NCBI RefSeq assembly: GCF_009363095.1
Contig: NZ_CP045295.1
Coordinates: 3,405,501-3,469,500, forward strand
Direction of reading: 5' to 3'
Length of the DNA stretch: 64,000 nucleotides
Source: Paenibacillus cellulositrophicus
GTDB lineage: Bacteria; Bacillota; Bacilli; Paenibacillales; Paenibacillaceae
The notes beneath the pieces were generated by a model that did no database searches, was not told the origin of the DNA, and worked only from the letters and a program-made list of their open reading frames with translations. The translations under genes and the position numbers were made by a program. Every line of letters begins with the position of its first letter. Within the stretch, counting starts at the first letter, position 1. Positions 1-64,000 of this stretch are shown one piece after another.

Positions 1-10
1 GTGACGACTA

Positions 11-1000
11 TTGGCTTACTATTTGGGAATCGACGGGGGAGGCACCAAAACCTATGCCCTGCTCACCGACGAACAGGGGCAAGTGCTCGGCAAAGGCCAG
101 AGCGGCAACGGGAATCACCAGATTGACGCCGCCGTGGCCGCCGAGAGCATTCGCAGCGCCGCTTTCGGTGCCATCGCCGACGCCGGGCTGCAGCTTGCGG
201 ACATCCGCCACGCCTTCTTCGGCCTGGCGGGAGCCGACCGTGAGCCGGACTACCGGATCCTGCATCCCATGATCCGAAATATGGGCTTCACGGATTATTC
301 GGTCGACTGTGATACCGTCATCGGCCTCCGGGCCGGGACAAAACGGCCGTACGGGGTCGCCCTTATATGCGGCACGGGCACCAATGCCGCCGGCCGGAAT
401 CCGCAAGGCAAGCATGTGCAGTGCGGCGGCTTCGATTACATGTACGGCGATTTTGGCGGAGGCGGAGCCCTGAACATCGAGGTGTTCCGCTCCGTCATCC
501 GCGCCTGGGACGGACGCGAGCAGCCGACGCAGCTGACGCAGCTGCTGTTGTCCCTGCTGGGATATGATACCGTCGGCGAGATGTTCGACGATTTCTACGA
601 CAACCAGCGCAGCGTGCCCGTAGACGCCGCACGCCTGCTGTTTGCAGCTGCTGCCGGTCAGGATGCGGTGGCGCTGGAAATTTTGAACCGCCAAGGTGTG
701 GAGCTCGGCAAATCGGCCGCTGCCGTCATCCGCAGGCTCGGTATGGAGAACGAGGCCTTTGATGTGGTGCTTGCCGGCAGCCTGCTGACGCGGGGTGACC
801 GCGGATGGATCCGCGGCCCGATTGAGCAGGCCGTCCGAGCCGTTGCACCAGCGGCCTCGGTCGTGACGCTCGCGACGGAGCCGGTCGTCGGCGCCGTGTG
901 GGCGGCCATGGAGGCGGACGGTCTAACGATTCCGGAACAGGTCTATGAGCAGATGCGGCTGTTCCGCGATTTTGAACATATTCACCAAACTACCCGATAG
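11..1000 (+). CDS. BadF/BcrA-type sugar kinase (N-acetylglucosamine kinase family)
   Basis: A 329-residue cytoplasmic ATP-dependent kinase of the actin-like ASKHA fold. The phosphate-1 loop GIDGGGTKT lies at residues 6-14, the second phosphate/adenosine region CGTGTNAAG near 120-128, and a GDFGGGG loop near 146-152; these are the hallmarks of the BadF/BadG/BcrA/BcrD family, which includes N-acetylglucosamine kinases. The frame is closed by a TGA at 2-4, so the TTG at 11 is the only close start; its ribosome binding site would lie outside the window. It ends 12 nt before the GH4 gene and is surely cotranscribed with it. It may phosphorylate GlcNAc or glucose released by that enzyme, or the imported disaccharide itself. 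Family call is firm, substrate is inference. Confidence 0.85.
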   Translation: MAYYLGIDGGGTKTYALLTDEQGQVLGKGQSGNGNHQIDAAVAAESIRSAAFGAIADAGLQLADIRHAFFGLAGADREPDYRILHPMIRNMGFTDYSVDCDTVIGLRAGTKRPYGVALICGTGTNAAGRNPQGKHVQCGGFDYMYGDFGGGGALNIEVFRSVIRAWDGREQPTQLTQLLLSLLGYDTVGEMFDDFYDNQRSVPVDAARLLFAAAAGQDAVALEILNRQGVELGKSAAAVIRRLGMENEAFDVVLAGSLLTRGDRGWIRGPIEQAVRAVAPAASVVTLATEPVVGAVWAAMEADGLTIPEQVYEQMRLFRDFEHIHQTTR

Positions 1001-1012
1001 GAGTGAAGGATC

Positions 1013-2338
1013 ATGACTTCAAAGCAGGGGTTGAAAATAGCAGTAATCGGCGGGGGCTCCTCGTATACGCCGGAGCTGGTGGAAGGGTTTATCCTGCATC
1101 ACCGCGAGCTTCCGGTCCGCGAGCTGTGGCTCGTCGATATCGAGCCAGGTCTGCGGAAGCTGAACATCGTCGGCAGCCTGGCGAAGCGGATGGTTGAGAA
1201 ATCCGGGCTGCCAATCGAAGTGCATCTGACCACCGACCGCCGCAAAGCGATCGAGGGCGCCGACTTCGTCAGCACCCAAATGCGCGTAGGCATGCTGGAT
1301 GCCCGGGGACGCGACGAATCGATTCCGCTCAAGTACGGGGTCATCGGTCAGGAAACGACCGGTCCCGGCGGCATGATGAAGGCGCTGCGGACGATCCCGG
1401 TCCTGCTCGATATTTGCCGGGATATGGAGGAGCTGGCGCCAAACGCCTGGCTGCTTAACTTTACCAATCCGGCCGGCATGGTCACGGAAGCCATCCTGAA
1501 ATATTCCAATGTCCGCAGCATCGGGTTATGCAACGCGCCCATCGGCCTGATCAAGCAAACCTCCGCCAAATACCAGGTCGCTCCTGACCGGGTCTACGCT
1601 GAGTTTGTGGGTCTGAATCATCTTCACTGGGTCACCCGCGTCGATGTCGAAGGCGAAGACAAACTCGATGAACTGCTCGCCGATACCGCCGGCTACAGCG
1701 CTTCGAATGTGCCGGCCCGCGAATGGAATCCCGAGTTCCTGCAGTCGCTGCGCGCCCTGCCTTCCTATTATTTAAAATATTTTTACATGACGGACGCGAT
1801 GCTGGAAGAGCAGCTCGAGTCCTTCCATCAGGGCATCAACCGCGCCGAGGTCGTGAAGCGGGTCGAAGAGGAGCTGTTCGAGCTGTACAGCGACCCGGAT
1901 CTGAAGGAGAAGCCGAAGCAGCTGGAACAGCGCGGCGGCGCCTTTTACTCCGAAGCCGCCGTCAACCTGATGCGATCGCTCTATAACGGCACCAATGACA
2001 TTCAGACGCTGAACGTGGCCAACCGCGGGACGCTGCCGTTCCTGCCCGAGGACGCCAGCATTGAGGTCAACTGCGTCGTAACGAAGAACGGGCCGCTCCC
2101 GCTGCCTGTGACGTGCATCCCGCGGATGGCCGTCGGCCTGATTCAGGCCGTCAAAACCTATGAGCAGCTCGCCATCGACGCCGCGGTCACCGGTGACCGC
2201 GGGCTGGCGATCCAAGCGCTGGCCCATCACCCGCTTGTGCCGTCGGTCGAAGTAGCGATCAAGATGCTGGATGAGATGCTGGAGGCCAACAAAGAATACT
2301 TGCCGCAGTTTTTCGGAAAAACACCGGCTCATCCCTGA
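1013..2338 (+). CDS. 6-phospho-beta-glucosidase, glycoside hydrolase family 4
   Basis: A 441-residue cytoplasmic GH4 enzyme. GH4 hydrolases use NAD+ and a divalent metal in an oxidation/elimination mechanism. The N-terminal Rossmann motif IAVIGGGSSYTPEL (residues 9-22) binds NAD. LNFTNPAG (148-155) and GLCNAP (171-176) are family signatures; Cys173 and His203 in GLNHLHW are the expected metal ligands. A CN(V/A)P tetrad is typical of 6-phospho-beta-glucosidases, whereas alpha-galactosidases carry CHSV. The ATG at 1013 follows an AGGAGTGAAGG ribosome binding site. Its partner is a soluble kinase instead of a PTS, which suggests the 6-phospho substrate is made inside the cell. Family is certain; the sugar (cellobiose-like or chitobiose-like) is not settled by sequence. 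Confidence 0.9.
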   Translation: MTSKQGLKIAVIGGGSSYTPELVEGFILHHRELPVRELWLVDIEPGLRKLNIVGSLAKRMVEKSGLPIEVHLTTDRRKAIEGADFVSTQMRVGMLDARGRDESIPLKYGVIGQETTGPGGMMKALRTIPVLLDICRDMEELAPNAWLLNFTNPAGMVTEAILKYSNVRSIGLCNAPIGLIKQTSAKYQVAPDRVYAEFVGLNHLHWVTRVDVEGEDKLDELLADTAGYSASNVPAREWNPEFLQSLRALPSYYLKYFYMTDAMLEEQLESFHQGINRAEVVKRVEEELFELYSDPDLKEKPKQLEQRGGAFYSEAAVNLMRSLYNGTNDIQTLNVANRGTLPFLPEDASIEVNCVVTKNGPLPLPVTCIPRMAVGLIQAVKTYEQLAIDAAVTGDRGLAIQALAHHPLVPSVEVAIKMLDEMLEANKEYLPQFFGKTPAHP

Positions 2339-2456
2339 GGCAGAGGGATGGTCTCAAGGGATGAGCGGATGATCGTGACGCCTGTCTGCGGAAGACCCGT
2401 TCTCCTTTTCCGTGAAAATAAATGCAGATTTGCATTACTTCCGCTGCAAAGCACAC

Positions 2457-2496
2457 AAAAAAACCTTGAACGGCACGTTCCCGTTCAAGGTTTTTT
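2457..2496. terminator. Bidirectional rho-independent terminator
   Basis: A perfect 12-bp stem, AACCTTGAACGG at 2462-2473 and its complement at 2481-2492, flanked by A7 on the left and T6 on the right. It can end both the kinase/GH4 operon and the convergent Bcr/CflA gene. Confidence 0.9.
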
Positions 2497-2584
2497 CAGT
2501 CCGCGCCGCAGCAGCGGCACGCTGTGAAGGCGGCCCAGTGGCCTGGTGGCCGCCTCCCAGCCATGCTCTGCGGCGTCCCCGGCG

Positions 2585-3868
2585 TCACAGCCCTGCCGAG
2601 GCGTCCGTCGAGCTGGCTTGGCTGGCACGCGTGTGTCGGCGCACCAGCAGCACGTAGCACAGCACGGCGCCGACGTCCGCGCAGGCGATGACGATGCCCA
2701 TCGGCAGGGCCGAGGTGCTGCCTCCGATGCCCACGAGCGGGCTGACGATCCCGCCGAAGATGTAGGAGAGCAGCCCGAGCAGCGCCGAGGCGCTGCCTGC
2801 CGAGCGGCCGTAATCCTGCAGAGCCAGCGAGGAACCTGCGGTTCCGACGATGCCGACGCAGGATACGACCACGAACAGCGGCGGCAGGATCGCCGCAAGG
2901 CCTGCCCCGGCGGCGAGCAGGATCAGCAGCAGCATGCCGCCGATCGTCGCCAGGGTAATGCCGGTCACGAGCAGCTTCTTCTCGCTGACGCGTCCGGCCA
3001 ACCGGCCGGTGATCTGCCCCGCGATAATGATGCCGAGTCCGTTCGTGGCGAAGATCACGCTGAACATTTGCGGGGATACCCCATAGATTTCCTGCAGCAC
3101 GAACGGCGAGCCGGAAATGTACGCAAACATCGCGGCCGATATAAAGCCTGAGCTGAGCGCCAGGCCCATGAACTTGCCGTCGCGCAGCAGCTTGCCGAAC
3201 GTCTTCACCATGCCCAGCGTCCCGCCGCCGGAGCGGTTGCCGGGCGCCAGCGTTTCCGGCAGTCCGAGCATGACGGCCAGCAGCATGGCGACCCCGATGG
3301 CCGTCAGCACGATAAAAACGCCGCGCCACGAAGTCACCTGAAGCAGCTGCCCTCCCAGGATCGGCGACAGAATCGGCGCCGCTCCATTCACCAGCATCAG
3401 CATGGAGAAGAACTTGGTCAGCTCGCTCCCGGAGTACATATCCCGGACGATCGCCCTCGAAATGACAATGCCCGCCGAGCCGGCAATGCCCTGGATAAAC
3501 CGGAGCAGAATCAGCAGCTCAATCGACGGGCTGAAGGCGCACAGCAGCGAAGAAACCCCGTACACCACCATCCCGATCATCAGCGGCGTGCGGCGTCCCC
3601 TCACATCGCTGATTGGCCCCGCCAGCAGCTGGCCTACCGCAAGCCCGATGAGGCAGGACGTCAAGCTGAGCTGGGTCAGCGAGGCCGTCGTGTGCATCGA
3701 CTTGGCCATTTCCGGCAAAGACGGCAAATACATATCAAGCGAAAACGGACCGAAGGCTGACAGCGCCCCCAGCACAATAATCATCCAGACCCGGTTCGCG
3801 CCCGGTCCGGAAGCAGCTGCGGCCGCAGAGCCGCCTGCCTTCGCATCCGTATGTGTGCGTTTATTCAT
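2585..3868 (-). CDS. Bcr/CflA-family multidrug efflux MFS transporter
   Basis: A 427-residue membrane protein with about 12 hydrophobic segments after a 25-residue Ala/Gly-rich cytoplasmic start. The stretch FSLDMYLPSLPEMAKSM (residues 43-59) is the conserved TM1 region of the Bcr/CflA drug:H+ antiporters. The loop between TM2 and TM3 carries the MFS motif GPISDVRGRRTPL, and RFIQGIAGSAG is the TM4-region motif. Substrates of this family include bicyclomycin, chloramphenicol and sulfonamides, but sequence alone does not choose among them. The start is modest: an AGAGGGGG lies about 17 nt upstream of the ATG. Transcribed alone, with a shared terminator at 2457-2496. Confidence 0.88.
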   Translation of the reverse strand: MNKRTHTDAKAGGSAAAAASGPGANRVWMIIVLGALSAFGPFSLDMYLPSLPEMAKSMHTTASLTQLSLTSCLIGLAVGQLLAGPISDVRGRRTPLMIGMVVYGVSSLLCAFSPSIELLILLRFIQGIAGSAGIVISRAIVRDMYSGSELTKFFSMLMLVNGAAPILSPILGGQLLQVTSWRGVFIVLTAIGVAMLLAVMLGLPETLAPGNRSGGGTLGMVKTFGKLLRDGKFMGLALSSGFISAAMFAYISGSPFVLQEIYGVSPQMFSVIFATNGLGIIIAGQITGRLAGRVSEKKLLVTGITLATIGGMLLLILLAAGAGLAAILPPLFVVVSCVGIVGTAGSSLALQDYGRSAGSASALLGLLSYIFGGIVSPLVGIGGSTSALPMGIVIACADVGAVLCYVLLVRRHTRASQASSTDASAGL

Positions 3869-3923
3869 AAGTTCTAACTTGTTCCCCCTCTGTGTTCCCT
3901 GCTCCGATGCATGGCCTTTATAA

Positions 3924-3940
3924 AGTGAATTCTCTTCACT
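3924..3940. promoter_or_regulatory. Small inverted repeat upstream of the Bcr/CflA gene
   Basis: AGTGAA and TTCACT form a perfect 6-bp inverted repeat with a 5-nt gap, about 55 nt upstream of the efflux gene start. Position and symmetry would suit an operator for a local repressor, but the arms are short and no regulator gene lies beside it. Confidence 0.25.
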
Positions 3941-4104
3941 AGAAAGATTGAACTAAAGTATAGAGTATCATATTTCCCCCGCAAAATGAGCGGCTTGCCT
4001 ATATTTCCAGAAGCATCGTCCTCCCCTTCAACTGTCCCCCCCATACCGCTATCCCCATTTCCTTGGCGCTCGTTCATCCCGCCTTTTTGGCAGCTTACGT
4101 CTAC

Positions 4105-4146
4105 AAAGAAAAACAGCCTGGCCAAAGAAATTTGGCCACGCTGCGG
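4105..4146 (-). terminator. Rho-independent terminator of the CUT1 operon
   Basis: On the minus strand a GCAGCGTGGCCAAA arm pairs with TTTGGCCAGGCTG, followed by TTTTTCTTTG. It lies downstream of the MalG-type permease gene, beyond repeat copy A. The rest of the 3869-4280 gap shows no credible gene. Confidence 0.8.
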
Positions 4147-4158
4147 CGTCTTGCTAAC

Positions 4159-4265
4159 AACGTTTAACGACATACTTTTTAAGAAGACAGACTGCGTTAA
4201 GCGGAAGTGTTTCCTGCGAGATAAAGAAGTTTTGCCCGGGAAGTTAATACTTTCTTATCTCCAAA
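4159..4265 (+). repeat. Structured intergenic repeat, copy A
   Basis: A copy of the about 110-nt repeat also found near 10404, 44431 and 52161. It contains the small hairpin region CTGCGTTAAGCGG (4193-4205) and an outer stem GAGATAA (4218-4224) paired with TTATCTC (4255-4261). Read on the plus strand, as are all other copies. It sits between the end of the CUT1 operon and its terminator. Confidence 0.75.
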
Positions 4266-4280
4266 CATAAACATAACCCG

Positions 4281-5114
4281 TTAACCCTTGATCCCGGACA
4301 GCGTAACGCCCTCGATGATATACCGTTGACCGATAATATACACAATCAGCACCGGAATCAGCGCAATCGAGGCGCCGGCCATCATGAGCGTCCAGTCCGT
4401 GGAATACATGCCGCGGTACAGGTTCAGCATCATCGGGACGGTGAATTTTTCGGGAGTGTTCAGGAAAATGAGCGGATAGAAGAAGCTGTTCCACATGCCG
4501 AGGAACGTGAAAATGCCGAGCGCCGACAAAGCCGGCTTCACCAGGGGCAGCATGATCCGCGCATAAATCGTCCAGCGGTTGGCACCGTCCACGATGGCGG
4601 CCTCCTCCATCTCCTTCGGAATGCCTCTGAAAAACTGACGCAGCAGGAACACGCCGAAGGCGTTAAACAGCGCGGCGGGCACAATGATCGACAAGTGCGA
4701 GTCGAGCCAGCCGATGCTTTTCATCATCAAATACAGGGGAATGATCGTGACTTGCCCCGGCACCATCATCGTCGCCAGGAACAGGACGAAGAGGGGCTCC
4801 CGAAAAGGAAAGCGGATCTTGGCAAACGCGTAAGCCGCCATCGAGCAGGTGAACAACTGCGAAGCAACGACGATGATGTTGATATAGAAGCTGTTGAAAT
4901 ACGCCCTTCCGAAGGGCAAAGCCGTTAACGAGGTTTTGAAATTGGACCACACGAACGGATCGGGAATCCATTTGGGCGGCACGATAAAAACTTGGGACAG
5001 ATCCTTGAGCGAGCTGAGCAGCATCCAAACAAACGGCAGTGCCATAATGCACGCGCCGATCAGCAATATAATATGAAGCAGGACGGTGGACAAACGTAGT
5101 CCTCTGGTCTGCAT
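4281..5114 (-). CDS. CUT1 sugar ABC transporter permease, MalG/YtcP type
   Basis: A 277-residue inner component of a carbohydrate importer with six predicted membrane segments. The cytoplasmic EAA loop reads EEAAIVDGANRWTIYARIMLP (about residues 187-207), the contact site for the ATPase. The protein ends GVTLSGIKG, the usual tail of MalG-type permeases. Start ATG with AAGGAGGAGAACGC upstream. It follows the MalF-type gene by 26 nt in the same operon. No ATPase gene is present, so a shared MsmX-type ATPase elsewhere is expected from what is known of Bacillus CUT1 systems. Confidence 0.93.
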   Translation of the reverse strand: MQTRGLRLSTVLLHIILLIGACIMALPFVWMLLSSLKDLSQVFIVPPKWIPDPFVWSNFKTSLTALPFGRAYFNSFYINIIVVASQLFTCSMAAYAFAKIRFPFREPLFVLFLATMMVPGQVTIIPLYLMMKSIGWLDSHLSIIVPAALFNAFGVFLLRQFFRGIPKEMEEAAIVDGANRWTIYARIMLPLVKPALSALGIFTFLGMWNSFFYPLIFLNTPEKFTVPMMLNLYRGMYSTDWTLMMAGASIALIPVLIVYIIGQRYIIEGVTLSGIKG

Positions 5115-5140
5115 GCGTTCTCCTCCTTATCCGGTCGATT

Positions 5141-6091
5141 CTAGTCCTCGTAATGGACCCAGCGTTTGGACATTTTCATTTGGAACAGCGTCAGCGCCAA
5201 GATCATAATGAACAAAATGACTGCGGTCGCCGTGCTTTTCCCGAACGTAAAGTCCACGAACGCCGAATCGTAAATGTGAAACACGATCGTATAGCTCGCT
5301 TTCGCGGGCCCGCCGGAGGTCATGACGAACGACTGGTCGAACACCTGAAACGAACCGATGATCGTCATAATCGTCACGAAAAAGGTCGTCGGAGACAGCA
5401 GCGGAACGGTTATATTGACAAACTGCTGCCATTTGCTGGCGCCGTCAATCTGTGCCGCTTCGTAATAGCTGGCGGATATGCCCTGCAGCCCGGCCAGGAA
5501 CAAGACCATATTCCCGCCAAGCCCCATCCAGACGCTGAGCATGGCGATCGACGGCATAACAAACCGCGTGTCGGTCAGCCAGCGGGGACCATCGATCCCG
5601 AACCACTCCTTCAAGTAAAGGTTGATCAACCCGAAATCGGCGTTAAACAGCCACATAAAGACGACGGCGACCGCCACGGACATCGTAATGTTCGGCATAA
5701 AATAAATGAGTCTGTAGATCAGCTTGCCTTTTACACGGTTCAGGCCCACCGCGATGAGCATCGCCAGAATAATGCCCGTAGGCACGGTAAGCACCGTATA
5801 ATACAGCGTGTTGACCACGGCGATCCGGAAATCCTCATCCTTGAACGTGTTGATGAAGTTATCCAGTCCGACAAACTGCTTTTCCCCCATCCCGTCCCAT
5901 TTCATCATGCTGAGCACGAAAGCCGAAATCAGGGGAATTAAGGAGAACAGCAGCAGTCCGACCAATTGGGGAAAAATAAAGACATAGCCCCATATGCCAT
6001 CCGATGTCTTGCTCGTCATAGCGGTCTTCCGTTTGTTGTCCGGCTGCAAGGCCGGCGCAGAAGCCGTTCGATCGGCCGTCTGATTCTGCAT
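5141..6091 (-). CDS. CUT1 sugar ABC transporter permease, MalF/UgpA type
   Basis: About 316 residues with six membrane segments after a 35-residue polar start. The EAA loop YYEAAQIDGASKWQQFVNIT (near 220-239) is followed by VPLLSP. An ATG six nt further upstream (6097) touches the AGGAAGGTGG ribosome binding site directly, so the ATG at 6091 is the better start. It pairs with the MalG-type permease to form the membrane channel. It lies 122 nt downstream of the binding-protein gene, a gap holding a stable hairpin. Confidence 0.92.
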   Translation of the reverse strand: MQNQTADRTASAPALQPDNKRKTAMTSKTSDGIWGYVFIFPQLVGLLLFSLIPLISAFVLSMMKWDGMGEKQFVGLDNFINTFKDEDFRIAVVNTLYYTVLTVPTGIILAMLIAVGLNRVKGKLIYRLIYFMPNITMSVAVAVVFMWLFNADFGLINLYLKEWFGIDGPRWLTDTRFVMPSIAMLSVWMGLGGNMVLFLAGLQGISASYYEAAQIDGASKWQQFVNITVPLLSPTTFFVTIMTIIGSFQVFDQSFVMTSGGPAKASYTIVFHIYDSAFVDFTFGKSTATAVILFIMILALTLFQMKMSKRWVHYED

Positions 6092-6162
6092 AAACATCCA
6101 CCTTCCTCTTGCGAATTACGCCTTATGAAGCGCTGGCCGCCAGCCGCCGGCCGGCATGGAAA

Positions 6163-6203
6163 GAGGGAAGGAACGCTGCGCTGTGCCCTGCGCTCCTTCC
6201 CTC
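6163..6203 (-). terminator. Intra-operon hairpin between binding protein and permeases
   Basis: GAGGGAAGGAACGC and GCGCTCCTTCCCTC form a long GC-rich stem with a loop of about a dozen nt. No good T tract follows. It probably attenuates transcription or protects the 3' end of the binding-protein message, giving more binding protein than permease, a known feature of such operons. Confidence 0.6.
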
Positions 6204-6213
6204 CGGACTTTCG

Positions 6214-7548
6214 TTATTTGCCGTTTTTATAATCGTCGATTTTTTTGTTGGCCATTTCCTGGATGTCTTTGAGCGATGCGTCCAACTCGCCGTTCTTGAG
6301 CCACAATGCCTCGAACTTGGAAGTAATATCCGTGCTCAATCCTGGGATGCCGGCCTCGAATGGCGTCAGCGAATAACCTACCTCACGGGCATCGAGGAAC
6401 AGCTGGGCATGCTCCGGCAGATTGCCTTCCAGAACGACGTCATCCACGCCTTGAACGGACGGAACGGCATTACCCCCGCCTTGCAGACGGAACTTCTGTC
6501 CATCCGAGCTCAGGAATTCGGAGTAGAAGGTATAGGCGGCGTCTTTATGCTTCGATGCGCTGTTCATAACCAGAAATGCCGTCGGAATCCCGGCCGGTTC
6601 AATCTTGTTCCCGGTGTTCGTCGGCCAGGTCACGACATCGTACTCCAGGCTGGAGTTTTTCTTGAACAGCGGCAGATACCAGCGTCCGGCTCCGACGAAC
6701 CCGACTTGGTTGGACATAAACATCGCGTCACCGCCCTGCCCCTTCGGCAGCGTACCGGCGAATGTAATATTTTTCTCCTTCACGTTATCGTACAGGAACT
6801 GGAACGCTTCCTTCGCCTTCGGATCGTCGTAGCCGATGAACTTGCCGTTGTCGTCGTAAACTTTGCCGCCGTTGGACGTTACCCAGCTGTAATAGCTGTT
6901 CCAGGAGTTATCCAGCACGTACCCGTACTTTTTCGAGTCGCGGATTTTCTCCACCATGCCTTTGAACGCGTCCCAGGTCCATTGACCCTTCGCCTGAAGG
7001 TCGGCCGGCATCTCCGTAATTCCCGCGTCATTCAGCACTTTCTTGTTGTACCACAGCACCATCGGATTGCAGTCGACCGGCACGCCGTAGATTTTGTCGT
7101 CACGCTTGGCCGCGCCCCACAGCCCTTCGAAGTAGTCGTCCGGTTTGATTTTGCTGTCTGCCGCCGTCATTCTCGGCGTTACTTCCTCGATGCTTTTGTT
7201 CTCGATCAGTTTCACGACGAAGCCATCGCCGGCATAAAACACGTCAGGAGCGGTTCCTCCCGTCAGCTGTGTCAAAATTTTCTGGTCGTATTCTCCCGGA
7301 ATCGGAATCAGCTCCGCCTCAATGTCCGGATGCCTCGAGTTGAAATCCTTCGTAAACTCCTGGAAGCGGGTCAGCTCTCCGGGATTTCCCCAGGTCGCCC
7401 ATTTAATCTTGACCTTCTCCCCGCTGCCTTTGCCGTCTTCCGCCACCGCTCCCTGGTTATCGCTGCTGCCGCCACCCGATCCGCATGCCTGCAGCACAAC
7501 CGTCGCCAACAATACCACCGCGAGCAAGGACTTTCTGAGCTTCTTCAT
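6214..7548 (-). CDS. Sugar-binding lipoprotein of CUT1 ABC transporter
   Basis: A 444-residue extracellular solute-binding protein, family 1. The signal peptide MKKLRKSLLAVVLLATVVLQ ends in lipobox LQAC with Cys22 as the lipidated residue, followed by a Gly/Ser-rich spacer. The mature part has the family pattern, for example IKWATWGNPGELTRFQEF and GTAPDVFYAGDGF. It delivers oligosaccharide to the two permeases encoded downstream. Start ATG with GGGGGAGTAAAG upstream. A CRE-like site lies 50 nt upstream, and the sensor kinase/response regulator pair encoded just before is the likely activator. The sugar is unknown. Confidence 0.92.
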   Translation of the reverse strand: MKKLRKSLLAVVLLATVVLQACGSGGGSSDNQGAVAEDGKGSGEKVKIKWATWGNPGELTRFQEFTKDFNSRHPDIEAELIPIPGEYDQKILTQLTGGTAPDVFYAGDGFVVKLIENKSIEEVTPRMTAADSKIKPDDYFEGLWGAAKRDDKIYGVPVDCNPMVLWYNKKVLNDAGITEMPADLQAKGQWTWDAFKGMVEKIRDSKKYGYVLDNSWNSYYSWVTSNGGKVYDDNGKFIGYDDPKAKEAFQFLYDNVKEKNITFAGTLPKGQGGDAMFMSNQVGFVGAGRWYLPLFKKNSSLEYDVVTWPTNTGNKIEPAGIPTAFLVMNSASKHKDAAYTFYSEFLSSDGQKFRLQGGGNAVPSVQGVDDVVLEGNLPEHAQLFLDAREVGYSLTPFEAGIPGLSTDITSKFEALWLKNGELDASLKDIQEMANKKIDDYKNGK

Positions 7549-7598
7549 TTCTTTACTCCCCCATTCAAAAGAGTAGTCATCGGCTTAGCACCTTGGTG

Positions 7599-7612
7599 TG
7601 AAAACGCTTACG
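7599..7612 (-). promoter_or_regulatory. CRE-like catabolite repression site
   Basis: TGAAAACGCTTACG on the minus strand differs from the CcpA consensus TGWAANCGNTNWCA only at the last base. It sits about 50 nt upstream of the sugar-binding lipoprotein start, between that gene and the response regulator gene. Confidence 0.6.
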
Positions 7613-7697
7613 TGATTATTATAAAACGACGCCCTTCGCCTTTTGAACGGCACATATTTCCGAAATCGTGTCATGTTTTCCTGTGTTTTTGGACACC

Positions 7698-8516
7698 TCA
7701 CCTGCGCGGCATGCCCTGGAATTCCGCCGGCGTCAGTCCGACGACCTTTTTGAACTGCTTGCTGAAATGCTTGGTATCATTGAAGCCGGACATCTCCGCG
7801 ACCTCATATACCTTCAGCGTTGGATTTTGCAGAAGCTCCTTGGCCCGGTTCACCCGCAGCGTAATCAAGTAATCGATGAAATTATGTCCGGTGACCCGCT
7901 TGAACATTTCACTGAAGTAGTTGCGGCTGACGCACACCTTGTCGGCAACCTGCTGCAGAGAGATCGACTCTGTAAAATGCTCCGAAATATACTCGACCGC
8001 CTGCTGGACGATCCGTTGGTGCAGCGATTTATCCGGAGGCGGACAATCCGCAGGGAGGGGCAGCGGCATCACCGCAACCGCCGGATCTGCACTGTTTTTT
8101 TCTTTGTACTGCTCCAGAATGCGGTGATCCTCCTTCTCCTTCTGCAGGCTGTGGCGCATTTCATATAGCACCGTTTTCAGCGATTCCGCACTCAGCATCG
8201 GCTTTAAAATATAGTCAAAGGCACCCAGCCGGATCCCCTCGCGGACGTACTCGAAGTCGCTGTGGCAGCTGAGCAGGAGCACCTTGACCCAAGGACAGAT
8301 TTCCCTCGTCCTGCGCGCCAGCTCAAGCCCATCCATGACCGGCATGGCAATATCGGTAATCAGAATGTCGATCTCCTTGCTTTCGACCCATTTCATCGCC
8401 CGCTGGCCGTTGGAGGCTTCTCCCACCAGCTCGAATCCGTTGACTTCCCATTCAAAAGTAGACCGAATCCCCATTCTTGCGATGGCTTCATCATCAACCA
8501 ACAGCACTTTGTACAT
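7698..8516 (-). CDS. AraC-type response regulator (YesN family)
   Basis: A 272-residue cytoplasmic regulator. The receiver domain (1-120) has the acidic pair DDE at 8-10 and the phosphoacceptor Asp55 in LITDIAMPVMDG. Two AraC-type helix-turn-helix motifs fill residues 170-270 (ISLQQVADKVCVSRNYFSEM and KVYEVAEMSGFNDTKHFSKQ). Its ATG (8516) overlaps the end of the sensor kinase gene by 23 bp. It follows the standard arrangement in which the pair senses a sugar outside and switches on the adjacent CUT1 operon, here at 7548-4281. Confidence 0.92.
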   Translation of the reverse strand: MYKVLLVDDEAIARMGIRSTFEWEVNGFELVGEASNGQRAMKWVESKEIDILITDIAMPVMDGLELARRTREICPWVKVLLLSCHSDFEYVREGIRLGAFDYILKPMLSAESLKTVLYEMRHSLQKEKEDHRILEQYKEKNSADPAVAVMPLPLPADCPPPDKSLHQRIVQQAVEYISEHFTESISLQQVADKVCVSRNYFSEMFKRVTGHNFIDYLITLRVNRAKELLQNPTLKVYEVAEMSGFNDTKHFSKQFKKVVGLTPAEFQGMPRR

Positions 8517-10287
8517 CCTGATCCCCCTTTAAATTTGAAAAAGTAATCGTGACCTCCGTCCCCTGCATGAGCTCGCTGGTCACGCTGACCCCGTATCCGA
8601 TGCCGTAATACAGCCGAATCGTTTGGTGCACATGGCGCAGCCCGATGTTGGTCATCCCCCGGTGATGATGGGCACGCTCGTCAGCGAAGATGTGGGCCAG
8701 CCGCTCTTCGCTCATACCTACGCCGTCGTCGGCGATGCTGACGATGATCTCCTCCCCCTCTTGCCGCGCACGGATCTCAATCGTGCCTGGTTCGTCTTTG
8801 GGCGCGATACCGTGGAAGACCGCGTTCTCAACGATCGGCTGCAGCAGCATGCGCGGAATCGGAATTTGCTTCAGCTCATCGGGACAATCGATAAGCAGGG
8901 TGATGGCATTGTCATACCGGTACCCTTGAATGACCATATATTTCTGCAGCAGGTCCAGCTCCTCGCCTAACTGGATAAAGACGCCGCTGCGCCCCATACT
9001 GACCTCGAGCAGCTGGACGAGCGAGGTGACGGCCTGGTCGACATCGTTCGTACGGTTCAGCTTGGCCAGCCAGCGGATCGAATTCAGCGTGTTGTACAGA
9101 AAATGGGGATTGATCTGGTACCGAAGCGCCCGGATTTCGGCTTTCTTCTTCTCGGATTCCTCCTTGGCAATCCGCTCGATGAGCAGCTCGATCTGTTCGA
9201 TCATCTTGTTAAAGCTGCGGCCAAGCTGGCCGATTTCGTTACGTCCGACACTGCGGCTACGGATGGTGAGGTCGCCGGCTTCCCCTTTGCGCATCAAGCG
9301 GCTCAAGTTGACGAGCGGATTCCCGATTCTGCGTGTAACGTAGTAGCCCATGCCGATCGCCAGCACGATCGAGCAGAGGGTAATTAACACCGTCAGGTTG
9401 CGGATGCTGGCCGAATCGGCTGTCATCTCCTCCAGCGGCACGACGCCGACGACGCGCCAGTCGTTGTCGAGCAGCTCGGGAATCATCAGTGTGTTGCGCC
9501 GCCCTTCGCGCAGCTGCGTCTTCCGGGTCGGCAGCGGCAGCTTCGACGTTTGGCCGTACTCGTCCGGGTCGGGATGGTAGAAATACTGATTCCGGTCGTT
9601 GACGATGTAGACGTATCCCGTATCGCCGAATTGAACGCGGTTCAGCTCATCGATCAGCACGTTCCCCATCACCTCGACAAACATGACACCGATAATTTCG
9701 CCGGTCTCCCAGCTGCGGATGGCCCTGCCGAGACCAAACACCGGGAAGCCCATCCCGGTCTTTTTCAGGTATGAGGTTTCGGAGAGCCCAAACCATACGG
9801 TATTGCCATTGGCCTTCAAAATGGCTTTGTACCAGTCGGAATCCCACTGATTCGGAATCGACATAAGCGAGTCTGCGCTGAGCACCGAGTTTTTGCCTTT
9901 GACATCAAAAATATAAATATCGAGAATTTCCGGTGAATTGATCATAATCGAGGTCAGCATATCTTTACCGTCCTTCACCTTGAGCGTCGTTTCATAGGCG
10001 TTGTCGCCCTGCCTTTGCTCCAAAATGTTGTGGACGATTTTGCTGTTTAATACCATCATCGAGGAGTCATCCAGTTTCTTGAAAAACATGTTCAGCTTGT
10101 CGCTGACCTGCACGATCGTTAGCGCGGCCACCTTGCTGACCTGCTGTTCAACGATCAAGGACGATTTGTGGTAGGACAAAAAACCTCCTATAAGGACAGG
10201 AAGAGTCATCCCGAAGAAAAAGAAGAGGAAGAGCTGCACGACAATCGAGTGTAGCGGGGGAAAGCGCGTGAGGAGCCAGGATCTCAT
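8494..10287 (-). CDS. Membrane sensor histidine kinase (YesM family)
   Basis: About 597 residues. It has an N-terminal membrane segment (about 10-35), an extracellular Cache-like sensor (40-280), a second membrane segment near 285-305, a HAMP linker, the His_kinase domain with INPHFLYNTLNSI (His near residue 395) and a C-terminal HATPase with DDGVGMSEERL. The ATG at 10287 follows GAGGGTGAT; an in-frame ATG 24 codons upstream (10359) has no such site and was not used. It phosphorylates the YesN-type regulator encoded immediately downstream with overlapping genes. The ligand is presumably a polysaccharide fragment. Confidence 0.9.
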   Translation of the reverse strand: MRSWLLTRFPPLHSIVVQLFLFFFFGMTLPVLIGGFLSYHKSSLIVEQQVSKVAALTIVQVSDKLNMFFKKLDDSSMMVLNSKIVHNILEQRQGDNAYETTLKVKDGKDMLTSIMINSPEILDIYIFDVKGKNSVLSADSLMSIPNQWDSDWYKAILKANGNTVWFGLSETSYLKKTGMGFPVFGLGRAIRSWETGEIIGVMFVEVMGNVLIDELNRVQFGDTGYVYIVNDRNQYFYHPDPDEYGQTSKLPLPTRKTQLREGRRNTLMIPELLDNDWRVVGVVPLEEMTADSASIRNLTVLITLCSIVLAIGMGYYVTRRIGNPLVNLSRLMRKGEAGDLTIRSRSVGRNEIGQLGRSFNKMIEQIELLIERIAKEESEKKKAEIRALRYQINPHFLYNTLNSIRWLAKLNRTNDVDQAVTSLVQLLEVSMGRSGVFIQLGEELDLLQKYMVIQGYRYDNAITLLIDCPDELKQIPIPRMLLQPIVENAVFHGIAPKDEPGTIEIRARQEGEEIIVSIADDGVGMSEERLAHIFADERAHHHRGMTNIGLRHVHQTIRLYYGIGYGVSVTSELMQGTEVTITFSNLKGDQDVQSAVG

Positions 10288-10403
10288 ATGCGAATCACCC
10301 TCTTTTTCCAAGTGTGAATTTCGTAATGTTATTGTATATACGAATGATTGCGCTTTCAAAGTCTTGTTGCATAAATTCCGAACAAAGCACGAAAGATCAG
10401 AAG

Positions 10404-10460
10404 AAAAGCCCTATCGACGTAAACTCATGATAGCTGAACCGCGTTTAGCGGCATCCTCAG
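10404..10460 (+). repeat. Structured intergenic repeat, degenerate copy B
   Basis: Retains the CTATCGACGTA start and the CCGCGTTTAGCGG hairpin of the family but lacks the downstream AT-rich stem. It lies between the sensor kinase start and the PNPOx-like gene. A further short stem (GACT and AGTC arms near 10459-10480) follows and could end transcription from 10992, though it has no T tract. Confidence 0.5.
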
Positions 10461-10521
10461 ACTAGGCATCTGCCCAGTCCGGGGATGGCCAAAGCGCCTA
10501 TATCGGCGTTCGGCTGCCTTT

Positions 10522-10992
10522 CTACAACCTCAGTTCGGCTAACGTTTCATACCAGCGGGTGAGGACGGCTTCGGGCTCCTTAAAGTCGACCTGTATGCCG
10601 GACCTAATGTCTGCATACGCGGCCACGTCCGCTCGGACGGATAAGATGTCCGCCTCAAAACGCTCCCGTGGATGCTTGGCTGCGGGAAGCACCGGCAGAA
10701 GTCTCAGCGCAAGCTTTACGTAATAGGCCTTACCGGAGTAGACCAGAACGAGCGTCGCTTTTCCCGTACGAATCATGTTTCGGGTCGTCGCGGTTCCGTT
10801 CCACATGGCCAGCCGGACCTGCCCCCGGTCCAGGGCGACGATCTCGCCTACACTGATCATGGCCGTATGCGGCCAGCCCTCCTCCGTTACGGTCATCAGC
10901 ATCATCGCCTCATGCTGCTTCGTGATCAGCTCCCTGCCGTCCAGCAGCTCGTACAGCTCGTCCGGAAGTTCCGCCGTCTCCATGTATTTCAT
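10522..10992 (-). CDS. Pyridoxamine 5'-phosphate oxidase-like FMN-binding split-barrel protein
   Basis: A 156-residue cytoplasmic protein. Residues 25-95 have the pattern of a flavin-binding split barrel: MLMTVTEEGWPHTAMISVGEIVA, then WNGTATTRNMIRTGKATLVLV. These proteins bind FMN or F420 and act as oxidoreductases on unknown small substrates. Start ATG with a perfect GAAAGGAGGTG site. It stands alone between the kinase operon and the YugN-like gene. No catalytic function can be assigned. Confidence 0.7.
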   Translation of the reverse strand: MKYMETAELPDELYELLDGRELITKQHEAMMLMTVTEEGWPHTAMISVGEIVALDRGQVRLAMWNGTATTRNMIRTGKATLVLVYSGKAYYVKLALRLLPVLPAAKHPRERFEADILSVRADVAAYADIRSGIQVDFKEPEAVLTRWYETLAELRL

Positions 10993-11120
10993 TGACTGAC
11001 ACCTCCTTTCTTCCCTGTAGTTCTCCTATTGTACTCTATGAAACAAACGATGGCTGTATAAAAAGAAACACGTAAGCTCCGGCGATCCCCGCCGTTTTCG
11101 CTCCGCTTTCCTGTACAAAA

Positions 11121-11160
11121 CAAAAAGCAGCCCGGCCAAACGAATTTGACCAAGCTGCTC
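11121..11160 (-). terminator. Rho-independent terminator of the YugN-like gene
   Basis: On the minus strand GAGCAGCTTGGTCAAA pairs with TTTGGCCGGGCTGCT and is followed by TTTTTGTTTTG. It shares the GGCCAAA core with the terminator at 4105-4146. Confidence 0.85.
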
Positions 11161-11178
11161 TAATTCACGGCGAAATCC

Positions 11179-11592
11179 TTAGGGTAAATACCCCAGCTCG
11201 ACTTCCTGCAGAACGCTTCTTGCGCGCTGTACCCACTCGTCCTCCAGATGTGCGTCAGGATCGAGCGGTGCCTGAAACTGGTCGAATAAGGCGCCGAGCA
11301 GATGGGGCATGGCATGCTTGTCAGTTCCCGTGTTGTATACGTACTTGAATACGAAAGGTCGTCCCAGCTTAACGGTCGCCCGGCAGCCGCCGCATTCGCC
11401 GTCCAGGTTGCCTTTGGTTACATGAAAAGGGATCCGCAGCCACACCATTCTTTCCTGGTCAAGGCGCTTATCCAGATAGCCGTGCTTATAATCCCAGTTG
11501 CCGGCCAGCGAAAAATCATGCTTGCATAGGTAGCTGTCAATATTGACGAATTCGTCTTCCACATTTTCGAGTCTGGACTCCAAATTGATCAT
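11179..11592 (-). CDS. YugN-like family protein
   Basis: A 137-residue soluble protein. It resembles the YugN-like family of Bacillales: a short N-terminal strand-rich half, then KLGRPFVFKYVYNTGTD (about 77-93) and an acidic C-terminal part with a likely helical tail VQRARSVLQEVELGYL. Function of the family is unknown. The ATG is preceded by GGGAGGATGCAGGA. Two close cysteines (CGGC, near 67-70) could bind metal or form a disulfide. Monocistronic with its own terminator. Confidence 0.65.
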   Translation of the reverse strand: MINLESRLENVEDEFVNIDSYLCKHDFSLAGNWDYKHGYLDKRLDQERMVWLRIPFHVTKGNLDGECGGCRATVKLGRPFVFKYVYNTGTDKHAMPHLLGALFDQFQAPLDPDAHLEDEWVQRARSVLQEVELGYLP

Positions 11593-11674
11593 TCCTGCAT
11601 CCTCCCTGTCGGTTTACCTTCAGGATGAGCAGGAATATCTTTCTTTATACTTCAGCGGCCGCCGTCCGGCGGGA

Positions 11675-12649
11675 TTAGGCTGATTGGACCGGCTTAACCG
11701 ATTCCGCCTTGACCAAAGTCACATAAATCCGCTCATTTTCGACCGGCTTGCCTTCAATAATTTTGATCAGCTGCTCGGATGCGAGCGAACCCCACTTTTT
11801 CTTGGAATAATCGATCGTCGCAAGCCTTGGGCGGATGTACTCGGACAGCTCGATATTATCGAAACCGATGATGTGGATGTCCTTGCCCATCTCCAAATCC
11901 GTTTCGGATAAATAATCATACATGCCGATCGCCATTTCGTCATTCAGGCAAAAGACCGCCACCGGACCCGCGAATTCCGCGGCAATCTGTTTGCCTGCCC
12001 GCTCGCCGCCCGTGCGGTTAAAGTCACCGGGAATTTCAATGCATTCCACGTCGCTGTTTCGTTCGACCGTTTGTCTGACCGCAGCCATACGCTGCTTCGA
12101 GTCGTAAGAGCCCTCGGGACCGGTAACCACGTAAATTTTCCGGTGTCCCAGGTCGATCAGATACTCCATCGCGAGGCTGGCCCCGGCTTTGTTATCAAGA
12201 AGAACGTGATTGATATTCGGATGCTTCAGCTCCCGGTCCAGCACCACCAGCCGGTGCCCAAGCTCGGCAAAGTTCAGCAGCTGCTCGTCCGAGAACGTGT
12301 GGTCGAGGATCAGCGCCCCGTCAAACAGTTTCTCGGCCAGCAGCCGGTGCGACTGGGGGCCGCTGCATACTACCAGATCGTATCCTTTTTGAATCAGCGT
12401 GCCCTTCATTCCCTGAAGCAGATCTCCGTAGAAACCGCCGCTAAAATCCGGCAGAAAGGCGCCGATAATTTTCGACTCCTTTTTCTTCAGGCTTCGTGCC
12501 GCCGCATTGGGTACATAATTCAGTTCTTTGGCGATGGCCAAAATCCGGGCGCAGGTCTCATCCGTCACCTTCGAGCTTCCGTTCAGCGCGTAGGATACCG
12601 TTGATATGGATACGCCGGCTTTTTTGGCGATATCTTTAATGCTGGCCAC
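11675..12649 (-). CDS. LacI-family transcriptional regulator
   Basis: A 324-residue repressor. The N-terminal helix-turn-helix MASIKDIAKKAGVSISTVSY and hinge helix NAAARSLKK are typical. Residues 60-320 form the periplasmic-binding-like sugar sensor, with IIGAFLPDFSGGFYGDLLQG at its start and DIHIIGFDNIELSEYIRPRL (GFDN motif) near 262-281. Start is GTG with GGAGTGAGAAGCC upstream. Its own leader (12655-12705) holds two AATCGTTT boxes that could serve autoregulation. It lies downstream of the GH74 gene, separated by a terminator; control of that gene is plausible but not shown. Confidence 0.9.
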   Translation of the reverse strand: MASIKDIAKKAGVSISTVSYALNGSSKVTDETCARILAIAKELNYVPNAAARSLKKKESKIIGAFLPDFSGGFYGDLLQGMKGTLIQKGYDLVVCSGPQSHRLLAEKLFDGALILDHTFSDEQLLNFAELGHRLVVLDRELKHPNINHVLLDNKAGASLAMEYLIDLGHRKIYVVTGPEGSYDSKQRMAAVRQTVERNSDVECIEIPGDFNRTGGERAGKQIAAEFAGPVAVFCLNDEMAIGMYDYLSETDLEMGKDIHIIGFDNIELSEYIRPRLATIDYSKKKWGSLASEQLIKIIEGKPVENERIYVTLVKAESVKPVQSA

Positions 12650-12796
12650 GGCTTCTCACTCCAATCGTTTGGCTTATCATTTCATTGTATCATTCTGTTT
12701 GAATCGTTTCGACACCGGTTCCCCGTTCCCCTGCACAACAGCGCTTTCATACAGGCTAAAATTCATTTCTACCAACGGCACTGACCTGTTCCTGAA

Positions 12797-12843
12797 AAAG
12801 AAAAGGACCGCCGGGCAACAGATTTGCTGTCCCTGGTCGGTCC
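12797..12843 (-). terminator. Terminator downstream of the GH74 gene
   Basis: On the minus strand GGACCGACCAGGGACAG pairs, with few mismatches, with CTGTTGCCCGGCGGTCC, followed by TTTTCTTTTTC. It separates the GH74 gene from the LacI gene. The remaining 12844-12955 shows nothing recognisable. Confidence 0.75.
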
Positions 12844-12955
12844 CTCATTTATACCGCTTTGGAAAGGGGCAGGATGCCGATCGTTGGCAGTCCTCACCGC
12901 ATGGACGGCAGCAGGTCCCTCTATTGAGATGGATCCCTGCGCGTCCTTTTTCAAA

Positions 12956-15562
12956 TTACTTCTTGGCGTTGTACTTGACCGTAACCTCAAGGCTTGCCTT
13001 GTTCCCTGCCAGGTCGGCTGCTTCCAGCACAATCCGGTTTTTCCCGCTGGCCAAGGTCAGCTTATGATTGAACTTGCCGTTCACGACTTTTATGGTAAAA
13101 GGCTTTCCGCCATTTAAGGAGACGCTGATCGTGGAATCCTGCAGAGCCTCGTTAACGCGGCCGGAGAGCACATAGTTCCGGTTGTTTTGCGGTTTGCCCT
13201 TGTCGTCCACCGTGATGACCGGTGCTGCCGTATCCGTGCTGCCGGCGATATCGCCAAGAACAATGCCGAGGCCGTTGGTCGCCAAATATACGCGGCCGTA
13301 AACCCTTGGATCCCCGGTGATCGCCGAGTTGGCCGAACCGAACTGGTGCTGGTCGTCATTGATGCGTGTCCACTTCTTGCCTGCGTCATCGGAGCGGTAA
13401 ATGCCGTCCACATTGTTGATGGTGGCATGGGCATACAGCGCCATGTATTTCTGGCCGGGAGCGGCTTTGCCGAAACCGATGGCCGCCGCTTCCTGAATCT
13501 GTCCCAGCTTCGTAAACGTACGTCCCGAATCCGTGGAATGCCATAATCCAAAAAGGCTGTCCTGATTCTTGTTATCCGCGGCAGCGGCCACCCAGATGTC
13601 GCCTTCCACGCCAGGTACGGCTTTGAAGTTACTTGTCAGGTTGGTCGGCAGGCCCGCGGCTGCCTTGACGAAGGAGGCGCCTCCATCCTGGCTGACATAG
13701 AACGTGCCGTCCGCAATCGCGAAAAACTTATTCGGATTCACCCGGTCCGAGGCTACTCTCGCGCCGCTTGGAACCCCGGACGAGGCCGTCCACGTGGCGC
13801 CCAGGTCCCGCGAGTAGCTCACCGGCTTCGGAGCGGCCGAGTTGGACGGGCTCCAGACGATGGAAGACCCGTCCGCACCGACCGCGACATAGCCGCCCTG
13901 CGTGGCATCGTCGGATGCCGACGCCCAGGCGTTGGCCGCCGGCTTCCATGTCTTGCCGTTATCCGTGGACACGCCCATCCTCGGGTTCGCCCCGTCGCTG
14001 TTGCCGACGCGGACGGCGATGTCCGGGTTCAGTTCGGCGTAGTCGATATCCGTGCTTGTCCCGATATACGGGTTCGTAATCATGGACGGGGCCTTGGTCA
14101 GATCCTCGTGGCGGAAGCCGCCGATATCCCCCATCGCGCTCAGCAGATGAGCTCCGCTCGGCGGACTGATCAAACCGAGAATCGCCGTCTCTTCGATCCC
14201 GTCGGCCATGACGGAGATATTGACGTTTTCTCCTTTGTCCAGGGCAGTCACGTTCTCCGAGCCGTACAGCGTTGCGCCCGTACCGTACATGATCCGATCC
14301 GGATTAAACGGATCGATCTCCAAGTCGCCGATCATCCAGCCGAGCTTCGGATTCTGTTCAGGCAGATTCTTTTTTTCGCCCCAATCCAGCCACGGAGACA
14401 GGGAGTAGTCAATAGTATAATTGTTCGTCCTTACCGGGTCTTTGGCATAATCCAGCGTCCAGAACGGCTTCCACGTCTTGCCGCCGTCCGTACTCCGGTA
14501 AATGAACTCATCCGGCCACCATTTGTTCATCGTGGCGACCATGATCGTATCCGGGTGCTGCGCATCGACGGCAAGGCCGCCGTACGGACTGTCCGTAGAA
14601 CCCGCACCGGTCGGGCTGATATCGGTCCACTGTCCGGTTAACGTATCGTATTTCCACACCGAGCCTTCACCGCCGTTATACGGACCCACTTCCTTGGTGT
14701 AGGTCACGTAGAGGCTGCCGTTCTTCGAAAGCACGCCATGGTGCGGGAGGAATCCTTGGTCAGGCTGTCCCGGCACCGGCTCCCAGGTTTGACCGCCGTC
14801 GGTGCTCCGATAGATGCTGTGCTCGGTATCGGCGACTCCCACGTAAATGGTCTGGGTGGTTTTCCCTTGGCTTCCCGTCGACGGGTCAAACGTCACCCAC
14901 ACGACGCCGACGAGATCGTTGTATGGGTCCTTCACGTTGCCGGCTGCAGTGAAGCTCTCAACCTTTTTCCAGGTGACTCCATAATCGGTGCTGCGCCACA
15001 GCCCGTTGCCGCTGCGGGTACCCATGTAGAGAATGCGGTTATTGTTCGGATCGATCGCCAGCCGCTCGCCCATCGACCTTCCCGGCATATTTCCCCCGAG
15101 TTTAAAAGGAAGCTCCGTGCGCTGCCACGTCTCCCCTTTATCCGTAGAGCGCAGCAGCACGCCGTTCATGTCGGTCCAGTCGTTGGTGTAGGTTCCGGCC
15201 GCCACATACAAACGGTTCGTTTCCACCGGATCCGTCGCCAGGGTGTCCACGCCAAGCATGTTCCATTCTTTCGCACTGACAAAATCCAGCAGCTGCTTCC
15301 AGGTCTTCGTGGCCGGGTCCCAGCGGTAGGCCCCTCCGATATCCGTCCGGGCGTAGATCAGGTCCTTTTCGCTCGGGTTGTAGACAATCCCCGGAACAAA
15401 ACCTCCGCCGACAACCTTGACCCGGTCCCAGCTGTACGTTTGGACAGGTGCCTTGGGTCCTTTACCATTGTTCACCTTGTCAGCGGACACCGGGCCCCCC
15501 GCACCGGCCAGCGGCAGTGCGATGGAAGCGGCGAGAACCAAGCTTAACGTCTTCTTGAACAT
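12956..15562 (-). CDS. Secreted GH74 xyloglucanase with C-terminal Ig-like domain
   Basis: About 868 residues. A signal peptide (MFKKTLSLVLAASIALPLAGA) leads into two beta-propeller domains rich in BNR-like repeats such as RSTDGGQTWEPV and STDNGKTWKPA. Conserved GH74 catalytic aspartates are seen at about Asp74 (YARTDIGGAYRWD) and Asp479 (SAMGDIGGFRHED). Residues from about 775 to the end form an Ig-like cell-surface module (APVITVDDKG ... LEAADLAGNKASLEVTVKY). The enzyme should cut the beta-1,4-glucan backbone of xyloglucan outside the cell. AGGAGG with an ATGATG pair sets the start at 15562 or 15565. No cellulose-binding module is evident. Two CRE-like palindromes lie upstream. Confidence 0.9.
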   Translation of the reverse strand: MFKKTLSLVLAASIALPLAGAGGPVSADKVNNGKGPKAPVQTYSWDRVKVVGGGFVPGIVYNPSEKDLIYARTDIGGAYRWDPATKTWKQLLDFVSAKEWNMLGVDTLATDPVETNRLYVAAGTYTNDWTDMNGVLLRSTDKGETWQRTELPFKLGGNMPGRSMGERLAIDPNNNRILYMGTRSGNGLWRSTDYGVTWKKVESFTAAGNVKDPYNDLVGVVWVTFDPSTGSQGKTTQTIYVGVADTEHSIYRSTDGGQTWEPVPGQPDQGFLPHHGVLSKNGSLYVTYTKEVGPYNGGEGSVWKYDTLTGQWTDISPTGAGSTDSPYGGLAVDAQHPDTIMVATMNKWWPDEFIYRSTDGGKTWKPFWTLDYAKDPVRTNNYTIDYSLSPWLDWGEKKNLPEQNPKLGWMIGDLEIDPFNPDRIMYGTGATLYGSENVTALDKGENVNISVMADGIEETAILGLISPPSGAHLLSAMGDIGGFRHEDLTKAPSMITNPYIGTSTDIDYAELNPDIAVRVGNSDGANPRMGVSTDNGKTWKPAANAWASASDDATQGGYVAVGADGSSIVWSPSNSAAPKPVSYSRDLGATWTASSGVPSGARVASDRVNPNKFFAIADGTFYVSQDGGASFVKAAAGLPTNLTSNFKAVPGVEGDIWVAAAADNKNQDSLFGLWHSTDSGRTFTKLGQIQEAAAIGFGKAAPGQKYMALYAHATINNVDGIYRSDDAGKKWTRINDDQHQFGSANSAITGDPRVYGRVYLATNGLGIVLGDIAGSTDTAAPVITVDDKGKPQNNRNYVLSGRVNEALQDSTISVSLNGGKPFTIKVVNGKFNHKLTLASGKNRIVLEAADLAGNKASLEVTVKYNAKK

Positions 15563-15598
15563 CATTGCCCTCCTCAATCATAAAATGGATTGGTTATT

Positions 15599-15612
15599 CG
15601 AAAGCGTTTTCA
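15599..15612 (-). promoter_or_regulatory. CRE-like site upstream of GH74
   Basis: TGAAAACGCTTTCG on the minus strand, one mismatch to the CcpA consensus TGWAANCGNTNWCA, about 37 nt upstream of the start codon. Placement within the leader would suit roadblock-type repression by CcpA. Confidence 0.65.
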
Positions 15613-15663
15613 AAAAATGCGATGATGACTGACATGAGAATTTGCTGCAGCCGCAGCACTTTA

Positions 15664-15677
15664 TGTAAGCGGTTACC
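15664..15677. promoter_or_regulatory. Second CRE/LacI-type palindrome upstream of GH74
   Basis: TGTAAGCGGTTACC, near-palindromic around CG and one mismatch from the CRE consensus, about 100 nt upstream of the GH74 start. It may bind CcpA or another LacI-family protein such as the one encoded at 11675-12649. Confidence 0.5.
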
Positions 15678-15766
15678 AATGATGAGTAAATTTATTGTAC
15701 GGGCAAAGAATCCCGTAAGAATACCCTAATAATTGGATTATTTTTCATATAAAAATTAGACATGTG

Positions 15767-15805
15767 TAATAAAAACAGCCCCTGGAATCAATCATCCAGG
15801 AGCTG
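15767..15805 (-). terminator. Terminator of the tandem-repeat surface protein gene
   Basis: On the minus strand CAGCTCCTGGA pairs with TCCAGGGGCTG (one mismatch), followed by TTTTTATTACAC. Confidence 0.8.
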
Positions 15806-15849
15806 CGATTTGCGGGCCGATGATCGACAAGTTAATGCCAATTCCGTTG

Positions 15850-18800
15850 TCAGCCCTTTGTTTTGCTGGAGACGGTTGCCTTGGCTTCCGCCTTCTTCAA
15901 CAGTTTATAGTCGCCGGATTTGTCCGGCGTTCCTTGCGGTGAGTCTTTCACAACCTGATAAATGCTGCCTTGATCGCTCACCAGCTGGTTTTTGACGTAC
16001 TTATCCGCCTTATCCTTGTCGAATGGCGTCACGAACATATAACCGGCATCGGAGGAAAGCACGCTTTTGGGTGCCTGCTCCCCTTTCAGCACGGACAAGA
16101 CGTACACCAGATAGCTGGCATTCGTATCCAGCTCCTGGCCGTAAATATCTTTGTCGCCTGCCTGGAAGGCTGTCTCGTAAGAGCCTTTGTTGGCCTTATC
16201 AACCTTCTTGAAGCTGTCCGGTACCTCCTTGACGGATTTCGCCGTCATGAACGTGGTTGATCCAACCGGCACGGCGAACACCTTGTAATAATCGATGGTG
16301 CTTTCATCCGCTGCCTTCGCAAAGGTAACTTTGACCTCTTCATCCTTTAGTTCCGAGGCGGTAACACGGGTCACCAGCGTCGGGTTGGACTGCAGTGTGA
16401 TTTCATTGGAAGGTTTCGACAGGACGCTTCCTTTACCGGACGTGGTCATCATAGACAAGACCAGCACCTTATAAGATTTTCCGTTCTCAATCAGTTTATC
16501 GTCGATGTCTCTGGCATCCGGACTGAGCGTTTGTTTAAAGTTCTCTCCCTTCCGTGCCTCCGTATAATTCCGGATCTCTGCTACTGCTTCCGCCTTAAGT
16601 CCGTCTGCTTTATCGGCAGGCACGACCAAGACGCGGTATCCGTAAACATTGCTCTCATCCGCTGCTTTGGTAAAGGCAACCTCCAGGTCACTGCCGTTGT
16701 TTCTATCTCCTACATCCGACACGCTGACATCCGTTACGGGACTTGCAGACTTCGTGGACAGTGTGATCGGCGCAGATGGTTCAGACAGCGCATTGGTACC
16801 GTTCGCTCCTACAGACAGAACGAACACCTTATAGCTGAGGCCATTTTTGATGGCATTATTATCGACGTCGCGGGCCCCTGCATTCAGCGCGCCGATTAAG
16901 TCCGATCCCGTTTTATCCACTGCGGTATAACGTGAGCTAGGCACGCTTTCAGCATCGGAAAGGCCGAAGAAACGAGCCGAATCTGCCTCGACGACGAGAA
17001 TCCGGTAACCTTTAATGTTGCTTTCGTCCTTGGCACGATTGAAAGTCACTTGCAGATCGCGTCCATCGCCGTTATCGCCGATATCCGCCGCCTTCACATT
17101 CGTTGCCGGATTGACGTTCACGTTGCCCGCTAGCGTGATGGATGGCGAATACGAGGAGAGAGCATTCGTTCCGGCGTAGCTGCCCGTTCCTACCGACAAA
17201 ATAAATACCCGATAGGAGATGCCGTTCCGGATGGCGTCCCCATCCACATCCCGCGCTCCCGAAGCGAGGGCCTTGCTAATGTTGGCACCATTCGGCGTGA
17301 CTGCTGTGTAGTTCGAGCTGCGCACCGCGTTGGCGTCATTCAGGTCAAAACGTGCGGCATCCCCGTTTTTCACGACGAGAATCCGGTATTGGCCGATATA
17401 TCTTTCGTCGTCGGCACGCTTAAAGTTCACAAGCAGATCCCGGCCGTCGCCGTAGTCCGAAACGTCAGATACGCTCACGTTGCTTGCCGGTCCTACGTAA
17501 CCGTTGGTGCCCAGCGTAATCGCCGGGGAATAGGAAGACAGCGCGTTGCTGCCGGAGTAGCCGCCGGAACCGATCGACAGAACGAACACCCGGTAGCTGG
17601 TGCCATTGCGGATATAGTCGCCGTCCACGTCCCTTGCTCCGGAAGACAGCACCTTCGTAATGTTATATCCGGTTTTGTCTACCGTCGTGTAGTTCGAGCT
17701 GGACACCGAGTTCGCCCAGGACAGATTGAAGCTTCCTGCCTGGTTCGACTTCACGACCATGATCCGGTAGCCGGAAATACGGCTCTCGTCGGATGCCCGG
17801 TTAAAGGTAACCCGCAGATCGCGGCCATCGCCGTAATCGCTAATATCGCTGACATTCACATTGCTTGCGGCATCGACGTTACCATTGCCGTATAGCACAA
17901 TGGAAGAAGACGCCGAAGACAGCGCATTGCTGCCGGAATAGCTTCCCGTTCCCACGGCCATGACGAACACGCGGTATACAACGCCGTTCGCAATCAACGA
18001 TCCGTCGACGTCACGCGCTCCGGAAGACAGCGCCTGACTGATGTTATAACCAGTTTTGCCCACCTGCGTGTAATAAGCGCTCGGAACATTATTCGCTGCC
18101 GAGAGGCTAAAGCTGCCAGCTTTGCTGTCCTTCACGACGAAAATCCGGTAAGAACCGATGCGGGATTCGTCGGACACCTTATTGAAGTTCACGCGCAGAT
18201 CCCGGCCGTCGCCATAATTGCTGATGTCATCCACACGGGTAATGACCGGTGCGGATACCGCATTGGCCGCCAGCGTAATGGACGATGAAGCGGCGGACAG
18301 CTGCGACGTGTAGCTGCCGGTATTGCTGACGGACATCACAAATACCGTGTAAGGAACCCCATTCCGGATCAGTTCGCCGGAAGTATCCCTTGCCGAAGAA
18401 GAAAGATTGCCGGACAAGGTCGTTCCAGCCTTGTTCACCACCGTGAAGTTTGAGGACGGCACCTTGTTCGCAGCGGTCAGATCAAAGCTGTTCTTATCGT
18501 TGGTTTTGACCACATAGATGCGGTAATTCGTAATATTGTTCTCGGTTTGGGCCTTGGTAAAGCTGACGGACAGGTCCCGGCCGTCCCCGTAGTCACTCGC
18601 ATCGGATACTTTGAGGTTCGAAACCGCTCCAACGGATGGAAGGGTCGGAGCCTGAGACAGCGTGATGGTCTGGGATACGCCGGACAGAGCGCTGTTTCCG
18701 CGTTTGCCTACGGTGAGAACAAATGCTGCATACGATTGCCCCGACCGGAGCAAATCACCGTTCACGTCGCGGGTCTGGGACGACAAGGTAATCGACACGT

Positions 18801-19455
18801 CATCCCCGTCCGGGCTGATCGAGGTGTAGCTGCTGGTCGAAAGCGCCTGGGCGAGATTGAAATTGTATGCATTTCCCGATTTGACCATCAGCACCCGATA
18901 TTCGCTTACGCCGGACTCCGGCGAAACTTTCGGGAAGCTGACCTCCACATCGCGTCCGTCGCCGTTTTTGGAAATGACCCGGGCCGAAACATAGGCCACG
19001 GCATTAACCGGTCCGCCGGATGTCGTGATCGTTACCGTCTTGTTAGAAGCATTCCAGTCTACCTTTTCACCCAGCGCCTCGCTGACGAACCGGACAGGCA
19101 CCATCGTGCTGCCCTTGTAGATCTGGCCGGGTACATCCAGGGACAATGTCCGGTTGTTGACGATCGCAGACTTAGAGCCGATCTTCAATACAATCGTCGT
19201 TTGATCCCGTTTCGCGGTGACGGTTTTCGTCTTCGCATTCCAGTCGAGCGTGGCGTCGAGCGCCTCAAAAATGGCTCGCATCGGGAGCATGGCCCTGCCT
19301 TTCACCATAATGGGAGCCTGAGGGGAGTACAGCTTCTGGCCGTCAATATAAATCGAGATTTGACTGGCTGCGGCTGCTGCCTGCCCCTGATTGGCGCCGA
19401 GGGCGACCGAGAAGATCATCACGGCGGCCATAAGCGTTAACCAAATTTTTTTCAC
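15850..19455 (-). CDS. Secreted surface protein: copper-amine-oxidase-N domain plus eight FN3-like repeats
   Basis: 1201 residues. A signal peptide (1-27) is followed by a Cu_amine_oxidN1-type domain (about 30-148) with GRAMLPMRAIFEALDATLDW and STMVPVRFVSEALGEKVDW. Despite its name this domain shows no amine oxidase activity; it is a common surface module in Paenibacillus. Eight modules of about 127 residues then follow, each opening with a variant of SDYGDGRDLRVTFNRASDES and containing SSGARDVDGD and SYRVFVLSIG patterns. Repeats 2-6 are closest; the first and last are most diverged. The end (about 1140-1201) resembles a CBM5/12-type module (YVKNQLVSDQGSIYQVVKDS). Start is GTG with AAAGGAGG. 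No LPXTG or transmembrane anchor. Exact function unknown; cell-wall or polysaccharide binding is likely. Confidence 0.8.
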   Translation of the reverse strand: MKKIWLTLMAAVMIFSVALGANQGQAAAAASQISIYIDGQKLYSPQAPIMVKGRAMLPMRAIFEALDATLDWNAKTKTVTAKRDQTTIVLKIGSKSAIVNNRTLSLDVPGQIYKGSTMVPVRFVSEALGEKVDWNASNKTVTITTSGGPVNAVAYVSARVISKNGDGRDVEVSFPKVSPESGVSEYRVLMVKSGNAYNFNLAQALSTSSYTSISPDGDDVSITLSSQTRDVNGDLLRSGQSYAAFVLTVGKRGNSALSGVSQTITLSQAPTLPSVGAVSNLKVSDASDYGDGRDLSVSFTKAQTENNITNYRIYVVKTNDKNSFDLTAANKVPSSNFTVVNKAGTTLSGNLSSSARDTSGELIRNGVPYTVFVMSVSNTGSYTSQLSAASSSITLAANAVSAPVITRVDDISNYGDGRDLRVNFNKVSDESRIGSYRIFVVKDSKAGSFSLSAANNVPSAYYTQVGKTGYNISQALSSGARDVDGSLIANGVVYRVFVMAVGTGSYSGSNALSSASSSIVLYGNGNVDAASNVNVSDISDYGDGRDLRVTFNRASDESRISGYRIMVVKSNQAGSFNLSWANSVSSSNYTTVDKTGYNITKVLSSGARDVDGDYIRNGTSYRVFVLSIGSGGYSGSNALSSYSPAITLGTNGYVGPASNVSVSDVSDYGDGRDLLVNFKRADDERYIGQYRILVVKNGDAARFDLNDANAVRSSNYTAVTPNGANISKALASGARDVDGDAIRNGISYRVFILSVGTGSYAGTNALSSYSPSITLAGNVNVNPATNVKAADIGDNGDGRDLQVTFNRAKDESNIKGYRILVVEADSARFFGLSDAESVPSSRYTAVDKTGSDLIGALNAGARDVDNNAIKNGLSYKVFVLSVGANGTNALSEPSAPITLSTKSASPVTDVSVSDVGDRNNGSDLEVAFTKAADESNVYGYRVLVVPADKADGLKAEAVAEIRNYTEARKGENFKQTLSPDARDIDDKLIENGKSYKVLVLSMMTTSGKGSVLSKPSNEITLQSNPTLVTRVTASELKDEEVKVTFAKAADESTIDYYKVFAVPVGSTTFMTAKSVKEVPDSFKKVDKANKGSYETAFQAGDKDIYGQELDTNASYLVYVLSVLKGEQAPKSVLSSDAGYMFVTPFDKDKADKYVKNQLVSDQGSIYQVVKDSPQGTPDKSGDYKLLKKAEAKATVSSKTKG

Positions 19456-19642
19456 AAACGCGCCTCCTTTTGCTTTTCCTGATATAGAAATTATTGACTG
19501 TGTAATATCTGACGGAGGAAGACAGCAAAAAGTTATCTGCTCCGAAAAATAATTTTTTCAACGGAATCTCCGGACCCTTATTTTTTGTCCCCCGTTTCCC
19601 GTCCAGAACCCTGGCCGCCTGAATCCCGCAGCGGTTTACGTG

Positions 19643-19648
19643 TATAAT
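19643..19648 (+). promoter_or_regulatory. Probable -10 element of the Bce-type operon
   Basis: TATAAT, 59 nt upstream of the response regulator start. The -35 region is weak, so only the -10 hexamer is claimed. Confidence 0.4.
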
Positions 19649-19706
19649 GATACTGAGTTAACGATTATAGGAACACGAGTACTGCTTTCATAAGGAGAAT
19701 TCGGAT

Positions 19707-20402
19707 ATGTATAAAATATTGATCGTCGAGGACGATCCGAAGATCGCCGGTCTGCTTCAGTCCCATATCCAAAAATACGGAGACGAGGCCATCGTGATTC
19801 ACGATTTCGACCGCGTGCTGGATGAGTTTACGGCGGCCGCCCCCCATATCGTGCTGCTGGATGTCAACCTGCCGAGCTTCGACGGCTACTACTGGTGCCG
19901 GCAGATTCGTCAGGTGTCGACCTGCCCGATCGTTTTTATTTCGGCCCGCAACGAGAAAATGGACCAGGTCATGGCCCTGGAGAACGGCGGCGACGACTAT
20001 ATCACCAAGCCGTTTCACTACGAAATCGTGATGGCCAAAGTCCGCAGCCAGCTCCGGCGGGTCTACGGGGATTACGCTGCCGGCGGCGAGCGGACGGTCG
20101 AACAAGCCGGGCTTGTTCTGTATCCCGAACGGATGGAGCTGAAGCTGGGGGACAAGCGGATCTCCCTGACCCGGAAGGAAACGATCCTGATCGAAACCTT
20201 GCTGGAACGCAGTCCGCGGCTGGTCTCCCGGGAGACGATCCTCGAGAAGCTGTGGGACGACACGTTCGTGGACGACAACACCTTGAGCGTGAATATTACC
20301 CGTGTCCGCAAAAGGCTGGCGGAGCTGGGCATCGGGGAGGCGCTGGAAACGGTGCGCGGCTCGGGCTACCGCCTCAATATGGCCTGGAAGGATGAGACAT
20401 GA
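19707..20402 (+). CDS. OmpR-family response regulator, BceR type
   Basis: 231 residues. The receiver domain (1-118) has acidic residues at 9-10 and phosphoacceptor Asp52 in LLDVNLPSFDG. The OmpR winged helix (135-228) includes LTRKETILIETLLERSPRLVS and VNITRVRKRLAELGI. The next gene is a short intramembrane-sensing kinase and the following two encode a BceAB-type transporter, which identifies the regulator class. Start ATG with AAGGAGAATTCGGAT. Stop and next start overlap as ATGA. It should bind the BceR-like box at 21468-21483. Confidence 0.92.
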   Translation: MYKILIVEDDPKIAGLLQSHIQKYGDEAIVIHDFDRVLDEFTAAAPHIVLLDVNLPSFDGYYWCRQIRQVSTCPIVFISARNEKMDQVMALENGGDDYITKPFHYEIVMAKVRSQLRRVYGDYAAGGERTVEQAGLVLYPERMELKLGDKRISLTRKETILIETLLERSPRLVSRETILEKLWDDTFVDDNTLSVNITRVRKRLAELGIGEALETVRGSGYRLNMAWKDET

Positions 20403-21409
20403 CGGTGAAGCTCTTCATTCGCGATCATATTCCGCTGCTGATCTTCACGATGCTGGAACTGCTGGCCGTTGTGGTTGTGTTCTGGTTTGACGGATACGAC
20501 CATCCGCTCACGGCGCTCTATGGCATTTTTCTCGGCCTGTTTATTTTCGCCGGATATCTCATCTTTCGTTTCCTCAGCCAGCGGCTGCTGTACATGCGCT
20601 TATCCCATCCATTTGAAGCCTTGAACGAGTCGATCGCCGCAGGCGGTACCGCACCGGTGTCCCAAGCCTTTAACCACCTGCTGGAGACACAGTACCGGCA
20701 TTACCAGAACCTGCTTCAGACCTGGGAACGCAAGCAGCAGGAGCACCTGACCTTCATGAGCCAGTGGGTGCATCAGATGAAGACGCCGGTATCCGTCATC
20801 GAAATGATTACGCAGGGTGAAGACGATGAGCGTCTGCTGAGCATATCGGAGGAAACCGACCGCATCCGGCGCGGCCTGGAGATGGTGCTGTACGTGTCCC
20901 GTCTCGAAACCTTCGAGCAGGACTTCAGCGTGGAGCCCGTCGGGCTCAGGCAGACCGTAAACGAAACGGTGCATGAGCTCAAGCGGTATTTTATCCGCAG
21001 TCATGTGTATCCGGAAGTTCAGGTGGACGACGGGGTTATGGTGCAAACCGATGCCAAATGGATGCGGTTCATGCTCGAGCAGCTGTTGTCCAACGCCATC
21101 AAATATGCCGCCGGCTCCGGCAGCAAAATTACGGTTTCCGCCAGGATTGAAGACGATCGTTCTTTGACCCTGGAAATCCGGGACCGGGGCGTCGGCATTC
21201 CGAAGGCGGACCTCGGGCGGGTCTTCCGTCCTTTCTACACGGGCGAGAACGGCCGCAGGTTCAAGGAATCGACGGGTATGGGGCTGTATCTCGTAAAAGA
21301 GGTCGCGGACAAGCTGGGCCACGGCATTCGCATCGAATCGGCGCCCGGGGAAGGGACGGCGGTCCGTCTCCATTTTGAGCGCTCACAGGTACAGGTGCGG
21401 AATCGCTGA
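20399..21409 (+). CDS. Intramembrane-sensing histidine kinase, BceS type
   Basis: 336 residues. Two membrane helices (about 12-30 and 37-57) are separated by only about seven residues, so there is no extracellular sensor; such kinases sense through their partner ABC transporter. The phosphoacceptor is His125 in HQMKTPVSVIEM. The ATPase region has the N box LLSNAIKYA, the G1 box DRGVGIPK and the G2 box TGMGLYLVKE. It is translationally coupled to the response regulator. It presumably reports flux of the downstream transporter when a cell-wall-active peptide is present. Confidence 0.92.
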   Translation: MTVKLFIRDHIPLLIFTMLELLAVVVVFWFDGYDHPLTALYGIFLGLFIFAGYLIFRFLSQRLLYMRLSHPFEALNESIAAGGTAPVSQAFNHLLETQYRHYQNLLQTWERKQQEHLTFMSQWVHQMKTPVSVIEMITQGEDDERLLSISEETDRIRRGLEMVLYVSRLETFEQDFSVEPVGLRQTVNETVHELKRYFIRSHVYPEVQVDDGVMVQTDAKWMRFMLEQLLSNAIKYAAGSGSKITVSARIEDDRSLTLEIRDRGVGIPKADLGRVFRPFYTGENGRRFKESTGMGLYLVKEVADKLGHGIRIESAPGEGTAVRLHFERSQVQVRNR

Positions 21410-21467
21410 TTTCGGCGCCTTTTTGCCGCGCGTCCGGACAAGACAAGCCTGCAGGCGGTGACGCAAG

Positions 21468-21483
21468 CTTACATCCGTGTAAG
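21468..21483. promoter_or_regulatory. BceR-type operator
   Basis: CTTACA-TCCG-TGTAAG is a perfect 6-bp inverted repeat with a 4-nt spacer, matching the TNACA-N4-TGTAA box recognised by BceR-like regulators. It lies in the gap between the kinase gene and the ABC genes, about 195 nt upstream of the ATPase start. A half site TTACA recurs near 21527. This places the transporter pair under control of the regulator encoded upstream. Confidence 0.75.
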
Positions 21484-21676
21484 ATTGCTGAAAGGTCCAT
21501 CCATAGGAGATTTGGGCTCCATCGCTTACACTGGACCTAGATGAACCCTGCAAGCATCCTTTTACATCGATGCGCCATCACTGATCTTGTGGGGCCCTAA
21601 AATTGAACGGACCGCCGGCTCCGCCGCTCTCCCGCGCGCGGGCAGGTGTCCGGGTTGAAGAGAAGGAGTGCTTCGG

Positions 21677-22450
21677 ATGACGGACATTTTATCCGCCAAA
21701 AATATAGGCAAAATTTATAAAGGCATGGTTTCCTACGAGGCTCTGTCCAATATCGATTTAACGATTCAGGAAGGCGAGTTTGTCGGCATTATGGGGCCGT
21801 CCGGGAGCGGAAAAACGACCCTGCTGAACATCGTGTCGACCATCGACCGCCCGACCTCGGGCGAAATCCGCATCGGCGGAGAGGATCCGTACCGCCTGTC
21901 CCAGGATCAGCTGGCACTGTTCCGCCGCCGGGAGCTGGGCTTCGTCTTTCAGTCGTTCAATCTGCTTCATACGCTGACGGTGAAGGAGAACATTATACTG
22001 CCGTTAACGCTGGATGGCGTTGGCGTGCAGGAAATGAACGAGCGGGTCGCCTTGCTGGCCGAGAAACTTGGCATAACCCCGATCCTGGATAAGCGGACCT
22101 ACGAGATCTCCGGAGGGCAGGCGCAGCGAACCGCGATCGCGCGGGCGCTGATCCACCGGCCCAAGCTGCTGCTGGCCGACGAGCCGACAGGCAACCTGGA
22201 CTCCAAGGCAGCGCGCGACGTGATGGAAATTCTCGAGAAGCGCAATCAGGAGGACGGGGCCACGATGCTGCTCGTCACCCACGATCCGGTGGCGGCGAGC
22301 TACTGTCACCGCGTCATTTTTATCAAAGACGGCCAGCTGTACAACGAAATCCATGACGGGGATAACCGCGCGGCGTTCTACCAAAAGATCATCAACGTGC
22401 TGTCGCTGCTGGGAGGGAACGGACATGAATTTTCGCCAGTTCGCCTTTAA
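21677..22450 (+). CDS. Peptide-antibiotic ABC transporter ATPase, BceA type
   Basis: About 257 residues. Walker [12 protein letters not shown] (about residues 37-47), Q loop [13 protein letters not shown], signature [15 protein letters not shown] and Walker [16 protein letters not shown] are intact. The pattern is that of MacB/LolD-like type VII ABC ATPases. The ATG at 21677 is 8 nt after AGAAGGAG; a GTG at 21668 directly abuts that site and was not used. It powers the BceB-type permease whose start overlaps this gene by 26 bp. Confidence 0.92.
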
Positions 22451-24359
22451 TAACGTCTTCCGGAACAAGCGCGCGTACGTCGCCCATTTTCTGAGCAGCG
22501 CCTTTTCGGTCATGATTTTCTTCATCTATGCCCTGCTGCTCTTTCATCCCGACCTGAAGGGAAACATCGTGTCTTCCAGCGAAACGCTGAGCATGCTTGG
22601 CACGATGGGGCTGCGGGTGTCCCAATGTATCGTGTTCATTTTCTCGTTCTTTTTCCTGCTGTACTCGGCGTCTTCGTTTATCAAGCTGCGCAAAAAGGAA
22701 TTCGGCATTCTGCTCCTGCTCGGCATGTCCCGCAAACAGCTGAACCGGATGCTGTTTATTGAAAATATCGCAATCGGCGCCGCCGCCATTATCGCCGGGA
22801 TCATCGTCGGTGCCGTGTTCTCGAAGCTGATCCTGCTAATCTCCGCCTCGATGCTGGCGATCGTCGACGGGCTGCCCTTTTACCTGCCGGGAAAAGCCAT
22901 ACTGCTGACGGCAGGGGCGTACCTGCTTCTGTTCCTGCTGGTCGCTTCCTTTACCTCGGTGATGACCCGGAAGGGCACGCTCATCGAGCTGATCAAAGCG
23001 GAGGATAAACCCAAGCCCGAACCGAAGGCATCGGTCCTGCTGTCCGTCCTATCCGCCTTGCTCATTCTGCTCGGCTACGCCTGCGTGTTTCTGTTCGCGC
23101 TGCGCCGGATGTTCTCATTCCCTCTGCTGCTTGGCGGCGTGGCCCTGGTCATCTTCGGCACGTACTTTCTGTTCACCCAGCTCAGCGTGTACGTAATGAG
23201 AGCGATGAAGAAGCGGCCCCGTATCTTCCTCAAGCGGACGAACCTGCTGACGATTTCTGAGCTGATCTACCGGTTGCGGGACAATGCCGTCATGTTCTTC
23301 ATGGTTGCGATCATTTCCGCTACCGCTTTTACCGGGATCGGAACCGCGCTGGCCATCGGCGATCCCGGGCTCGCCGCGATGAAGAACCCGTATGCGTTCA
23401 CGTACGATTCATACCACGATTCGGACCATAAAAATTCGTTTGAGCAGAAGCATGTCCGCCTGATTGAAGATACGCTGCGGAGGGAGGGTTTTGACTACCG
23501 CAAAGTATCCTTTATACCGACTTATTCGGATAACGGGTTCATGCTGATCAAGCTGGACGATTACAACCGCCTGGCCGGGGCTCTGGGCTACGAGCAGGTG
23601 ACTCTACGTGAAGGGGAAGCGTTCGCCACGCCCTCGACGGTCACGCAAACCAGCGAGTTCAAGCTGGACGGATTAACCCAGGACCGCCTGACCCTGACGA
23701 AGGAAGGCTCGGAAATGACCCTGCATCTGCTCAAAGCGCTGCCGCATATCGTTGTTCCCAATACCACCAACGTGTATGTCGTTTCCGACGCAGACTATGC
23801 GAAGATGAACGCCGGCAATCTGCTCAAGATCGTCTCTGTGCAGTTTGTCGTCCCGGACTGGCATCACACGCTGCGTATCGCGCAGGAGCTCCGCGACACC
23901 ATTAATAATGACGTCGATGAGTCGGGAATTATGAATTACAACTTCCAGGCGCTCGTCATCGACTGGGTCGAGTCCCGGCAGTTAAACGGCCTGCTGCTGA
24001 TCGTCAGCGGGCTCGTCGGGATCGTGTTCTTCACCTTCGCTGCGAGCTTCATCTACTTCCGGCTCTATGCCGACCTGGCCCGGGACGAAGAACAGTACCG
24101 GATGATCTCCAAGGTGGGATTAAGCCGGAGGGAATTGGGGCGAACCGTCTCGAGGCAGCTGCTGCTGATGTTCTTCCTGCCGATGCTGGTGGCGGTCATC
24201 CACAGCAGCGTCGCCTTTCTGGCCCTGCAGCAGCTGGTCGACTTCTCCGTCGCTTCGCATACGCTGGCCATCTTCGCCACGTTCCTGGCGATCCAGGTCG
24301 TTTATTATTGGATCACTCGCTGGCGCTATTTAAATCATTTACATCAGAAAATGATCTGA
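22425..24359 (+). CDS. Peptide-antibiotic ABC transporter permease, BceB type
   Basis: 644 residues with about ten membrane helices arranged as in FtsX-type permeases. A long extracellular region (about 305-525) lies between helices 7 and 8, the part thought to recognise lipid-bound peptide in this family. Cytoplasmic loops include LRKKEFGILLLLGMSRKQL and DEEQYRMISKVGLSRRELG. Start ATG after GGGAGGGAACGGAC. With the ATPase it should confer resistance to, and signal the presence of, bacitracin- or lantibiotic-like peptides. The specific peptide cannot be read from sequence. Confidence 0.9.
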   Translation: MNFRQFAFNNVFRNKRAYVAHFLSSAFSVMIFFIYALLLFHPDLKGNIVSSSETLSMLGTMGLRVSQCIVFIFSFFFLLYSASSFIKLRKKEFGILLLLGMSRKQLNRMLFIENIAIGAAAIIAGIIVGAVFSKLILLISASMLAIVDGLPFYLPGKAILLTAGAYLLLFLLVASFTSVMTRKGTLIELIKAEDKPKPEPKASVLLSVLSALLILLGYACVFLFALRRMFSFPLLLGGVALVIFGTYFLFTQLSVYVMRAMKKRPRIFLKRTNLLTISELIYRLRDNAVMFFMVAIISATAFTGIGTALAIGDPGLAAMKNPYAFTYDSYHDSDHKNSFEQKHVRLIEDTLRREGFDYRKVSFIPTYSDNGFMLIKLDDYNRLAGALGYEQVTLREGEAFATPSTVTQTSEFKLDGLTQDRLTLTKEGSEMTLHLLKALPHIVVPNTTNVYVVSDADYAKMNAGNLLKIVSVQFVVPDWHHTLRIAQELRDTINNDVDESGIMNYNFQALVIDWVESRQLNGLLLIVSGLVGIVFFTFAASFIYFRLYADLARDEEQYRMISKVGLSRRELGRTVSRQLLLMFFLPMLVAVIHSSVAFLALQQLVDFSVASHTLAIFATFLAIQVVYYWITRWRYLNHLHQKMI

Positions 24360-24380
24360 AGCGGGGTCAATCCCTAGGAA

Positions 24381-24420
24381 ACAAGCCCTGGTGCGTGTAA
24401 GCGTGCCAGGGCTTGTGTTA
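24381..24420 (+). terminator. Terminator of the Bce-type operon
   Basis: ACAAGCCCTGG (24381-24391) pairs with CCAGGGCTTGT (24406-24416), with a weak T run after it. It could also help end the convergent cotH-like transcript. Confidence 0.75.
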
Positions 24421-24445
24421 TGTAGCCGGGGGAGCCACGGCTCGC

Positions 24446-25495
24446 TCAAAGCTGCTCCATTTCATTCTTGATATCCCGGCGCCGGTCTTCAATATATTCC
24501 CTGATGACATCCGGTTCCGTATCAAATATACCGACATCCCACTTATATTTAGGGTCATCATAGATATCCTGAGCAATGGCGCTGTGCATTTTCCTGACCA
24601 CAGGCATCAGGCGGGATAAGGTAAAGTTAGATTCCAGTGCCCGCTCAAGGATTCGCTTATACTTCTGTCTGTTCGCCTTGTAAGCCAGCACTTTTCCAGT
24701 CAGCACGTTGTATCCCTTAATCCTGACCAGGTCGGATTTTACAGCTTTACCATAGCAGTTTCTGCCCCATGTGCCCTCATAATCCCAAGGGATCATTCCA
24801 TACTTACTGCGTTTGCCGGATTCGAATATCGTATAGTTCTGGAGGAACCCGTCGTAATTTCCGGTCAGCACCGCCCCGCATAACCAGCGCAAGTAATTGT
24901 CCATATCCAGTCGCTGCCGAAGATAATCGCTTAGCTCGGTCCCTTTTTTCCGGTGAATGCTTCGGATGAAGTCGCTGAGGCGGTTCCTGTCCGTTTCGCC
25001 GCCTTTAATGAAAGCGTATCCTGACAGCAATCTGCTCGACTTCGCATTTTTTTCCGGCATTGCAAAGTCAGCATTATCATTGACCGCATAGATGATGCTT
25101 CGTGCATGGAGCCCCCTTTTGCGGAAAAAAGCGGACTTCACTGCCTCGATTCTTAAATACACCCCTTCCTTCTTTCCATTCATATAAAGTACGCAGTGTT
25201 TCGTCGAGGGGCTGGGGACGCCAAGCACATTAAAATAATGAAATGAAAGGGCGTTTCTCATCAGGGACGGATCATCGTGTTCCGCGTTAAAGTGGTACGT
25301 CGCCTTGGCCGTCCGAATCTCATAGGATTTTTTCGGATATTCACGGGTATGGCCCCCGCGGTAACGAATGCGAATCGGCGTCCTCCGGCCATCCATACTC
25401 ATCGTTCCACTGACAAACGAATCGGACCATATGTTGCTCTCCAGCTTTTTCATCGCCGAATCCTTTAACTCGATCCGGTATACAGGCAGACCCAT
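24446..25495 (-). CDS. cotH: CotH-type spore coat protein kinase
   Basis: 349 residues, close to Bacillus subtilis CotH in length and motifs. CotH is an atypical kinase that phosphorylates coat proteins CotB and CotG and controls outer-coat assembly. Visible motifs are YRGGHTREYPKKSYEI (45-60, nucleotide-binding region), NYDGFLQNY (213-221) and MIPWDYEGTWGRN (234-246), with Asp215 and Asp238 as likely active-site acids. Where B. subtilis has PWDYDATWGRD this protein has PWDYEGTWGRN, a conservative change worth checking. The start is not marked by a strong site (AGAAGGGCGG upstream), so an alternative start is possible. It is divergent from a CotB-like gene whose C-terminal repeats are a plausible substrate. 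Confidence 0.88.
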   Translation of the reverse strand: MGLPVYRIELKDSAMKKLESNIWSDSFVSGTMSMDGRRTPIRIRYRGGHTREYPKKSYEIRTAKATYHFNAEHDDPSLMRNALSFHYFNVLGVPSPSTKHCVLYMNGKKEGVYLRIEAVKSAFFRKRGLHARSIIYAVNDNADFAMPEKNAKSSRLLSGYAFIKGGETDRNRLSDFIRSIHRKKGTELSDYLRQRLDMDNYLRWLCGAVLTGNYDGFLQNYTIFESGKRSKYGMIPWDYEGTWGRNCYGKAVKSDLVRIKGYNVLTGKVLAYKANRQKYKRILERALESNFTLSRLMPVVRKMHSAIAQDIYDDPKYKWDVGIFDTEPDVIREYIEDRRRDIKNEMEQL

Positions 25496-25819
25496 GCCGT
25501 AACCGCCCTTCTAGATTGAATCGCCTGATCTACGGCCTGCCCGGCCCACTGGGGCTGAACACAGCGTGATCATTTGCCCTATTTAGGCTTTGTTCAACCT
25601 ATGCGGCCCCGGCAGTTCACGTAAGGGCTCCCGCCTTTCTAGTGTAAAAACTATTCGGCAGACATAGAAAGATAGACTCCGGTTTGATTTCGGATAATCT
25701 AGTATTTTCGGCTAGTCCCCTTTTTTGCAAGACACATATAAATAGATTACAGATAGACTCGAAGGACAAATAAAGCCCTTCATGAGACTATCCAAACTAT
25801 CTTGGAAGGGGTAATTGGT
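25496..25819. other. Divergent intergenic region between cotH-like and cotB-like genes
   Basis: About 320 nt without a credible gene. The 10-mer AGATAGACTC occurs twice (25670-25679 and 25751-25760). Sporulation promoters (sigma K or sigma E) would be expected here, but I could not place one with confidence; CATATAAATA near 25735 is the nearest -10-like match. Confidence 0.4.
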
Positions 25820-26566
25820 ATGTCGTTAGCAGGTCTTAACACAATGAACTCCATTGGGAGCGAGGTGAAAATCAATCGCGGCGGGCCCGATTCGATCGTA
25901 GGCGTTCTGGTGGGCGTACAACACGGTTACCTGGCCGTTGCGACGAAAGAGGGCATCGTCTATGTCAACAGCAGCCATATCAAAAGCATCAGCAGCACAG
26001 GCAAATCCGGAGGGGCAAGAGCCATGACGGCGGACCCGATTATGGCAGGAAATTTCACTGGATTGCTGCACGCGCTCCGTTACCAACACGTACAGATTAA
26101 CCGCGGCGGCCCCGAGAAAGTCGAAGGTGTGGTTGCGGATGTAAATCACTCCACCTTGACGCTAGTAGCCAAAAAGGATGAAGTCATCAGTATTCCGATT
26201 TTCCATGTAAAATCCGTTATAGTCATCGGCTCAAACACCAGTGGAGGAAACAAGAACAAGAGCGGCGGTAACAAAAACCAATCTAAGGGTAACCAAACCA
26301 AAGGCAATCAGACCAAAGGCAATCAGACCAAAGGCAATCAGACCAAAGGCAACCAAACCAAGGGTAACCAAACCATGGGCAACAAAACCAAAGGCAACAA
26401 AACTATGGGCAACAAAACCAAAGGCAACAAAACCAAAGGCAACAAAACTCGCGGCAACCATACCAAAGGTAATCTGACAAGAGGGGCCATGGAATGGGCT
26501 AACAGATCCTGGAGAAAGACCAAAACGATTAAACGTACGGTACGCAAGCGCAAAATCGGTAAATAA
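25820..26566 (+). CDS. CotB-like spore coat protein with Thr/Lys pentapeptide tail
   Basis: 248 residues. Two Lsm-like barrels cover about 12-58 (VKINRGGPDSIVGVLVGV ... VNSSHIKSIS) and 76-136 (VQINRGGPEKVEGVVADV ... IPIFHVKSV). The INRGGPE...G pattern and HIKSI ending match the repeats of B. subtilis CotB. A basic tail follows: an Asn/Lys/Ser-rich linker, then 13 pentapeptides of type GN(Q/K)TK at 157-221, then an Arg/Lys-rich end. In B. subtilis the CotB tail is Ser/Lys-rich and is phosphorylated by CotH; here Thr replaces Ser. The ATG at 25820 follows GGAAGGGG; a TTG at 25802 is too close to that site. No signal peptide. Spore-surface location is inferred from family and neighbour. Confidence 0.8.
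   Translation: MSLAGLNTMNSIGSEVKINRGGPDSIVGVLVGVQHGYLAVATKEGIVYVNSSHIKSISSTGKSGGARAMTADPIMAGNFTGLLHALRYQHVQINRGGPEKVEGVVADVNHSTLTLVAKKDEVISIPIFHVKSVIVIGSNTSGGNKNKSGGNKNQSKGNQTKGNQTKGNQTKGNQTKGNQTKGNQTMGNKTKGNKTMGNKTKGNKTKGNKTRGNHTKGNLTRGAMEWANRSWRKTKTIKRTVRKRKIGK
26288..26482 (+). repeat. 13-unit 15-bp tandem repeat inside the cotB-like gene
   Basis: Thirteen in-frame 15-nt units encode GNQTK (first six, the last with Met), GNKTK-type (five), GNHTK and GNLTR. Three adjacent units near 26303-26347 are identical in DNA, a sign of recent unit duplication and a likely site of length variation between strains. Confidence 0.9.
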
Positions 26567-26633
26567 GCCATGACTGCATTCAACCAAATAGACCCTTCGC
26601 GTTGAATCCAATCCACAAAGGGGGGAATAAACC

Positions 26634-26771
26634 ATGTATGTATTTATTGCAGTTTTAATTGCCGGAATCCCGTTGTACTGGATGATTCGTCCAGGAAAAG
26701 CTACACGGACCGCAGATCCAGTCATTCAGCCAGTATCCAGTGTTCTCCCCCTGGGAGGTGAGTCAAAGTAA
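26634..26771 (+). CDS. Small single-span membrane protein, 45 aa
   Basis: A 45-residue ORF. It starts MYVFIAVLIAGIPLYWMI, one membrane helix, then a short basic stretch (RPGKATR) and a polar tail. GGGGGAATAAACC precedes the ATG as a good ribosome binding site. Its TAA stop is immediately followed by the ATG of the ArsB-like permease, a TAAATG junction that suggests translational coupling. It may be an accessory peptide or stability factor of that permease. I do not recognise it from a known family. Confidence 0.65.
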   Translation: MYVFIAVLIAGIPLYWMIRPGKATRTADPVIQPVSSVLPLGGESK

Positions 26772-28115
26772 ATGTCTGACTACCAAATGTGGCTAACAGT
26801 CGGCGTATTTGCCATCACCGTCATTTTCTTGATGTGGCGTCCCCGCGGAATCAACGAATCCATTTCAACCACCGCCGGAGCATTTATTCTGCTCGCCGCC
26901 GGGGTCGTCCCTTTAACGGACCTGATCACCATTTTCAACATCGTTTCCGGAGCCGCTGTGACGATTCTGTCTACAATCGTGATGTCCCTGGTGCTGGACA
27001 GCGTCGGTGTTTTTCGCTGGGTTGCTCTCAACCTGATTGAACGGGTAAACGGTTCCGGCCGAAAACTGTTCTGGTACGTGATCCTGCTCTGCTTCCTAAT
27101 GACGATTTTCTTTAATAACGATGGCAGTATCCTGATCACAACGCCCATCATTATTCAAATCTGCTCGATGCTGAAATTAAAGCCGCATCAAAAAATACCG
27201 TATCTCCTGTCTGGAGCACTCATCGCAACGGCATCCAGCGCACCGATCGGCGTGAGCAACCTCGCGAATCTCATTGCGCTTAATATCGTAGGCCTGGACC
27301 TGAACAGCTATACCCTAATTATGTTCGTCCCCTCCATGATCGGGATCGCAACGATCGCCGTGCTGCTCTACCTCTATTTCCGCAAACAGATTCCCGTTAC
27401 CATCTCCCGTTACCCCGCCCGTGATTATTCATTGATTAACATACACCCGCTTCAACAGCCAACCGAATCCAGGACCCAAATCGACTGGTGGCTGTTTCGT
27501 GTCAGCATCTGCATCGTAGTCCTCTTCCGGGCTGGTTTTTTTCTAGCGGCAAGCTTGGGTATACCGCTCGAATATGTCGCAATCACCGGGGCTGCCCTCA
27601 TCGTCTTCGTCCGCTGGTTTCGGACCAAAACCGGGATCAAGGACATCGTCACGAAGACGCCTTGGCATATCCTGCTGTTCGCCTTCAGCATCTATATTAT
27701 CGTCAAAAGCCTGGATAACGCCGGGTTAACCGCCGCTTTAATCAACGGATTACAACCTTTTGCCGGCATGGGTGAAGCCAGTCTGATCGCTGCATTCGGA
27801 CTTTTGCTGACCCTGTTGTCCAATATCGTGAATAACCTGCCGTCCGTCATGATCGGAACCTTAGCGGTGCTCGGCATGGGACTTGATCCGCAGCATGTCC
27901 ATCTCGCTTATATGGCAACGATTATCGGAAGCGACATCGGTTCGCTGTTGACGCCTGTCGGAACCCTCGCTACCTTGATATGGATGTTCATGTTAAGAAG
28001 CAGCAAAATTCATATCACATGGAAGCAGTATATGCGCGTTACGTTCATTGTGATACCTGTCGGTCTAATCGTCAGCCTCGCCAGCCTTTATCTCTGGACC
28101 CAATATGTCATATGA
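26772..28115 (+). CDS. ArsB/NhaD-superfamily membrane transporter
   Basis: 447 residues with about 11-12 membrane helices. It resembles arsenical-pump membrane proteins of the ion transporter superfamily: FFNNDGSILITTPIIIQI (about 116-133) and ASSAPIGVSNLANLIALNI (152-170) carry the re-entrant loop signatures, and NNLPSVMIGTLAV with GSDIGSLLTPVGTLATLIW repeats them in the C-terminal half. The two loop pairs are typical of ArsB/NhaD/CitMHS carriers. No arsR or arsC lies nearby; the neighbours are coat-like genes, so the substrate need not be arsenite. The start abuts the 45-aa ORF and the end overlaps the leader of the next gene. Confidence 0.8.
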   Translation: MSDYQMWLTVGVFAITVIFLMWRPRGINESISTTAGAFILLAAGVVPLTDLITIFNIVSGAAVTILSTIVMSLVLDSVGVFRWVALNLIERVNGSGRKLFWYVILLCFLMTIFFNNDGSILITTPIIIQICSMLKLKPHQKIPYLLSGALIATASSAPIGVSNLANLIALNIVGLDLNSYTLIMFVPSMIGIATIAVLLYLYFRKQIPVTISRYPARDYSLINIHPLQQPTESRTQIDWWLFRVSICIVVLFRAGFFLAASLGIPLEYVAITGAALIVFVRWFRTKTGIKDIVTKTPWHILLFAFSIYIIVKSLDNAGLTAALINGLQPFAGMGEASLIAAFGLLLTLLSNIVNNLPSVMIGTLAVLGMGLDPQHVHLAYMATIIGSDIGSLLTPVGTLATLIWMFMLRSSKIHITWKQYMRVTFIVIPVGLIVSLASLYLWTQYVI

Positions 28116-28128
28116 AAGGAGGCAAGCT

Positions 28129-28791
28129 ATGGAGTCCATCCGTTCTCTACTTGGAAAAATAATAGAATTAAAGATCTCGGGCTATAAAATCCCGATCATC
28201 GGTGAACTCATTGATGTCGGCAGTGATATTTTGGTCCTCTACTCGGAAAACAAATATATTTACACTCCGGTACACCATCTTCAGCACATGAAGGTCATTG
28301 AGGAGGCCGAGGATTCGTCTCAAGCTAACAAAGAGCCCGTTCTTGACCATGCCCATATTTCTTTTCGCAAGATGCTGATGAATGCAAGAGGCATATTTAC
28401 GGAGATCCATCTTGGCGGTGCCAGCTCGATTCATGGGTATGTAACCAGCATTATGAATGATTATTTCCTTTTCTACTCCCCTGTTCACCATACCGTCTAT
28501 ATCCCGCTGCACCATGTAAAATATTTGTCTCCGTACCCTCCGAATATGACCCCCTATGATTTGAGCGATTCGCATTTTCCCGTGCAGCCGGGAACACCGG
28601 CCCTATCGAGGAACTTGGAACAACAGCTTGAAAAATTCCAGAATGGTCTGGTCGTGTTCGATTTGGGTGAATCTCCCCTCAAAGCCGGGCTCCTCAAAAA
28701 AGTAGACAGTCATATTATAGAGCTGATCGAGGCCGGAGGCCAAACCATCCTTCTTCACACGGATCATATCAAATCCATTCATCTCCCCTAA
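28129..28791 (+). CDS. CotB-like protein with three Lsm-type repeats, no tail
   Basis: About 220 residues. Three strand-rich repeats are visible: residues 9-55 (IIELKISGYKIPIIGELIDV ... HHLQHMKV), 85-135 (FTEIHLGGASSIHGYVTSI ... LHHVKYL) and 170-219 (LVVFDLGESPLKAGLLKKV ... TDHIKSIHL). Each ends in an H(H/D)(L/V/I)-type motif like the HIKSI end of CotB repeats. It lacks the basic tail of the protein encoded at 25820. The ATG at 28129 follows AAAGGAGGCAAGCT; the upstream ATG at 28105 overlaps the permease stop region. Likely last gene of a four-gene operon. Probable spore coat or spore-associated structural protein. Confidence 0.7.
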   Translation: MESIRSLLGKIIELKISGYKIPIIGELIDVGSDILVLYSENKYIYTPVHHLQHMKVIEEAEDSSQANKEPVLDHAHISFRKMLMNARGIFTEIHLGGASSIHGYVTSIMNDYFLFYSPVHHTVYIPLHHVKYLSPYPPNMTPYDLSDSHFPVQPGTPALSRNLEQQLEKFQNGLVVFDLGESPLKAGLLKKVDSHIIELIEAGGQTILLHTDHIKSIHLP

Positions 28792-28794
28792 CCA

Positions 28795-28835
28795 AAAACA
28801 GCCAGTGCAGAGCATGCTCTGCATTGGCTGTTTTT
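28795..28835 (+). terminator. Strong rho-independent terminator
   Basis: AAAACAGCCAGTGCAGAG pairs (one G-U) with CTCTGCATTGGCTGTTTT around a CATG loop and ends in T5. It closes the cotB-like operon. Confidence 0.92.
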
Positions 28836-29047
28836 GCATAACGCCGGAATCCGGCAGGGGGGCCGTTTCCGGTTTCCGGGGAGCTTCGCGGCAGAGTTGC
28901 GGGGAAGGGGGATCTAGGAGCCAGGAGCAGGGACCTTTCGTGGGGAGAATGGCGTTGTTTGGTTAACTGGGGTGACCGGCTCATCGTCTCACTTTCCGAT
29001 CTGCGCATATTTTAACCGAAGAACAGGCCTTTGGCGATTAACGAAAG

Positions 29048-29076
29048 TTAACGGATCGGCCGTTTTTTTATATAAT
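29048..29076 (+). promoter_or_regulatory. Probable sigma-A promoter of the MalT-like regulator
   Basis: TTAACG (29048-29053) and TATAAT (29071-29076) with a 17-nt spacer, 54 nt upstream of the start. The rest of the 28836-29129 gap is GC-rich without recognisable content. Confidence 0.5.
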
Positions 29077-29129
29077 GAGAGAAAAAGTACGGAAAAGGCA
29101 TCCATTTTGTCGGAAATTTGGAGGATACA

Positions 29130-31769
29130 ATGATCACGCGGACCGATGCAATCATCTTAAAAACAAAAATCACCCTGCCCTTTCCGAAGGATGGCCTGGT
29201 CGAGAGGGAACGCCTGCTTCAATCTCTGTCGGGTGGAGTTCATGGCAGACTCACCTTGATTTACGCCCCTGCCGGCTCAGGCAAAACCACCCTGTTGACG
29301 CAGTGGGCCCGAAGCGAAGGCGTCAACTGCGCCTGGCTGGCGCTGGACGGCCGTGACAACGATCCGGTCCGGTTCTGGCGCTATGCGGCGTTTGCATTGG
29401 CGGAAATCCTGCCGGCCCCGGCAGCCCTGCGAATGCTGGAACTGGCCAATGCCCTGCCTTCCCTGTCGGCAGACGCCTTTCTGGATGCGTTAATGAATCA
29501 GCTTTATGGACTGTCCGAGCCTGTAAAGCTCGTATTGGACGATTATCATTGGATAGAGGATGACCGCATCCATAACGGTTTGTCTTACCTGATCGACTAT
29601 ATGCCCCCCACCCTCCATGTGACGATCGCGAGCCGCAAGGAAGTACCTTTTCCTTCATCAAAATGGCTCTCCAAGCGGGAATGCATCGTCATTGACGCCG
29701 ACAGGCTCCAGTTTACCCGGGACGAGTCCGAGCAGTTCTACCACAAGTCCGGCATCATGCGGTTGACCCCGCGGCAGATCGACCGGATTGCGGAACGAAC
29801 CGAGGGATGGGCAGCCGGTCTGCAGCTGGCTTCGCTCTCTTTAAGAACGGCGGAAGATGTGGACCGATGGATCGAAGGGTTCTATGGGGACCACCGGGAT
29901 GTGGCCGATTACCTTTTTCAGGAGGTACTTGCGCAGCTTCCTGCCGACTTGAGGTCGTTCGTGCTGACGACGGCCGTTCTCGACCGGATGGATGCGGGCA
30001 TATGCAGCCTGCTCACGGGCGACCCTGCGAGCGGGGACAAGCTTGATGCGGCCCGGCGGTTCAATTTATTTCTCATCCCGCTGGACCTGAAGCATGAATG
30101 GTTCCGCTACCACCATTTATTCGCCGGATTTGTCCGGGAACACCTCAAGCGGCATCAGCCCGATGAATGGTTGCAGCTGAACCAGCTGGCAAGCCGGGGC
30201 TTTGCGTCCCGCGGATTGCTGGACGAAGCCGTAGACCACGCCATGGCTGCCGGAGATTACGCCGAGGTGGGCCGCCTGCTCGAGCAGCATATTCCAGCCG
30301 TGCTGGAGCGCGGGGAAGTTTCCGTCCTGCTGCGCTGGTTCGAGGGCTTCCCGCCAGCCTATGAGCTGTCTATGGAGCTGTCGCTCCTGTACGCGTTCGT
30401 ATTGGTGCTCACCGGGCACTTCGGCCAGGCTGAAGCCAGACTCGGATCACTGGAGGCGTCGACCCGGATGCTGAAGGAATCGGAGCGGCTGAAGCAGCTG
30501 CAGAGCGGCATCCTGTTCGTCCGTTCCAATCTGATGTTCGCCAGCGGAGACTTCACGAATTGGTTTGCCTTCATCGGTACCATGCTGGACGATATCCTCC
30601 CGGCTGACCCGACTTATTATATGTTTAACTACAACAAAACGGAGCCTCTTGTGAGACGGACCTCTCTGGGGCTAAAAGGAGTTCTGTCGGCGGACACGGA
30701 AAAAATCGGCACGCTGTTTATGGGTGTGCTCGCCGCCCATGGCTGGCAGGGGTCGCTCATTCATCTCTACGTGAAGCAGTCGCTCGTTGAAGGATATTAT
30801 GAATGGAACCGTCTCGGCGATTGCCGCCAGATGCTCCAGGAGATGACAGCTCTGACCGAAAAATTAAACGTACCGGGACTGCTCGTCCCCATGCTGCTCA
30901 TGAAGGCCCGCCTGCTCATTGCGGACGGGCGGACCGCTCTGGCGCATGACGTCATCGACGAAGTGCTGGATGCCCCGCTCTCATCTTCTGCTGGCTGGGG
31001 CACGCCCTGGGTCCATCTGCTGACGGCATTCAAAATCCGCATGCATCTTGCGGACGGGCAGATGCCGGCCGCCAAGAAGCTGATGGCCCGGCTGGGGCTG
31101 TCCGTCAAGGACAAGCCGACATTTCAGCGGGAGTATGAAATGATGACGCTTGTGCGCCTGCTTGGCAAGCAGCGGAAGGAGAACGAGGCGCTGCGGATTC
31201 TGGAGCATCTGCTGCCCCAATCGGAGCGCGAGCAGCTCGTTTCCGGCATCGTGGAGAACCATATCCTGCAGGCGCTGCTGAAGGAACAGCTGGGGCAAAA
31301 AACGGCCGCCCTCCGCCACCTCCATACCGCCCTGTTCCTGGGAGAACAGAACGGGTATATCCGGAGTTTTGTGGATGAGGGCAAGCCGATGATGTCGCTG
31401 CTTGGCCGGTATGAGGCGGTCGTCATTCGCGGAGAGTCCGGTGGAAGCCATGAGGACTTTGGGGCCGGGCTCCCGGGCGAAGTATCCGGGGATTATGTCC
31501 GCGCGCTTATGGGAATATTCGCTGTGGCCATGCAGGAGACGGCGGCTGCGGCTGCAGCTCCGGCGGCCACGGCCGAGCCGCTGAGCCGCAGCGAATCCGA
31601 GCTGCTCCGGCTGATCGGCCAAGGGGCAAGCAATAAAGAGATGGCCGCCGAGCTGGCGCTGTCGGAAGGGACCATTAAGGTCTACTTATCCCGCCTGTAT
31701 GAAAAGCTAGGCGTATCCTCGCGAACCCAGGCGCTCGTTACGGCCCGGCAGCTCGGTCTGCTGTCTTAG
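29130..31769 (+). CDS. MalT/LuxR-family ATP-dependent transcriptional activator
   Basis: About 879 residues. A STAND-type ATPase occupies the N-terminal third with Walker [15 protein letters not shown] (about 46-59) and LVLDDYHWIEDD as Walker B region. A winged-helix/TPR superhelix (about 360-760) follows. The C-terminal GerE/LuxR helix-turn-helix (about 815-875) reads LSRSESELLRLIGQGASNKE and GTIKVYLSRLYEKLGVSS. These regulators oligomerise on binding ATP and an inducer. The ATG at 29130 is 7 nt after GGAGG; the TTG at 29118 overlaps it. Target genes are not evident. Its 3' end overlaps that of the convergent histidine kinase gene by 32 bp. Confidence 0.9.
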   Translation: MITRTDAIILKTKITLPFPKDGLVERERLLQSLSGGVHGRLTLIYAPAGSGKTTLLTQWARSEGVNCAWLALDGRDNDPVRFWRYAAFALAEILPAPAALRMLELANALPSLSADAFLDALMNQLYGLSEPVKLVLDDYHWIEDDRIHNGLSYLIDYMPPTLHVTIASRKEVPFPSSKWLSKRECIVIDADRLQFTRDESEQFYHKSGIMRLTPRQIDRIAERTEGWAAGLQLASLSLRTAEDVDRWIEGFYGDHRDVADYLFQEVLAQLPADLRSFVLTTAVLDRMDAGICSLLTGDPASGDKLDAARRFNLFLIPLDLKHEWFRYHHLFAGFVREHLKRHQPDEWLQLNQLASRGFASRGLLDEAVDHAMAAGDYAEVGRLLEQHIPAVLERGEVSVLLRWFEGFPPAYELSMELSLLYAFVLVLTGHFGQAEARLGSLEASTRMLKESERLKQLQSGILFVRSNLMFASGDFTNWFAFIGTMLDDILPADPTYYMFNYNKTEPLVRRTSLGLKGVLSADTEKIGTLFMGVLAAHGWQGSLIHLYVKQSLVEGYYEWNRLGDCRQMLQEMTALTEKLNVPGLLVPMLLMKARLLIADGRTALAHDVIDEVLDAPLSSSAGWGTPWVHLLTAFKIRMHLADGQMPAAKKLMARLGLSVKDKPTFQREYEMMTLVRLLGKQRKENEALRILEHLLPQSEREQLVSGIVENHILQALLKEQLGQKTAALRHLHTALFLGEQNGYIRSFVDEGKPMMSLLGRYEAVVIRGESGGSHEDFGAGLPGEVSGDYVRALMGIFAVAMQETAAAAAAPAATAEPLSRSESELLRLIGQGASNKEMAAELALSEGTIKVYLSRLYEKLGVSSRTQALVTARQLGLLS

Positions 31770-33087
31770 GCAGCCGGACCGTCATTTCCGTGCCTTCTCC
31801 CGGAGCGCTTTGGACCGAGACGCTGCCGCCGTGCATCTGCACGATTTTCTGAATAATCGATAGTCCCAGCCCGCTTCCCCCGCCGGAGCGGGTTCTTGAT
31901 TTATCCGATTTAAAGAATCTTTCAAAAATATGCTCGAGGTCTTCGGCCGGAATGCCAATGCCCGAGTCCCTGACGCGTACGACGGCTTCCTGCCCGCTTT
32001 CCTCGAGAAAAACCTGGACCGTTCCGCCCGCCGGCGTAAACTTAATCGCATTGTGGAGCAGATTCACCCAGACCTGGCTGAGCAAATCCCGATCCGCCTC
32101 GATCGTCACGGGTTCAAACTCTACGGACATATCGAGGTCCTTGCCCTGCCACTGGGGCTCACAGGAGAGAACGAGCATCTGCAGCTGTTTGTCCAGCCGG
32201 ACGGGTTCGGCGTGAAACGGATGCTTGTCGGAATCCAGCGACGCTAGGCGCAGCATGTTCTCCGACAGCCGGGAGAGCCGCACGCTTTCTTCTTCAATGA
32301 TATTTAGGTAATGATCCCGCTGGCCGGGACTCAGGTTCTCCTCGCGCAGGACGCGGGCAAAGCCGCTGATCGAAGTCAGCGGGGATTGAATCTCGTGGGA
32401 CACGTTCGATATAAACTCCTGGCGCATATGCTCCAGGTTGTTCAGGTCGGCGGCCATGTTGTTGATCCCCTTCACAATCCCGCCCCAGTGGCCGTTTTCA
32501 CCGAACACCGGAATTTCCACCTTGAAATCACCTTTGGAGATCCGCTTCAGCGCATCGATGACCAATTGGTAAAACTCCGACTGTCTCCGCTTCGCAAACC
32601 GCGAAATAATCGAGATGGAGACGCCGAAAATGACAAAGCCCAGCACGGAGTTCAACAGCTGCCTCACGAGCGGGGAGATGTGCCAGCGAAGGCCGTGAGT
32701 TAAATAGAACGCAGCGGTCCAGCAAACGATAAGCGCTGACAGCACAAGGATCATGAAAAAGATGATCCGGACGCGCAGCCAAAAGTTCGGCGGCTCACCA
32801 TCCATGCCCCGAATCTCATTCTCTCTGCGCTTTGCGACTTCCTTCCGCTTCCTTCTTCGCTCTTCCTTCCGGAGCCGGCGGGCCTCCTGCCGGTCCTCCG
32901 GCTTCGTTCCCCTCGCGTGATTCATGCGCTGCCACGTTTCGTTCTGCTCCCGATCCAGACGGCGGCGCTGAATCCGTTCCCGTTGGGTGCTGTAACGATC
33001 CGGCCCGCTTCGCTCCAGGTTCCCGGAACGGGCATCGGTACCGTCAGCCTGGAACGCATCAACCGATTCCTGTTCCCTATCCTTCAT
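31738..33087 (-). CDS. Sensor histidine kinase with long charged N-terminal extension
   Basis: 449 residues. Residues 1-100 are a hydrophilic region extremely rich in Arg and Glu (for example RLRKEERRRKRKEVAKRREN near 71-90), likely a coiled or disordered cytoplasmic extension. Two membrane helices (104-127, 142-162) with a short loop follow, then HAMP (163-215), HisKA with His231 in SNVSHEIQSPLTSISG, and HATPase with LLHNAIKFTPAGG, DSGIGIPAEDL and GSGLGLSIIQKIV. The start overlaps the response regulator stop as ATGA and has GAGGTG upstream, so the extension is real. Last gene of an operon with an ABC transporter. Confidence 0.9.
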   Translation of the reverse strand: MKDREQESVDAFQADGTDARSGNLERSGPDRYSTQRERIQRRRLDREQNETWQRMNHARGTKPEDRQEARRLRKEERRRKRKEVAKRRENEIRGMDGEPPNFWLRVRIIFFMILVLSALIVCWTAAFYLTHGLRWHISPLVRQLLNSVLGFVIFGVSISIISRFAKRRQSEFYQLVIDALKRISKGDFKVEIPVFGENGHWGGIVKGINNMAADLNNLEHMRQEFISNVSHEIQSPLTSISGFARVLREENLSPGQRDHYLNIIEEESVRLSRLSENMLRLASLDSDKHPFHAEPVRLDKQLQMLVLSCEPQWQGKDLDMSVEFEPVTIEADRDLLSQVWVNLLHNAIKFTPAGGTVQVFLEESGQEAVVRVRDSGIGIPAEDLEHIFERFFKSDKSRTRSGGGSGLGLSIIQKIVQMHGGSVSVQSAPGEGTEMTVRLPKTADRAAGP

Positions 33088-33758
33088 GACAGCACCTCGA
33101 GCCGGTAGCCGAGGCCGCGGATCGTGCGGATCTGAAAGCGGTCCTGCTGGTCGGCAAACCGTTCCCGCAGCCGCTTGATATGCACATCGACGGTCCGTTC
33201 GTCACCTTCATAGTCATAGCCCCAAATATGTTCAATGATTTGATCCCGGGAAAACGTCTTGCCCGGGTAGCTGCCGAGCAAAAACAGCAGCTCAAATTCC
33301 TTCAGCGGGAGCGTCAGCGCAGCCGATCCTGCGTAGCATTCGTACGTTTTGCGATTCAGACGCACGTCGCCAAACTGGATTTCCTGCGAGGCCGATATTT
33401 TGTAACGTTTGAGCAGCGCCTTCACCCGGACAGTCAGCTCGAGCGGGTCAAACGGTTTGACGAGATAGTCGTCGGTCCCGAGCTCAAACCCTTTGACCTT
33501 TTGCGAAGTCTCACCTTTGGCCGTCAGCATCAGCAGCGGGATGTCATAGGCCGCATCCAGCTCACGGCACAGCTCCCAGCCGTCCATGCCCGGCATCATA
33601 ATATCGAGGATGACCAGATCGGCCTTGAACGACTCCATCGCCTCCAAGGCTTCATTTCCGTTCGCCGCCTCCGCTATCGTATAGCCCTCATTCTTCAGCA
33701 GATGGCTGACGAGCTCCCGGATATGAGGATCGTCGTCAACAACCAGTATATGAGCCAA
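33084..33758 (-). CDS. OmpR-family response regulator
   Basis: 224 residues. Receiver domain with Asp52 in VILDIMMPGMDG and acidic residues 8-10; C-terminal OmpR winged helix with LTLPLKEFELLFLLGSYPGK and VDVHIKRLRERFADQ. Start is TTG at 33758, 9 nt after AAAGGAG; further upstream codons to 33851 lack a ribosome binding site and do not look like receiver sequence. Follows the ABC permease by 111 nt and is coupled to the kinase. Probably regulates the ABC genes in front of it. Confidence 0.9.
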   Translation of the reverse strand: MAHILVVDDDPHIRELVSHLLKNEGYTIAEAANGNEALEAMESFKADLVILDIMMPGMDGWELCRELDAAYDIPLLMLTAKGETSQKVKGFELGTDDYLVKPFDPLELTVRVKALLKRYKISASQEIQFGDVRLNRKTYECYAGSAALTLPLKEFELLFLLGSYPGKTFSRDQIIEHIWGYDYEGDERTVDVHIKRLRERFADQQDRFQIRTIRGLGYRLEVLS

Positions 33759-33869
33759 GTCGCCCCACTCCTTTCGATAATAGATATGAAATGAACGCGA
33801 ACGTTCGCGTTTATGCGTTCCGTGCATCCATGCCCCAACCGGAGGGGCCATTTTCGTCCTACCTGCATT

Positions 33870-34667
33870 TTACCGATTCCGTTCCGATCTCGTAAACATC
33901 AATGTGCCAACGATCGTGAAGACCAGGAAGAATCCGGCCATCACGAGCAGATCCGTCACCGGATGGTACAGCACGACCTGCGAGTACACCGGCGTCCCGG
34001 AATAAAACACCGCCCGGGCCAAATCGATGCAGTACGTCATCGGCATAATATGGGCTAGAAAGCCGAGAATGCCGGTGGAATGCTGGATCGGAATCATCGC
34101 TCCCGACAGGAACATCTGCGGCATGACGAGCAGCATCGAACCGATATCCGCCGTCTTACTGTCTTGGACAAACCCGATGAAGAAAATACCCAGCGATCCG
34201 CCGATCAGGCAGAACAGCGGCGTAATGAGAAACAGCCATACAATATGCATGCCGCCTAATGGAATTTGCATCAGGAGCGCAACGATCAGAATGCCGATCA
34301 GCCCCACGATGCTGGTGAAGCTTGAACCGATCATTTTACCGAGGATAATGGAATACCTGGAGATCGGGGACACATACAGCTCCTGCGTCAAATTCTGGTT
34401 CCTTTCCTCGATCAGGGAGCTCATCCCCGTGATAAGGCCCGTGAACACGCTGTTCACGATCATGCCGATCATCATGAACTGCAAATAATTGTAGCCGAGA
34501 TTGCCGGCCATGTTCTGCGACAGGCTTCCACCAAAGATGCCGATGAAAATGATCGGAAAGACGATGCTCACGATCATCAGCACCGGATTTTTGATCCCTT
34601 TCGTAATTTCCCGTGCGGCAATCGCCACGACCGCATTGCTTTCTTTTTGCGCTTTGGTCATGAGCAT
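33870..34667 (-). CDS. ABC-2 type transporter permease (DrrB-like)
   Basis: 265 residues with six membrane helices of the ABC-2 type. The motif MSSLIEERNQNLTQELYVSPIS (about 90-111) is the conserved cytoplasmic loop after the second helix, and LLVMPQMFLSGAMIPIQH (about 182-199) is typical of daunorubicin-type exporters. Its ATG begins one base after the ATPase stop codon (TAAATG), so translation is coupled. Exports a drug-like or lipid-like substrate; identity unknown. Confidence 0.9.
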   Translation of the reverse strand: MLMTKAQKESNAVVAIAAREITKGIKNPVLMIVSIVFPIIFIGIFGGSLSQNMAGNLGYNYLQFMMIGMIVNSVFTGLITGMSSLIEERNQNLTQELYVSPISRYSIILGKMIGSSFTSIVGLIGILIVALLMQIPLGGMHIVWLFLITPLFCLIGGSLGIFFIGFVQDSKTADIGSMLLVMPQMFLSGAMIPIQHSTGILGFLAHIMPMTYCIDLARAVFYSGTPVYSQVVLYHPVTDLLVMAGFFLVFTIVGTLMFTRSERNR

Positions 34668-35636
34668 TTAGACCGCCCCCTTTCTCGATTCGTCGTTCTG
34701 ACTCTGCTGCACCAGGCTCAGATAGGCTTCCTCCAGCGTCTGCTGGTGCACTTCCATCCGGCTTAACGGCGTTTGCAGACGGGCTACGAGGGACTGCGGC
34801 GTTTTATCCTGAAAACGGACTCGGAAGCACTGCTCCTCTTCGGTAAAGGAAACCTGAAGCTCCTCCAGCTCCGCCCGCAGCGCCTTCCGGTCGCCTGCAT
34901 CGATCAGCATGCTTTTGTCACCCAGCAGCTTGTGCTTGATCTCTTCCGGCGTTCCGAGCACCGCCACTTTGCCATGCGTGATCATGCATACCCGGTCGGC
35001 TTCCTCCGCTTCCTCCAAATAGTGTGTCGTCAGGAAAATTGTAATGTTTTCCTCCTTGCGGATCTTCTGCAAGTAAGCCCACAGCGATTGGCGGGCTGAG
35101 GCGTCCAGCCCCTGCGTCGGCTCATCCAAAAATAAAATTTGCGGCTTGTGCATCAAGCTGCGCATGATTTCCAGCTTGCGCTTCATCCCGCCGGAGAAGC
35201 CCTTGACCTTCTTGAACAAATTGTCGTGAATGCCGACGATGGCGGCCAGCTCCTCGATCCGCTGCTTGTATTCTTTCGGCATCATGCTGTAGAACGGCCG
35301 GTAAGCATAAACGCCGTAAATGCTGACATGGAGGCGGATGTTCTCTTCCGCCGTCAAATCGAGGTCCAGGCTCGGGTTCTGAAAAATAATGCCGACATTC
35401 CGGCGCACCTTCGCCGCTTCCTTCTCCACGTCGTAGCCGGCGATCATAACCGTGCCTTCGGTTTTGGACAGCGTGGTGGTCAGGATCGAAATCGTGGTCG
35501 TTTTCCCCGCCCCGTTCGGGCCCAGGAAGGCGAAAAATTCGCCCAGCCCCACCTCGAAGCTGATCCCGTCCACAGCCGGACGTTTGCTGCTTTTATATTG
35601 TTTTCGCAATTGTTCTACGCGAATGATAGGTTCCAT
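34668..35636 (-). CDS. ABC transporter ATPase (DrrA-like)
   Basis: About 322 residues. Walker A LGPNGAGKTTTISIL, signature FSGGMKRKLEIMRSL and Walker B ILFLDEPTQGLDASAR are intact, with H-loop THYLEEAEEADRV. The last 90 residues form the extra regulatory domain found in DrrA-type proteins. The ATG at 35636 is 7 nt from GGGAGG; an ATG two codons upstream is too close. First gene of a four-gene operon: ATPase, permease, response regulator, kinase. Confidence 0.92.
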   Translation of the reverse strand: MEPIIRVEQLRKQYKSSKRPAVDGISFEVGLGEFFAFLGPNGAGKTTTISILTTTLSKTEGTVMIAGYDVEKEAAKVRRNVGIIFQNPSLDLDLTAEENIRLHVSIYGVYAYRPFYSMMPKEYKQRIEELAAIVGIHDNLFKKVKGFSGGMKRKLEIMRSLMHKPQILFLDEPTQGLDASARQSLWAYLQKIRKEENITIFLTTHYLEEAEEADRVCMITHGKVAVLGTPEEIKHKLLGDKSMLIDAGDRKALRAELEELQVSFTEEEQCFRVRFQDKTPQSLVARLQTPLSRMEVHQQTLEEAYLSLVQQSQNDESRKGAV

Positions 35637-35891
35637 CTTCATACCTCCCTTGATTCTGGGTCACCGGCCAGGCCTGCAACAAGCAGCGCCAAGCTTGTGA
35701 ACGGTACTAAGATTAAACCTGTAATGTGAACTCAATATGAACTGGAGGGGCTCCGCATGCGGATCATGCTTCCGAAATATCCCCTTACCCTCTCCCCTTT
35801 TGATTAAGCCAGCTTTTATTCCCTTGTCTGGTTTGTGAAATGGCTTCAACGGAGCAGGCGGAATCGTGCTGGAGAAACGAAGTGGTCCCCT

Positions 35892-35941
35892 TTATTCCCA
35901 GATTTCAACCTTCTACCCGTTCCATGGAAATCCGGGAATAA
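35892..35941. repeat. Long inverted repeat upstream of two divergent ABC operons
   Basis: TTATTCCCAGATTTC (35892-35906) and GAAATCCGGGAATAA (35927-35941) form a 15-bp inverted repeat with one G-U type mismatch, separated by 20 nt. It lies between the divergent ABC operons. No T tract, so an operator or RNA structure is more likely than a terminator. Confidence 0.5.
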
Positions 35942-35997
35942 CAGGGATCGGAGGCATGATCCGCATGCGCAGTGACGATTAGGCTGCGGACTGGATC

Positions 35998-36027
35998 GAT
36001 AAAGTTTGGATTTAGTCAAACTTTATC
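35998..36027. promoter_or_regulatory. Perfect 11-bp operator-like palindrome
   Basis: GATAAAGTTTG and CAAACTTTATC are perfect inverted repeats separated by 8 nt. The right arm ends directly before a -35 hexamer, an arrangement typical of binding sites for MarR- or TetR-type repressors or of activators. Confidence 0.6.
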
Positions 36028-36055
36028 TTGAAACACTTCCAGATTATTGTATGAT
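36028..36055 (+). promoter_or_regulatory. Sigma-A-like promoter of the heterodimeric ABC exporter
   Basis: TTGAAA (36028-36033), 16-nt spacer, TATGAT (36050-36055). The start codon is 90 nt downstream, leaving a leader of roughly 80 nt. Confidence 0.6.
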
Positions 36056-36144
36056 GGATATTATTTGCATCCGGTCAATTATGAAAGCCGGGCGAAAGCA
36101 AGTCACCATACATAAGGTTTCGTTTGGAATTGGGGGGTTTTACC

Positions 36145-37890
36145 ATGCAACAATCCGCAAAGCCGTCGATGTCCTGGCTGCTGAAGTATTTGAAGCCGGT
36201 CCGGGGGCGGCTGCTCCTGCTGCTTATTCTGCTGCTCGCCTCGACCGGGGCGCAGCTGGTCAATCCGCAGATCGTGCAGCGCTTTATCGACACGGCCGCC
36301 GCGAACGGCATCGTCTCCAGCCTGCTCGTGCTGGCAGGAATTTACCTGGTCTTTGCCGTGCTGAACCAGGTCCTGACCGTGGCGATCAGCTATCTCGGCA
36401 ACGACGTGTCCTGGCGCGCCACCAACCAGCTGCGCGGCGACCTGCTGAAGCACTGCCTGCGGCTCGACATGCGGTTTCACAACTTGAAAACGCCGGGAGA
36501 AATGATCGAGCGGATCGACGGGGACGTCACCAACATGTCGAACTTTTTCGCCATGTTTATCATTAAAGTCATTGGCAGCTTCGTGCTTCTTGCCGGCATT
36601 CTCGGCTATATGTTTACGATCAATTGGCCGATCGCCTCGGTCATGACCCTGTTCACTTTGGCATCCATTGGGGCCATGATGTTCATCCGCAATCTGGGCG
36701 TCACTTCCTCCAAAGATGAACGCGGCGCCAGCGCGGCACTGTTCGGCCTGATTGAGGAACGGATCGCCGGCATTGAGGATGTTCAGGCGAACGGCAACGT
36801 GCCGTACGTCATGAACCGCTTCTACCGTTCCATGCGAAATGTGTTCCTCAAAGGTCGCAAAGCCTGGATGCTGCGCGTCATTCCCTGGAATACGACGGTC
36901 GTGCTGTTTGCTATCGCCGTGACGGCGGTGCTGATGCTCGGTGTTCATTATTTTCTGACCAACCAAATATCGCTCGGAACGCTATTCCTGATCTATCAAT
37001 ACACCCAAATGCTGAACGATCCGATCGAGCAGCTCGGGGATCAGGTTCAGGAATTCCAAAAGGCCAAATCCGGCATGCTGCGTTCCCAGGAGCTGCTGGC
37101 GAGCCGCACCGAAATCATGGAAGGATCGCAAACGGCGCTGCCTGACGGAGCGCTTGGTCTGGAATTCGACCATGTCCATTTCAGCTATAACCCGGATAAG
37201 CCGGTACTCCACGATATTACGTTCACCGTCCGGCCCGGCGAGCGTCTGGGCATCATCGGACGTACCGGAAGCGGCAAGTCGAGCCTCAGCCGGGTCCTGC
37301 TGCGCCTGTACAATATCAACAGCGGCACCGTCCGGGTAGGGGGCGTAGACATCCGCGACCTGAAGCTCGAGGCGCTGTACCGCCGGGTCGGCATGGTCAC
37401 GCAGGACGTGCAGCTGTTCGACGGCACACTCCGGGACAATTTGACACTGTTCGACGGCAGCATATCGGACGACTATATTCTGGGCACGACGGAAAGGCTC
37501 GGACTCAAGCAGTGGATCGACTCGCAGCCGCAAGGTCTGGATACGCATCTGAAGGCCGGCGGCGCCTCGCTGTCCGCCGGGGAAGCGCAGCTTTTCGCCC
37601 TGACACGGGTCTTTCTGACCCAGCCGAGCCTGGTGATTCTGGATGAGCCGTCGTCCCGGCTGGATGCCGCTACCGAAGCGATGCTGCAGTCTGCCGTGGA
37701 TCAGCTCATGCAGAATTGTACGGGCATCGTGATCGCACACCGGCTCTCCACGCTGGAGCAGGTCGACCACATTATGGTGCTGGGCGACGGCCGGATTCTT
37801 GAATTCGGGGAACGGGGGGTATTGGCGAAAGACCCAACCTCTCACTACGCCCAGCTGCTGATTACCGGACGAGAGGAGGACTTGGCATGA
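36145..37890 (+). CDS. Heterodimeric ABC exporter, subunit 1
   Basis: About 581 residues: six membrane helices (about 20-310) fused to an ATPase. Walker A IGRTGSGKSSLSRVL, Walker B LVILDEPSSRLDA with the catalytic Glu, and switch IVIAHRLSTL are present, but the signature is LSAGEAQ rather than LSGGQ. Together with subunit 2 this gives one regular and one degenerate ATP site. The ATG at 36145 follows GGGGGGTTTTACC; upstream in-frame codons lack support. It overlaps subunit 2 by four bases. The pair resembles BmrCD/TM287-288-type multidrug exporters. Confidence 0.92.
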   Translation: MQQSAKPSMSWLLKYLKPVRGRLLLLLILLLASTGAQLVNPQIVQRFIDTAAANGIVSSLLVLAGIYLVFAVLNQVLTVAISYLGNDVSWRATNQLRGDLLKHCLRLDMRFHNLKTPGEMIERIDGDVTNMSNFFAMFIIKVIGSFVLLAGILGYMFTINWPIASVMTLFTLASIGAMMFIRNLGVTSSKDERGASAALFGLIEERIAGIEDVQANGNVPYVMNRFYRSMRNVFLKGRKAWMLRVIPWNTTVVLFAIAVTAVLMLGVHYFLTNQISLGTLFLIYQYTQMLNDPIEQLGDQVQEFQKAKSGMLRSQELLASRTEIMEGSQTALPDGALGLEFDHVHFSYNPDKPVLHDITFTVRPGERLGIIGRTGSGKSSLSRVLLRLYNINSGTVRVGGVDIRDLKLEALYRRVGMVTQDVQLFDGTLRDNLTLFDGSISDDYILGTTERLGLKQWIDSQPQGLDTHLKAGGASLSAGEAQLFALTRVFLTQPSLVILDEPSSRLDAATEAMLQSAVDQLMQNCTGIVIAHRLSTLEQVDHIMVLGDGRILEFGERGVLAKDPTSHYAQLLITGREEDLA

Positions 37891-39692
37891 CCGTAACCCG
37901 GTTTATCCAACGCCTGTTTACGTATAACATCTCGCTGTTTATTGTGAACGGCCTCTTGTGGGGGCTGTTCCATTCCATGCCGCTGCTGCTGGGTCTTGGC
38001 ATGCAGTGGTTTTTCGACAGGGCGACCGGCGAGTCGCATAACTATTTGTGGCTCGTCGCCCCGCTCATTTTTATCGCGATCGTCCGTATATCCCGGACTG
38101 GCGTCTTCTTCTGGGCCTTTTTTAAATGGGTCACCTATATTTACGACATCCAGGCGATTCTCCGCACGAATATGCTGAAAGGCATCATGCGCTGGCCCGG
38201 ACGGAACCTCCCCGCCTCGCCGGGCGAAGCCGTGAGCCGGTTCCGCGAAGACGTGGATGAAGTGGTCGAATACGTGGAGTCCTGGGTCGACTTCTGGGGA
38301 CGGTTTGCGTTTACGATCATCTCCTTGGTCATCATGGCCCGCATCAACTGGCAGATCACTCTGGTCGCGATCCTGCCGCTGGTTGCGGTAACGCTGCTGA
38401 ACAATCTGTCCGGCAACCGGGCGAGACGCTATGGCCAGCAGAACCGTGAAGCCACTGGGCGCATTACGAGTTTCATTGCCGAGTCTTTCGGCGCGGTGCA
38501 GGCGCTGAAGCTGGGTCAGGCCGAGGATCATGTCCACCGGCGCTTTGTGGAGCTGAATGAGTCACGGCGGCAGGCGGCGTTGAAGGATAACCTGTTCAAG
38601 CAGTGGATGCGCTCGCTCAATCAGCATGTGCTCAGCATTTGTACCGGGATCATCCTGCTGATGTGCGCCTCGGCGATGAAGGCCGGGCAGTTTACCGTCG
38701 GCGATTTCGCCCTGTTTACCTCATACATGACCAATATTGCATTCAGTATTTCCCTGTTCGGATATATGGTTTTTCAGCATAAAAGACTTAAGGTGTCCCT
38801 CGACCGTATGAGTGTTCTCTTCCGGCCGGGGGAGCAGGAGCGGATCATGGATTTCAGCGAAACGTACCTTTACGGCGAGCCGCCAGAGCTGCCGTTGGTC
38901 GAGCGCAACTCCGATGACCAGCTGCAAACGCTGGAAGTCCGGAACCTTTCCTACACCTATCCGGGCTCGGAGAACGGCATTGCCGATGTGAGCTTTGCGG
39001 TGACAAGGGGTCAGTTTGTCGTTATTACCGGACGGATCGGTTCCGGCAAATCGACCCTCGTCCGCACACTGCTAGGCCTGCTGCCCAAATCGGGCGGTGA
39101 TGTGCAATGGAACGGCCGAGTCATCGATCCGGCGGCGTTCCTGGTTCCGCCGCGCTCCGCTTATACGCCGCAGGTTCCGCGGCTGTTCAGCGACACACTG
39201 CAGGAGAACATCGTCCAGGGCAGCCCGCCCGAGGCGGATGCGCTCGCCCGGGCGATCCGGCTGGCCGTCATGGAGAAGGATATCGAGGACCTGGAGAAAG
39301 GTCTCGATACCTTCGTCGGCCCGAGAGGCGTCATGCTGTCCGGCGGCCAGATCCAGCGCGCCGCCACAGCGCGCATGATGATGACCGAGTCGGACCTGTT
39401 TATCTTCGACGATCTGTCGAGCGCGCTCGACGTCGAGACGGAGAAGAAGCTGTGGGAGCGCCTGTTTCAGGAACGCGACGTCACCTGCATCGCCGTGTCC
39501 CACCGCCGGGCGGCGCTGGCGCAGGCCGACCATATCATCGTGATGAAGGACGGCCGCATCGAAGCGGAAGGCAGCCTTGCCGAACTGCTGGAGTCCAGCA
39601 CGGAAATGCAGCTGCTGTGGCAGGGGGAACTGACGGATTCATCGGAGTCGGGTGAGCAAACTGACAGCAAAAACGAGACGGTGAAGGTCTGA
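37887..39692 (+). CDS. Heterodimeric ABC exporter, subunit 2
   Basis: 601 residues with six membrane helices (about 15-325) and an ATPase domain. Walker A GRIGSGKSTLVRTL and signature LSGGQIQRAATARMM are canonical. Walker B reads LFIFDDLSSALDV, with Asp in place of the catalytic Glu, as in the non-hydrolysing half of known heterodimers; this half supplies the good signature to subunit 1. The start ATG lies inside subunit 1's end (ATGA), and GAGAGGAGGA precedes it. The last 25 residues are polar and acidic. Confidence 0.92.
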   Translation: MTVTRFIQRLFTYNISLFIVNGLLWGLFHSMPLLLGLGMQWFFDRATGESHNYLWLVAPLIFIAIVRISRTGVFFWAFFKWVTYIYDIQAILRTNMLKGIMRWPGRNLPASPGEAVSRFREDVDEVVEYVESWVDFWGRFAFTIISLVIMARINWQITLVAILPLVAVTLLNNLSGNRARRYGQQNREATGRITSFIAESFGAVQALKLGQAEDHVHRRFVELNESRRQAALKDNLFKQWMRSLNQHVLSICTGIILLMCASAMKAGQFTVGDFALFTSYMTNIAFSISLFGYMVFQHKRLKVSLDRMSVLFRPGEQERIMDFSETYLYGEPPELPLVERNSDDQLQTLEVRNLSYTYPGSENGIADVSFAVTRGQFVVITGRIGSGKSTLVRTLLGLLPKSGGDVQWNGRVIDPAAFLVPPRSAYTPQVPRLFSDTLQENIVQGSPPEADALARAIRLAVMEKDIEDLEKGLDTFVGPRGVMLSGGQIQRAATARMMMTESDLFIFDDLSSALDVETEKKLWERLFQERDVTCIAVSHRRAALAQADHIIVMKDGRIEAEGSLAELLESSTEMQLLWQGELTDSSESGEQTDSKNETVKV

Positions 39693-39718
39693 ACCACTTC
39701 ATCACTTGGGGATAGCCA

Positions 39719-39751
39719 AACAGCCCCGGCCCAATTGCGGCCGGGGCTGTT
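39719..39751. terminator. Bidirectional terminator between ABC exporter and GH8
   Basis: AACAGCCCCGGCC (39719-39731) and GGCCGGGGCTGTT (39739-39751), perfect 13-bp stem with a 7-nt loop. T-rich sequence follows on the plus side. It may serve both convergent genes. Confidence 0.85.
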
Positions 39752-39786
39752 CATGTTATTTTCCCATAGACAGGCTTCCCCAGAAA

Positions 39787-41019
39787 TTAATACGTCCACC
39801 AGTTGCCGGACATCACAAGGAGCGAGAACAGCTTAATGCTGTCCTCATAGTATCCTTCGCTTGAGCTTCCGGCCGTATATGTCCACACAGAGTTCAGCCA
39901 GGTCTGGTTCGACGAGGAAGTCATGGCGCTGACGCCGAACGGGGCGAAAAAGGCGCCGCTGTTATACGAGCCGATGACGCTTCCGTTCAACTTGTATCCG
40001 TCCTTGACTGCGCCCGGGTTGCTGTTCACCTTGCTTTTGATCCAGCTGCTCATCTGGTTCAGCTGATTCAGGGCCCGGTTGTCGCCGGTCATCAGGTAAT
40101 CGGTCGTAATCCGCCAAGGCGTACGACAGGAATTATAGGCGTAGGAGCCGTCGGTCGTATCTTCCAGGAAGTCGGCCGGCGCCGGCTTGTACGCGCCGCC
40201 CGAGTAGACGACAAAGTCGGGCAGCAGTCCCGTCGATGCACTGTAATTTGTATAAATCGAATTGATAATGGAGTAGGTTTTATCAATGACCTTAGTCCAC
40301 CGGGTATCACCGGTAGCCTGCTGGAACGCCTTCAGATGATTTAGCATGAAGTCTGAAGGACGGGTCGCCGTAGCGTAGGAACCGTCGGTAGCCCAATCGC
40401 CAAGCCGGAGGGTCCATTGCGTCTGGTTCACGTCGTTTTGCATAATGGCGTTGATGATATTTGTGGCGGCCTGCAAGTAGTTCACTGTGCCGCTGCTGCC
40501 CCACTGCTTGTCCGCTAACAGGAGCGAATAAGCGATGTCCATATCGCCGTCGGTGGCGGAATCGGCTCCCTCAACATTCTGAAAGCTGCTGTTCTGCTTC
40601 CAGGCCATCAAGTAAGGATTATTGTCGCTGGGATGCTCGGTGTAGTACTTATACAGTCCGTTAAAATAGGTCTGCGCGCTGCTGTCGTATCCGGCCATCA
40701 GCACGGTCAGCAGCATGCCGTAGCCATGCGCTTCGGACACCGTCGCGCCGCTTGCATCGTACTTCACATAATATTTGCCGGTCCCGGCCGGCTTCAGGTA
40801 AGCTGATTTCCAGCTGTCCCATTTGGATTTGACTGCATCGTCCATCGTGGTCTGGGTTACATGACTCGGCTTGATCGAGCCGCTGGTGTAAGTCGTATGC
40901 TGAGGAAAAGGCTTGTTCGGCGCCGCCAGCGCAAATCCGGCGGGAACCATCAGAAAAGCGAGACAACCAATCAGGACGGCTTTGCCGCTTAATGAAAATC
41001 TCTTATTTCTTTTCATCAC
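39787..41019 (-). CDS. Secreted GH8 glucanase/chitosanase
   Basis: 410 residues. The signal peptide (about 1-33) ends at GFALAAP. The catalytic (alpha/alpha)6 barrel has ATVSEAHGYGML with Glu96 as probable acid, and the GH8 signature ATDGDMDIAYSLLLADKQWG at 155-174 with Asp157 and Asp159. The overall pattern matches Bacillus/Paenibacillus enzymes that act on chitosan and on beta-1,3-1,4-glucan. Length is that of a single catalytic domain, with no binding module. The start is GTG (41019) or ATG (41016) after AAAGGAGCG. A palindrome and an orphan Shine-Dalgarno sequence lie about 120 nt upstream. Confidence 0.9.
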   Translation of the reverse strand: MMKRNKRFSLSGKAVLIGCLAFLMVPAGFALAAPNKPFPQHTTYTSGSIKPSHVTQTTMDDAVKSKWDSWKSAYLKPAGTGKYYVKYDASGATVSEAHGYGMLLTVLMAGYDSSAQTYFNGLYKYYTEHPSDNNPYLMAWKQNSSFQNVEGADSATDGDMDIAYSLLLADKQWGSSGTVNYLQAATNIINAIMQNDVNQTQWTLRLGDWATDGSYATATRPSDFMLNHLKAFQQATGDTRWTKVIDKTYSIINSIYTNYSASTGLLPDFVVYSGGAYKPAPADFLEDTTDGSYAYNSCRTPWRITTDYLMTGDNRALNQLNQMSSWIKSKVNSNPGAVKDGYKLNGSVIGSYNSGAFFAPFGVSAMTSSSNQTWLNSVWTYTAGSSSEGYYEDSIKLFSLLVMSGNWWTY

Positions 41020-41133
41020 CCATTACGCTCCTTTAATTTCATAGATTAGGAAACAGGTTATGCCTCGGTTCATCTCAGCTGTAACCGCCCGGATGCCATT
41101 GGCGCGGGCAGCAGATCACAGGATTAACGCAGT

Positions 41134-41145
41134 CTCACCCCCTCC
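41134..41145 (-). promoter_or_regulatory. Orphan Shine-Dalgarno-like sequence in the GH8 leader
   Basis: GGAGGGGGTGAG on the minus strand, about 118 nt upstream of the GH8 start, with no start codon at a useful distance. Comparable to the orphan site before the GH87 gene. Confidence 0.4.
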
Positions 41146-41150
41146 GAAAG

Positions 41151-41164
41151 TTAAAGCGCTTTAA
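41151..41164. promoter_or_regulatory. Perfect palindrome TTAAAGCGCTTTAA upstream of GH8
   Basis: A 14-nt perfect palindrome centred on GCGC, the core seen in LacI/CcpA-type operators. Two mismatches from the CRE consensus, so a dedicated LacI-family repressor is as likely as CcpA. Confidence 0.55.
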
Positions 41165-41217
41165 TATTAGTTTCTCTATTAGTCTACCTGATTTCCAATT
41201 ATTTGTAAAATATATTT

Positions 41218-42126
41218 TTATATGTAATCCAACAGCTGCACGGCATTACGCCGCATATCCTCCGTCCGCTGTCTAAAAGCGCAGTAGGCGATATGGTCCA
41301 AGCCAATGTGGAGCAAACAGCAGCGGAGACGCTCCTCCATCTGCGAAGGAAAGCCTCCCTGCCGTTCCCAAACGTCATTCAGAACCTGCTGCAGATCGAT
41401 CACCTGCCACTGCGGATACCAAGGCCACCAGTATAAAAGCCAGGCAATGTCATACAAGGGATCGCCGTAAATGGCATTTCCCCAATCGATAATGCCGGTC
41501 AACCCGCCGCGGTCCACCAATACATTCCGGTTCAAAAGGTCGCAGTGAGCGATACCTCTGTACTCGGGAAGACGGGGGGCGAGCCGCCGTAAAGCCGAGA
41601 CACCGCTATCAAATATTTTGGACTCCGCAGGGAATAAATCCAGCCGCTCCCGCCAGCCGGGAAGCCGGTCCCTCGGTCCGGTCACGGACAGCAGCTCCTC
41701 ACTCCAGCTTGCGCGACGGCCCCCAAGACGCCACTCTCCACCATGGCTTATACTTCCTGCATCTACCTGCTGAAGTCCCGAGAGCGCATCAATCAGCCCC
41801 GGAAGGATCAGCCGCATTTCCCCAGCCTCAAGCTCATCCAGATGTCCGCCACGGACCCGCCTCGATACGGCATAAAAACCTTCGGATGTCTCTCCGATCA
41901 AGGTAACCTCAGGAACGGGTACCATTGACGGGGCGAGTGAACCCATGACCTGATCTTTTTGAAAATCTTCCACATGAGCGCCGAAACGGATCACCATTTC
42001 CTGGCCGTCCAGCGTGAATCCGTAAGCCGTTGACCAGTCTCCGGCACCCACCGGGGCAATATCCTTTGCCCGGCTGCCGAAACGGCTGTTTATAAACCGG
42101 ACTGCGCCAAGAAGATCAATAGTCAT
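41218..42126 (-). CDS. Aminoglycoside phosphotransferase (APH)-like kinase
   Basis: 302 residues. The Brenner-type catalytic motif is IAHCDLLNRNVLVDRGG (about 193-209) with the proposed catalytic Asp in HCD, and the metal-binding motif is GIIDWGNAIYGDPLYDIAWL (about 211-230). The N-terminal half holds the nucleotide-binding sheet (YGFTLDGQEMVIRFGAH). The family spans antibiotic kinases and kinases for choline, homoserine and sugars. Resistance is not implied. The start has AAAGGAGGAAGCCTC upstream. It stands alone, with no partner gene. Confidence 0.8.
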   Translation of the reverse strand: MTIDLLGAVRFINSRFGSRAKDIAPVGAGDWSTAYGFTLDGQEMVIRFGAHVEDFQKDQVMGSLAPSMVPVPEVTLIGETSEGFYAVSRRVRGGHLDELEAGEMRLILPGLIDALSGLQQVDAGSISHGGEWRLGGRRASWSEELLSVTGPRDRLPGWRERLDLFPAESKIFDSGVSALRRLAPRLPEYRGIAHCDLLNRNVLVDRGGLTGIIDWGNAIYGDPLYDIAWLLYWWPWYPQWQVIDLQQVLNDVWERQGGFPSQMEERLRCCLLHIGLDHIAYCAFRQRTEDMRRNAVQLLDYI

Positions 42127-42196
42127 GAGGCTTCCTCCTTTAATTACCAGATTACAAGCAGTCTACCAGCCTTGTTCTCTCGCTTCAAGTTTAAGG

Positions 42197-42228
42197 TCAA
42201 AAAACCGCATCCCTCTCGGATACGGTTC
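42197..42228 (-). terminator. Terminator of the AraC/cupin regulator
   Basis: On the minus strand ACCGTATCC pairs with GGATGCGGT (one mismatch) around GAGAG, followed by TTTTTTGACC. Confidence 0.75.
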
Positions 42229-42254
42229 GATTTCACAGCTCCAATTTAAGATTT

Positions 42255-43064
42255 TTAGATCAAGCGGCGTCCTTCCGATTTCCGGTACTGCTCCGGCGTC
42301 ATGCCGGTCATTTTGGCAAAGGCCCGGAAAAATTGGCTCGTGCTCGAGAACCCGAGGTTGAAACTGATATCGGTGACCGTGTCCGCGGACTTCTTCAGCT
42401 GTTCCATCGCTTCCCTCACCCGTAGCTGCAGCACATACTGATACGGGGGCACGCCCGTCAGGGACTTGAACGACCGGATAAAATGGTACCGGCTCTGCAT
42501 CGCCATCGCTGCGAGGCTGCTGACGCTCAGCTGTTCCGTGAAATGCGCATGCACATATTCGAGCACCTGTGCCAGATGCCGGTCGGCGGCAGCATGGGCC
42601 ATCTTGGGGCTGGCTGGAACGGTCCCCTCCCAAATCAGCTCCCGCAGATCGCAGATCATCCGGGCTTCCAGCTCCTCCTCCACGAGCGGATCAGCCATGT
42701 CGAGAGCCATCATGTCCGCTGTCCATTGCCGAAACACCCTCGATACCCGGCTCACGTCAAACTGCTTTCTGTGCCGAAGCTCACTGTAAATCGAGGAATC
42801 ACCCGGGTACAGGCTCTCGGGCCGGATCCGGATCACCACCACGCCCGTGCCGTCGCCGATGTAGAAGGAATGCCGGTCGCTAGGCTGCAGCACAATTCCT
42901 TCACCGGGAGGGAGCGCCAGTTGTTTATGCTCATGCGTAAAATGGCAGGTTCCTTGAAGTGGAATCGTGATCTGGTATTGATCGTCGTGCGTATGCGGTG
43001 TATTTTCGAACGGGCTGGAGAAGCGGTGAACCTCCAGCTGCGGCATTACGATCTGCATTCTCAT
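42255..43064 (-). CDS. AraC-family regulator with N-terminal cupin
   Basis: 269 residues. The N-terminal cupin (about 15-100) reads HTHDDQYQITIPLQGTCHFT and LALPPGEGIVLQPSDRHSFY. The C-terminal AraC domain has two helix-turn-helix motifs: LSVSSLAAMAMQSRYHFIRS (about 178-197) and DTVTDISFNLGFSSTSQFFR (about 227-246). It is divergent from an MFS transporter gene with a 116-nt shared region, so it probably controls that transporter in response to a small ligand. Start ATG with GGGGTGAGGGTAC. Confidence 0.88.
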   Translation of the reverse strand: MRMQIVMPQLEVHRFSSPFENTPHTHDDQYQITIPLQGTCHFTHEHKQLALPPGEGIVLQPSDRHSFYIGDGTGVVVIRIRPESLYPGDSSIYSELRHRKQFDVSRVSRVFRQWTADMMALDMADPLVEEELEARMICDLRELIWEGTVPASPKMAHAAADRHLAQVLEYVHAHFTEQLSVSSLAAMAMQSRYHFIRSFKSLTGVPPYQYVLQLRVREAMEQLKKSADTVTDISFNLGFSSTSQFFRAFAKMTGMTPEQYRKSEGRRLI

Positions 43065-43180
43065 GTACCCTCACCCCGCTTCAGTATAGCATATCGTGCT
43101 CTGTCCAAAAGGCAATTTTCGCTGCGACAGCTGCGTGGTCGATCCGCTATGATGGGTAGAAAAAAAGAGGATGTGGAGAA

Positions 43181-44431
43181 ATGTCACAATCTGAAATGAC
43201 CGTGGATACGGCGAAAAATACGGCTCTGGCCGTTCTGCTCGGCGTCAGCTGCGCCCACCTGCTGAACGATGCGATGCAGTCGGTCGTTCCTGCGGTGTTT
43301 CCGCTCTTTCAGCAGCAGATGCACCTGAGCTATACCGAGATCGGCTGGGTTGCCTTCACGCTCAATATTACGGCTTCCATTCTGCAGCCGGCCATTGGGT
43401 ACTATACCGACCGCCGACCGCTGCCGCTGCTCCTTCCGCTTGGCATGTTGTTCACCCTGCTCGGTATGGCAGGTTTAGCCCTGGCTCCATCGTTTTGGTA
43501 CCTGCTGCTGTCAGCGGCCCTGATCGGGATCGGTTCCTCGGTGCTCCATCCCGAGTCGTCCCGGGTCGCCCACCTGGCCATGAACCGGCGGAAAGGACTG
43601 GCGCAGTCCGTGTTCCAGGTCGGGGGCAACACCGGCCAGGCGTTTGCTCCGCTGATGGCCGCATTCATCATCAGCCCGCAGGGGCAGCTCGGTTTTCTAT
43701 GGTTTATCGTGCTGGCCGGACTCGGCATCGCGCTGCAGCTCGGCGTCAGCCGCTGGTACAGCCGGCAGACCCGTCCCGCCCGGACCGCAAACCGTACCCA
43801 TCGCCAGGAGTCCAGCCGGTTCAGCAAGCGCTTCATAGCGTATGTGCTCGCGATCTTGATCCTCATGCTGTTTTCCAAGTTCGTATATCTCGCCAGCATG
43901 ACCGGTTATTACGCCTTCTATTACATGGATCAATACCACCTTCCGCTAACCAGCGCGCAGCTGAGTATTTTTGCCCTGCAGTTCGCCGGCATGGCCGGTA
44001 CGTTCATGGGCGGTCCGCTGGCGGACCGGTTCGGGCGTCAAAAAATCATCTGGTTCTCCATCCTTGGCACGTCCCCGTTCTCCCTCCTGCTGCCCTATGC
44101 CGGGCCGATCGGGTCGGTGATCCTCTGCGCGGCCATTGGCCTGATCCTGATGTCCGGCTTCTCGGTGATTATCGTGTACGCACAGGAGATGCTGCCGGGT
44201 CACGTGGGAACCGTTGCTGGTTTGTTCTTCGGACTGGCCTTCGGCATGGGCGGCCTGGGTTCGGTCATCATGGGCTGGCTGATGGACTCACACGGGGTTG
44301 CGCTGATGACGCAGGTATGCGCTTTTCTCCCGCTGCTCGGCCTGTTCGCGCTGCTTCTGCCTAAAGACTCGGTGATCATGGGCGCAGCCGGTAAGGCCGG
44401 CAGCAGCTCGTCTTCGGCTGAAGCGCTATAA
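43181..44431 (+). CDS. MFS transporter, fosmidomycin-resistance (Fsr) type
   Basis: 416 residues with about 12 membrane helices. LLGVSCAHLLNDAMQSVVPAV (about 20-40) and FTLNITASILQPAIGYYTDR (about 65-84) match the conserved region of Fsr-like transporters, as does GIGSSVLHPESSRVA (about 116-130). In E. coli Fsr exports fosmidomycin; in other species the substrate is unknown. A GGAG lies very close to the ATG, so ATG at 43196 (codon 6) is an alternative start. Divergent from the AraC/cupin gene. The stop lies at the edge of the tandem repeat array. Confidence 0.85.
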   Translation: MSQSEMTVDTAKNTALAVLLGVSCAHLLNDAMQSVVPAVFPLFQQQMHLSYTEIGWVAFTLNITASILQPAIGYYTDRRPLPLLLPLGMLFTLLGMAGLALAPSFWYLLLSAALIGIGSSVLHPESSRVAHLAMNRRKGLAQSVFQVGGNTGQAFAPLMAAFIISPQGQLGFLWFIVLAGLGIALQLGVSRWYSRQTRPARTANRTHRQESSRFSKRFIAYVLAILILMLFSKFVYLASMTGYYAFYYMDQYHLPLTSAQLSIFALQFAGMAGTFMGGPLADRFGRQKIIWFSILGTSPFSLLLPYAGPIGSVILCAAIGLILMSGFSVIIVYAQEMLPGHVGTVAGLFFGLAFGMGGLGSVIMGWLMDSHGVALMTQVCAFLPLLGLFALLLPKDSVIMGAAGKAGSSSSSAEAL

Positions 44432-44738
44432 CAAAAACATTTATCGACGTACATTCTAAGAAGCCAGACCGCACTTAGCGGAAGTTTTTATTGCGATATA
44501 AAGAAGCAAAATCTCCGATGCTTATACTTTCTTATATCTAAAACAAAAACATTTATCGACGTACATTCTAAGAAGCCAGACCGCACTTAGCGGAAGTTTT
44601 TATTGCGATATAAAGAAGCAAAATCTCCGAAGCTTATACTTTCTTATATCTAAAAGAAAAACGTCTATCGACGTAGATTCAAGAAGCAATTCCGCACTTA
44701 GCGGTAGTTTTAGAAGCGTATATTTTCTTATATCTAAA
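44431..44738 (+). repeat. Structured intergenic repeat, tandem array C (three copies)
   Basis: Copies begin at 44431, 44543 and 44655, an exact 112-bp period. Copies 1 and 2 are nearly identical; copy 3 is diverged and about 28 bp shorter, having lost the left part of the AT-rich stem. Each has CCGCACTTAGCGG (hairpin); copies 1 and 2 have stems GATATAA (44495-44501) with TTATATC (44532-44538) and equivalents. No spacers, so not a CRISPR. Confidence 0.9.
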
Positions 44739-44747
44739 CAAAAGCAG

Positions 44748-44803
44748 CAAAAGACGTACCGCCTCTCCCGATGGAAAGGGACAAGGGCGGTACGTCTTTT
44801 TTT
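44748..44803 (-). terminator. Terminator of the GH87 gene
   Basis: AAGACGTACCGCC (44751-44763) and GGCGGTACGTCTT (44786-44798) form a perfect 13-bp stem with a 22-nt loop; A- and T-rich flanks allow use from both sides. Confidence 0.85.
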
Positions 44804-44823
44804 CAACTTATATAGCGTTGATA

Positions 44824-47800
44824 TCAAGGATTCACGTTGATGGTAAAGGTCGACGTATTGTTTTTGATTGGCGTGGCCGTGTTCACAATTTTCAGATTGT
44901 TGAAGGTCACCGATCCGACCGCCGGCCCCTGATTGGGCTCAGGCATTTCGTTAGCCCAGATCCCAAAGCCCGACTTGGCGTCAAATGCATCGCCGCTCTT
45001 CTGTGCTCCGGAAATCGTAACGTTCGTGAAAATGGTGTCCTTGATTGGATTTTGCGGCTGTCCGTTAAAATAGTTGGTCTGGAACATGATGCCGTGATAG
45101 GTCGGGTCCACGATATCCAAGTCGCTTACCCGAATGCCCTGGAACACTTTCGATGCCGAGAACAGCCACATCGCCGGGAAGGTCTGCTGGCCCCAGAAGT
45201 GCCCGCCGGCCCGGACGATCGAAATATTCTCAAAATTGGTCGTCGGCGAGGCGCCGAATCCGTTCATCGGGTAGCCGAAGTCCAGCGAGCTGATCGTTAC
45301 GCCCGAGTAGCACAGCGTATCGGCAATGTAAATGTTCCGGAAGGTGTTGGCGTATCCGCCGTAGACGGCGAGGCCTGCGGCACGCCAGGTCAAGAGCGAA
45401 GTCAGGTTTTCATAGACGTTGTCCTTTTCGTCCGCCCCGCCCGCGTCGATCGCCGAGAACAGCGCGAAGCTGTCGTCGCCGGTAGCCCGCGCTTCGACGT
45501 TGCGCACCAGATTGTTCGTACTGCCGTTGGTCATGTTGATGCCGTCGGCAAACGTGTTGCGGATGCGCGAATTGGTAATCGTCATGTAATCGGTGTTGGC
45601 TCCCCAGTACATACACACCTGATGCTCGGTCCAGATGTTGTCAATTGTCATGTTCGCCACGTTCGAGAAGTCGAACACCTTGCCCGGACCGTCGATACGT
45701 GAGGTATAGTTGCCGAAGTAGGCAAAGTTCGCGAACGTGGAGCCGTTCGCCGTGGAGTTGGCCGTAAATCCGACATCTGTGTTGGATTGGTTCGCCGGGG
45801 CCACGAAGCGGGTGTACCATGGACCGGCGCCGACGATTTTAATTGGCTTGCCATAGACCTGGAATTTGTTCGAGGTCTGATACGTTCCCGGCGGCAGGTA
45901 TACTCCGACCAGATTGCCTGTCGTATCCATTCGCACTTTATCCAGCGCATTCTGCACGTCCTGGTGCGTGAAGCCGGCCGGCACCGCGTATTTGGCCGGA
46001 TCCGGATTCGGAATCGGCGCAACCTGCTCCAGGCTGATGAAATCGATCGCGTAGTTTGTCGTATTGGCCGCATCCTTCTGGAGCCGGATTGTGCTGCCTT
46101 TCGGGATGGTGCTGTCGAACATGATATTGGCCTCGTCATAAATATGCCTTGGCGCACCGGCTCCCGGGCTGTTGCTCGGATTCGCTTCGTCGCCATACAG
46201 CCAGGCGTAGCGCGACGTCAGATTGATCGTCTTGGCGAAAGTGCCGTTGACATACACGTTCAGCGTCGCATCGATACCACCGCCCCCGGGTGCATCCGGA
46301 ATGGAGAACCGGGTCACCAGCGTGTTCGTATTGGCTTTGGTCGTGAACTCAACGTAGCTGCCCGTGCTGTTTAACGTCACCGCTTTACGTCCCGAAGCCT
46401 CGCCGGCGAGGTCGCCGATGTTCCGGTTCGGACCGACGATCGCCGCGCCGCCTCCAACGACGCCGTCTTCGGCCTCGTACATATCGTACGGCATGTTCGC
46501 GCCGCGTCCGACGAAGAAGGACTGCGTTGTAACGTTGTTGCCCTGCTTCACCGGCAGTTCGTTGCCGTCAACGGCGATTTCCGTCTTGACGTTATACTTC
46601 CCATTCGCCGCTGTCCAGCTGCCTAAGCTGACCGGTGCAGCCGAAGCCCCGCTGGCGATGACGCCGCTGACCGAGCCGGTCAAGGTCTTGATCACCGCGC
46701 CGGTCGTCGCATCGGTTAACGTCAGCTTGATATTATGAGCGCCTCCCGCCGAGGCGGCCGTTCCTTGATTTTTGACCGTCACCGTAAAGTTCACCGTGTT
46801 GCCGGCCGAAGGGTTGCCCGGCGTCCAGGTCACCGAAGAAGCTACCAGATCGGAGCTCGATACCGGTGCAATCACCAGTGGGGATGGATTGGTGAAGGCG
46901 TTATTGTCTTCGTTTTGCTCGATGACCGACTTTTCTTCATCCACCTTTGAGGTCAATTGGTAGCTCCCGGCGTCTTTGGCACCAATGGACAGGGTTACGT
47001 TCGTGGAAGCTCCTGCCGCCAAGGCGCCCACTGGTGCGGAACCGACTTTAGTCGTGCCCAGGTAAAAGTTCACCGTCGTTGCTCCGGAGGAAGCCGCCCC
47101 CACGTTTTTGACCGTGGATGTCAGCGAAACCGCATCGGTCTCTACCGGAGATGCCGGCGTCCAGGACATGCCCGTGATCGTCAGGTCCGGATTCGGAGCA
47201 GGCGTTCCGATGACCTGCAGCTCCGCCACTTGGCCGCCGGTCGAACCCGAGTTGGCGGTGAATTTCAGCTGGATGTCGCTGGCGGTAGCCGTCACCGGAA
47301 TCGTCACGGTGTTGCCGGACGCCGGGCTGAAGCTGTACTGCGCAGAGGAGACCAAATTCGTGAAGCTGGTCGAATTCTGGTCATGGCCAAGCACCTGAAT
47401 CGTTTGGGTGCGTGGTCCCCAAGCGCTGTCCGGATTCAGCTTCAGCACGATGGACGAAATATTCGCATTCGCGCCCAGGCTGAGTGTCAGTGTATTCGGA
47501 TACGCATTGGCAGCTCCTTCCCAATAGGTGGTCAGGCTGCCGTCATTGGCATTGGCCGGCACGTAAATGTATTCATTCGAGGACGCGGTGATCGGCTTGT
47601 TCAGCGCCAGATTCGTGCCTGTACCCCCGCCCGTGCCGGTTCGGGTCACGGTATTGCTGGCGGCCGATACGTTGCCCGCCGCATCCTTGGCTTTGACGTA
47701 ATAGGAGACGGTGGCCGATGCCGGCTGGTTGTCGGTATACGTCAGAGCACTGCCGGCAACGCTCGCACGCAAGGCGTTATTCGCGTAGATATCATATCCT

Positions 47801-48669
47801 GTTACGCCCACATTGTCCGTGGAAGCGGTCCACGTCAGCTTGATCTGTCCGGAAGCCGGCTCAGTAAAGGCCAGGTTTCCCGGGGCAGACGGGGCCTGCG
47901 TGTCGCCACCAGCGGCGGCGCCGTACACCTCAAACTCGGAAATCTGCCCAGCAGGCCAGCCCGTATTTGCCGTAAAGACCAGCCTGACGTATCTGGCAGG
48001 AGCCGCGGTAAAGCTGACCGTTACCGTATTGTTACCGGCCGGATCGAAGGTGTAGCTCTGCGAGGCGGCCAAATTCGTAAAAGTTGCCCCGTCCGCGCTG
48101 CCCTGTACCGACAGCGTCTGAGCTCTTTTCTCCCAGCCGCTGACCGGAAGCTTCAGGACCACCTGGTTAACATTGTAGGACCCGCCAAGGTCAACCTGAA
48201 GCCACTGCGGAAAAGCGTTATTATTACTCTCCCAGTATGTAGCCTGATTGGAGTCGCCTACATTCGCCGGCGCGTAGGTCTGGGTATACGAGCTCGCGCT
48301 CATGTTCTTGCCCGCCGCCAAATTGCCCGGCTCGGCGGCCGCAGCGGCGCCCTCTGCCGTTGCTGCCGGCTCAGCGGAATTCAGCCCGCTGGCGGAGCTT
48401 CCAGCCGGCGTATCCGCAGCTCCATCGGCCGGATTGCCCGCGTCTGCGGAGCCTGCAGCCTCGCCCGGAGAATCAGCCTGGCCCTTACCGCCGGCCGGAT
48501 CCGGAGTGTCATTACCGCCTTGCTGCTGGCTCCCGGAGGCAGGTACAGCCCCCGCGGGTTCTGCAAAACTCCAAGACGGGGAATAAAAAAACTGCGAAAT
48601 GAGAAGCACGAAGATCAGCGCATACAGAGCCGCCGTTTTCCGTAAAGCCTGAAAATGGTGAGCCGTCAT
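44824..48669 (-). CDS. Multimodular secreted alpha-1,3-glucanase (GH87)
   Basis: About 1281 residues. In order: signal peptide (to about 36, SFAEPAGA), an Ala/Gly/Pro linker (to about 113), discoidin/F5-8 module (about 116-248), FN3 (258-345), second discoidin (352-490), two CARDB modules (494-600, 605-720), a CBM6/35-like module (about 728-870, MYEAEDGVVGGGAAIVG) and a C-terminal beta-helix. In the helix Asp1042 (ADGINMTNG) and Asp1065-Asp1066 (TGDDSFALF) have the 23/24-residue spacing of the three catalytic aspartates of GH87 alpha-1,3-glucanases. The enzyme should degrade fungal cell-wall alpha-1,3-glucan or mutan. The ATG at 48669 is 6 nt after AGGAGG; the ATG at 48675 abuts it. Its own terminator follows. 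Confidence 0.88.
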   Translation of the reverse strand: MTAHHFQALRKTAALYALIFVLLISQFFYSPSWSFAEPAGAVPASGSQQQGGNDTPDPAGGKGQADSPGEAAGSADAGNPADGAADTPAGSSASGLNSAEPAATAEGAAAAAEPGNLAAGKNMSASSYTQTYAPANVGDSNQATYWESNNNAFPQWLQVDLGGSYNVNQVVLKLPVSGWEKRAQTLSVQGSADGATFTNLAASQSYTFDPAGNNTVTVSFTAAPARYVRLVFTANTGWPAGQISEFEVYGAAAGGDTQAPSAPGNLAFTEPASGQIKLTWTASTDNVGVTGYDIYANNALRASVAGSALTYTDNQPASATVSYYVKAKDAAGNVSAASNTVTRTGTGGGTGTNLALNKPITASSNEYIYVPANANDGSLTTYWEGAANAYPNTLTLSLGANANISSIVLKLNPDSAWGPRTQTIQVLGHDQNSTSFTNLVSSAQYSFSPASGNTVTIPVTATASDIQLKFTANSGSTGGQVAELQVIGTPAPNPDLTITGMSWTPASPVETDAVSLTSTVKNVGAASSGATTVNFYLGTTKVGSAPVGALAAGASTNVTLSIGAKDAGSYQLTSKVDEEKSVIEQNEDNNAFTNPSPLVIAPVSSSDLVASSVTWTPGNPSAGNTVNFTVTVKNQGTAASAGGAHNIKLTLTDATTGAVIKTLTGSVSGVIASGASAAPVSLGSWTAANGKYNVKTEIAVDGNELPVKQGNNVTTQSFFVGRGANMPYDMYEAEDGVVGGGAAIVGPNRNIGDLAGEASGRKAVTLNSTGSYVEFTTKANTNTLVTRFSIPDAPGGGGIDATLNVYVNGTFAKTINLTSRYAWLYGDEANPSNSPGAGAPRHIYDEANIMFDSTIPKGSTIRLQKDAANTTNYAIDFISLEQVAPIPNPDPAKYAVPAGFTHQDVQNALDKVRMDTTGNLVGVYLPPGTYQTSNKFQVYGKPIKIVGAGPWYTRFVAPANQSNTDVGFTANSTANGSTFANFAYFGNYTSRIDGPGKVFDFSNVANMTIDNIWTEHQVCMYWGANTDYMTITNSRIRNTFADGINMTNGSTNNLVRNVEARATGDDSFALFSAIDAGGADEKDNVYENLTSLLTWRAAGLAVYGGYANTFRNIYIADTLCYSGVTISSLDFGYPMNGFGASPTTNFENISIVRAGGHFWGQQTFPAMWLFSASKVFQGIRVSDLDIVDPTYHGIMFQTNYFNGQPQNPIKDTIFTNVTISGAQKSGDAFDAKSGFGIWANEMPEPNQGPAVGSVTFNNLKIVNTATPIKNNTSTFTINVNP

Positions 48670-48736
48670 AATCATCCTCCTGAATGGGATACTTGGACCT
48701 GGACTACCTGCGACAGGAACTGCCCCGTCTTTAAAA

Positions 48737-48750
48737 ATAAACCGCTTTCA
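48737..48750 (-). promoter_or_regulatory. Weak CRE-like site in the GH87 leader
   Basis: TGAAAGCGGTTTAT on the minus strand, two mismatches at the 3' end of the CRE consensus, about 70 nt upstream of the start codon. Confidence 0.35.
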
Positions 48751-48780
48751 TTTTTCTGGGAACCCGGTAATTTCTGGAGC

Positions 48781-48791
48781 TCACCTCCTTA
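48781..48791 (-). promoter_or_regulatory. Orphan perfect Shine-Dalgarno sequence in the GH87 leader
   Basis: TAAGGAGGTGA on the minus strand, complementary to the 16S rRNA end, about 112 nt upstream of the real start, which has its own AGGAGG. No ATG, GTG or TTG follows at a normal distance. It may bind ribosomes to stabilise the message. The rest of the 48792-49087 gap contains no credible gene. Confidence 0.5.
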
Positions 48792-49087
48792 GCAGCATGG
48801 ACGGATATTGGCGTTTGTTGGGACGCCCTTCTCGGGATGGGATGGTATGGGTAGACAGGCTGGGACGAATTGTTGGAATGCGAAGGGGTTTTGATTTGCT
48901 GCAGAGTCCACTGCTACAAATGGTTGGGTCTGTGGCTGGGCCTTGGTGCCGGATTTGTGTTTCTGGGAAGGAGATGTCAAGTTACGCATTCACTATACTG
49001 GAAAAATCTTACGTATGACGATGCGTGTTTGTAAGCTTTTTGTGTCTGTTCCTATGATTTTGGTGAATTCAACCATACGGGAAACAT

Positions 49088-49121
49088 AAAGACCGGTAAA
49101 AGGCATCCCTTTACCAGTCTT
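49088..49121 (-). terminator. Terminator of the SGNH protein gene
   Basis: On the minus strand AAGACTGGTAAA pairs with TTTACCGGTCTT (one G-U pair) around a GG...CC extended loop, followed by TATGTTTCC. T tract is weak. Confidence 0.65.
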
Positions 49122-49203
49122 CGCATGACTTGATATACTTGCGGCTTACCAAAGCGTCTGAAATCACCTCGGTCGGAATGATGAACCATGGAGAGCACAT
49201 AAA

Positions 49204-50052
49204 TTATTCGTTGAATGCCATAAGGGTCTTTACAAGCAGGGTAGCGTAAAATTCCGAACCCCTGCGGTTCAAATGCACGCCATCCCGGGAAAAGAAGCCG
49301 TCTTTGCCTTTGCTGGCCGAATACCAGTCTACTACCGCAGCATTGCTGAATTCATTGGCAACTTCTGCGATATCCCTGTTAACGGCAGCCTCCCATTGCC
49401 GCGGAACACGCGTATTCACCAGCAGGACCCGCTTGTCGCCGCCCAGCGACTGCAGCAGAGATCTTAATTGCTTTTTGTTAAAAGGCCCGTTGGTGCCGAG
49501 CTCGATGATAATCCGGTCGCCGAGCCGGCCCTGGGCTTTCAACCGTTCGACCACATCCCCTGCCTGACGCATTTGCCGGCCGACCTTGCCGTCCACGACG
49601 ATGCCGGGAAGCATCTTTTCCAGGAAAGGCGCGGCGTCCAGCATGACGGAATCGCCGATGGCGGTGATGCCTTTGCCGGAACGCGGCAGCGGATCAGTGG
49701 TCTTGGCTGCGGCTGAAGCCGGCCGCCCGTTTGGCTCTTTTGCTTCCATAGCCTCAACCGGCTTGTCCGCTGGGTTATTCGGTGCGATCGCCGCGCTGTC
49801 GGTCTTGTCATCCTTCTTTTCTTTCGCCTTTTCATTCATTTTCACATTCGTCTTTTCTTCATCGGGCTCATATGTACGCTGCACCGGTTGAGCAGTTGTT
49901 CTTCCCGCTTCAACGATATGTGCGACCGGCTCAGTCTTGTTCAAGACGTAGTAACCGCAAGCGGCCATGATCAAAATCACGGGAATAAGAGTGCTTAGTA
50001 CGATGGGGCGAATAGTTCCTTTTCCGGCAAAAAACAATCGGCTTCTTTTCAA
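49204..50052 (-). CDS. Membrane-anchored SGNH-hydrolase protein (OatA C-domain-like)
   Basis: About 282 residues. One N-terminal membrane helix (about 16-36) and a charged, Lys/Glu-rich linker (40-125) lead to an SGNH domain (130-280). Block I is AIGDSVMLDA with the nucleophile Ser, block III is ELGTNG, and block V is RDGVHLNRRG with the Asp/His pair. This pattern is that of the extracellular acetyl-transfer domain of peptidoglycan O-acetyltransferases such as OatA, but the membrane acyltransferase-3 domain is absent here. Start is TTG at 50052, 7 nt after GAGGAGG; upstream codons to 50118 lack a site. It may act as an esterase or partner to a separate acyltransferase. Transcribed alone. Confidence 0.8.
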   Translation of the reverse strand: MKRSRLFFAGKGTIRPIVLSTLIPVILIMAACGYYVLNKTEPVAHIVEAGRTTAQPVQRTYEPDEEKTNVKMNEKAKEKKDDKTDSAAIAPNNPADKPVEAMEAKEPNGRPASAAAKTTDPLPRSGKGITAIGDSVMLDAAPFLEKMLPGIVVDGKVGRQMRQAGDVVERLKAQGRLGDRIIIELGTNGPFNKKQLRSLLQSLGGDKRVLLVNTRVPRQWEAAVNRDIAEVANEFSNAAVVDWYSASKGKDGFFSRDGVHLNRRGSEFYATLLVKTLMAFNE

Positions 50053-50378
50053 TCTGAATCCTCCTCTATGAAACGGTACTTCTTCGATATATTGATAGGA
50101 GCATCGAAGGCAGCCCAAAACTTTCGAAGTAGGATACTTTATGATAGATAAGCCATTAATTATTCATATGAAATAGCAATGATAGAAAGACTCCGGTGAA
50201 CCAACGTAATCCGGTGTGACGCTATATTTCCAGGCACTAGGGAATCTTCCAACAAAACGGTATCCGGAAACGTTATAATAAATAACAACCGATTGAAAAA
50301 GTGCCGGATATCCCTTCCCGTCGCCTGAGCCAGGCACTAACAAGGGCCGGATCATTTCCAACCGAAAGGAGAATGGCT

Positions 50379-50546
50379 ATGGATTTTCGTAACCCTCCCG
50401 GACAGTATGACCCCGACGTTCACAAGAAGCGCCACGATGAAAAGGCAAATCAAGGTGCCGGCCGCGGATTTCTCTGGAACCTGGTCAATCTGCTGATAGG
50501 TCTAGCCATTGTGGCCGTGATCATCCTGTTGGTATGGCTGTTTTGA
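50379..50546 (+). CDS. Small membrane protein, 55 aa
   Basis: MDFRNPPGQYDPDVHKKRHD opens a polar N-terminal half with Lys and His, followed by one membrane helix (about 33-54, LVNLLIGLAIVAVIILLVWL). AAAGGAG lies 7 nt before the ATG at 50379, while the ATG at 50373 is too close to it. A TATAAT (50274-50279) could be its -10 element. A bidirectional terminator follows. I do not recognise a family; many Bacillales have similar short membrane proteins of unknown role. Confidence 0.65.
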   Translation: MDFRNPPGQYDPDVHKKRHDEKANQGAGRGFLWNLVNLLIGLAIVAVIILLVWLF

Positions 50547-50613
50547 TGCACGGAACTAATCGGTGGGAAACGTCGGGCCTGTCCGCCACCCGGACTACCG
50601 GAAGGAATGCAAA

Positions 50614-50671
50614 AACGGGCTTACCCCATCTCTGCCTCGAAGCAGCAGAGAGAGGTAAGCCCGTTCATTTT
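50614..50671. terminator. Bidirectional terminator
   Basis: AACGGGCTTACC (50614-50625) and GGTAAGCCCGTT (50654-50665) form a perfect 12-bp stem, extended inside by CTCTGC/GCAGAG, then T6 a few bases on. Ends the small protein gene and the convergent melA gene. Confidence 0.9.
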
Positions 50672-50690
50672 TTACATCACAGCGATGCCT

Positions 50691-51989
50691 TTATTTGAAT
50701 TCAGGCAGCCAGCTGCCGTGCGCCTCGATGAGATCGTCGCACAGCGCCACGATATCGTCGATGGACAGCTCCGCAGACGTGTGCGGATCGAGCATGGCCG
50801 CATGGTAGATGTGCTCTTTTTTCCCGGTGACGGCCGCTTCGACGGTAAGCAGCTGCGTATTGATGTTCGTGCGGTTCAGCGCGGCCAGCTGCGGCGGCAG
50901 ATCGCCCACGTACGTCGGAGTCACGCCGGAGGCATCCACCAGGCACGGCACTTCGACGCAGGCTTCCTTCGGCAGGTTCGTGATCAGTCCGGTGTTCATG
51001 ACGTTGCCGCCAATTTTGAACGGATGGTTCGTCTCCATCGCTTCCATGATGTAGGATGCATACTCCTTGGAACGGCTGTGCCCGATGCTTTCGCTCGCAA
51101 ACAACTTCTCGCGCATTTCCTTCCATCCGTTGATCTGGTTAACGCAGCGGCGCAGGTATTCGTCGAGCGGAATGTTGTATCTTTCAATGAGTTCGGGATA
51201 ATTGCGCTTGATGAAATACGGATGGTATTCGGCATTATGCTCGGACGATTCCGTGACATAGTAGCCGAAACGCAGCATCAGCTCGAAGCGCACCATGTCA
51301 TGATGCTTCTCCTTCTGCTTCTCGGCGGCACGGCGCTTGATTTCGGGGTACAGGTCCACCCCGTCCTTCTTGACCTCGAGCAGCCAGGCCATATGGTTGA
51401 TGCCCGCGATTTTGGATTCCACGCCGGTCGGATCCATTTCGAGCGTTCTGAACAGGTCGGATACGCAGTGCTGCACGCTGTGGCACAGACCGACCGTTTT
51501 CACGCCGCCCACGGTGTTCATGACGTTGGTCAGCACCGCCATCGGGTTCGTGTAATTGAGGAACCAGGCGTCCGGACAGACTTCCTGAATGTCCTTCGCG
51601 AAGTCCAGCATGACCGGAATCGTACGCAGGTTGCGGAAAATCCCGCCGATGCCCAGCGAGTCGGCAATCGTTTGGCGCAGGCCGTATTTCTTCGGTACCT
51701 CAAAATCGGTGATCGTACAAGGGTCGTACCCGCCTACCTGGATCGCGTTAATGACATATTTGGCGCCGCGCAGCGCCTCTTTACGGTCCGTGTACGCCTT
51801 GATCTGGCATGTGCTGCCCAGCGTCTCCTTGATGCTGTTCAGGAGCCGTTCCGAATCGTTCAGCCGCTCCATGTCGATATCGAAAAGGGCCAGCTCAAAC
51901 CCCTGCAGCGCCGGAGTTGACATGACGTCTCCAAGCACGTTTTTTACAAATACCGTACTGCCTGCACCGATAAACGTAATTTTGGCCAT
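50691..51989 (-). CDS. melA: Alpha-galactosidase, GH4 (MelA)
   Basis: 432 residues, the length of Bacillus MelA. The NAD-binding start is ITFIGAGSTVFVKNVLGD (4-21). NYTNPMAV (145-152) and GLCHSVQHC (167-175) are family signatures; Cys169 and His199 (GINHMAW) are metal ligands and the CHSV tetrad marks the alpha-galactosidase branch. The cytoplasmic enzyme uses NAD+ and Mn2+ to cleave melibiose and raffinose-type oligosaccharides. Start ATG with GGGAGGGATTGAATCAAT. Divergent from an AraC regulator gene; no transporter is adjacent. A 12/14 CRE-like match (52113-52126) lies upstream. Confidence 0.92.
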   Translation of the reverse strand: MAKITFIGAGSTVFVKNVLGDVMSTPALQGFELALFDIDMERLNDSERLLNSIKETLGSTCQIKAYTDRKEALRGAKYVINAIQVGGYDPCTITDFEVPKKYGLRQTIADSLGIGGIFRNLRTIPVMLDFAKDIQEVCPDAWFLNYTNPMAVLTNVMNTVGGVKTVGLCHSVQHCVSDLFRTLEMDPTGVESKIAGINHMAWLLEVKKDGVDLYPEIKRRAAEKQKEKHHDMVRFELMLRFGYYVTESSEHNAEYHPYFIKRNYPELIERYNIPLDEYLRRCVNQINGWKEMREKLFASESIGHSRSKEYASYIMEAMETNHPFKIGGNVMNTGLITNLPKEACVEVPCLVDASGVTPTYVGDLPPQLAALNRTNINTQLLTVEAAVTGKKEHIYHAAMLDPHTSAELSIDDIVALCDDLIEAHGSWLPEFK

Positions 51990-52160
51990 ATTGATTCAAT
52001 CCCTCCCGTAAATGTTGGCTTTCTTCAAGCCCATCGCATGACCTAAATATATAGGCCCGGCCCTGGAAATAACATGGAGCAACCCCTGCAATACCTGTCA
52101 TAATCCCATTTTAGAATTCGCTTTCATCTCGTTTTACAGCCGTTTTACCTGTTATAATGT

Positions 52161-52345
52161 AAAAAAAATGTCTATCGACGTACCTTCACAGAAGACAGAC
52201 CGCTTTTAAAGGTAATTTTTCTTGCAATATCAGGAAGCCATGGCTCTGGAGTTTATACTTTCTGATATTATAAAAAAAACGTCTATTGACGTACCTTCAT
52301 AGAAGACAGACCGCGTTTAGCGGAAGTTTTTCTTGCGAGACAGAC
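52161..52345 (+). repeat. Structured intergenic repeat, locus D (two copies)
   Basis: Copy D1 (about 52161-52271) and truncated copy D2 (52272 to about 52345), period 111 bp. D1 has the stem AATATCAG (52226-52233) with CTGATATT (52262-52269), a different sequence from the stems of copies A and C but equally paired. D2 has the CCGCGTTTAGCGG hairpin and then runs into the ribosome binding region of the AraC gene. Confidence 0.88.
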
Positions 52346-52365
52346 GGGAGGGACTCAGAGCGCAA

Positions 52366-53211
52366 ATGACCCGGATCAATGTCGACTACTATATGCCCGC
52401 CTTGCAGGGCCAAACGGATCTCCGCCTGCACTTTTTCGGCATGGAGGAATGCCTGCCGAACCATTCGTGGGGACCCGGACTGCGGGATGCCTACATCCTG
52501 CACTATGTGCACAGCGGCACGGGGACTTTCACCACCGGCGGCACCACCTACCGGCTCGGCGCGGGACAAGGATTCCTGATCGTGCCGGATATGCTGGTGC
52601 AATACACGGCCGACGAGTCGGATCCGTGGACGTATACATGGTTCGGCTTTCAAGGTGTGCTGGCCAAGACGCTCCTGCAGCGCGCCCACCTGAATGCGTC
52701 CCATCCGGTCTACGAGGCAGGTCCGGACGGCGGCTTTCCGCGGTTTTACGGACAGCTGCGCGCCGCGATGGAAGGGCCCGGCGGCGACGTGCTCAGCCAG
52801 GGCATCCTGTACGGGCTGCTCGGCGAGCTGATTCGGGACTGCCGTGACAACGGCGAAGCCCCGCGGCCTACCACCTCGAAGGAAGCCTACGTCCGCAAGG
52901 CCGTCGGCTATATCGAGAGCAGCTACAGCCAGAAGATCAGCATCCAGGACATCGCCCGTTCCGTCGGGCTGGACCGGACATACCTGTCCGGCCTGTTCAA
53001 GGACCAGTTCGGTGTGTCGCTGCAGGCGTTCCTGCTGGAGTACCGGATGAAGCGCGCTGCTGTGCTGCTGCACAACTTGGAGCTGTCGGTAAGCGACGTA
53101 TCCCGCTCGGTCGGCTACACAGACCCGTTCCTATTCTCCAAAATGTTCAAAAAAACGATTGGCTGCTCGCCCCGATCCTACCGGGATCAGCAGATTTCCT
53201 CTGGCAGCTGA
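52366..53211 (+). CDS. AraC-family regulator, probable regulator of melA
   Basis: About 281 residues. N-terminal cupin-like sugar sensor (about 25-110: YILHYVHSGTGTFTTGGTTY, GQGFLIVPDMLVQYT) as in MelR/RafR-type regulators, and C-terminal double helix-turn-helix: ISIQDIARSVGLDRTYLSGL and LSVSDVSRSVGYTDPFLFSK. Divergent from melA, hence the inferred role. Start choice is uncertain: ATG at 52366 lies 14 nt from GGGAGG, while an in-frame TTG at 52333 falls inside repeat copy D2. Confidence 0.85.
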   Translation: MTRINVDYYMPALQGQTDLRLHFFGMEECLPNHSWGPGLRDAYILHYVHSGTGTFTTGGTTYRLGAGQGFLIVPDMLVQYTADESDPWTYTWFGFQGVLAKTLLQRAHLNASHPVYEAGPDGGFPRFYGQLRAAMEGPGGDVLSQGILYGLLGELIRDCRDNGEAPRPTTSKEAYVRKAVGYIESSYSQKISIQDIARSVGLDRTYLSGLFKDQFGVSLQAFLLEYRMKRAAVLLHNLELSVSDVSRSVGYTDPFLFSKMFKKTIGCSPRSYRDQQISSGS

Positions 53212-53323
53212 GGAGCAGATCATTCTGCAAAGACATTGCAGGCTCCGGCTTTCGGCCCGTCGACTGTGCACTTTGAGGTGTCCGAAACGCCGGCTGAAGA
53301 TCGTCCCCAACGCCAACGCCACG

Positions 53324-53361
53324 CCAAAAAAAGCCCTCCAGTCCTATTAGACTGGGAGCTC
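53324..53361 (-). terminator. Terminator of the ArsR/AHSA1 operon
   Basis: On the minus strand AGCTCCCAGTC pairs imperfectly with GACTGGAGGGCT around TAATAG, followed by T7. Confidence 0.8.
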
Positions 53362-53397
53362 CTTGGCTCTACAAATCGGCTGCCTGCCACTCATGGC

Positions 53398-53892
53398 TTA
53401 TCCCTGACGCAGCTCCGCAAACCGCGTGCGGTATTGCGCATATTTCCCTTCCCAGATGTCCTTCCGGGAAGCAATGGTCCGACCGTCGAGCAGCGCCTCG
53501 ATAACGTCCAGGCAGACATCCCATCCGGCAACGTCCTTAGGCGTATGATCGGTGACTTGGACGATCGTCTCGATCAGGACGAGGCGGCAGCCCTGCTGCT
53601 CGGGATACAACTCAAACCGGACGCGGTCCTTCGCCCAGGTATACTCAAGTACCGACAGGGGCTTCAGCTCCAAAATTTCGAACTTTTCATAAGTACCGTC
53701 CTGCATATCGAATGAGATGACTCCGCCTTCACGCAAATCTTCGACGCGAAGCTCCGCAAACCACTGCTTCAGCTGGTCATTCTCGGTCAGTGCCGCCCAT
53801 ACCTTCTCCACCGGATGCTTCAAATGCCGCACGAACCGCACGCGGGTTCCCTGCTCGTCCTGCTCAACCACAGCCAATTCATTGGAATTCAC
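53398..53892 (-). CDS. AHSA1/SRPBCC-domain protein
   Basis: 164 residues. The START-like fold is recognised from VRFVRHLKHPVEKVWAALTE (about 18-37), LKQWFAELRVEDLREGG and the C-terminal helix DVCLDVIEALLDGR. AHSA1-type proteins bind hydrophobic small molecules; many sit in operons with ArsR-type repressors, exactly as here. Start is GTG with AAAAAGGAGGATCAGCC. The ArsR gene lies 102 nt upstream on the same strand. Confidence 0.88.
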   Translation of the reverse strand: MNSNELAVVEQDEQGTRVRFVRHLKHPVEKVWAALTENDQLKQWFAELRVEDLREGGVISFDMQDGTYEKFEILELKPLSVLEYTWAKDRVRFELYPEQQGCRLVLIETIVQVTDHTPKDVAGWDVCLDVIEALLDGRTIASRKDIWEGKYAQYRTRFAELRQG

Positions 53893-53994
53893 GGCTGATC
53901 CTCCTTTTTCACATGCTCCTTAAAGTTTGTCATTCCGTCAGGATACCCAATCGAACTAAAATTTTGCCATACCCCTGCGGCGGTTATTTCCTGC

Positions 53995-54309
53995 TCAGGG
54001 CTCATCTTCATTGAGGAAGCGCTCCAGGTCATCCAGCTTGCTGGACCAGAACCTGCGGTAGGGCCCGAGCCAATCGTCAAGCTGCTCCAGCGGCTTTGCG
54101 TTCAGGCTGTACAGCCGCTTCTGGGCATCGCTGCGGACGGTCACAAGCCCCGCTTCCCGCAGAATCCGCAAATGCTTGGACACCCCCGGCTGGCTTAGGG
54201 ACGACAGCTCCACAAGCTCCCCCACAGAGCGGTCCTGCACTCGCAAGTATTCCAGAATGCTCCGCCGGTTCGGTTCGGATAACGCTTCAAACAGTTTGTC
54301 CGTGTTCAT
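53995..54309 (-). CDS. ArsR-family repressor (SdpR-like, no metal site)
   Basis: 104 residues. Winged helix: FEALSEPNRRSILEYLRVQD, VGELVELSSLSQPGVSKHLR (recognition helix) and VTVRSDAQKRLYSLNAKPLE. No cysteine is present, so the classical ArsR metal site is absent; it belongs to the autorepressor/SdpR-like type. There is no convincing ribosome binding site and a TATAAT ends 4 nt before the ATG, so the mRNA may be leaderless. Likely represses itself and the AHSA1 gene. Confidence 0.88.
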   Translation of the reverse strand: MNTDKLFEALSEPNRRSILEYLRVQDRSVGELVELSSLSQPGVSKHLRILREAGLVTVRSDAQKRLYSLNAKPLEQLDDWLGPYRRFWSSKLDDLERFLNEDEP

Positions 54310-54313
54310 GTTT

Positions 54314-54338
54314 ATTATATTACCCTTTGGTTATATAA
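54314..54338 (-). promoter_or_regulatory. -10 element and overlapping operator of the ArsR gene
   Basis: On the minus strand the arms TTATATAACC and GGTAATATAA (one mismatch, 4-nt gap) form an AT-rich inverted repeat, and TATAAT (54314-54319) overlaps its promoter-proximal edge. Well placed for ArsR autorepression. The -35 region is not clear. The remaining gap to 54520 holds nothing recognisable. Confidence 0.55.
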
Positions 54339-54520
54339 ATGTAAAGGAATATAAAGAATAATGCTGTATCGTTCTTCCACCACAAAAGGGCCATCCCTCC
54401 AAGGCTCAGCACACGCTTCCTCGGAAGAAAGGCTCCAAGGAAAAAGCATACGGCTGCCTAGTATGAGATGTCCCTAAGGTTACAGGGTCAGGGTTTGCAT
54501 TTTAGTTAAATCCGGCAGAG

Positions 54521-55894
54521 CTACCGCTCGGCACCATCGGCGAATACCGATGTGCCCCGTAAGCGCGCCCAATCGGCTACCCGGGCGGGATCGCCTTCCC
54601 ACAGCCGCTCCCTGCCCCACTGATTCGCCTCGGGCTTGCCTTCGCATTCCACGCGGATCACCGGGAAGAGCCGCGTCGGCGCCTCCCGCGGCAGCCCGTG
54701 AATCCACAGCTCATCGCCGTTCTGTTCGAACGCGAGCTCCTGACCTGTGGTCAGGAGCGTGACGCCCTTCACCCGGGTGTTCAAGTCGGCCAGCCTCATG
54801 TCCGGGCGGCCATCCCAGAACCGGATGATCAAATACAAGTTATTGCCGCGGGTCGTCTGCCGTCCGCGGGTGATAAACTCGGTGACGGAGCCTCCGTCCG
54901 TGCCGTACACCGCCTCGCCGTGCACCTCCAGCCAGCGCCCGATCTCCAGCACACGCTTCACGAATTCAGGGGGGAGCTGACCGTCCGCCGTCGGGCCGAC
55001 GTTGAGCAGCAGGTTGCCCCCGTGGCCGCCGCCTTTCTCGGCGCTTTCGCAGAGCATATCAAGCAGCACGTCCGCCGGACGCCACCGCTCGCCGATTACA
55101 TGGCTCCAGAGCCGCCACGTCGTCACCTGGCACGACTCCCACAGCCGCTTCTGCTCGGCATGGATCACATGCTCCGGGGTACCGAAGTCGCCGAGCGTAT
55201 CGGAATCGCCGGCACCCACGCCCCCATCGGCCCGATACCCGTCATGAGCGGCGGAATAACCGAGCCGGTTGTTGATAAGAATATCCGGCTGCAGCGCCCG
55301 CATTTCCTCCACCAGCTTCACACTTTGCAGATCATCCGCATTCCGCGGCCATACTCCGTCGAAGAAGAAGTGGTCGATCTTTCCGTAGTTCGTCAGCAGC
55401 TCTTTGACTTGGGCGTGAAGATAGGCACGGACCTTCTCCCACCCCTCCGGATCCTTGGCCGGACCGTCGAAATACGCCGGCAGCCGCCAATCGATCCACG
55501 AATAGTACAGTCCGATCCGCAGCCCCTCCTTGCGGAAGGCCTCGGTGTATTCACGGACAAAATCCCTTTGCGGAGCCTGCTTGGCGCTGGAGTAGTCCGT
55601 ATAAGCGCTGTCCCACATGCAGTAGCCGTCGTGGTGCCGGGTCGTAAAGCAGGCATATTTAAACCCGGCTTTTCTCGCCGTATAGGCCCACAATTCAGGA
55701 TCGTAATGCTCCGGGTTCCATGCGCAGGCCTGCTCCGCATACTCCTTGTGGTCCAAATGCTCACGGAACAGCACCTGTTCCCCGCGCCCGTACTGCGCGT
55801 AAGGCCCCCAATGGATAAACATCCCGTAACGGCTCTCGGTAAACCACTTCCATTTGTCCGGAACGGTAAAGGCTTGCGATTGAATAGCGGTCAT
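54521..55894 (-). CDS. Alpha-L-fucosidase, GH29
   Basis: 457 residues without a signal peptide, so cytoplasmic. N-terminal pattern KWFTESRYGMFIHWGPYAQYG (16-36), HHDGYCMWDSAYTDYSS (87-103), GLYYSWIDW, and the probable nucleophile Asp179 in HFFFDGVWP are GH29 signatures. A C-terminal beta domain follows (about 340-457). The gene is 16 nt downstream of the binding-protein gene of a CUT1 importer and is the last of its operon, so the importer should carry fucosylated oligosaccharides, for example from xyloglucan or host glycans. Start ATG with AAGGAGGAAACTTCGATC. Confidence 0.92.
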   Translation of the reverse strand: MTAIQSQAFTVPDKWKWFTESRYGMFIHWGPYAQYGRGEQVLFREHLDHKEYAEQACAWNPEHYDPELWAYTARKAGFKYACFTTRHHDGYCMWDSAYTDYSSAKQAPQRDFVREYTEAFRKEGLRIGLYYSWIDWRLPAYFDGPAKDPEGWEKVRAYLHAQVKELLTNYGKIDHFFFDGVWPRNADDLQSVKLVEEMRALQPDILINNRLGYSAAHDGYRADGGVGAGDSDTLGDFGTPEHVIHAEQKRLWESCQVTTWRLWSHVIGERWRPADVLLDMLCESAEKGGGHGGNLLLNVGPTADGQLPPEFVKRVLEIGRWLEVHGEAVYGTDGGSVTEFITRGRQTTRGNNLYLIIRFWDGRPDMRLADLNTRVKGVTLLTTGQELAFEQNGDELWIHGLPREAPTRLFPVIRVECEGKPEANQWGRERLWEGDPARVADWARLRGTSVFADGAER

Positions 55895-55910
55895 GATCGA
55901 AGTTTCCTCC

Positions 55911-57584
55911 TTACGATTGGGTCTCGGATGTCACGGATTTGCGCGCATCATACGCTTCCTGGTAGATCTCCAGGTACCGGTCCAGCCCCATGCTCTTCAG
56001 CGTCGACTGGTACTCGTTCCACTGAGCGTTGAGGTCGGCGTCGCCGATAATGAACCGCGCCATCATTTCGTTCGTGTAATCGAAAATCGTCTTGGACAGG
56101 TCAGCCAGCTCCTGCGATTGGTCCACTGTAAAATTGAGCGGCGGCAGCACCGTCTCCACCTTGACACGATAAGGCTCGTATTTGGTCTTCGTCTCGTTGT
56201 ACAGGATCGATTCCAGCGGGTTCTCCTTATCCTCCACGGCGCCGAGGCGCAGCGAATTCGGACGGTAGGCGATGCCTGTTTGCGCCCAGTGCTTGTTCTG
56301 CGTCACCCCGAATTGGGACATGTCTTTATAGACCGCCTGCTTGCCGTTTAATCCAATTTCGCCGTCTTTGGCCCATCTCCAGTCCTTATCCGGCTCCCCG
56401 ATCGTAGAGCGCAGCGTCGTTTCCCGGTCGTACAGGGCGTCCGCGAAGCGGAAGGCCGCCGCCGGATTTTTCGCCTTGTTCGTGATCACGAACTGCCCCG
56501 GAGCCACCTGGTAAGGATCGTACTGCGTCACCTGAAGCCCTTCCGGGCCTTTCAGCGGAGGTACGGCGACATAATCCTTCCACCGGCCACTAGCACCGCT
56601 CAGTTGGGTGAGCACGCTCATATTGGGGCCGGAGGCGGCGCCCAGAATCGGCACGTCCGGATTTTCCCCCAGCTGAACGAGCTGCGCGGGATCCCGGGTC
56701 AGCGATTGCGGATCCATCAAGCCTTCGGCGTACAGCTTGTGCAGGAAGGCCAGCCCTTCCTTCCAACCGTCCTTGACGAACGGAACGTCGACTTTGCCCT
56801 CATCATTCACATACATCCGCGTATACGGTGCATACGTGAAAGAGTTCATCAGAAAGTTTTCCACGCTCGTCGTCAGGGTTGAATTTTGCGTCGTTTGCGG
56901 CGCTCCCGAGAACGGGATTTCGTCGGCCTTCCCGTTTTTATTCGGGTCTTGGGTCTTGAACGCCTTCAGCACCTTATAAAATTCATCGATCGTGGTCGGC
57001 ATCTCCAGATTGAGCGCCTTCAGCCACGGCTCGTAGATCCACAGCTTCTGGCGCATGGAGCAGTGGTAGCATTCGTTCGGAGCCGGCAGGGCGTAAATGT
57101 TCCCGTCGGCCGAGGTGATCGTCGGTTTGACCAGCGGACTTTCCTCAAACATTTTTTTCGTATTCAGGCCGTATTTCTCAATGTAATCGTTCAGAGGAAG
57201 AATGACCCCCTGTTCTCCGTACAGCGCCTGCTGCTCCGGTGTGACGTTCATGCTCATGATGACGTCCGGCAGGTCGCCGCTCGCCAGCGCCAGGTTGAGC
57301 TTCTCGGCGGTGGCGATTTCCCACTCCACATGAATATTCGTTTTCTCCTCAAAGTATTTGGTGAATTCGTTTGTGTTGAAATCTTCGACGGCCGGATTGG
57401 CGCCGATCATGACTTTGAGCGTTAGTTTGTCGTTCACGATCGGGAACACGCCCGCATCGCTCACAGCTTCACCGGCACCCGGCTCCGCCGCCGGCGCACC
57501 CCCCGAATCCCCGCTGCCGCATGCGCCGAGCAGGCCGATCATGACCGCGGATATGAGTAGCAAAGACAGGAACTTTCTTTTCAC
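55911..57584 (-). CDS. Solute-binding lipoprotein, LplA type
   Basis: About 557 residues. Signal peptide MKRKFLSLLLISAVMIGLLG with lipobox LGAC (Cys22), then a Gly/Ala/Pro-rich spacer. The mature protein has the large LplA-type binding-protein pattern, for example VMIGANPAVEDFNTNEF and SADGNIYALPAPNECYHC. The GTG at 57584 is 9 nt after AAGGAG; the ATG at 57593 abuts that site. Unusually for the order of such operons it comes after both permease genes. It binds the sugar that the fucosidase downstream acts on. Confidence 0.9.
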   Translation of the reverse strand: MKRKFLSLLLISAVMIGLLGACGSGDSGGAPAAEPGAGEAVSDAGVFPIVNDKLTLKVMIGANPAVEDFNTNEFTKYFEEKTNIHVEWEIATAEKLNLALASGDLPDVIMSMNVTPEQQALYGEQGVILPLNDYIEKYGLNTKKMFEESPLVKPTITSADGNIYALPAPNECYHCSMRQKLWIYEPWLKALNLEMPTTIDEFYKVLKAFKTQDPNKNGKADEIPFSGAPQTTQNSTLTTSVENFLMNSFTYAPYTRMYVNDEGKVDVPFVKDGWKEGLAFLHKLYAEGLMDPQSLTRDPAQLVQLGENPDVPILGAASGPNMSVLTQLSGASGRWKDYVAVPPLKGPEGLQVTQYDPYQVAPGQFVITNKAKNPAAAFRFADALYDRETTLRSTIGEPDKDWRWAKDGEIGLNGKQAVYKDMSQFGVTQNKHWAQTGIAYRPNSLRLGAVEDKENPLESILYNETKTKYEPYRVKVETVLPPLNFTVDQSQELADLSKTIFDYTNEMMARFIIGDADLNAQWNEYQSTLKSMGLDRYLEIYQEAYDARKSVTSETQS

Positions 57585-57597
57585 ACCGATCATCTCC

Positions 57598-58497
57598 TTA
57601 TCCCTTTAATGAGCCGATCATGACGCCTTTTACCAGAAATTTCTGAACGAAAGGATACACGACCAGAAGCGGAAAGATGGAAATCACAATCAAGGAATAC
57701 TTCAGCAAAATTTTGAGTGCCTCCCTGCGGGCCGCATCCTGCGGATCGGCCGCCAGCATCGCCGTGTCGACATCGTTCTGGATCAGAATATCGCGAAGCA
57801 CAAGCTGAAGCGGGTAGTGGTCCTGGGATTTCAAATAAATCATCGCGTTAAAATACTGGTTCCAGTTGGCCGACGCATAATACAGCGTAATCACGGCGAG
57901 AATGGGTCCCGACAGCCGGATGACCACTTTCCACAAAAACTGGAAGTCATTGCAACCGTCCAGCCGTGCCGCCTCCAGCAGCTCATCCGGTATGGACATT
58001 TGAAAATACGTCCGGGCGATGATGACATTCCAAACGGTCAGCGCTCCCGGAATGATCATGGACCAGATCGTATCGAGCATACCGAGCTCCCGCACCAGCA
58101 GATAGCTGGGGATCAGTCCCCCCGTAAACATCGTCGTGAACATGAACAGAATCATGAATACGTTTTTGCCGTACAGGTCTTTACGGGACAGCGGATAAGC
58201 GGCCAGCACCGTCAGGAAGACGTTGAGGGCGGTGCCTGTCACGGTGTAGACGACGGAGTTTTTAAATCCGGTCCATACCATCTTGTAGTCGAACACGGCG
58301 GCATAGCCTTCCAGCGTCGGACGAACCGGCCACAACCATACCTTGCCGGACACAACGGCATTGGAGTCGCTGAAAGACGCGCTGACGATGTACACGATCG
58401 GATAGAGCACGCTGATAAAAAACAGGGTGACGATGGCGCCGTTCACGAGTGAGAACACCTTGTCCCCCCGGGAATCATTGCGCAACGTGCCGTTCAT
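57598..58497 (-). CDS. CUT1 ABC transporter permease, LplC/YtcP type
   Basis: 299 residues, six membrane helices. EAA loop DELLEAARLDGCNDFQFLWK (about 180-199) followed by VVIRLSGP. The C-terminus KGVMIGSLKG is typical of LplC-type permeases. Start ATG with AAGGAGGGAAGCCC. It lies 12 nt after the LplB-type gene and 13-14 nt before the binding-protein gene. Confidence 0.92.
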   Translation of the reverse strand: MNGTLRNDSRGDKVFSLVNGAIVTLFFISVLYPIVYIVSASFSDSNAVVSGKVWLWPVRPTLEGYAAVFDYKMVWTGFKNSVVYTVTGTALNVFLTVLAAYPLSRKDLYGKNVFMILFMFTTMFTGGLIPSYLLVRELGMLDTIWSMIIPGALTVWNVIIARTYFQMSIPDELLEAARLDGCNDFQFLWKVVIRLSGPILAVITLYYASANWNQYFNAMIYLKSQDHYPLQLVLRDILIQNDVDTAMLAADPQDAARREALKILLKYSLIVISIFPLLVVYPFVQKFLVKGVMIGSLKG

Positions 58498-58509
58498 GGG
58501 CTTCCCTCC

Positions 58510-59472
58510 TTACCACAGACTTGCCTGCTTCGACTGCTGAGCGATCTTGTTGACCACGATGAGCAGCACCAGGTTAATGACCGACTTGAACAAGCCGATG
58601 GCAGTTGAGTACGAGTAATTCGCCACCTGCGAGGTCAGACCGACCTTGTACACGTACGTGTCGATAATCTCGGATGCCTTCAGGTTAATGGGGTTCTGGA
58701 GAAGGAGCACCTTCTCAAAGCCGACGTCGAGCACATGCCCGGTGCTTAGGATCAGAAGGATGATCGCCATGGGCATAATGCCGGGCAGGTCGATATGCCA
58801 CATCCGGCGCAGCTTGCTGGCCCCGTCGACCACGGCCGCTTCATGCAAGGCAGGGTCGATCGCGGCAAGCGCCGCAATGAAAATGATGCAGTTAAAGCCC
58901 GCATGCTGCCAGACATCCGACCAGACATAAATGGAAGAGAACATCGAAATCTCGCCCATAAAATTGACCGGCCCCACACCGATAAAGCCGAGCAGCTTGT
59001 TGACGATACCCGTTCTCGGGTCGAGCAGCTCCCGGATAATCCCGACGATGACGACGATCGAGATGAAATGCGGGGCATACGTGACCATCTGCACCGCCCG
59101 CTTGAACACCCGCCCCCGCAAATAGTTGAGGCCGAGCGCCAGCAGAATGGGAAACGGAAAGCTCGCAGCCAGGTTGTAAAAGCTGAGGATCAGGGTGTTT
59201 TTCAAAATCCTCCAGAAGTCGTACGAGTGGACAAAGCGCTCAAAGTGCTTCAGCCCGACCCACTCGCTTCCCCAAATGCCTTTGGTCACAATAAAGTTCT
59301 TGAAAGCGATTTGTGCGCCATACATGGGTACGTACTTGAAAATGATCAAATACAGGAGCGGCAGCGCCATCAGCACGTATAACTGCCAGCTGTGGATCAG
59401 CTTCTTTACGGCGGGTCTCCTTCCCGTCCTGCGCGCTGCCCTGGTCTTTCGCTCGGTCACCGACAAGCTCAT
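58510..59472 (-). CDS. CUT1 ABC transporter permease, LplB type
   Basis: 320 residues with six membrane helices after a basic N-terminus (RKTRAARRTGRRPAVKK). LKYVPMYGAQIAFKNF-type sequence near 45-60 (FKYVPMYGAQIAFKNFIV) is a signature of LplB proteins, and the EAA loop is LHEAAVVDGASKLRRMWHID. First gene of the fucoside operon; AGGGGGTGA lies 8 nt before the ATG. No ATPase gene follows, so a shared MsmX-type ATPase is expected. Confidence 0.92.
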   Translation of the reverse strand: MSLSVTERKTRAARRTGRRPAVKKLIHSWQLYVLMALPLLYLIIFKYVPMYGAQIAFKNFIVTKGIWGSEWVGLKHFERFVHSYDFWRILKNTLILSFYNLAASFPFPILLALGLNYLRGRVFKRAVQMVTYAPHFISIVVIVGIIRELLDPRTGIVNKLLGFIGVGPVNFMGEISMFSSIYVWSDVWQHAGFNCIIFIAALAAIDPALHEAAVVDGASKLRRMWHIDLPGIMPMAIILLILSTGHVLDVGFEKVLLLQNPINLKASEIIDTYVYKVGLTSQVANYSYSTAIGLFKSVINLVLLIVVNKIAQQSKQASLW

Positions 59473-59661
59473 TTCACTTTCACCCCCTTGAATGGACCCA
59501 GCATAGACCGGGACCGCCCAAGGTGTAAATTGCCTGTTCCCCGGCGGGTTTACCCTCGTTCAGAAAGGCCGTTGACCTTTGCCCGGCTTGTATACATTTG
59601 GTTAGATTCGGGCGTATTTGCCTTAGGCAGCCGGCCGCTGGCGAGGTATTCTCGTGAAAGC

Positions 59662-59690
59662 GAAAAGGCCAGGAAATCCCTGGCCCAAAA
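59662..59690 (-). terminator. Terminator of the membrane-bound AraC regulator
   Basis: On the minus strand GGGCCAGGGA pairs with TCCTGGCC around a short loop, followed by TTTTCG. The 59473-59661 stretch between it and the permease start must hold the operon promoter, which I could not define. Confidence 0.75.
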
Positions 59691-59694
59691 ACGC

Positions 59695-62025
59695 TTATGC
59701 ATCCTGACGGTGAAGAGGGGATGCCGGTTTCTTATGTGCGATATCGCGGTACGCCGTTGCGCTGATGCCGCTGCCGCGCTTGAAGGCCCGGCAGAAGGTG
59801 CTGGACGCGTGGTACCCGACCTGCTGCGCAATATCCCGGATCGGCAGCCTGGTCTCGGACAGCAGCTGCTTGGCTTTATCCATCCGGATGTTCTCAACGT
59901 ATTCGGAAAAATTGACCCCTGTCTGCTCTTTGAAAAATTGCGACAGATACCCCTTGGATATATTCAGATGATCCGCCGCGGCATCCAGGCTGAGATCAGC
60001 CTGTCCGTACTGGTGATGAATGTAGTCCACTGTATCGCGGATCAATTGGACGTTGCGGCTCTTCTTGCGCCGATCGATGTCGTCCGAAATTTCCGCGAAT
60101 CTCTCCGTAGCGTTATCAAACGCCTGCTTCGGATGATTGGCCGTGCCGAGCTGCTGCAGCAGCTGCCTCATGTCCGCCTGCTCCTTCACCATCAGCTGAT
60201 CCTGCACTTTGACCAGGCAGCCGACCAGGTCAAGAACGAACAGCTGCTGCATCGCCAAGGGAAGGTGCCTCTCCTCGAAATTTTCCCGGTACAGGGAGGC
60301 GAGCAGCTTCCGGACCTCCTCCGTTTCGCCTGCTTTGATGTAATTCATAAGGCGGTTTTCCGATTCCGCCGGAAAATAAAAACCGCGGTGATCATGGGCC
60401 AGATCCTCGAACCAGACGGACTGGCCGGCCCCGGACTCATACAGCCGGGGGAGCGCCTGCCTCGCTTCTTCAAAGGACTCCGGCACTTCGAGGAGCGAGG
60501 TGCGGTAGCCTCCCACCGCAAAGCCCGCCTGGAGCCCGTGGCTGCTGATTTCCAGCGTCAGCTGCTGCAGCTCCCGTTCCACCGTCCTTCGGAAGGTGCC
60601 GGGATCGCCTTGTCCGTTGACGAACAGGACGGCGATTTTATCCTCGGCGACCGGGTAGGTGAAGGGACAGCCCTTCAGCGTCCGGCCCAGCATATCCTGG
60701 ATGAGGACGCGTTCGATATCGAGCTCCCGCAGCTCCTCCTCCTGAAACCGGTGCCCGCCGCGGTGAAACTGAACGATTCCGACGGCGAAGCCGCTGCCCT
60801 GAATATCGGCGTTTTGATGCTTCAGCAAGGATTCGACGTGTTCGGCCATCAGGTATTCGCCCTGAAGAAGCCGCCCGAAGAACGACTCCCGCAGCAGCGG
60901 AGCCTGCCGCTCGATTTCCTGCTGCAGTTCGTCGTTGTTGTCGATCAGGCGCGCGAGCGAGTGCTGGATATAGCCGTACATATCCTTCGGCCGCTTCAAT
61001 TCCCCGCCGTTCAGCCGGGACGTCAGGGCAGACGTGATGTTCACGATCGGCCTGCCGCTTCGGGTAGCGAACAGATAGGCAAGGATGAGGCCAAAAATCA
61101 GGAACGCAAGAAGAATGGTTACGGTGGTATGCTTGATGGCCAGCACTTTGCTCAGGACGACATGGGGCGGCTGGGCGACGACATAGGACCATCCGTTGTA
61201 GGACGAGGTGGTATAGGTCATCATCATGCCGCCGGTAGCCGCTGAAGCTTCGATCACTCCGGATTTCGCTCCCGGCGGCAGGCTTTGCCGGGTCACCATG
61301 CCGCCGCTTGACAGGGATGTAACCAGGCGTCCTTTCTCATCCACGATGGATACCCAGCCCCCGTCGGATATGTCGATTCCACGAAGAAGCGACTGCAGGC
61401 GCTGGTTGTCCACCAGAATCATCAGCGCCCCCTGAATATGACCGGGGTACCCGAGAGACTGGACATAGGTCAGCAGATCCGTCGTCTTGCCTTGATACAC
61501 CGTGGATCCGGACGACATGATTTCCCGGTTGCGGAAATGGCCAAGGAGATCGTTCCTCCAGGTCGTGTAATCCTTGCTGGGTTCAGAGAACATGTAACGA
61601 TAGAACGAGGGAAGTTCATAAGTGGAATCCGGGGATAGCGCCAAATCGCTATTTTTGAAGATCAGATAGTAGTTAAGAATAAAACCATTGGCTGCATTGT
61701 AGCTGTAGAGGCTTTTTTGCGTCCGGTACACCTTGTACGCCGTCGTGTCCCGGAACGGTTCCTTTACCTGCTGAAAGCTTTGAACGGCCGCATCGCTTTG
61801 CAGCTGCAGGGAAATCCGGTTAATCTCGTTGAAGCGGCTGTCGACCGTTTCTTTCACCTGATCCAGCATCTGCAGGTTGCTGTGCGTGACTTCCTTTTTC
61901 ACCACGTCATAGGTTTGCCTGTAAAACAAGGCCCCTGCAAGCAGGGTAAACAGCATGAACAAGAAATAAGGGATCATGAATCGAACGAAAATGTACTGGA
62001 TTTTCCATCCATTGGCCCATCGCAT
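59695..62025 (-). CDS. Membrane-bound AraC-family one-component regulator
   Basis: 776 residues. A first membrane helix (about 11-34), an extracellular dCache-like sensor (35-295), a second helix (about 298-320) and a linker lead to a cytoplasmic middle domain. The C-terminal AraC domain (about 668-768) carries LSLDAAADHLNISKGYLSQF and LPIRDIAQQVGYHASSTFCR. Such proteins join sensor and DNA-binding parts in one chain, replacing a YesM/YesN pair. It precedes the fucoside importer operon on the same strand and is its likely activator. A CRE-like site lies about 77 nt upstream. Start ATG with GAGAGGAGAAGTGATCC. Confidence 0.9.
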   Translation of the reverse strand: MRWANGWKIQYIFVRFMIPYFLFMLFTLLAGALFYRQTYDVVKKEVTHSNLQMLDQVKETVDSRFNEINRISLQLQSDAAVQSFQQVKEPFRDTTAYKVYRTQKSLYSYNAANGFILNYYLIFKNSDLALSPDSTYELPSFYRYMFSEPSKDYTTWRNDLLGHFRNREIMSSGSTVYQGKTTDLLTYVQSLGYPGHIQGALMILVDNQRLQSLLRGIDISDGGWVSIVDEKGRLVTSLSSGGMVTRQSLPPGAKSGVIEASAATGGMMMTYTTSSYNGWSYVVAQPPHVVLSKVLAIKHTTVTILLAFLIFGLILAYLFATRSGRPIVNITSALTSRLNGGELKRPKDMYGYIQHSLARLIDNNDELQQEIERQAPLLRESFFGRLLQGEYLMAEHVESLLKHQNADIQGSGFAVGIVQFHRGGHRFQEEELRELDIERVLIQDMLGRTLKGCPFTYPVAEDKIAVLFVNGQGDPGTFRRTVERELQQLTLEISSHGLQAGFAVGGYRTSLLEVPESFEEARQALPRLYESGAGQSVWFEDLAHDHRGFYFPAESENRLMNYIKAGETEEVRKLLASLYRENFEERHLPLAMQQLFVLDLVGCLVKVQDQLMVKEQADMRQLLQQLGTANHPKQAFDNATERFAEISDDIDRRKKSRNVQLIRDTVDYIHHQYGQADLSLDAAADHLNISKGYLSQFFKEQTGVNFSEYVENIRMDKAKQLLSETRLPIRDIAQQVGYHASSTFCRAFKRGSGISATAYRDIAHKKPASPLHRQDA

Positions 62026-62101
62026 GGATCACTTCTCCTCTCTTCATTCTGGGATGCCGATTCGACAAAACACATCGCGAAACATGTCTAAATAACCATA
62101 T

Positions 62102-62115
62102 TGTAAGTGCTTTCA
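62102..62115 (-). promoter_or_regulatory. CRE-like site upstream of the AraC regulator
   Basis: TGAAAGCACTTACA on the minus strand, one mismatch from the CRE consensus (A for G in the central CG). Confidence 0.5.
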
Positions 62116-62154
62116 TATTTTTTATCAACGAGTTTGTAAGGTTATATGACATAC

Positions 62155-62181
62155 AAAAAAGCAGCCGAAACCTTCGGCTGC
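62155..62181 (-). terminator. Terminator of the VOC protein gene
   Basis: On the minus strand GCAGCCGAA, GGT loop, TTCGGCTGC, then T6; a perfect 9-bp stem. Confidence 0.9.
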
Positions 62182-62200
62182 CTCCATCTTACACAGAACC

Positions 62201-62653
62201 TCAGCGGGTTCCCACGTTAAAATCCACTTCCTCGATCAATTCGATAATTTCGCCGTTCGGGCTGTGCAGGACCGCATTGCGGACCCTAAGCGGCGGCTCA
62301 CCCAGCTCCAGATTCCCCGGCTCCACATAAATTCGCGCCCCGTGAGCGAGCGCCTTGTCCACCATCTCGTCCACATGATCCACGTAGAATGCCAGATGCA
62401 GCAGGGCGCCGTGCTTTACTTCCTCGCGCGAAGGCGCCTTATCCCCCTCGGCCGGAACCTCGGCGCCGCGGTCGAACACCTCAATGCAGGTCCGCCCGTC
62501 AGGCGAAACTAGCATCGAAGCCGTCTTAATTTTAAACGCAGGCAGGCTCCAGGAGTGACCGACCGTAAACCCGAGAACCCGGATATAAAAATCAAGCGTT
62601 CCTTCATAATCCTCTGCCTGAATGGCCGCATGGGCCAGTCCTTTCACGCTCAT
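62201..62653 (-). CDS. VOC-superfamily protein (glyoxalase/bleomycin-resistance fold)
   Basis: About 150 residues with two beta-alpha-beta-beta-beta units. KGLAHAAIQAEDYEGTLDFYIRVLG-type start (His near 8 as first metal ligand), GALLHLAFYVDHVDEMVDKA (second His) and SPNGEIIELIEE (Glu ligand) are as in metal-dependent VOC enzymes such as lactoylglutathione lyases. Substrate unknown. The ATG at 62653 is 8 nt from GGGAG; the ATG at 62659 abuts it. Divergent from the Lrp gene. Confidence 0.85.
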   Translation of the reverse strand: MSVKGLAHAAIQAEDYEGTLDFYIRVLGFTVGHSWSLPAFKIKTASMLVSPDGRTCIEVFDRGAEVPAEGDKAPSREEVKHGALLHLAFYVDHVDEMVDKALAHGARIYVEPGNLELGEPPLRVRNAVLHSPNGEIIELIEEVDFNVGTR

Positions 62654-62809
62654 AACCATCTCTCCCTTTGTGTTTTTCGTACCGTTTTTATTTTATAGAT
62701 TCATTTTCGCGATCGACATGCATGGAATAAGGAATTGGTCCTTCCCGATTTGCATAAAATAAGTTATTTTCGTATGCTTACCTTATCTTTAGATCAAGTT
62801 ACAGGAGAG

Positions 62810-63253
62810 ATGGCGAATTTGAGCACGACAGTTGACGAGATCGACCTGAAAATTTTAAAGCTTCTGCAGCATGAAGCGCGAATGCCGATCGCCCAGATCA
62901 GCAAGCAGATTGCCATGTCCCAGCCTTCCGTGAAGGAGCGGATCGTTAAGCTCGAGGAACGGGGTGTGATCACGGGGTACAGCACGGATCTGAATTTGCG
63001 GGAGCTGCAGCGGGGAACGACCTCCTTTATCCTGATGAAGACCGAGCAATGCAGCGAGCTGGTGGAATTTTGCACGCAGTCCAAGCAAGTGACGGGCTTG
63101 TTCCGTATCAGCGGGGAGTACAACTATCTCATTCACGTCCAGACGGGGTCCGTGGACGAGGTAGCCGACTTCCAGGACGCCCTAGCAAGGTTCGGCCCGT
63201 CGAAATCGCATATCAGCCTGAAAAATATATTGGATCACCGGATTTTGCTGTGA
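62810..63253 (+). CDS. Lrp/AsnC-family transcriptional regulator
   Basis: 147 residues. N-terminal helix-turn-helix VDEIDLKILKLLQHEARMPI and ISKQIAMSQPSVKERIVKLE; C-terminal RAM/AsnC ligand-binding domain (about 70-145) with SGEYNYLIHVQTGSVDEVAD. The ATG at 62810 follows ACAGGAGAG; an in-frame ATG at 62735 lies 25 codons upstream without support. Lrp proteins sense amino acids and often act on neighbouring genes. The target is unknown; the VOC gene (divergent) and the GNAT gene (downstream) are candidates. Confidence 0.9.
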   Translation: MANLSTTVDEIDLKILKLLQHEARMPIAQISKQIAMSQPSVKERIVKLEERGVITGYSTDLNLRELQRGTTSFILMKTEQCSELVEFCTQSKQVTGLFRISGEYNYLIHVQTGSVDEVADFQDALARFGPSKSHISLKNILDHRILL

Positions 63254-63298
63254 TAGAGCCGGTGTGTCCTTATTCTGCCCAATAGGAGGAGAACCGTA

Positions 63299-63325
63299 AT
63301 GACGGCACAGCTTGTATTTCGTTAA
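63299..63325 (+). CDS. Candidate 8-codon leader peptide upstream of satA-like gene
   Basis: MTAQLVFR followed by TAA, with a strong AGGAGG 9 nt before the ATG. It lies 81 nt upstream of the acetyltransferase start. Short leaders of this kind control several antibiotic-resistance genes, but no clear alternative hairpins masking the next ribosome binding site were seen. It may instead be the remnant of a lost gene. Confidence 0.35.
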   Translation: MTAQLVFR

Positions 63326-63406
63326 GTCAGAGCCCCGCCTTCGGATTGCACGGTAACATTTTGGCCTATGTTCAAAATCCAACCGCGAATCAGGAGGATA
63401 CGATAA

Positions 63407-63958
63407 ATGGATATTCAGATCAGGGAAATGACAGACCGGGACCACCCGGAGCACATTCAGATCGACGGCAGCTTTACGGTAGATTCCGAGCTCGTTTTGT
63501 CCGTTACGGACCAAGGGATCGGTTACACGGTTAAACCCGTCGTGCCCAGTTATCAAAAAAGCTACCCCGACGAGGCGGACCAGGGCGACAGCGGAAATTT
63601 GTCGGAGTACATCGGCCGTCCGGACCGTGCAGTCTACCTGGCCATAGCGGGAGATCGGGCCGTCGGCCGGATCATGCTGGCGAAAAATTGGAACGGGTAC
63701 GCTTATATCGAAGATCTTCGGGTGGATCGAGACGCCCGGGGACACGGCATCGGCCGGAAATTGATCGAGCAGGCGGTGCTCTGGGCCAAGGCCGGCCACA
63801 CGCCCGGCCTCATGCTGGAGACGCAGAGCAACAACGTGCGGGCATGCCAATTTTATGAAAGCTGCGGATTTGTTATTGGAGGCTTTGATTCTTATCTATA
63901 CCGGGGCTTTAAAGAGCATTCGCAGGAAACGGCTGTTTTCTGGTACCTGCTGTTCTAG
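63407..63958 (+). CDS. satA: GNAT acetyltransferase, streptothricin acetyltransferase (SatA)-like
   Basis: 183 residues. The acetyl-CoA motif is RDARGHGIGRKLIEQA (about 107-122), preceded by AYIEDLRVD. The patterns LMLETQSNNVRACQFYESCG and FVIGGFDSYLYRG (about 143-172) are highly characteristic of streptothricin N-acetyltransferases such as SatA of Bacillus. The N-terminal region (IQIDGSFTVDSELVLSVTD) also fits that family. It would acetylate the beta-lysine of streptothricin. Start ATG with AGGAGG 9 nt upstream. Preceded by a candidate leader peptide. After the stop, 63959-64000 shows nothing. Confidence 0.88.
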   Translation: MDIQIREMTDRDHPEHIQIDGSFTVDSELVLSVTDQGIGYTVKPVVPSYQKSYPDEADQGDSGNLSEYIGRPDRAVYLAIAGDRAVGRIMLAKNWNGYAYIEDLRVDRDARGHGIGRKLIEQAVLWAKAGHTPGLMLETQSNNVRACQFYESCGFVIGGFDSYLYRGFKEHSQETAVFWYLLF

Positions 63959-64000
63959 CGGTCAAAGGGATGTCAACTCAGCATATAAACCGCGATGAGA

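Follow-up and report, generated by a model that had tools for sequence, protein, structure and literature searches.

The stretch of Paenibacillus cellulositrophicus DNA analyzed here (64,000 nucleotides, referred to as the window) contains at 24446-28791 the Paenibacillus form of a spore-coat cluster that is also present in Bacillus subtilis. As judged from its sequence, the ArsB-like carrier encoded in this cluster belongs to a separate, coat-linked transporter group and is not an ordinary arsenite pump. The gene cotH on the minus strand lies opposite a plus-strand series of cotB1, the gene of a 45-aa membrane protein, the carrier gene and cotB2 (Table 1), and all five genes claimed for this region by an earlier note were found. 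We consider it probable that the series is a late mother-cell coat operon facing a kinase gene, and that its carrier belongs to the coat program and moves a small uncharged hydroxylated solute.

Table 1. Features of the coat-type cluster and its flanks (positions in the window)
Feature	Position	Strand	Basis
Terminator-like hairpin separating cotH from the convergent ABC permease gene	24381..24416	-	Folding energy vs shuffles
cotH, coat protein kinase of the CotH type, 349 aa	24446..25495	-	Pfam PF08757; comparison with B. subtilis CotH
Promoter-like element AGTCCC-N16-ATATAAATA, 5' of cotB1	25714..25744	+	Motif scan
cotB1, CotB-type, two repeats and basic KGNxT tail (tail approximately 26240-26566)	25820..26566	+	DUF6897; CotB comparison
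45-aa single-helix membrane microprotein	26634..26771	+	Abuts carrier start; similar small ORFs elsewhere
ArsB-like (YwrK-type) carrier, 447 aa, IT superfamily	26772..28115	+	Pfam ArsB; clade; residues
cotB2 (YwrJ-type), coat-like protein	28129..28791	+	YwrJ comparison; predicted model
Operon terminator hairpin	28793..28836	+	Folding energy vs shuffles

The hairpin 3' of cotB2 comprised 20 pairs with a folding energy of -33.3 kcal/mol (z -9.3), and none of 200 shuffles was as good; the hairpin next to cotH was likewise unmatched by any of 200 shuffles on either strand. No stable hairpin was detected in the cotB1-microprotein intergenic gap (z +1.0).

The assignment of the locus to a CotH/CotB spore-coat cluster held up against Pfam and against the B. 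subtilis proteins CotH, CotB, YwrJ and YwrK, which were taken from the B. subtilis region L316. The cotH product matched the Pfam CotH family at 229.5 bits (cut-off 23.8) over profile positions 1-320 of 322, corresponding to a full-length domain, and shared 40% identity with B. subtilis CotH. The alignment retained IPWDY-TWGR and the NYDGF context of Asp228, the residue whose replacement in D228Q is described as making B. subtilis CotH catalytically inactive (PMC7821199). The cotB1 product matched DUF6897 in two stretches (E 4.8e-7), has CotB-type N-terminal repeats and was 27-32% identical to B. subtilis CotB. Its tail of 108 aa has a net charge of +30 and contains 20 Ser/Thr, which CotH would phosphorylate. 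The combination of a CotH kinase and a CotB with a basic repeat tail resembles the CotB/CotG/CotH phosphorylation module as described in PMC7821199, but the tail in the window consists of Lys/Gly/Asn/Thr repeats in place of the Ser-rich SKR repeats. CotB2 aligned over its full length with YwrJ (39.8% identity across 226 columns). Its AF2 model (mean pLDDT 85.8) contained three sets of five strands with weak fold matches to triple-Tudor and KOW domains, and these strand sets may correspond to small barrels. CotB1 and CotB2/YwrJ would both be coat proteins made of small beta domains.

In B. subtilis the order is ywrK-ywrJ-cotB-cotH-cotG (PMC6768931), and the same order was read directly in L316. 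The carrier, YwrJ, CotB and CotH families are shared between the two clusters in the same neighborhood with 27-46% identity, whereas the arrangement differs. ywrK stands alone and convergent to ywrJ, while the carrier gene of the window lies within the operon, after cotB1 and before cotB2, and has at its 5' side a microprotein gene, none of which was found at ywrK. As the earlier note had said, cotG neighbors cotH in B. subtilis and is missing from the window locus, where none was seen and cotB1 takes the place opposite cotH. The same note had called a carrier in a coat cluster unexpected; this does not stand, as the B. subtilis cluster also holds a carrier, YwrK, with the same residue signature as that of the window. 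In previous reports, ywrK is used as an insertion site (PMC9765535) and its product has been called an arsenical membrane pump (PMC4933340). Our comparison suggests that it is a conserved carrier of the coat program with a changed coupling site. The literature searched yielded no report that links ywrK to a function in the coat, and in it ywrK occurred in no title or abstract.

A promoter-like element was located 5' of cotB1. The pattern AGTYCC-N12-18-ATATAAATA had this site as its single match in the genome. Across 100 Paenibacillus genomes, 20 matches had a spacer of 16-17, a class picked after the cotB1 sites had been seen, and they included 10 at cotB1, three at the carrier gene and one beside cotH. 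When all spacers of 10-20 were admitted in the 100 genomes, the two-block pattern gave 70 matches versus 75 for the reversed control. When one mismatch was allowed, the downstream half ACATATAAATAK showed no enrichment in this genome either (66 matches versus 67 for its reversed control), and no coat-gene pattern was apparent in 30 of these 66 loci viewed by eye without a family search. The element preceded 12 of 16 stand-alone Paenibacillus carrier copies in comparison with one of 20 controls, and its occurrence before Bacillus-type ywrK was weaker (3/9, p 0.08). The pattern AC-N14-18-CATANNNTA, which we take to be the classical sigma-K pattern, was present in the Bacillus-type regions before three of 11 ywrK-type carriers and none of six cotB genes. 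In B. subtilis, cotB and cotG are described as dependent on sigma-K and GerE, and cotH on sigma-K (PMC7821199). The operon of the window would be expressed specifically in sporulation, with the carrier and microprotein forming a transporter produced at the same time as the coat proteins.

The association of the carrier with coat genes extended far beyond this genome. Loci were chosen by the carrier alone, as the best 80 of 457 relatives, and the window locus was not among them. With counting HMMs that were partly built from the same loci, a CotB-family gene was found within approximately 6 kb in 63 of these best 80 loci and in none of 20 ordinary ArsB loci (Fisher p 3e-11). It lay directly downstream of the carrier gene in 55 of the best 80, directly upstream in 49 and on both sides in 42, and cotH was also near in 27. 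The coat linkage in this best-80 set spanned 26 of 31 genus labels with varied gene orders and orientations; the association is therefore not an order found in this genome only. That the carrier is a chance neighbor, functionally unlinked to the coat, might be argued from the 17 of the best 80 loci with no CotB gene nearby, eight of which belong to Desulfosporosinus, Paradesulfitobacterium or Peptococcaceae; the cotB2-sized neighbors of two such carriers (L179 and L228) were checked and were not CotB. However, the recurrence of the linkage over so many genus labels in differing orders, together with the promoter-like element common to the carrier and cotB, makes chance extremely improbable. 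In a further family, cotB2 adjoined the carrier gene in 26 of 30 loci and more weakly in one more, and it did so in 16 of 20 regions around carriers of the Bacillaceae and Gottfriedia families.

Of the 100 Paenibacillus genomes, 19 contained the carrier. cotB1 was restricted to 13 of these 19, and in seven of the 13 the carrier was located on another contig. cotH was found in 17, four of which lacked the carrier. Seven Paenibacillus genomes with cotB1-cotB2 and no carrier between them had raised the idea that the carrier was inserted in the clade of the window. This was rejected, since in the wide scan the carrier lay next to CotB genes or was enclosed by them in many genera, and loss or relocation of the carrier in the seven genomes is therefore the better reading.

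The claim that the carrier is of the ArsB type was supported in sequence and in predicted fold. It matched Pfam ArsB at 227.6 bits and remained below both NCBIfam ArsB cut-offs (334 versus 457 bits and 287.5 versus 415 bits), while its identity with YwrK was 46%. The best fold match was ArsB of Leptospirillum ferriphilum (LfArsB, PDB 10tp; TM 0.83), and the best sequence match was also an ArsB. In a tree, 97 of 97 coat-type carriers were monophyletic with respect to LfArsB and 20 ordinary ArsB (node support printed as 0.867). The residues of these 97 carriers were compared in LfArsB numbering, with the 20 ordinary ArsB as controls. Most of the metalloid pocket was retained: N111, D112, N158, N337 and D370 were each kept in 96 of 97 and A382 in all 97, and Ser380 of the As(OH)3 pocket was replaced by Thr in 97/97. 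Phe60 was changed to Ile. The salt bridge between Asp148 and Lys374, a pair that like D112 belongs to the proton-coupling residues, was lost by substitution to Thr (95/97) and Leu (97/97), the corresponding residues of the window carrier being T153 and L392. This Thr and Leu signature was shared by 20 of 20 additional carriers including YwrK, whereas all 20 ordinary ArsB were unchanged at the compared positions, including Asp148 and Lys374. Mutation of these two residues is described as lowering the arsenite resistance conferred by E. coli ArsB (PMC13381914). It is because of the separate clade and the loss of this pair, needed for full arsenite resistance, that we do not regard the carrier as an ordinary arsenite pump. 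The protein would combine the elevator fold and pocket of ArsB with altered proton coupling.

The conservative candidate for the solute is nevertheless arsenite, in which case the carrier would be an ArsB in its ordinary role, a house-keeping arsenite/antimonite efflux protein that protects the sporulating cell and is merely sited in a coat operon. Its fold and pocket agree with such a function, as do the naming of YwrK as an arsenical pump (PMC4933340) and the listing of ArsB and ArsC as house-cleaning proteins in a spore proteome (PMC3533761). In addition to the missing Asp148 and Lys374, however, 17 of the 19 Paenibacillus genomes with the carrier already possess an ordinary ArsB. ArsR-like genes accompanied 17 of 20 ordinary ArsB but one, weakly matching, of the 80 coat-type carriers taken as the best of 457 relatives, and ArsC-like genes 15 of 20 and none of the 80. 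We thus regard arsenite efflux as unlikely.

The wider IT superfamily would also allow an oxyanion or carboxylate such as phosphate, sulfate or a dicarboxylate, and the predicted fold did match INDY, Pho90 and NaS1. Such a substrate seems very unlikely in view of the better match to ArsB in both fold and sequence, and of Asn337, which is kept in 96 of 97 carriers and which in Pho90, a phosphate carrier, is described as replaced by His (PMC13381914). Of the earlier suggestion of ion or oxyanion traffic in coat or spore formation, the carrier in the coat cluster is kept and the ion or oxyanion is not: we prefer a neutral hydroxylated solute, because the pocket residues of a neutral-metalloid pump are kept. 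This solute would cross the mother-cell or the outer forespore membrane during coat assembly. If so, coat assembly includes the directed transport of a small solute, which to our knowledge is absent from the known coat models.

Silicic acid is the leading, bolder candidate. By analogy with Lsi2, the carrier and the microprotein might supply Si(OH)4 for silica on silaffin-like CotB tails, which would be zwitterionic because CotH phosphorylates them, although we consider this scenario unlikely as well. B. subtilis has the carrier, yet we know of no heavy spore silica there. ArsB and Lsi2 are exporters, and a separate uptake route would therefore be needed. The net charge before any phosphorylation was positive in 22 of 27 listed CotB1-type tails, and the tail of Jeotgalibacillus was a Lys-Asp repeat, but the other five listed tails were net acidic. 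The neutral pocket was kept and, close to the tip of the hairpin, gained two extra polar residues through the changes of A110 to Asn and of A114 to Ser; both features are consistent with silicic acid. According to published descriptions, plant Lsi2 is an ArsB homolog that moves Si(OH)4 (PMC8550040, PMC12016540), and both carriers may handle small neutral hydroxides. The zwitterionic-tailed CotB1 of B. cereus is stated to be essential for spore silica in PMC11818168, citing Motomura 2016. If silicic acid is the solute, the YwrK-type carrier would be the missing transporter of bacterial spore silica and a counterpart of Lsi2.

The 45-aa protein of the window had no Pfam family. The same was true for nine microproteins, which gave only three matches at chance level (E 0.13-0.17), and a KdpF-like look was not supported. 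Small ORFs resembling the 45-aa protein were located directly 5' of the carrier gene in 45 of 105 loci, in comparison with no matches among 1047 control small ORFs. The microprotein is probably a small partner subunit of the carrier, adding to this transporter a component outside the Pfam families.

The five genes of the cluster were located where the earlier note had placed them, with cotH transcribed leftward and the genes for CotB1, a 45-aa membrane protein, an ArsB-like carrier, and CotB2 following one another rightward. Pfam assigned the kinase and the carrier to the CotH and ArsB families, respectively, and the carrier scored below the NCBIfam ArsB cut-offs. The rightward genes were separated by 67, 0, and 13 nt; as a stable hairpin was not found in the first gap, between cotB1 and the microprotein gene, and a hairpin of 20 pairs was present 3' of cotB2, they are likely to form a single transcript with a promoter 5' of cotB1. 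The four genes in a row adjoining cotH had a look that we take to be Bce-like, and an FtsX-type permease was found beside cotH in nine of 30 regions mapped. A MalT-like regulator was also present 3' of cotB2 in four other regions (L034, L035, L083, and L084). Elsewhere in the genome of the window, an open frame of 749 aa (L002/L003, G000:C1:4041248-4042660) encoded another protein of the CotH family.

Positions of the cluster genes, their neighbors, and the promoter-like element in the window
Feature	Position	Strand	Remark
Response regulator, histidine kinase, ABC ATPase, FtsX-type permease	19707-24359		in a row, adjoining cotH
cotH	24446-25495	-	CotH-type kinase
Promoter-like element	25714-25744		AGTCCC-N16-ATATAAATA, 5' of cotB1
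cotB1	25820-26566	+	CotB with basic repeat tail
Microprotein	26634-26771	+	membrane protein
Carrier	26772-28115	+	ArsB-like, YwrK-type
cotB2	28129-28791	+	YwrJ-type
MalT-like regulator	29118-31769		LuxR helix-turn-helix; directly after the operon

In the B. subtilis region, genes assigned by size and homology stood in the order ywrK-ywrJ-cotB-cotH-cotG, flanked by what we take to be alsS, alsR, ywrF, ywrE, and ywrD. The proteins were 40% (CotH), 27-32% (CotB), 40% (YwrJ), and 46% (YwrK) identical to those of the window, and the published order is ywrK-ywrJ-cotB-cotH-cotG-ywrF-ywrE-ywrD (PMC6768931). The reading of the locus as a coat cluster including a carrier was upheld, but, contrary to the earlier note, the carrier is not unexpected there, because the coat cluster of the model organism includes one too. 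Galperin and co-workers described ywrJ among Bacilli-specific sporulation genes and ArsB among the house-cleaning proteins of the spore proteome (PMC3533761). The locus is one already known from B. subtilis, but the carrier encoded there has probably been misread as an ordinary arsenic pump. No counterpart of B. subtilis cotG was seen at the window locus, where cotB1 takes the position opposite cotH. In L090, from a genome that has cotH but lacks cotB1, the position opposite cotH was filled, from about 8009 on the + strand, by a gene for a protein of Lys-Ser-His-Gly repeats whose composition resembles that of CotG.

Among 100 genomes of the genus, the carrier (counted as present at 380 bits or more) was found in 19, cotH in 17, cotB1 in 13, and cotB2 in 16. 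All 13 cotB1 genomes and all 16 cotB2 genomes possessed the carrier, which was lacking in four of the 17 cotH genomes. Conservation of the exact gene order, a point raised earlier, was borne out in three of the 13 cotB1 genomes, namely this genome and two near relatives. The carrier was convergent to cotB2 and within about 2 kb in three of the 13, and on another contig in seven; in three further genomes (G044, G048, and G071) it adjoined a distant cotB2 (33-38%).

A scan of named genome contigs with the carrier alignment gave 457 relatives, the best 80 of which were analyzed; the organisms bearing names were all Bacillota and, as far as can be judged from the names, of spore-forming lineages. 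With profile HMMs, a gene of the CotB family was detected no farther than about 6 kb from the carrier in 63 of these best 80 loci (directly downstream in 55, directly upstream in 49, on both sides in 42), cotH in 27, and either one in 65, and the same scan detected no CotB-family gene near ordinary ArsB in 20 loci. As related genomes are not independent, the linkage was also counted by genus label, giving 26 of 31. In the Gottfriedia family, cotB2 adjoined the carrier at 26 of 30 loci examined and, weakly, at one other, and in 20 regions with further carriers it did so in all 13 of Bacillus type (L316-L328) and three others, and not in L331, L333, L334, or L335. CotB linkage was absent from all four Desulfosporosinus loci, two of which nevertheless had cotH nearby, and from three of four Peptococcaceae loci without a genus name. 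In many Gottfriedia-family genomes (G106, G118, and others), the carrier query matched two to five times; a small number of these matches were ordinary ArsB, and most coat-type copies examined were paired with cotB2.

All 97 carriers, a set that may count a species twice, formed one clade apart from Leptospirillum ferriphilum ArsB (LfArsB) and 20 ordinary ArsB, with a printed node support of 0.867. In ArsB, as described in PMC13381914, As(OH)3 contacts Asn111, Asn337, and Ser380, with Asp112, Asn158, and Ala382; protons are coupled through Asp112 together with Asp148, which forms a bridge to Lys374, and arsenite resistance by E. coli ArsB falls when Asp148 or Lys374 is changed. Among the 97 carriers, Asn111, Asp112, Asn158, Asn337, and Asp370 were each retained in 96 and Ala382 in all, and Ser380 was Thr in all. 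Asp148 was replaced by Thr in 95 and Ile in two, and Lys374 by Leu in all 97 (T153 and L392 in the window carrier); all 20 further carriers, B. subtilis YwrK included, likewise had Thr and Leu where the bridge residues would be. Phe60 was Ile in 95, and in at least 95% Asn replaced Ala110 and Ser replaced Ala114; the 20 ordinary ArsB agreed with LfArsB at every one of the 13 sites listed. As most pocket residues are kept and Asp148 and Lys374 replaced, the carriers appear to retain a pocket for a small neutral hydroxide and to have lost part of the coupling. The predicted carrier model (mean pLDDT 75.8) fitted an ArsB structure best (TM 0.83). Two Desulfosporosinus regions (L197 and L211) held two tandem carrier copies with cotH within 5 kb and no CotB, and the copy analyzed had Ile, not Thr, at the Asp148 position.

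The conservative alternative, that the carrier serves arsenite protection, was weighed against its gene setting. Of 32 listed neighbors of ordinary ArsB, eight were submitted to Pfam, which confirmed ArsR in five of five and, in three of three, the family of low-molecular-weight phosphatases, which includes ArsC. Models built from these eight detected ArsR-like genes in 17 of 20 ordinary loci versus one (L172, weak) of the 80 coat-type loci, the best of the 457 relatives, and ArsC-like genes in 15 of 20 versus none of the same 80. Ordinary ArsB was also present in 17 of the 19 carrier-bearing genus genomes, so that arsenite export is probably covered elsewhere. Silicic acid is an attractive, if bold, candidate solute, since the plant silicon carrier Lsi2 is an ArsB homologue (PMC8550040, PMC12016540) and coat silica in B. 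cereus is described as needing CotB1 with a zwitterionic tail (PMC11818168). That B. subtilis, whose spores are not known to be silica-rich, also has the carrier counts against this solute.

Of 20 matches to the promoter-like element with spacers of 16-17 in the 100 genus genomes, ten were at cotB1, three at stand-alone carriers, and one beside cotH; as the element was no commoner than the control over all spacers of 10-20 (70 versus 75), the evidence is limited to this placed class. With 13 Paenibacillus and Bacillus cotB sites as the training set (four distinct sequences per block), a weight matrix located the element, at a threshold of five or fewer of 200 shuffles, upstream of 12 of 16 stand-alone Paenibacillus carriers, three of nine Bacillus-type ywrK, and one of 20 ordinary arsB. 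As B. subtilis cotB and cotG are described as requiring sigma-K and GerE (PMC7821199), the element probably serves as a late mother-cell promoter, although its downstream half, with one mismatch allowed, was not enriched in the window's genome. The operon would then be expressed late in the mother cell.

Small ORFs of 44-79 aa abutting, overlapping, or closely preceding the carrier start were found at 45 of 105 loci (one weak; L217, E 0.004) with a profile started from eight seeds and iterated on the very sequences counted, which gave no match in 1047 control small ORFs. The microprotein has one N-terminal hydrophobic stretch, roughly L-x-G-x-x-L-Y-x-L-L-x-P-P, matched no Pfam family, and was not found 5' of B. 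subtilis ywrK. It may act as a partner of the carrier.

Net charge was positive in 22 and negative in five of 27 listed CotB1-type tails beside carriers, their limits being drawn by a crude rule, and CotH may phosphorylate the CotB1 tail. The predicted CotB2 model (pLDDT 85.8) comprised three sets of five strands, with weak fold matches to triple-Tudor and KOW. A CotB-type protein of Jeotgalibacillus soli (L204) carried a long C-terminal Lys-Asp repeat, zwitterionic without phosphorylation.
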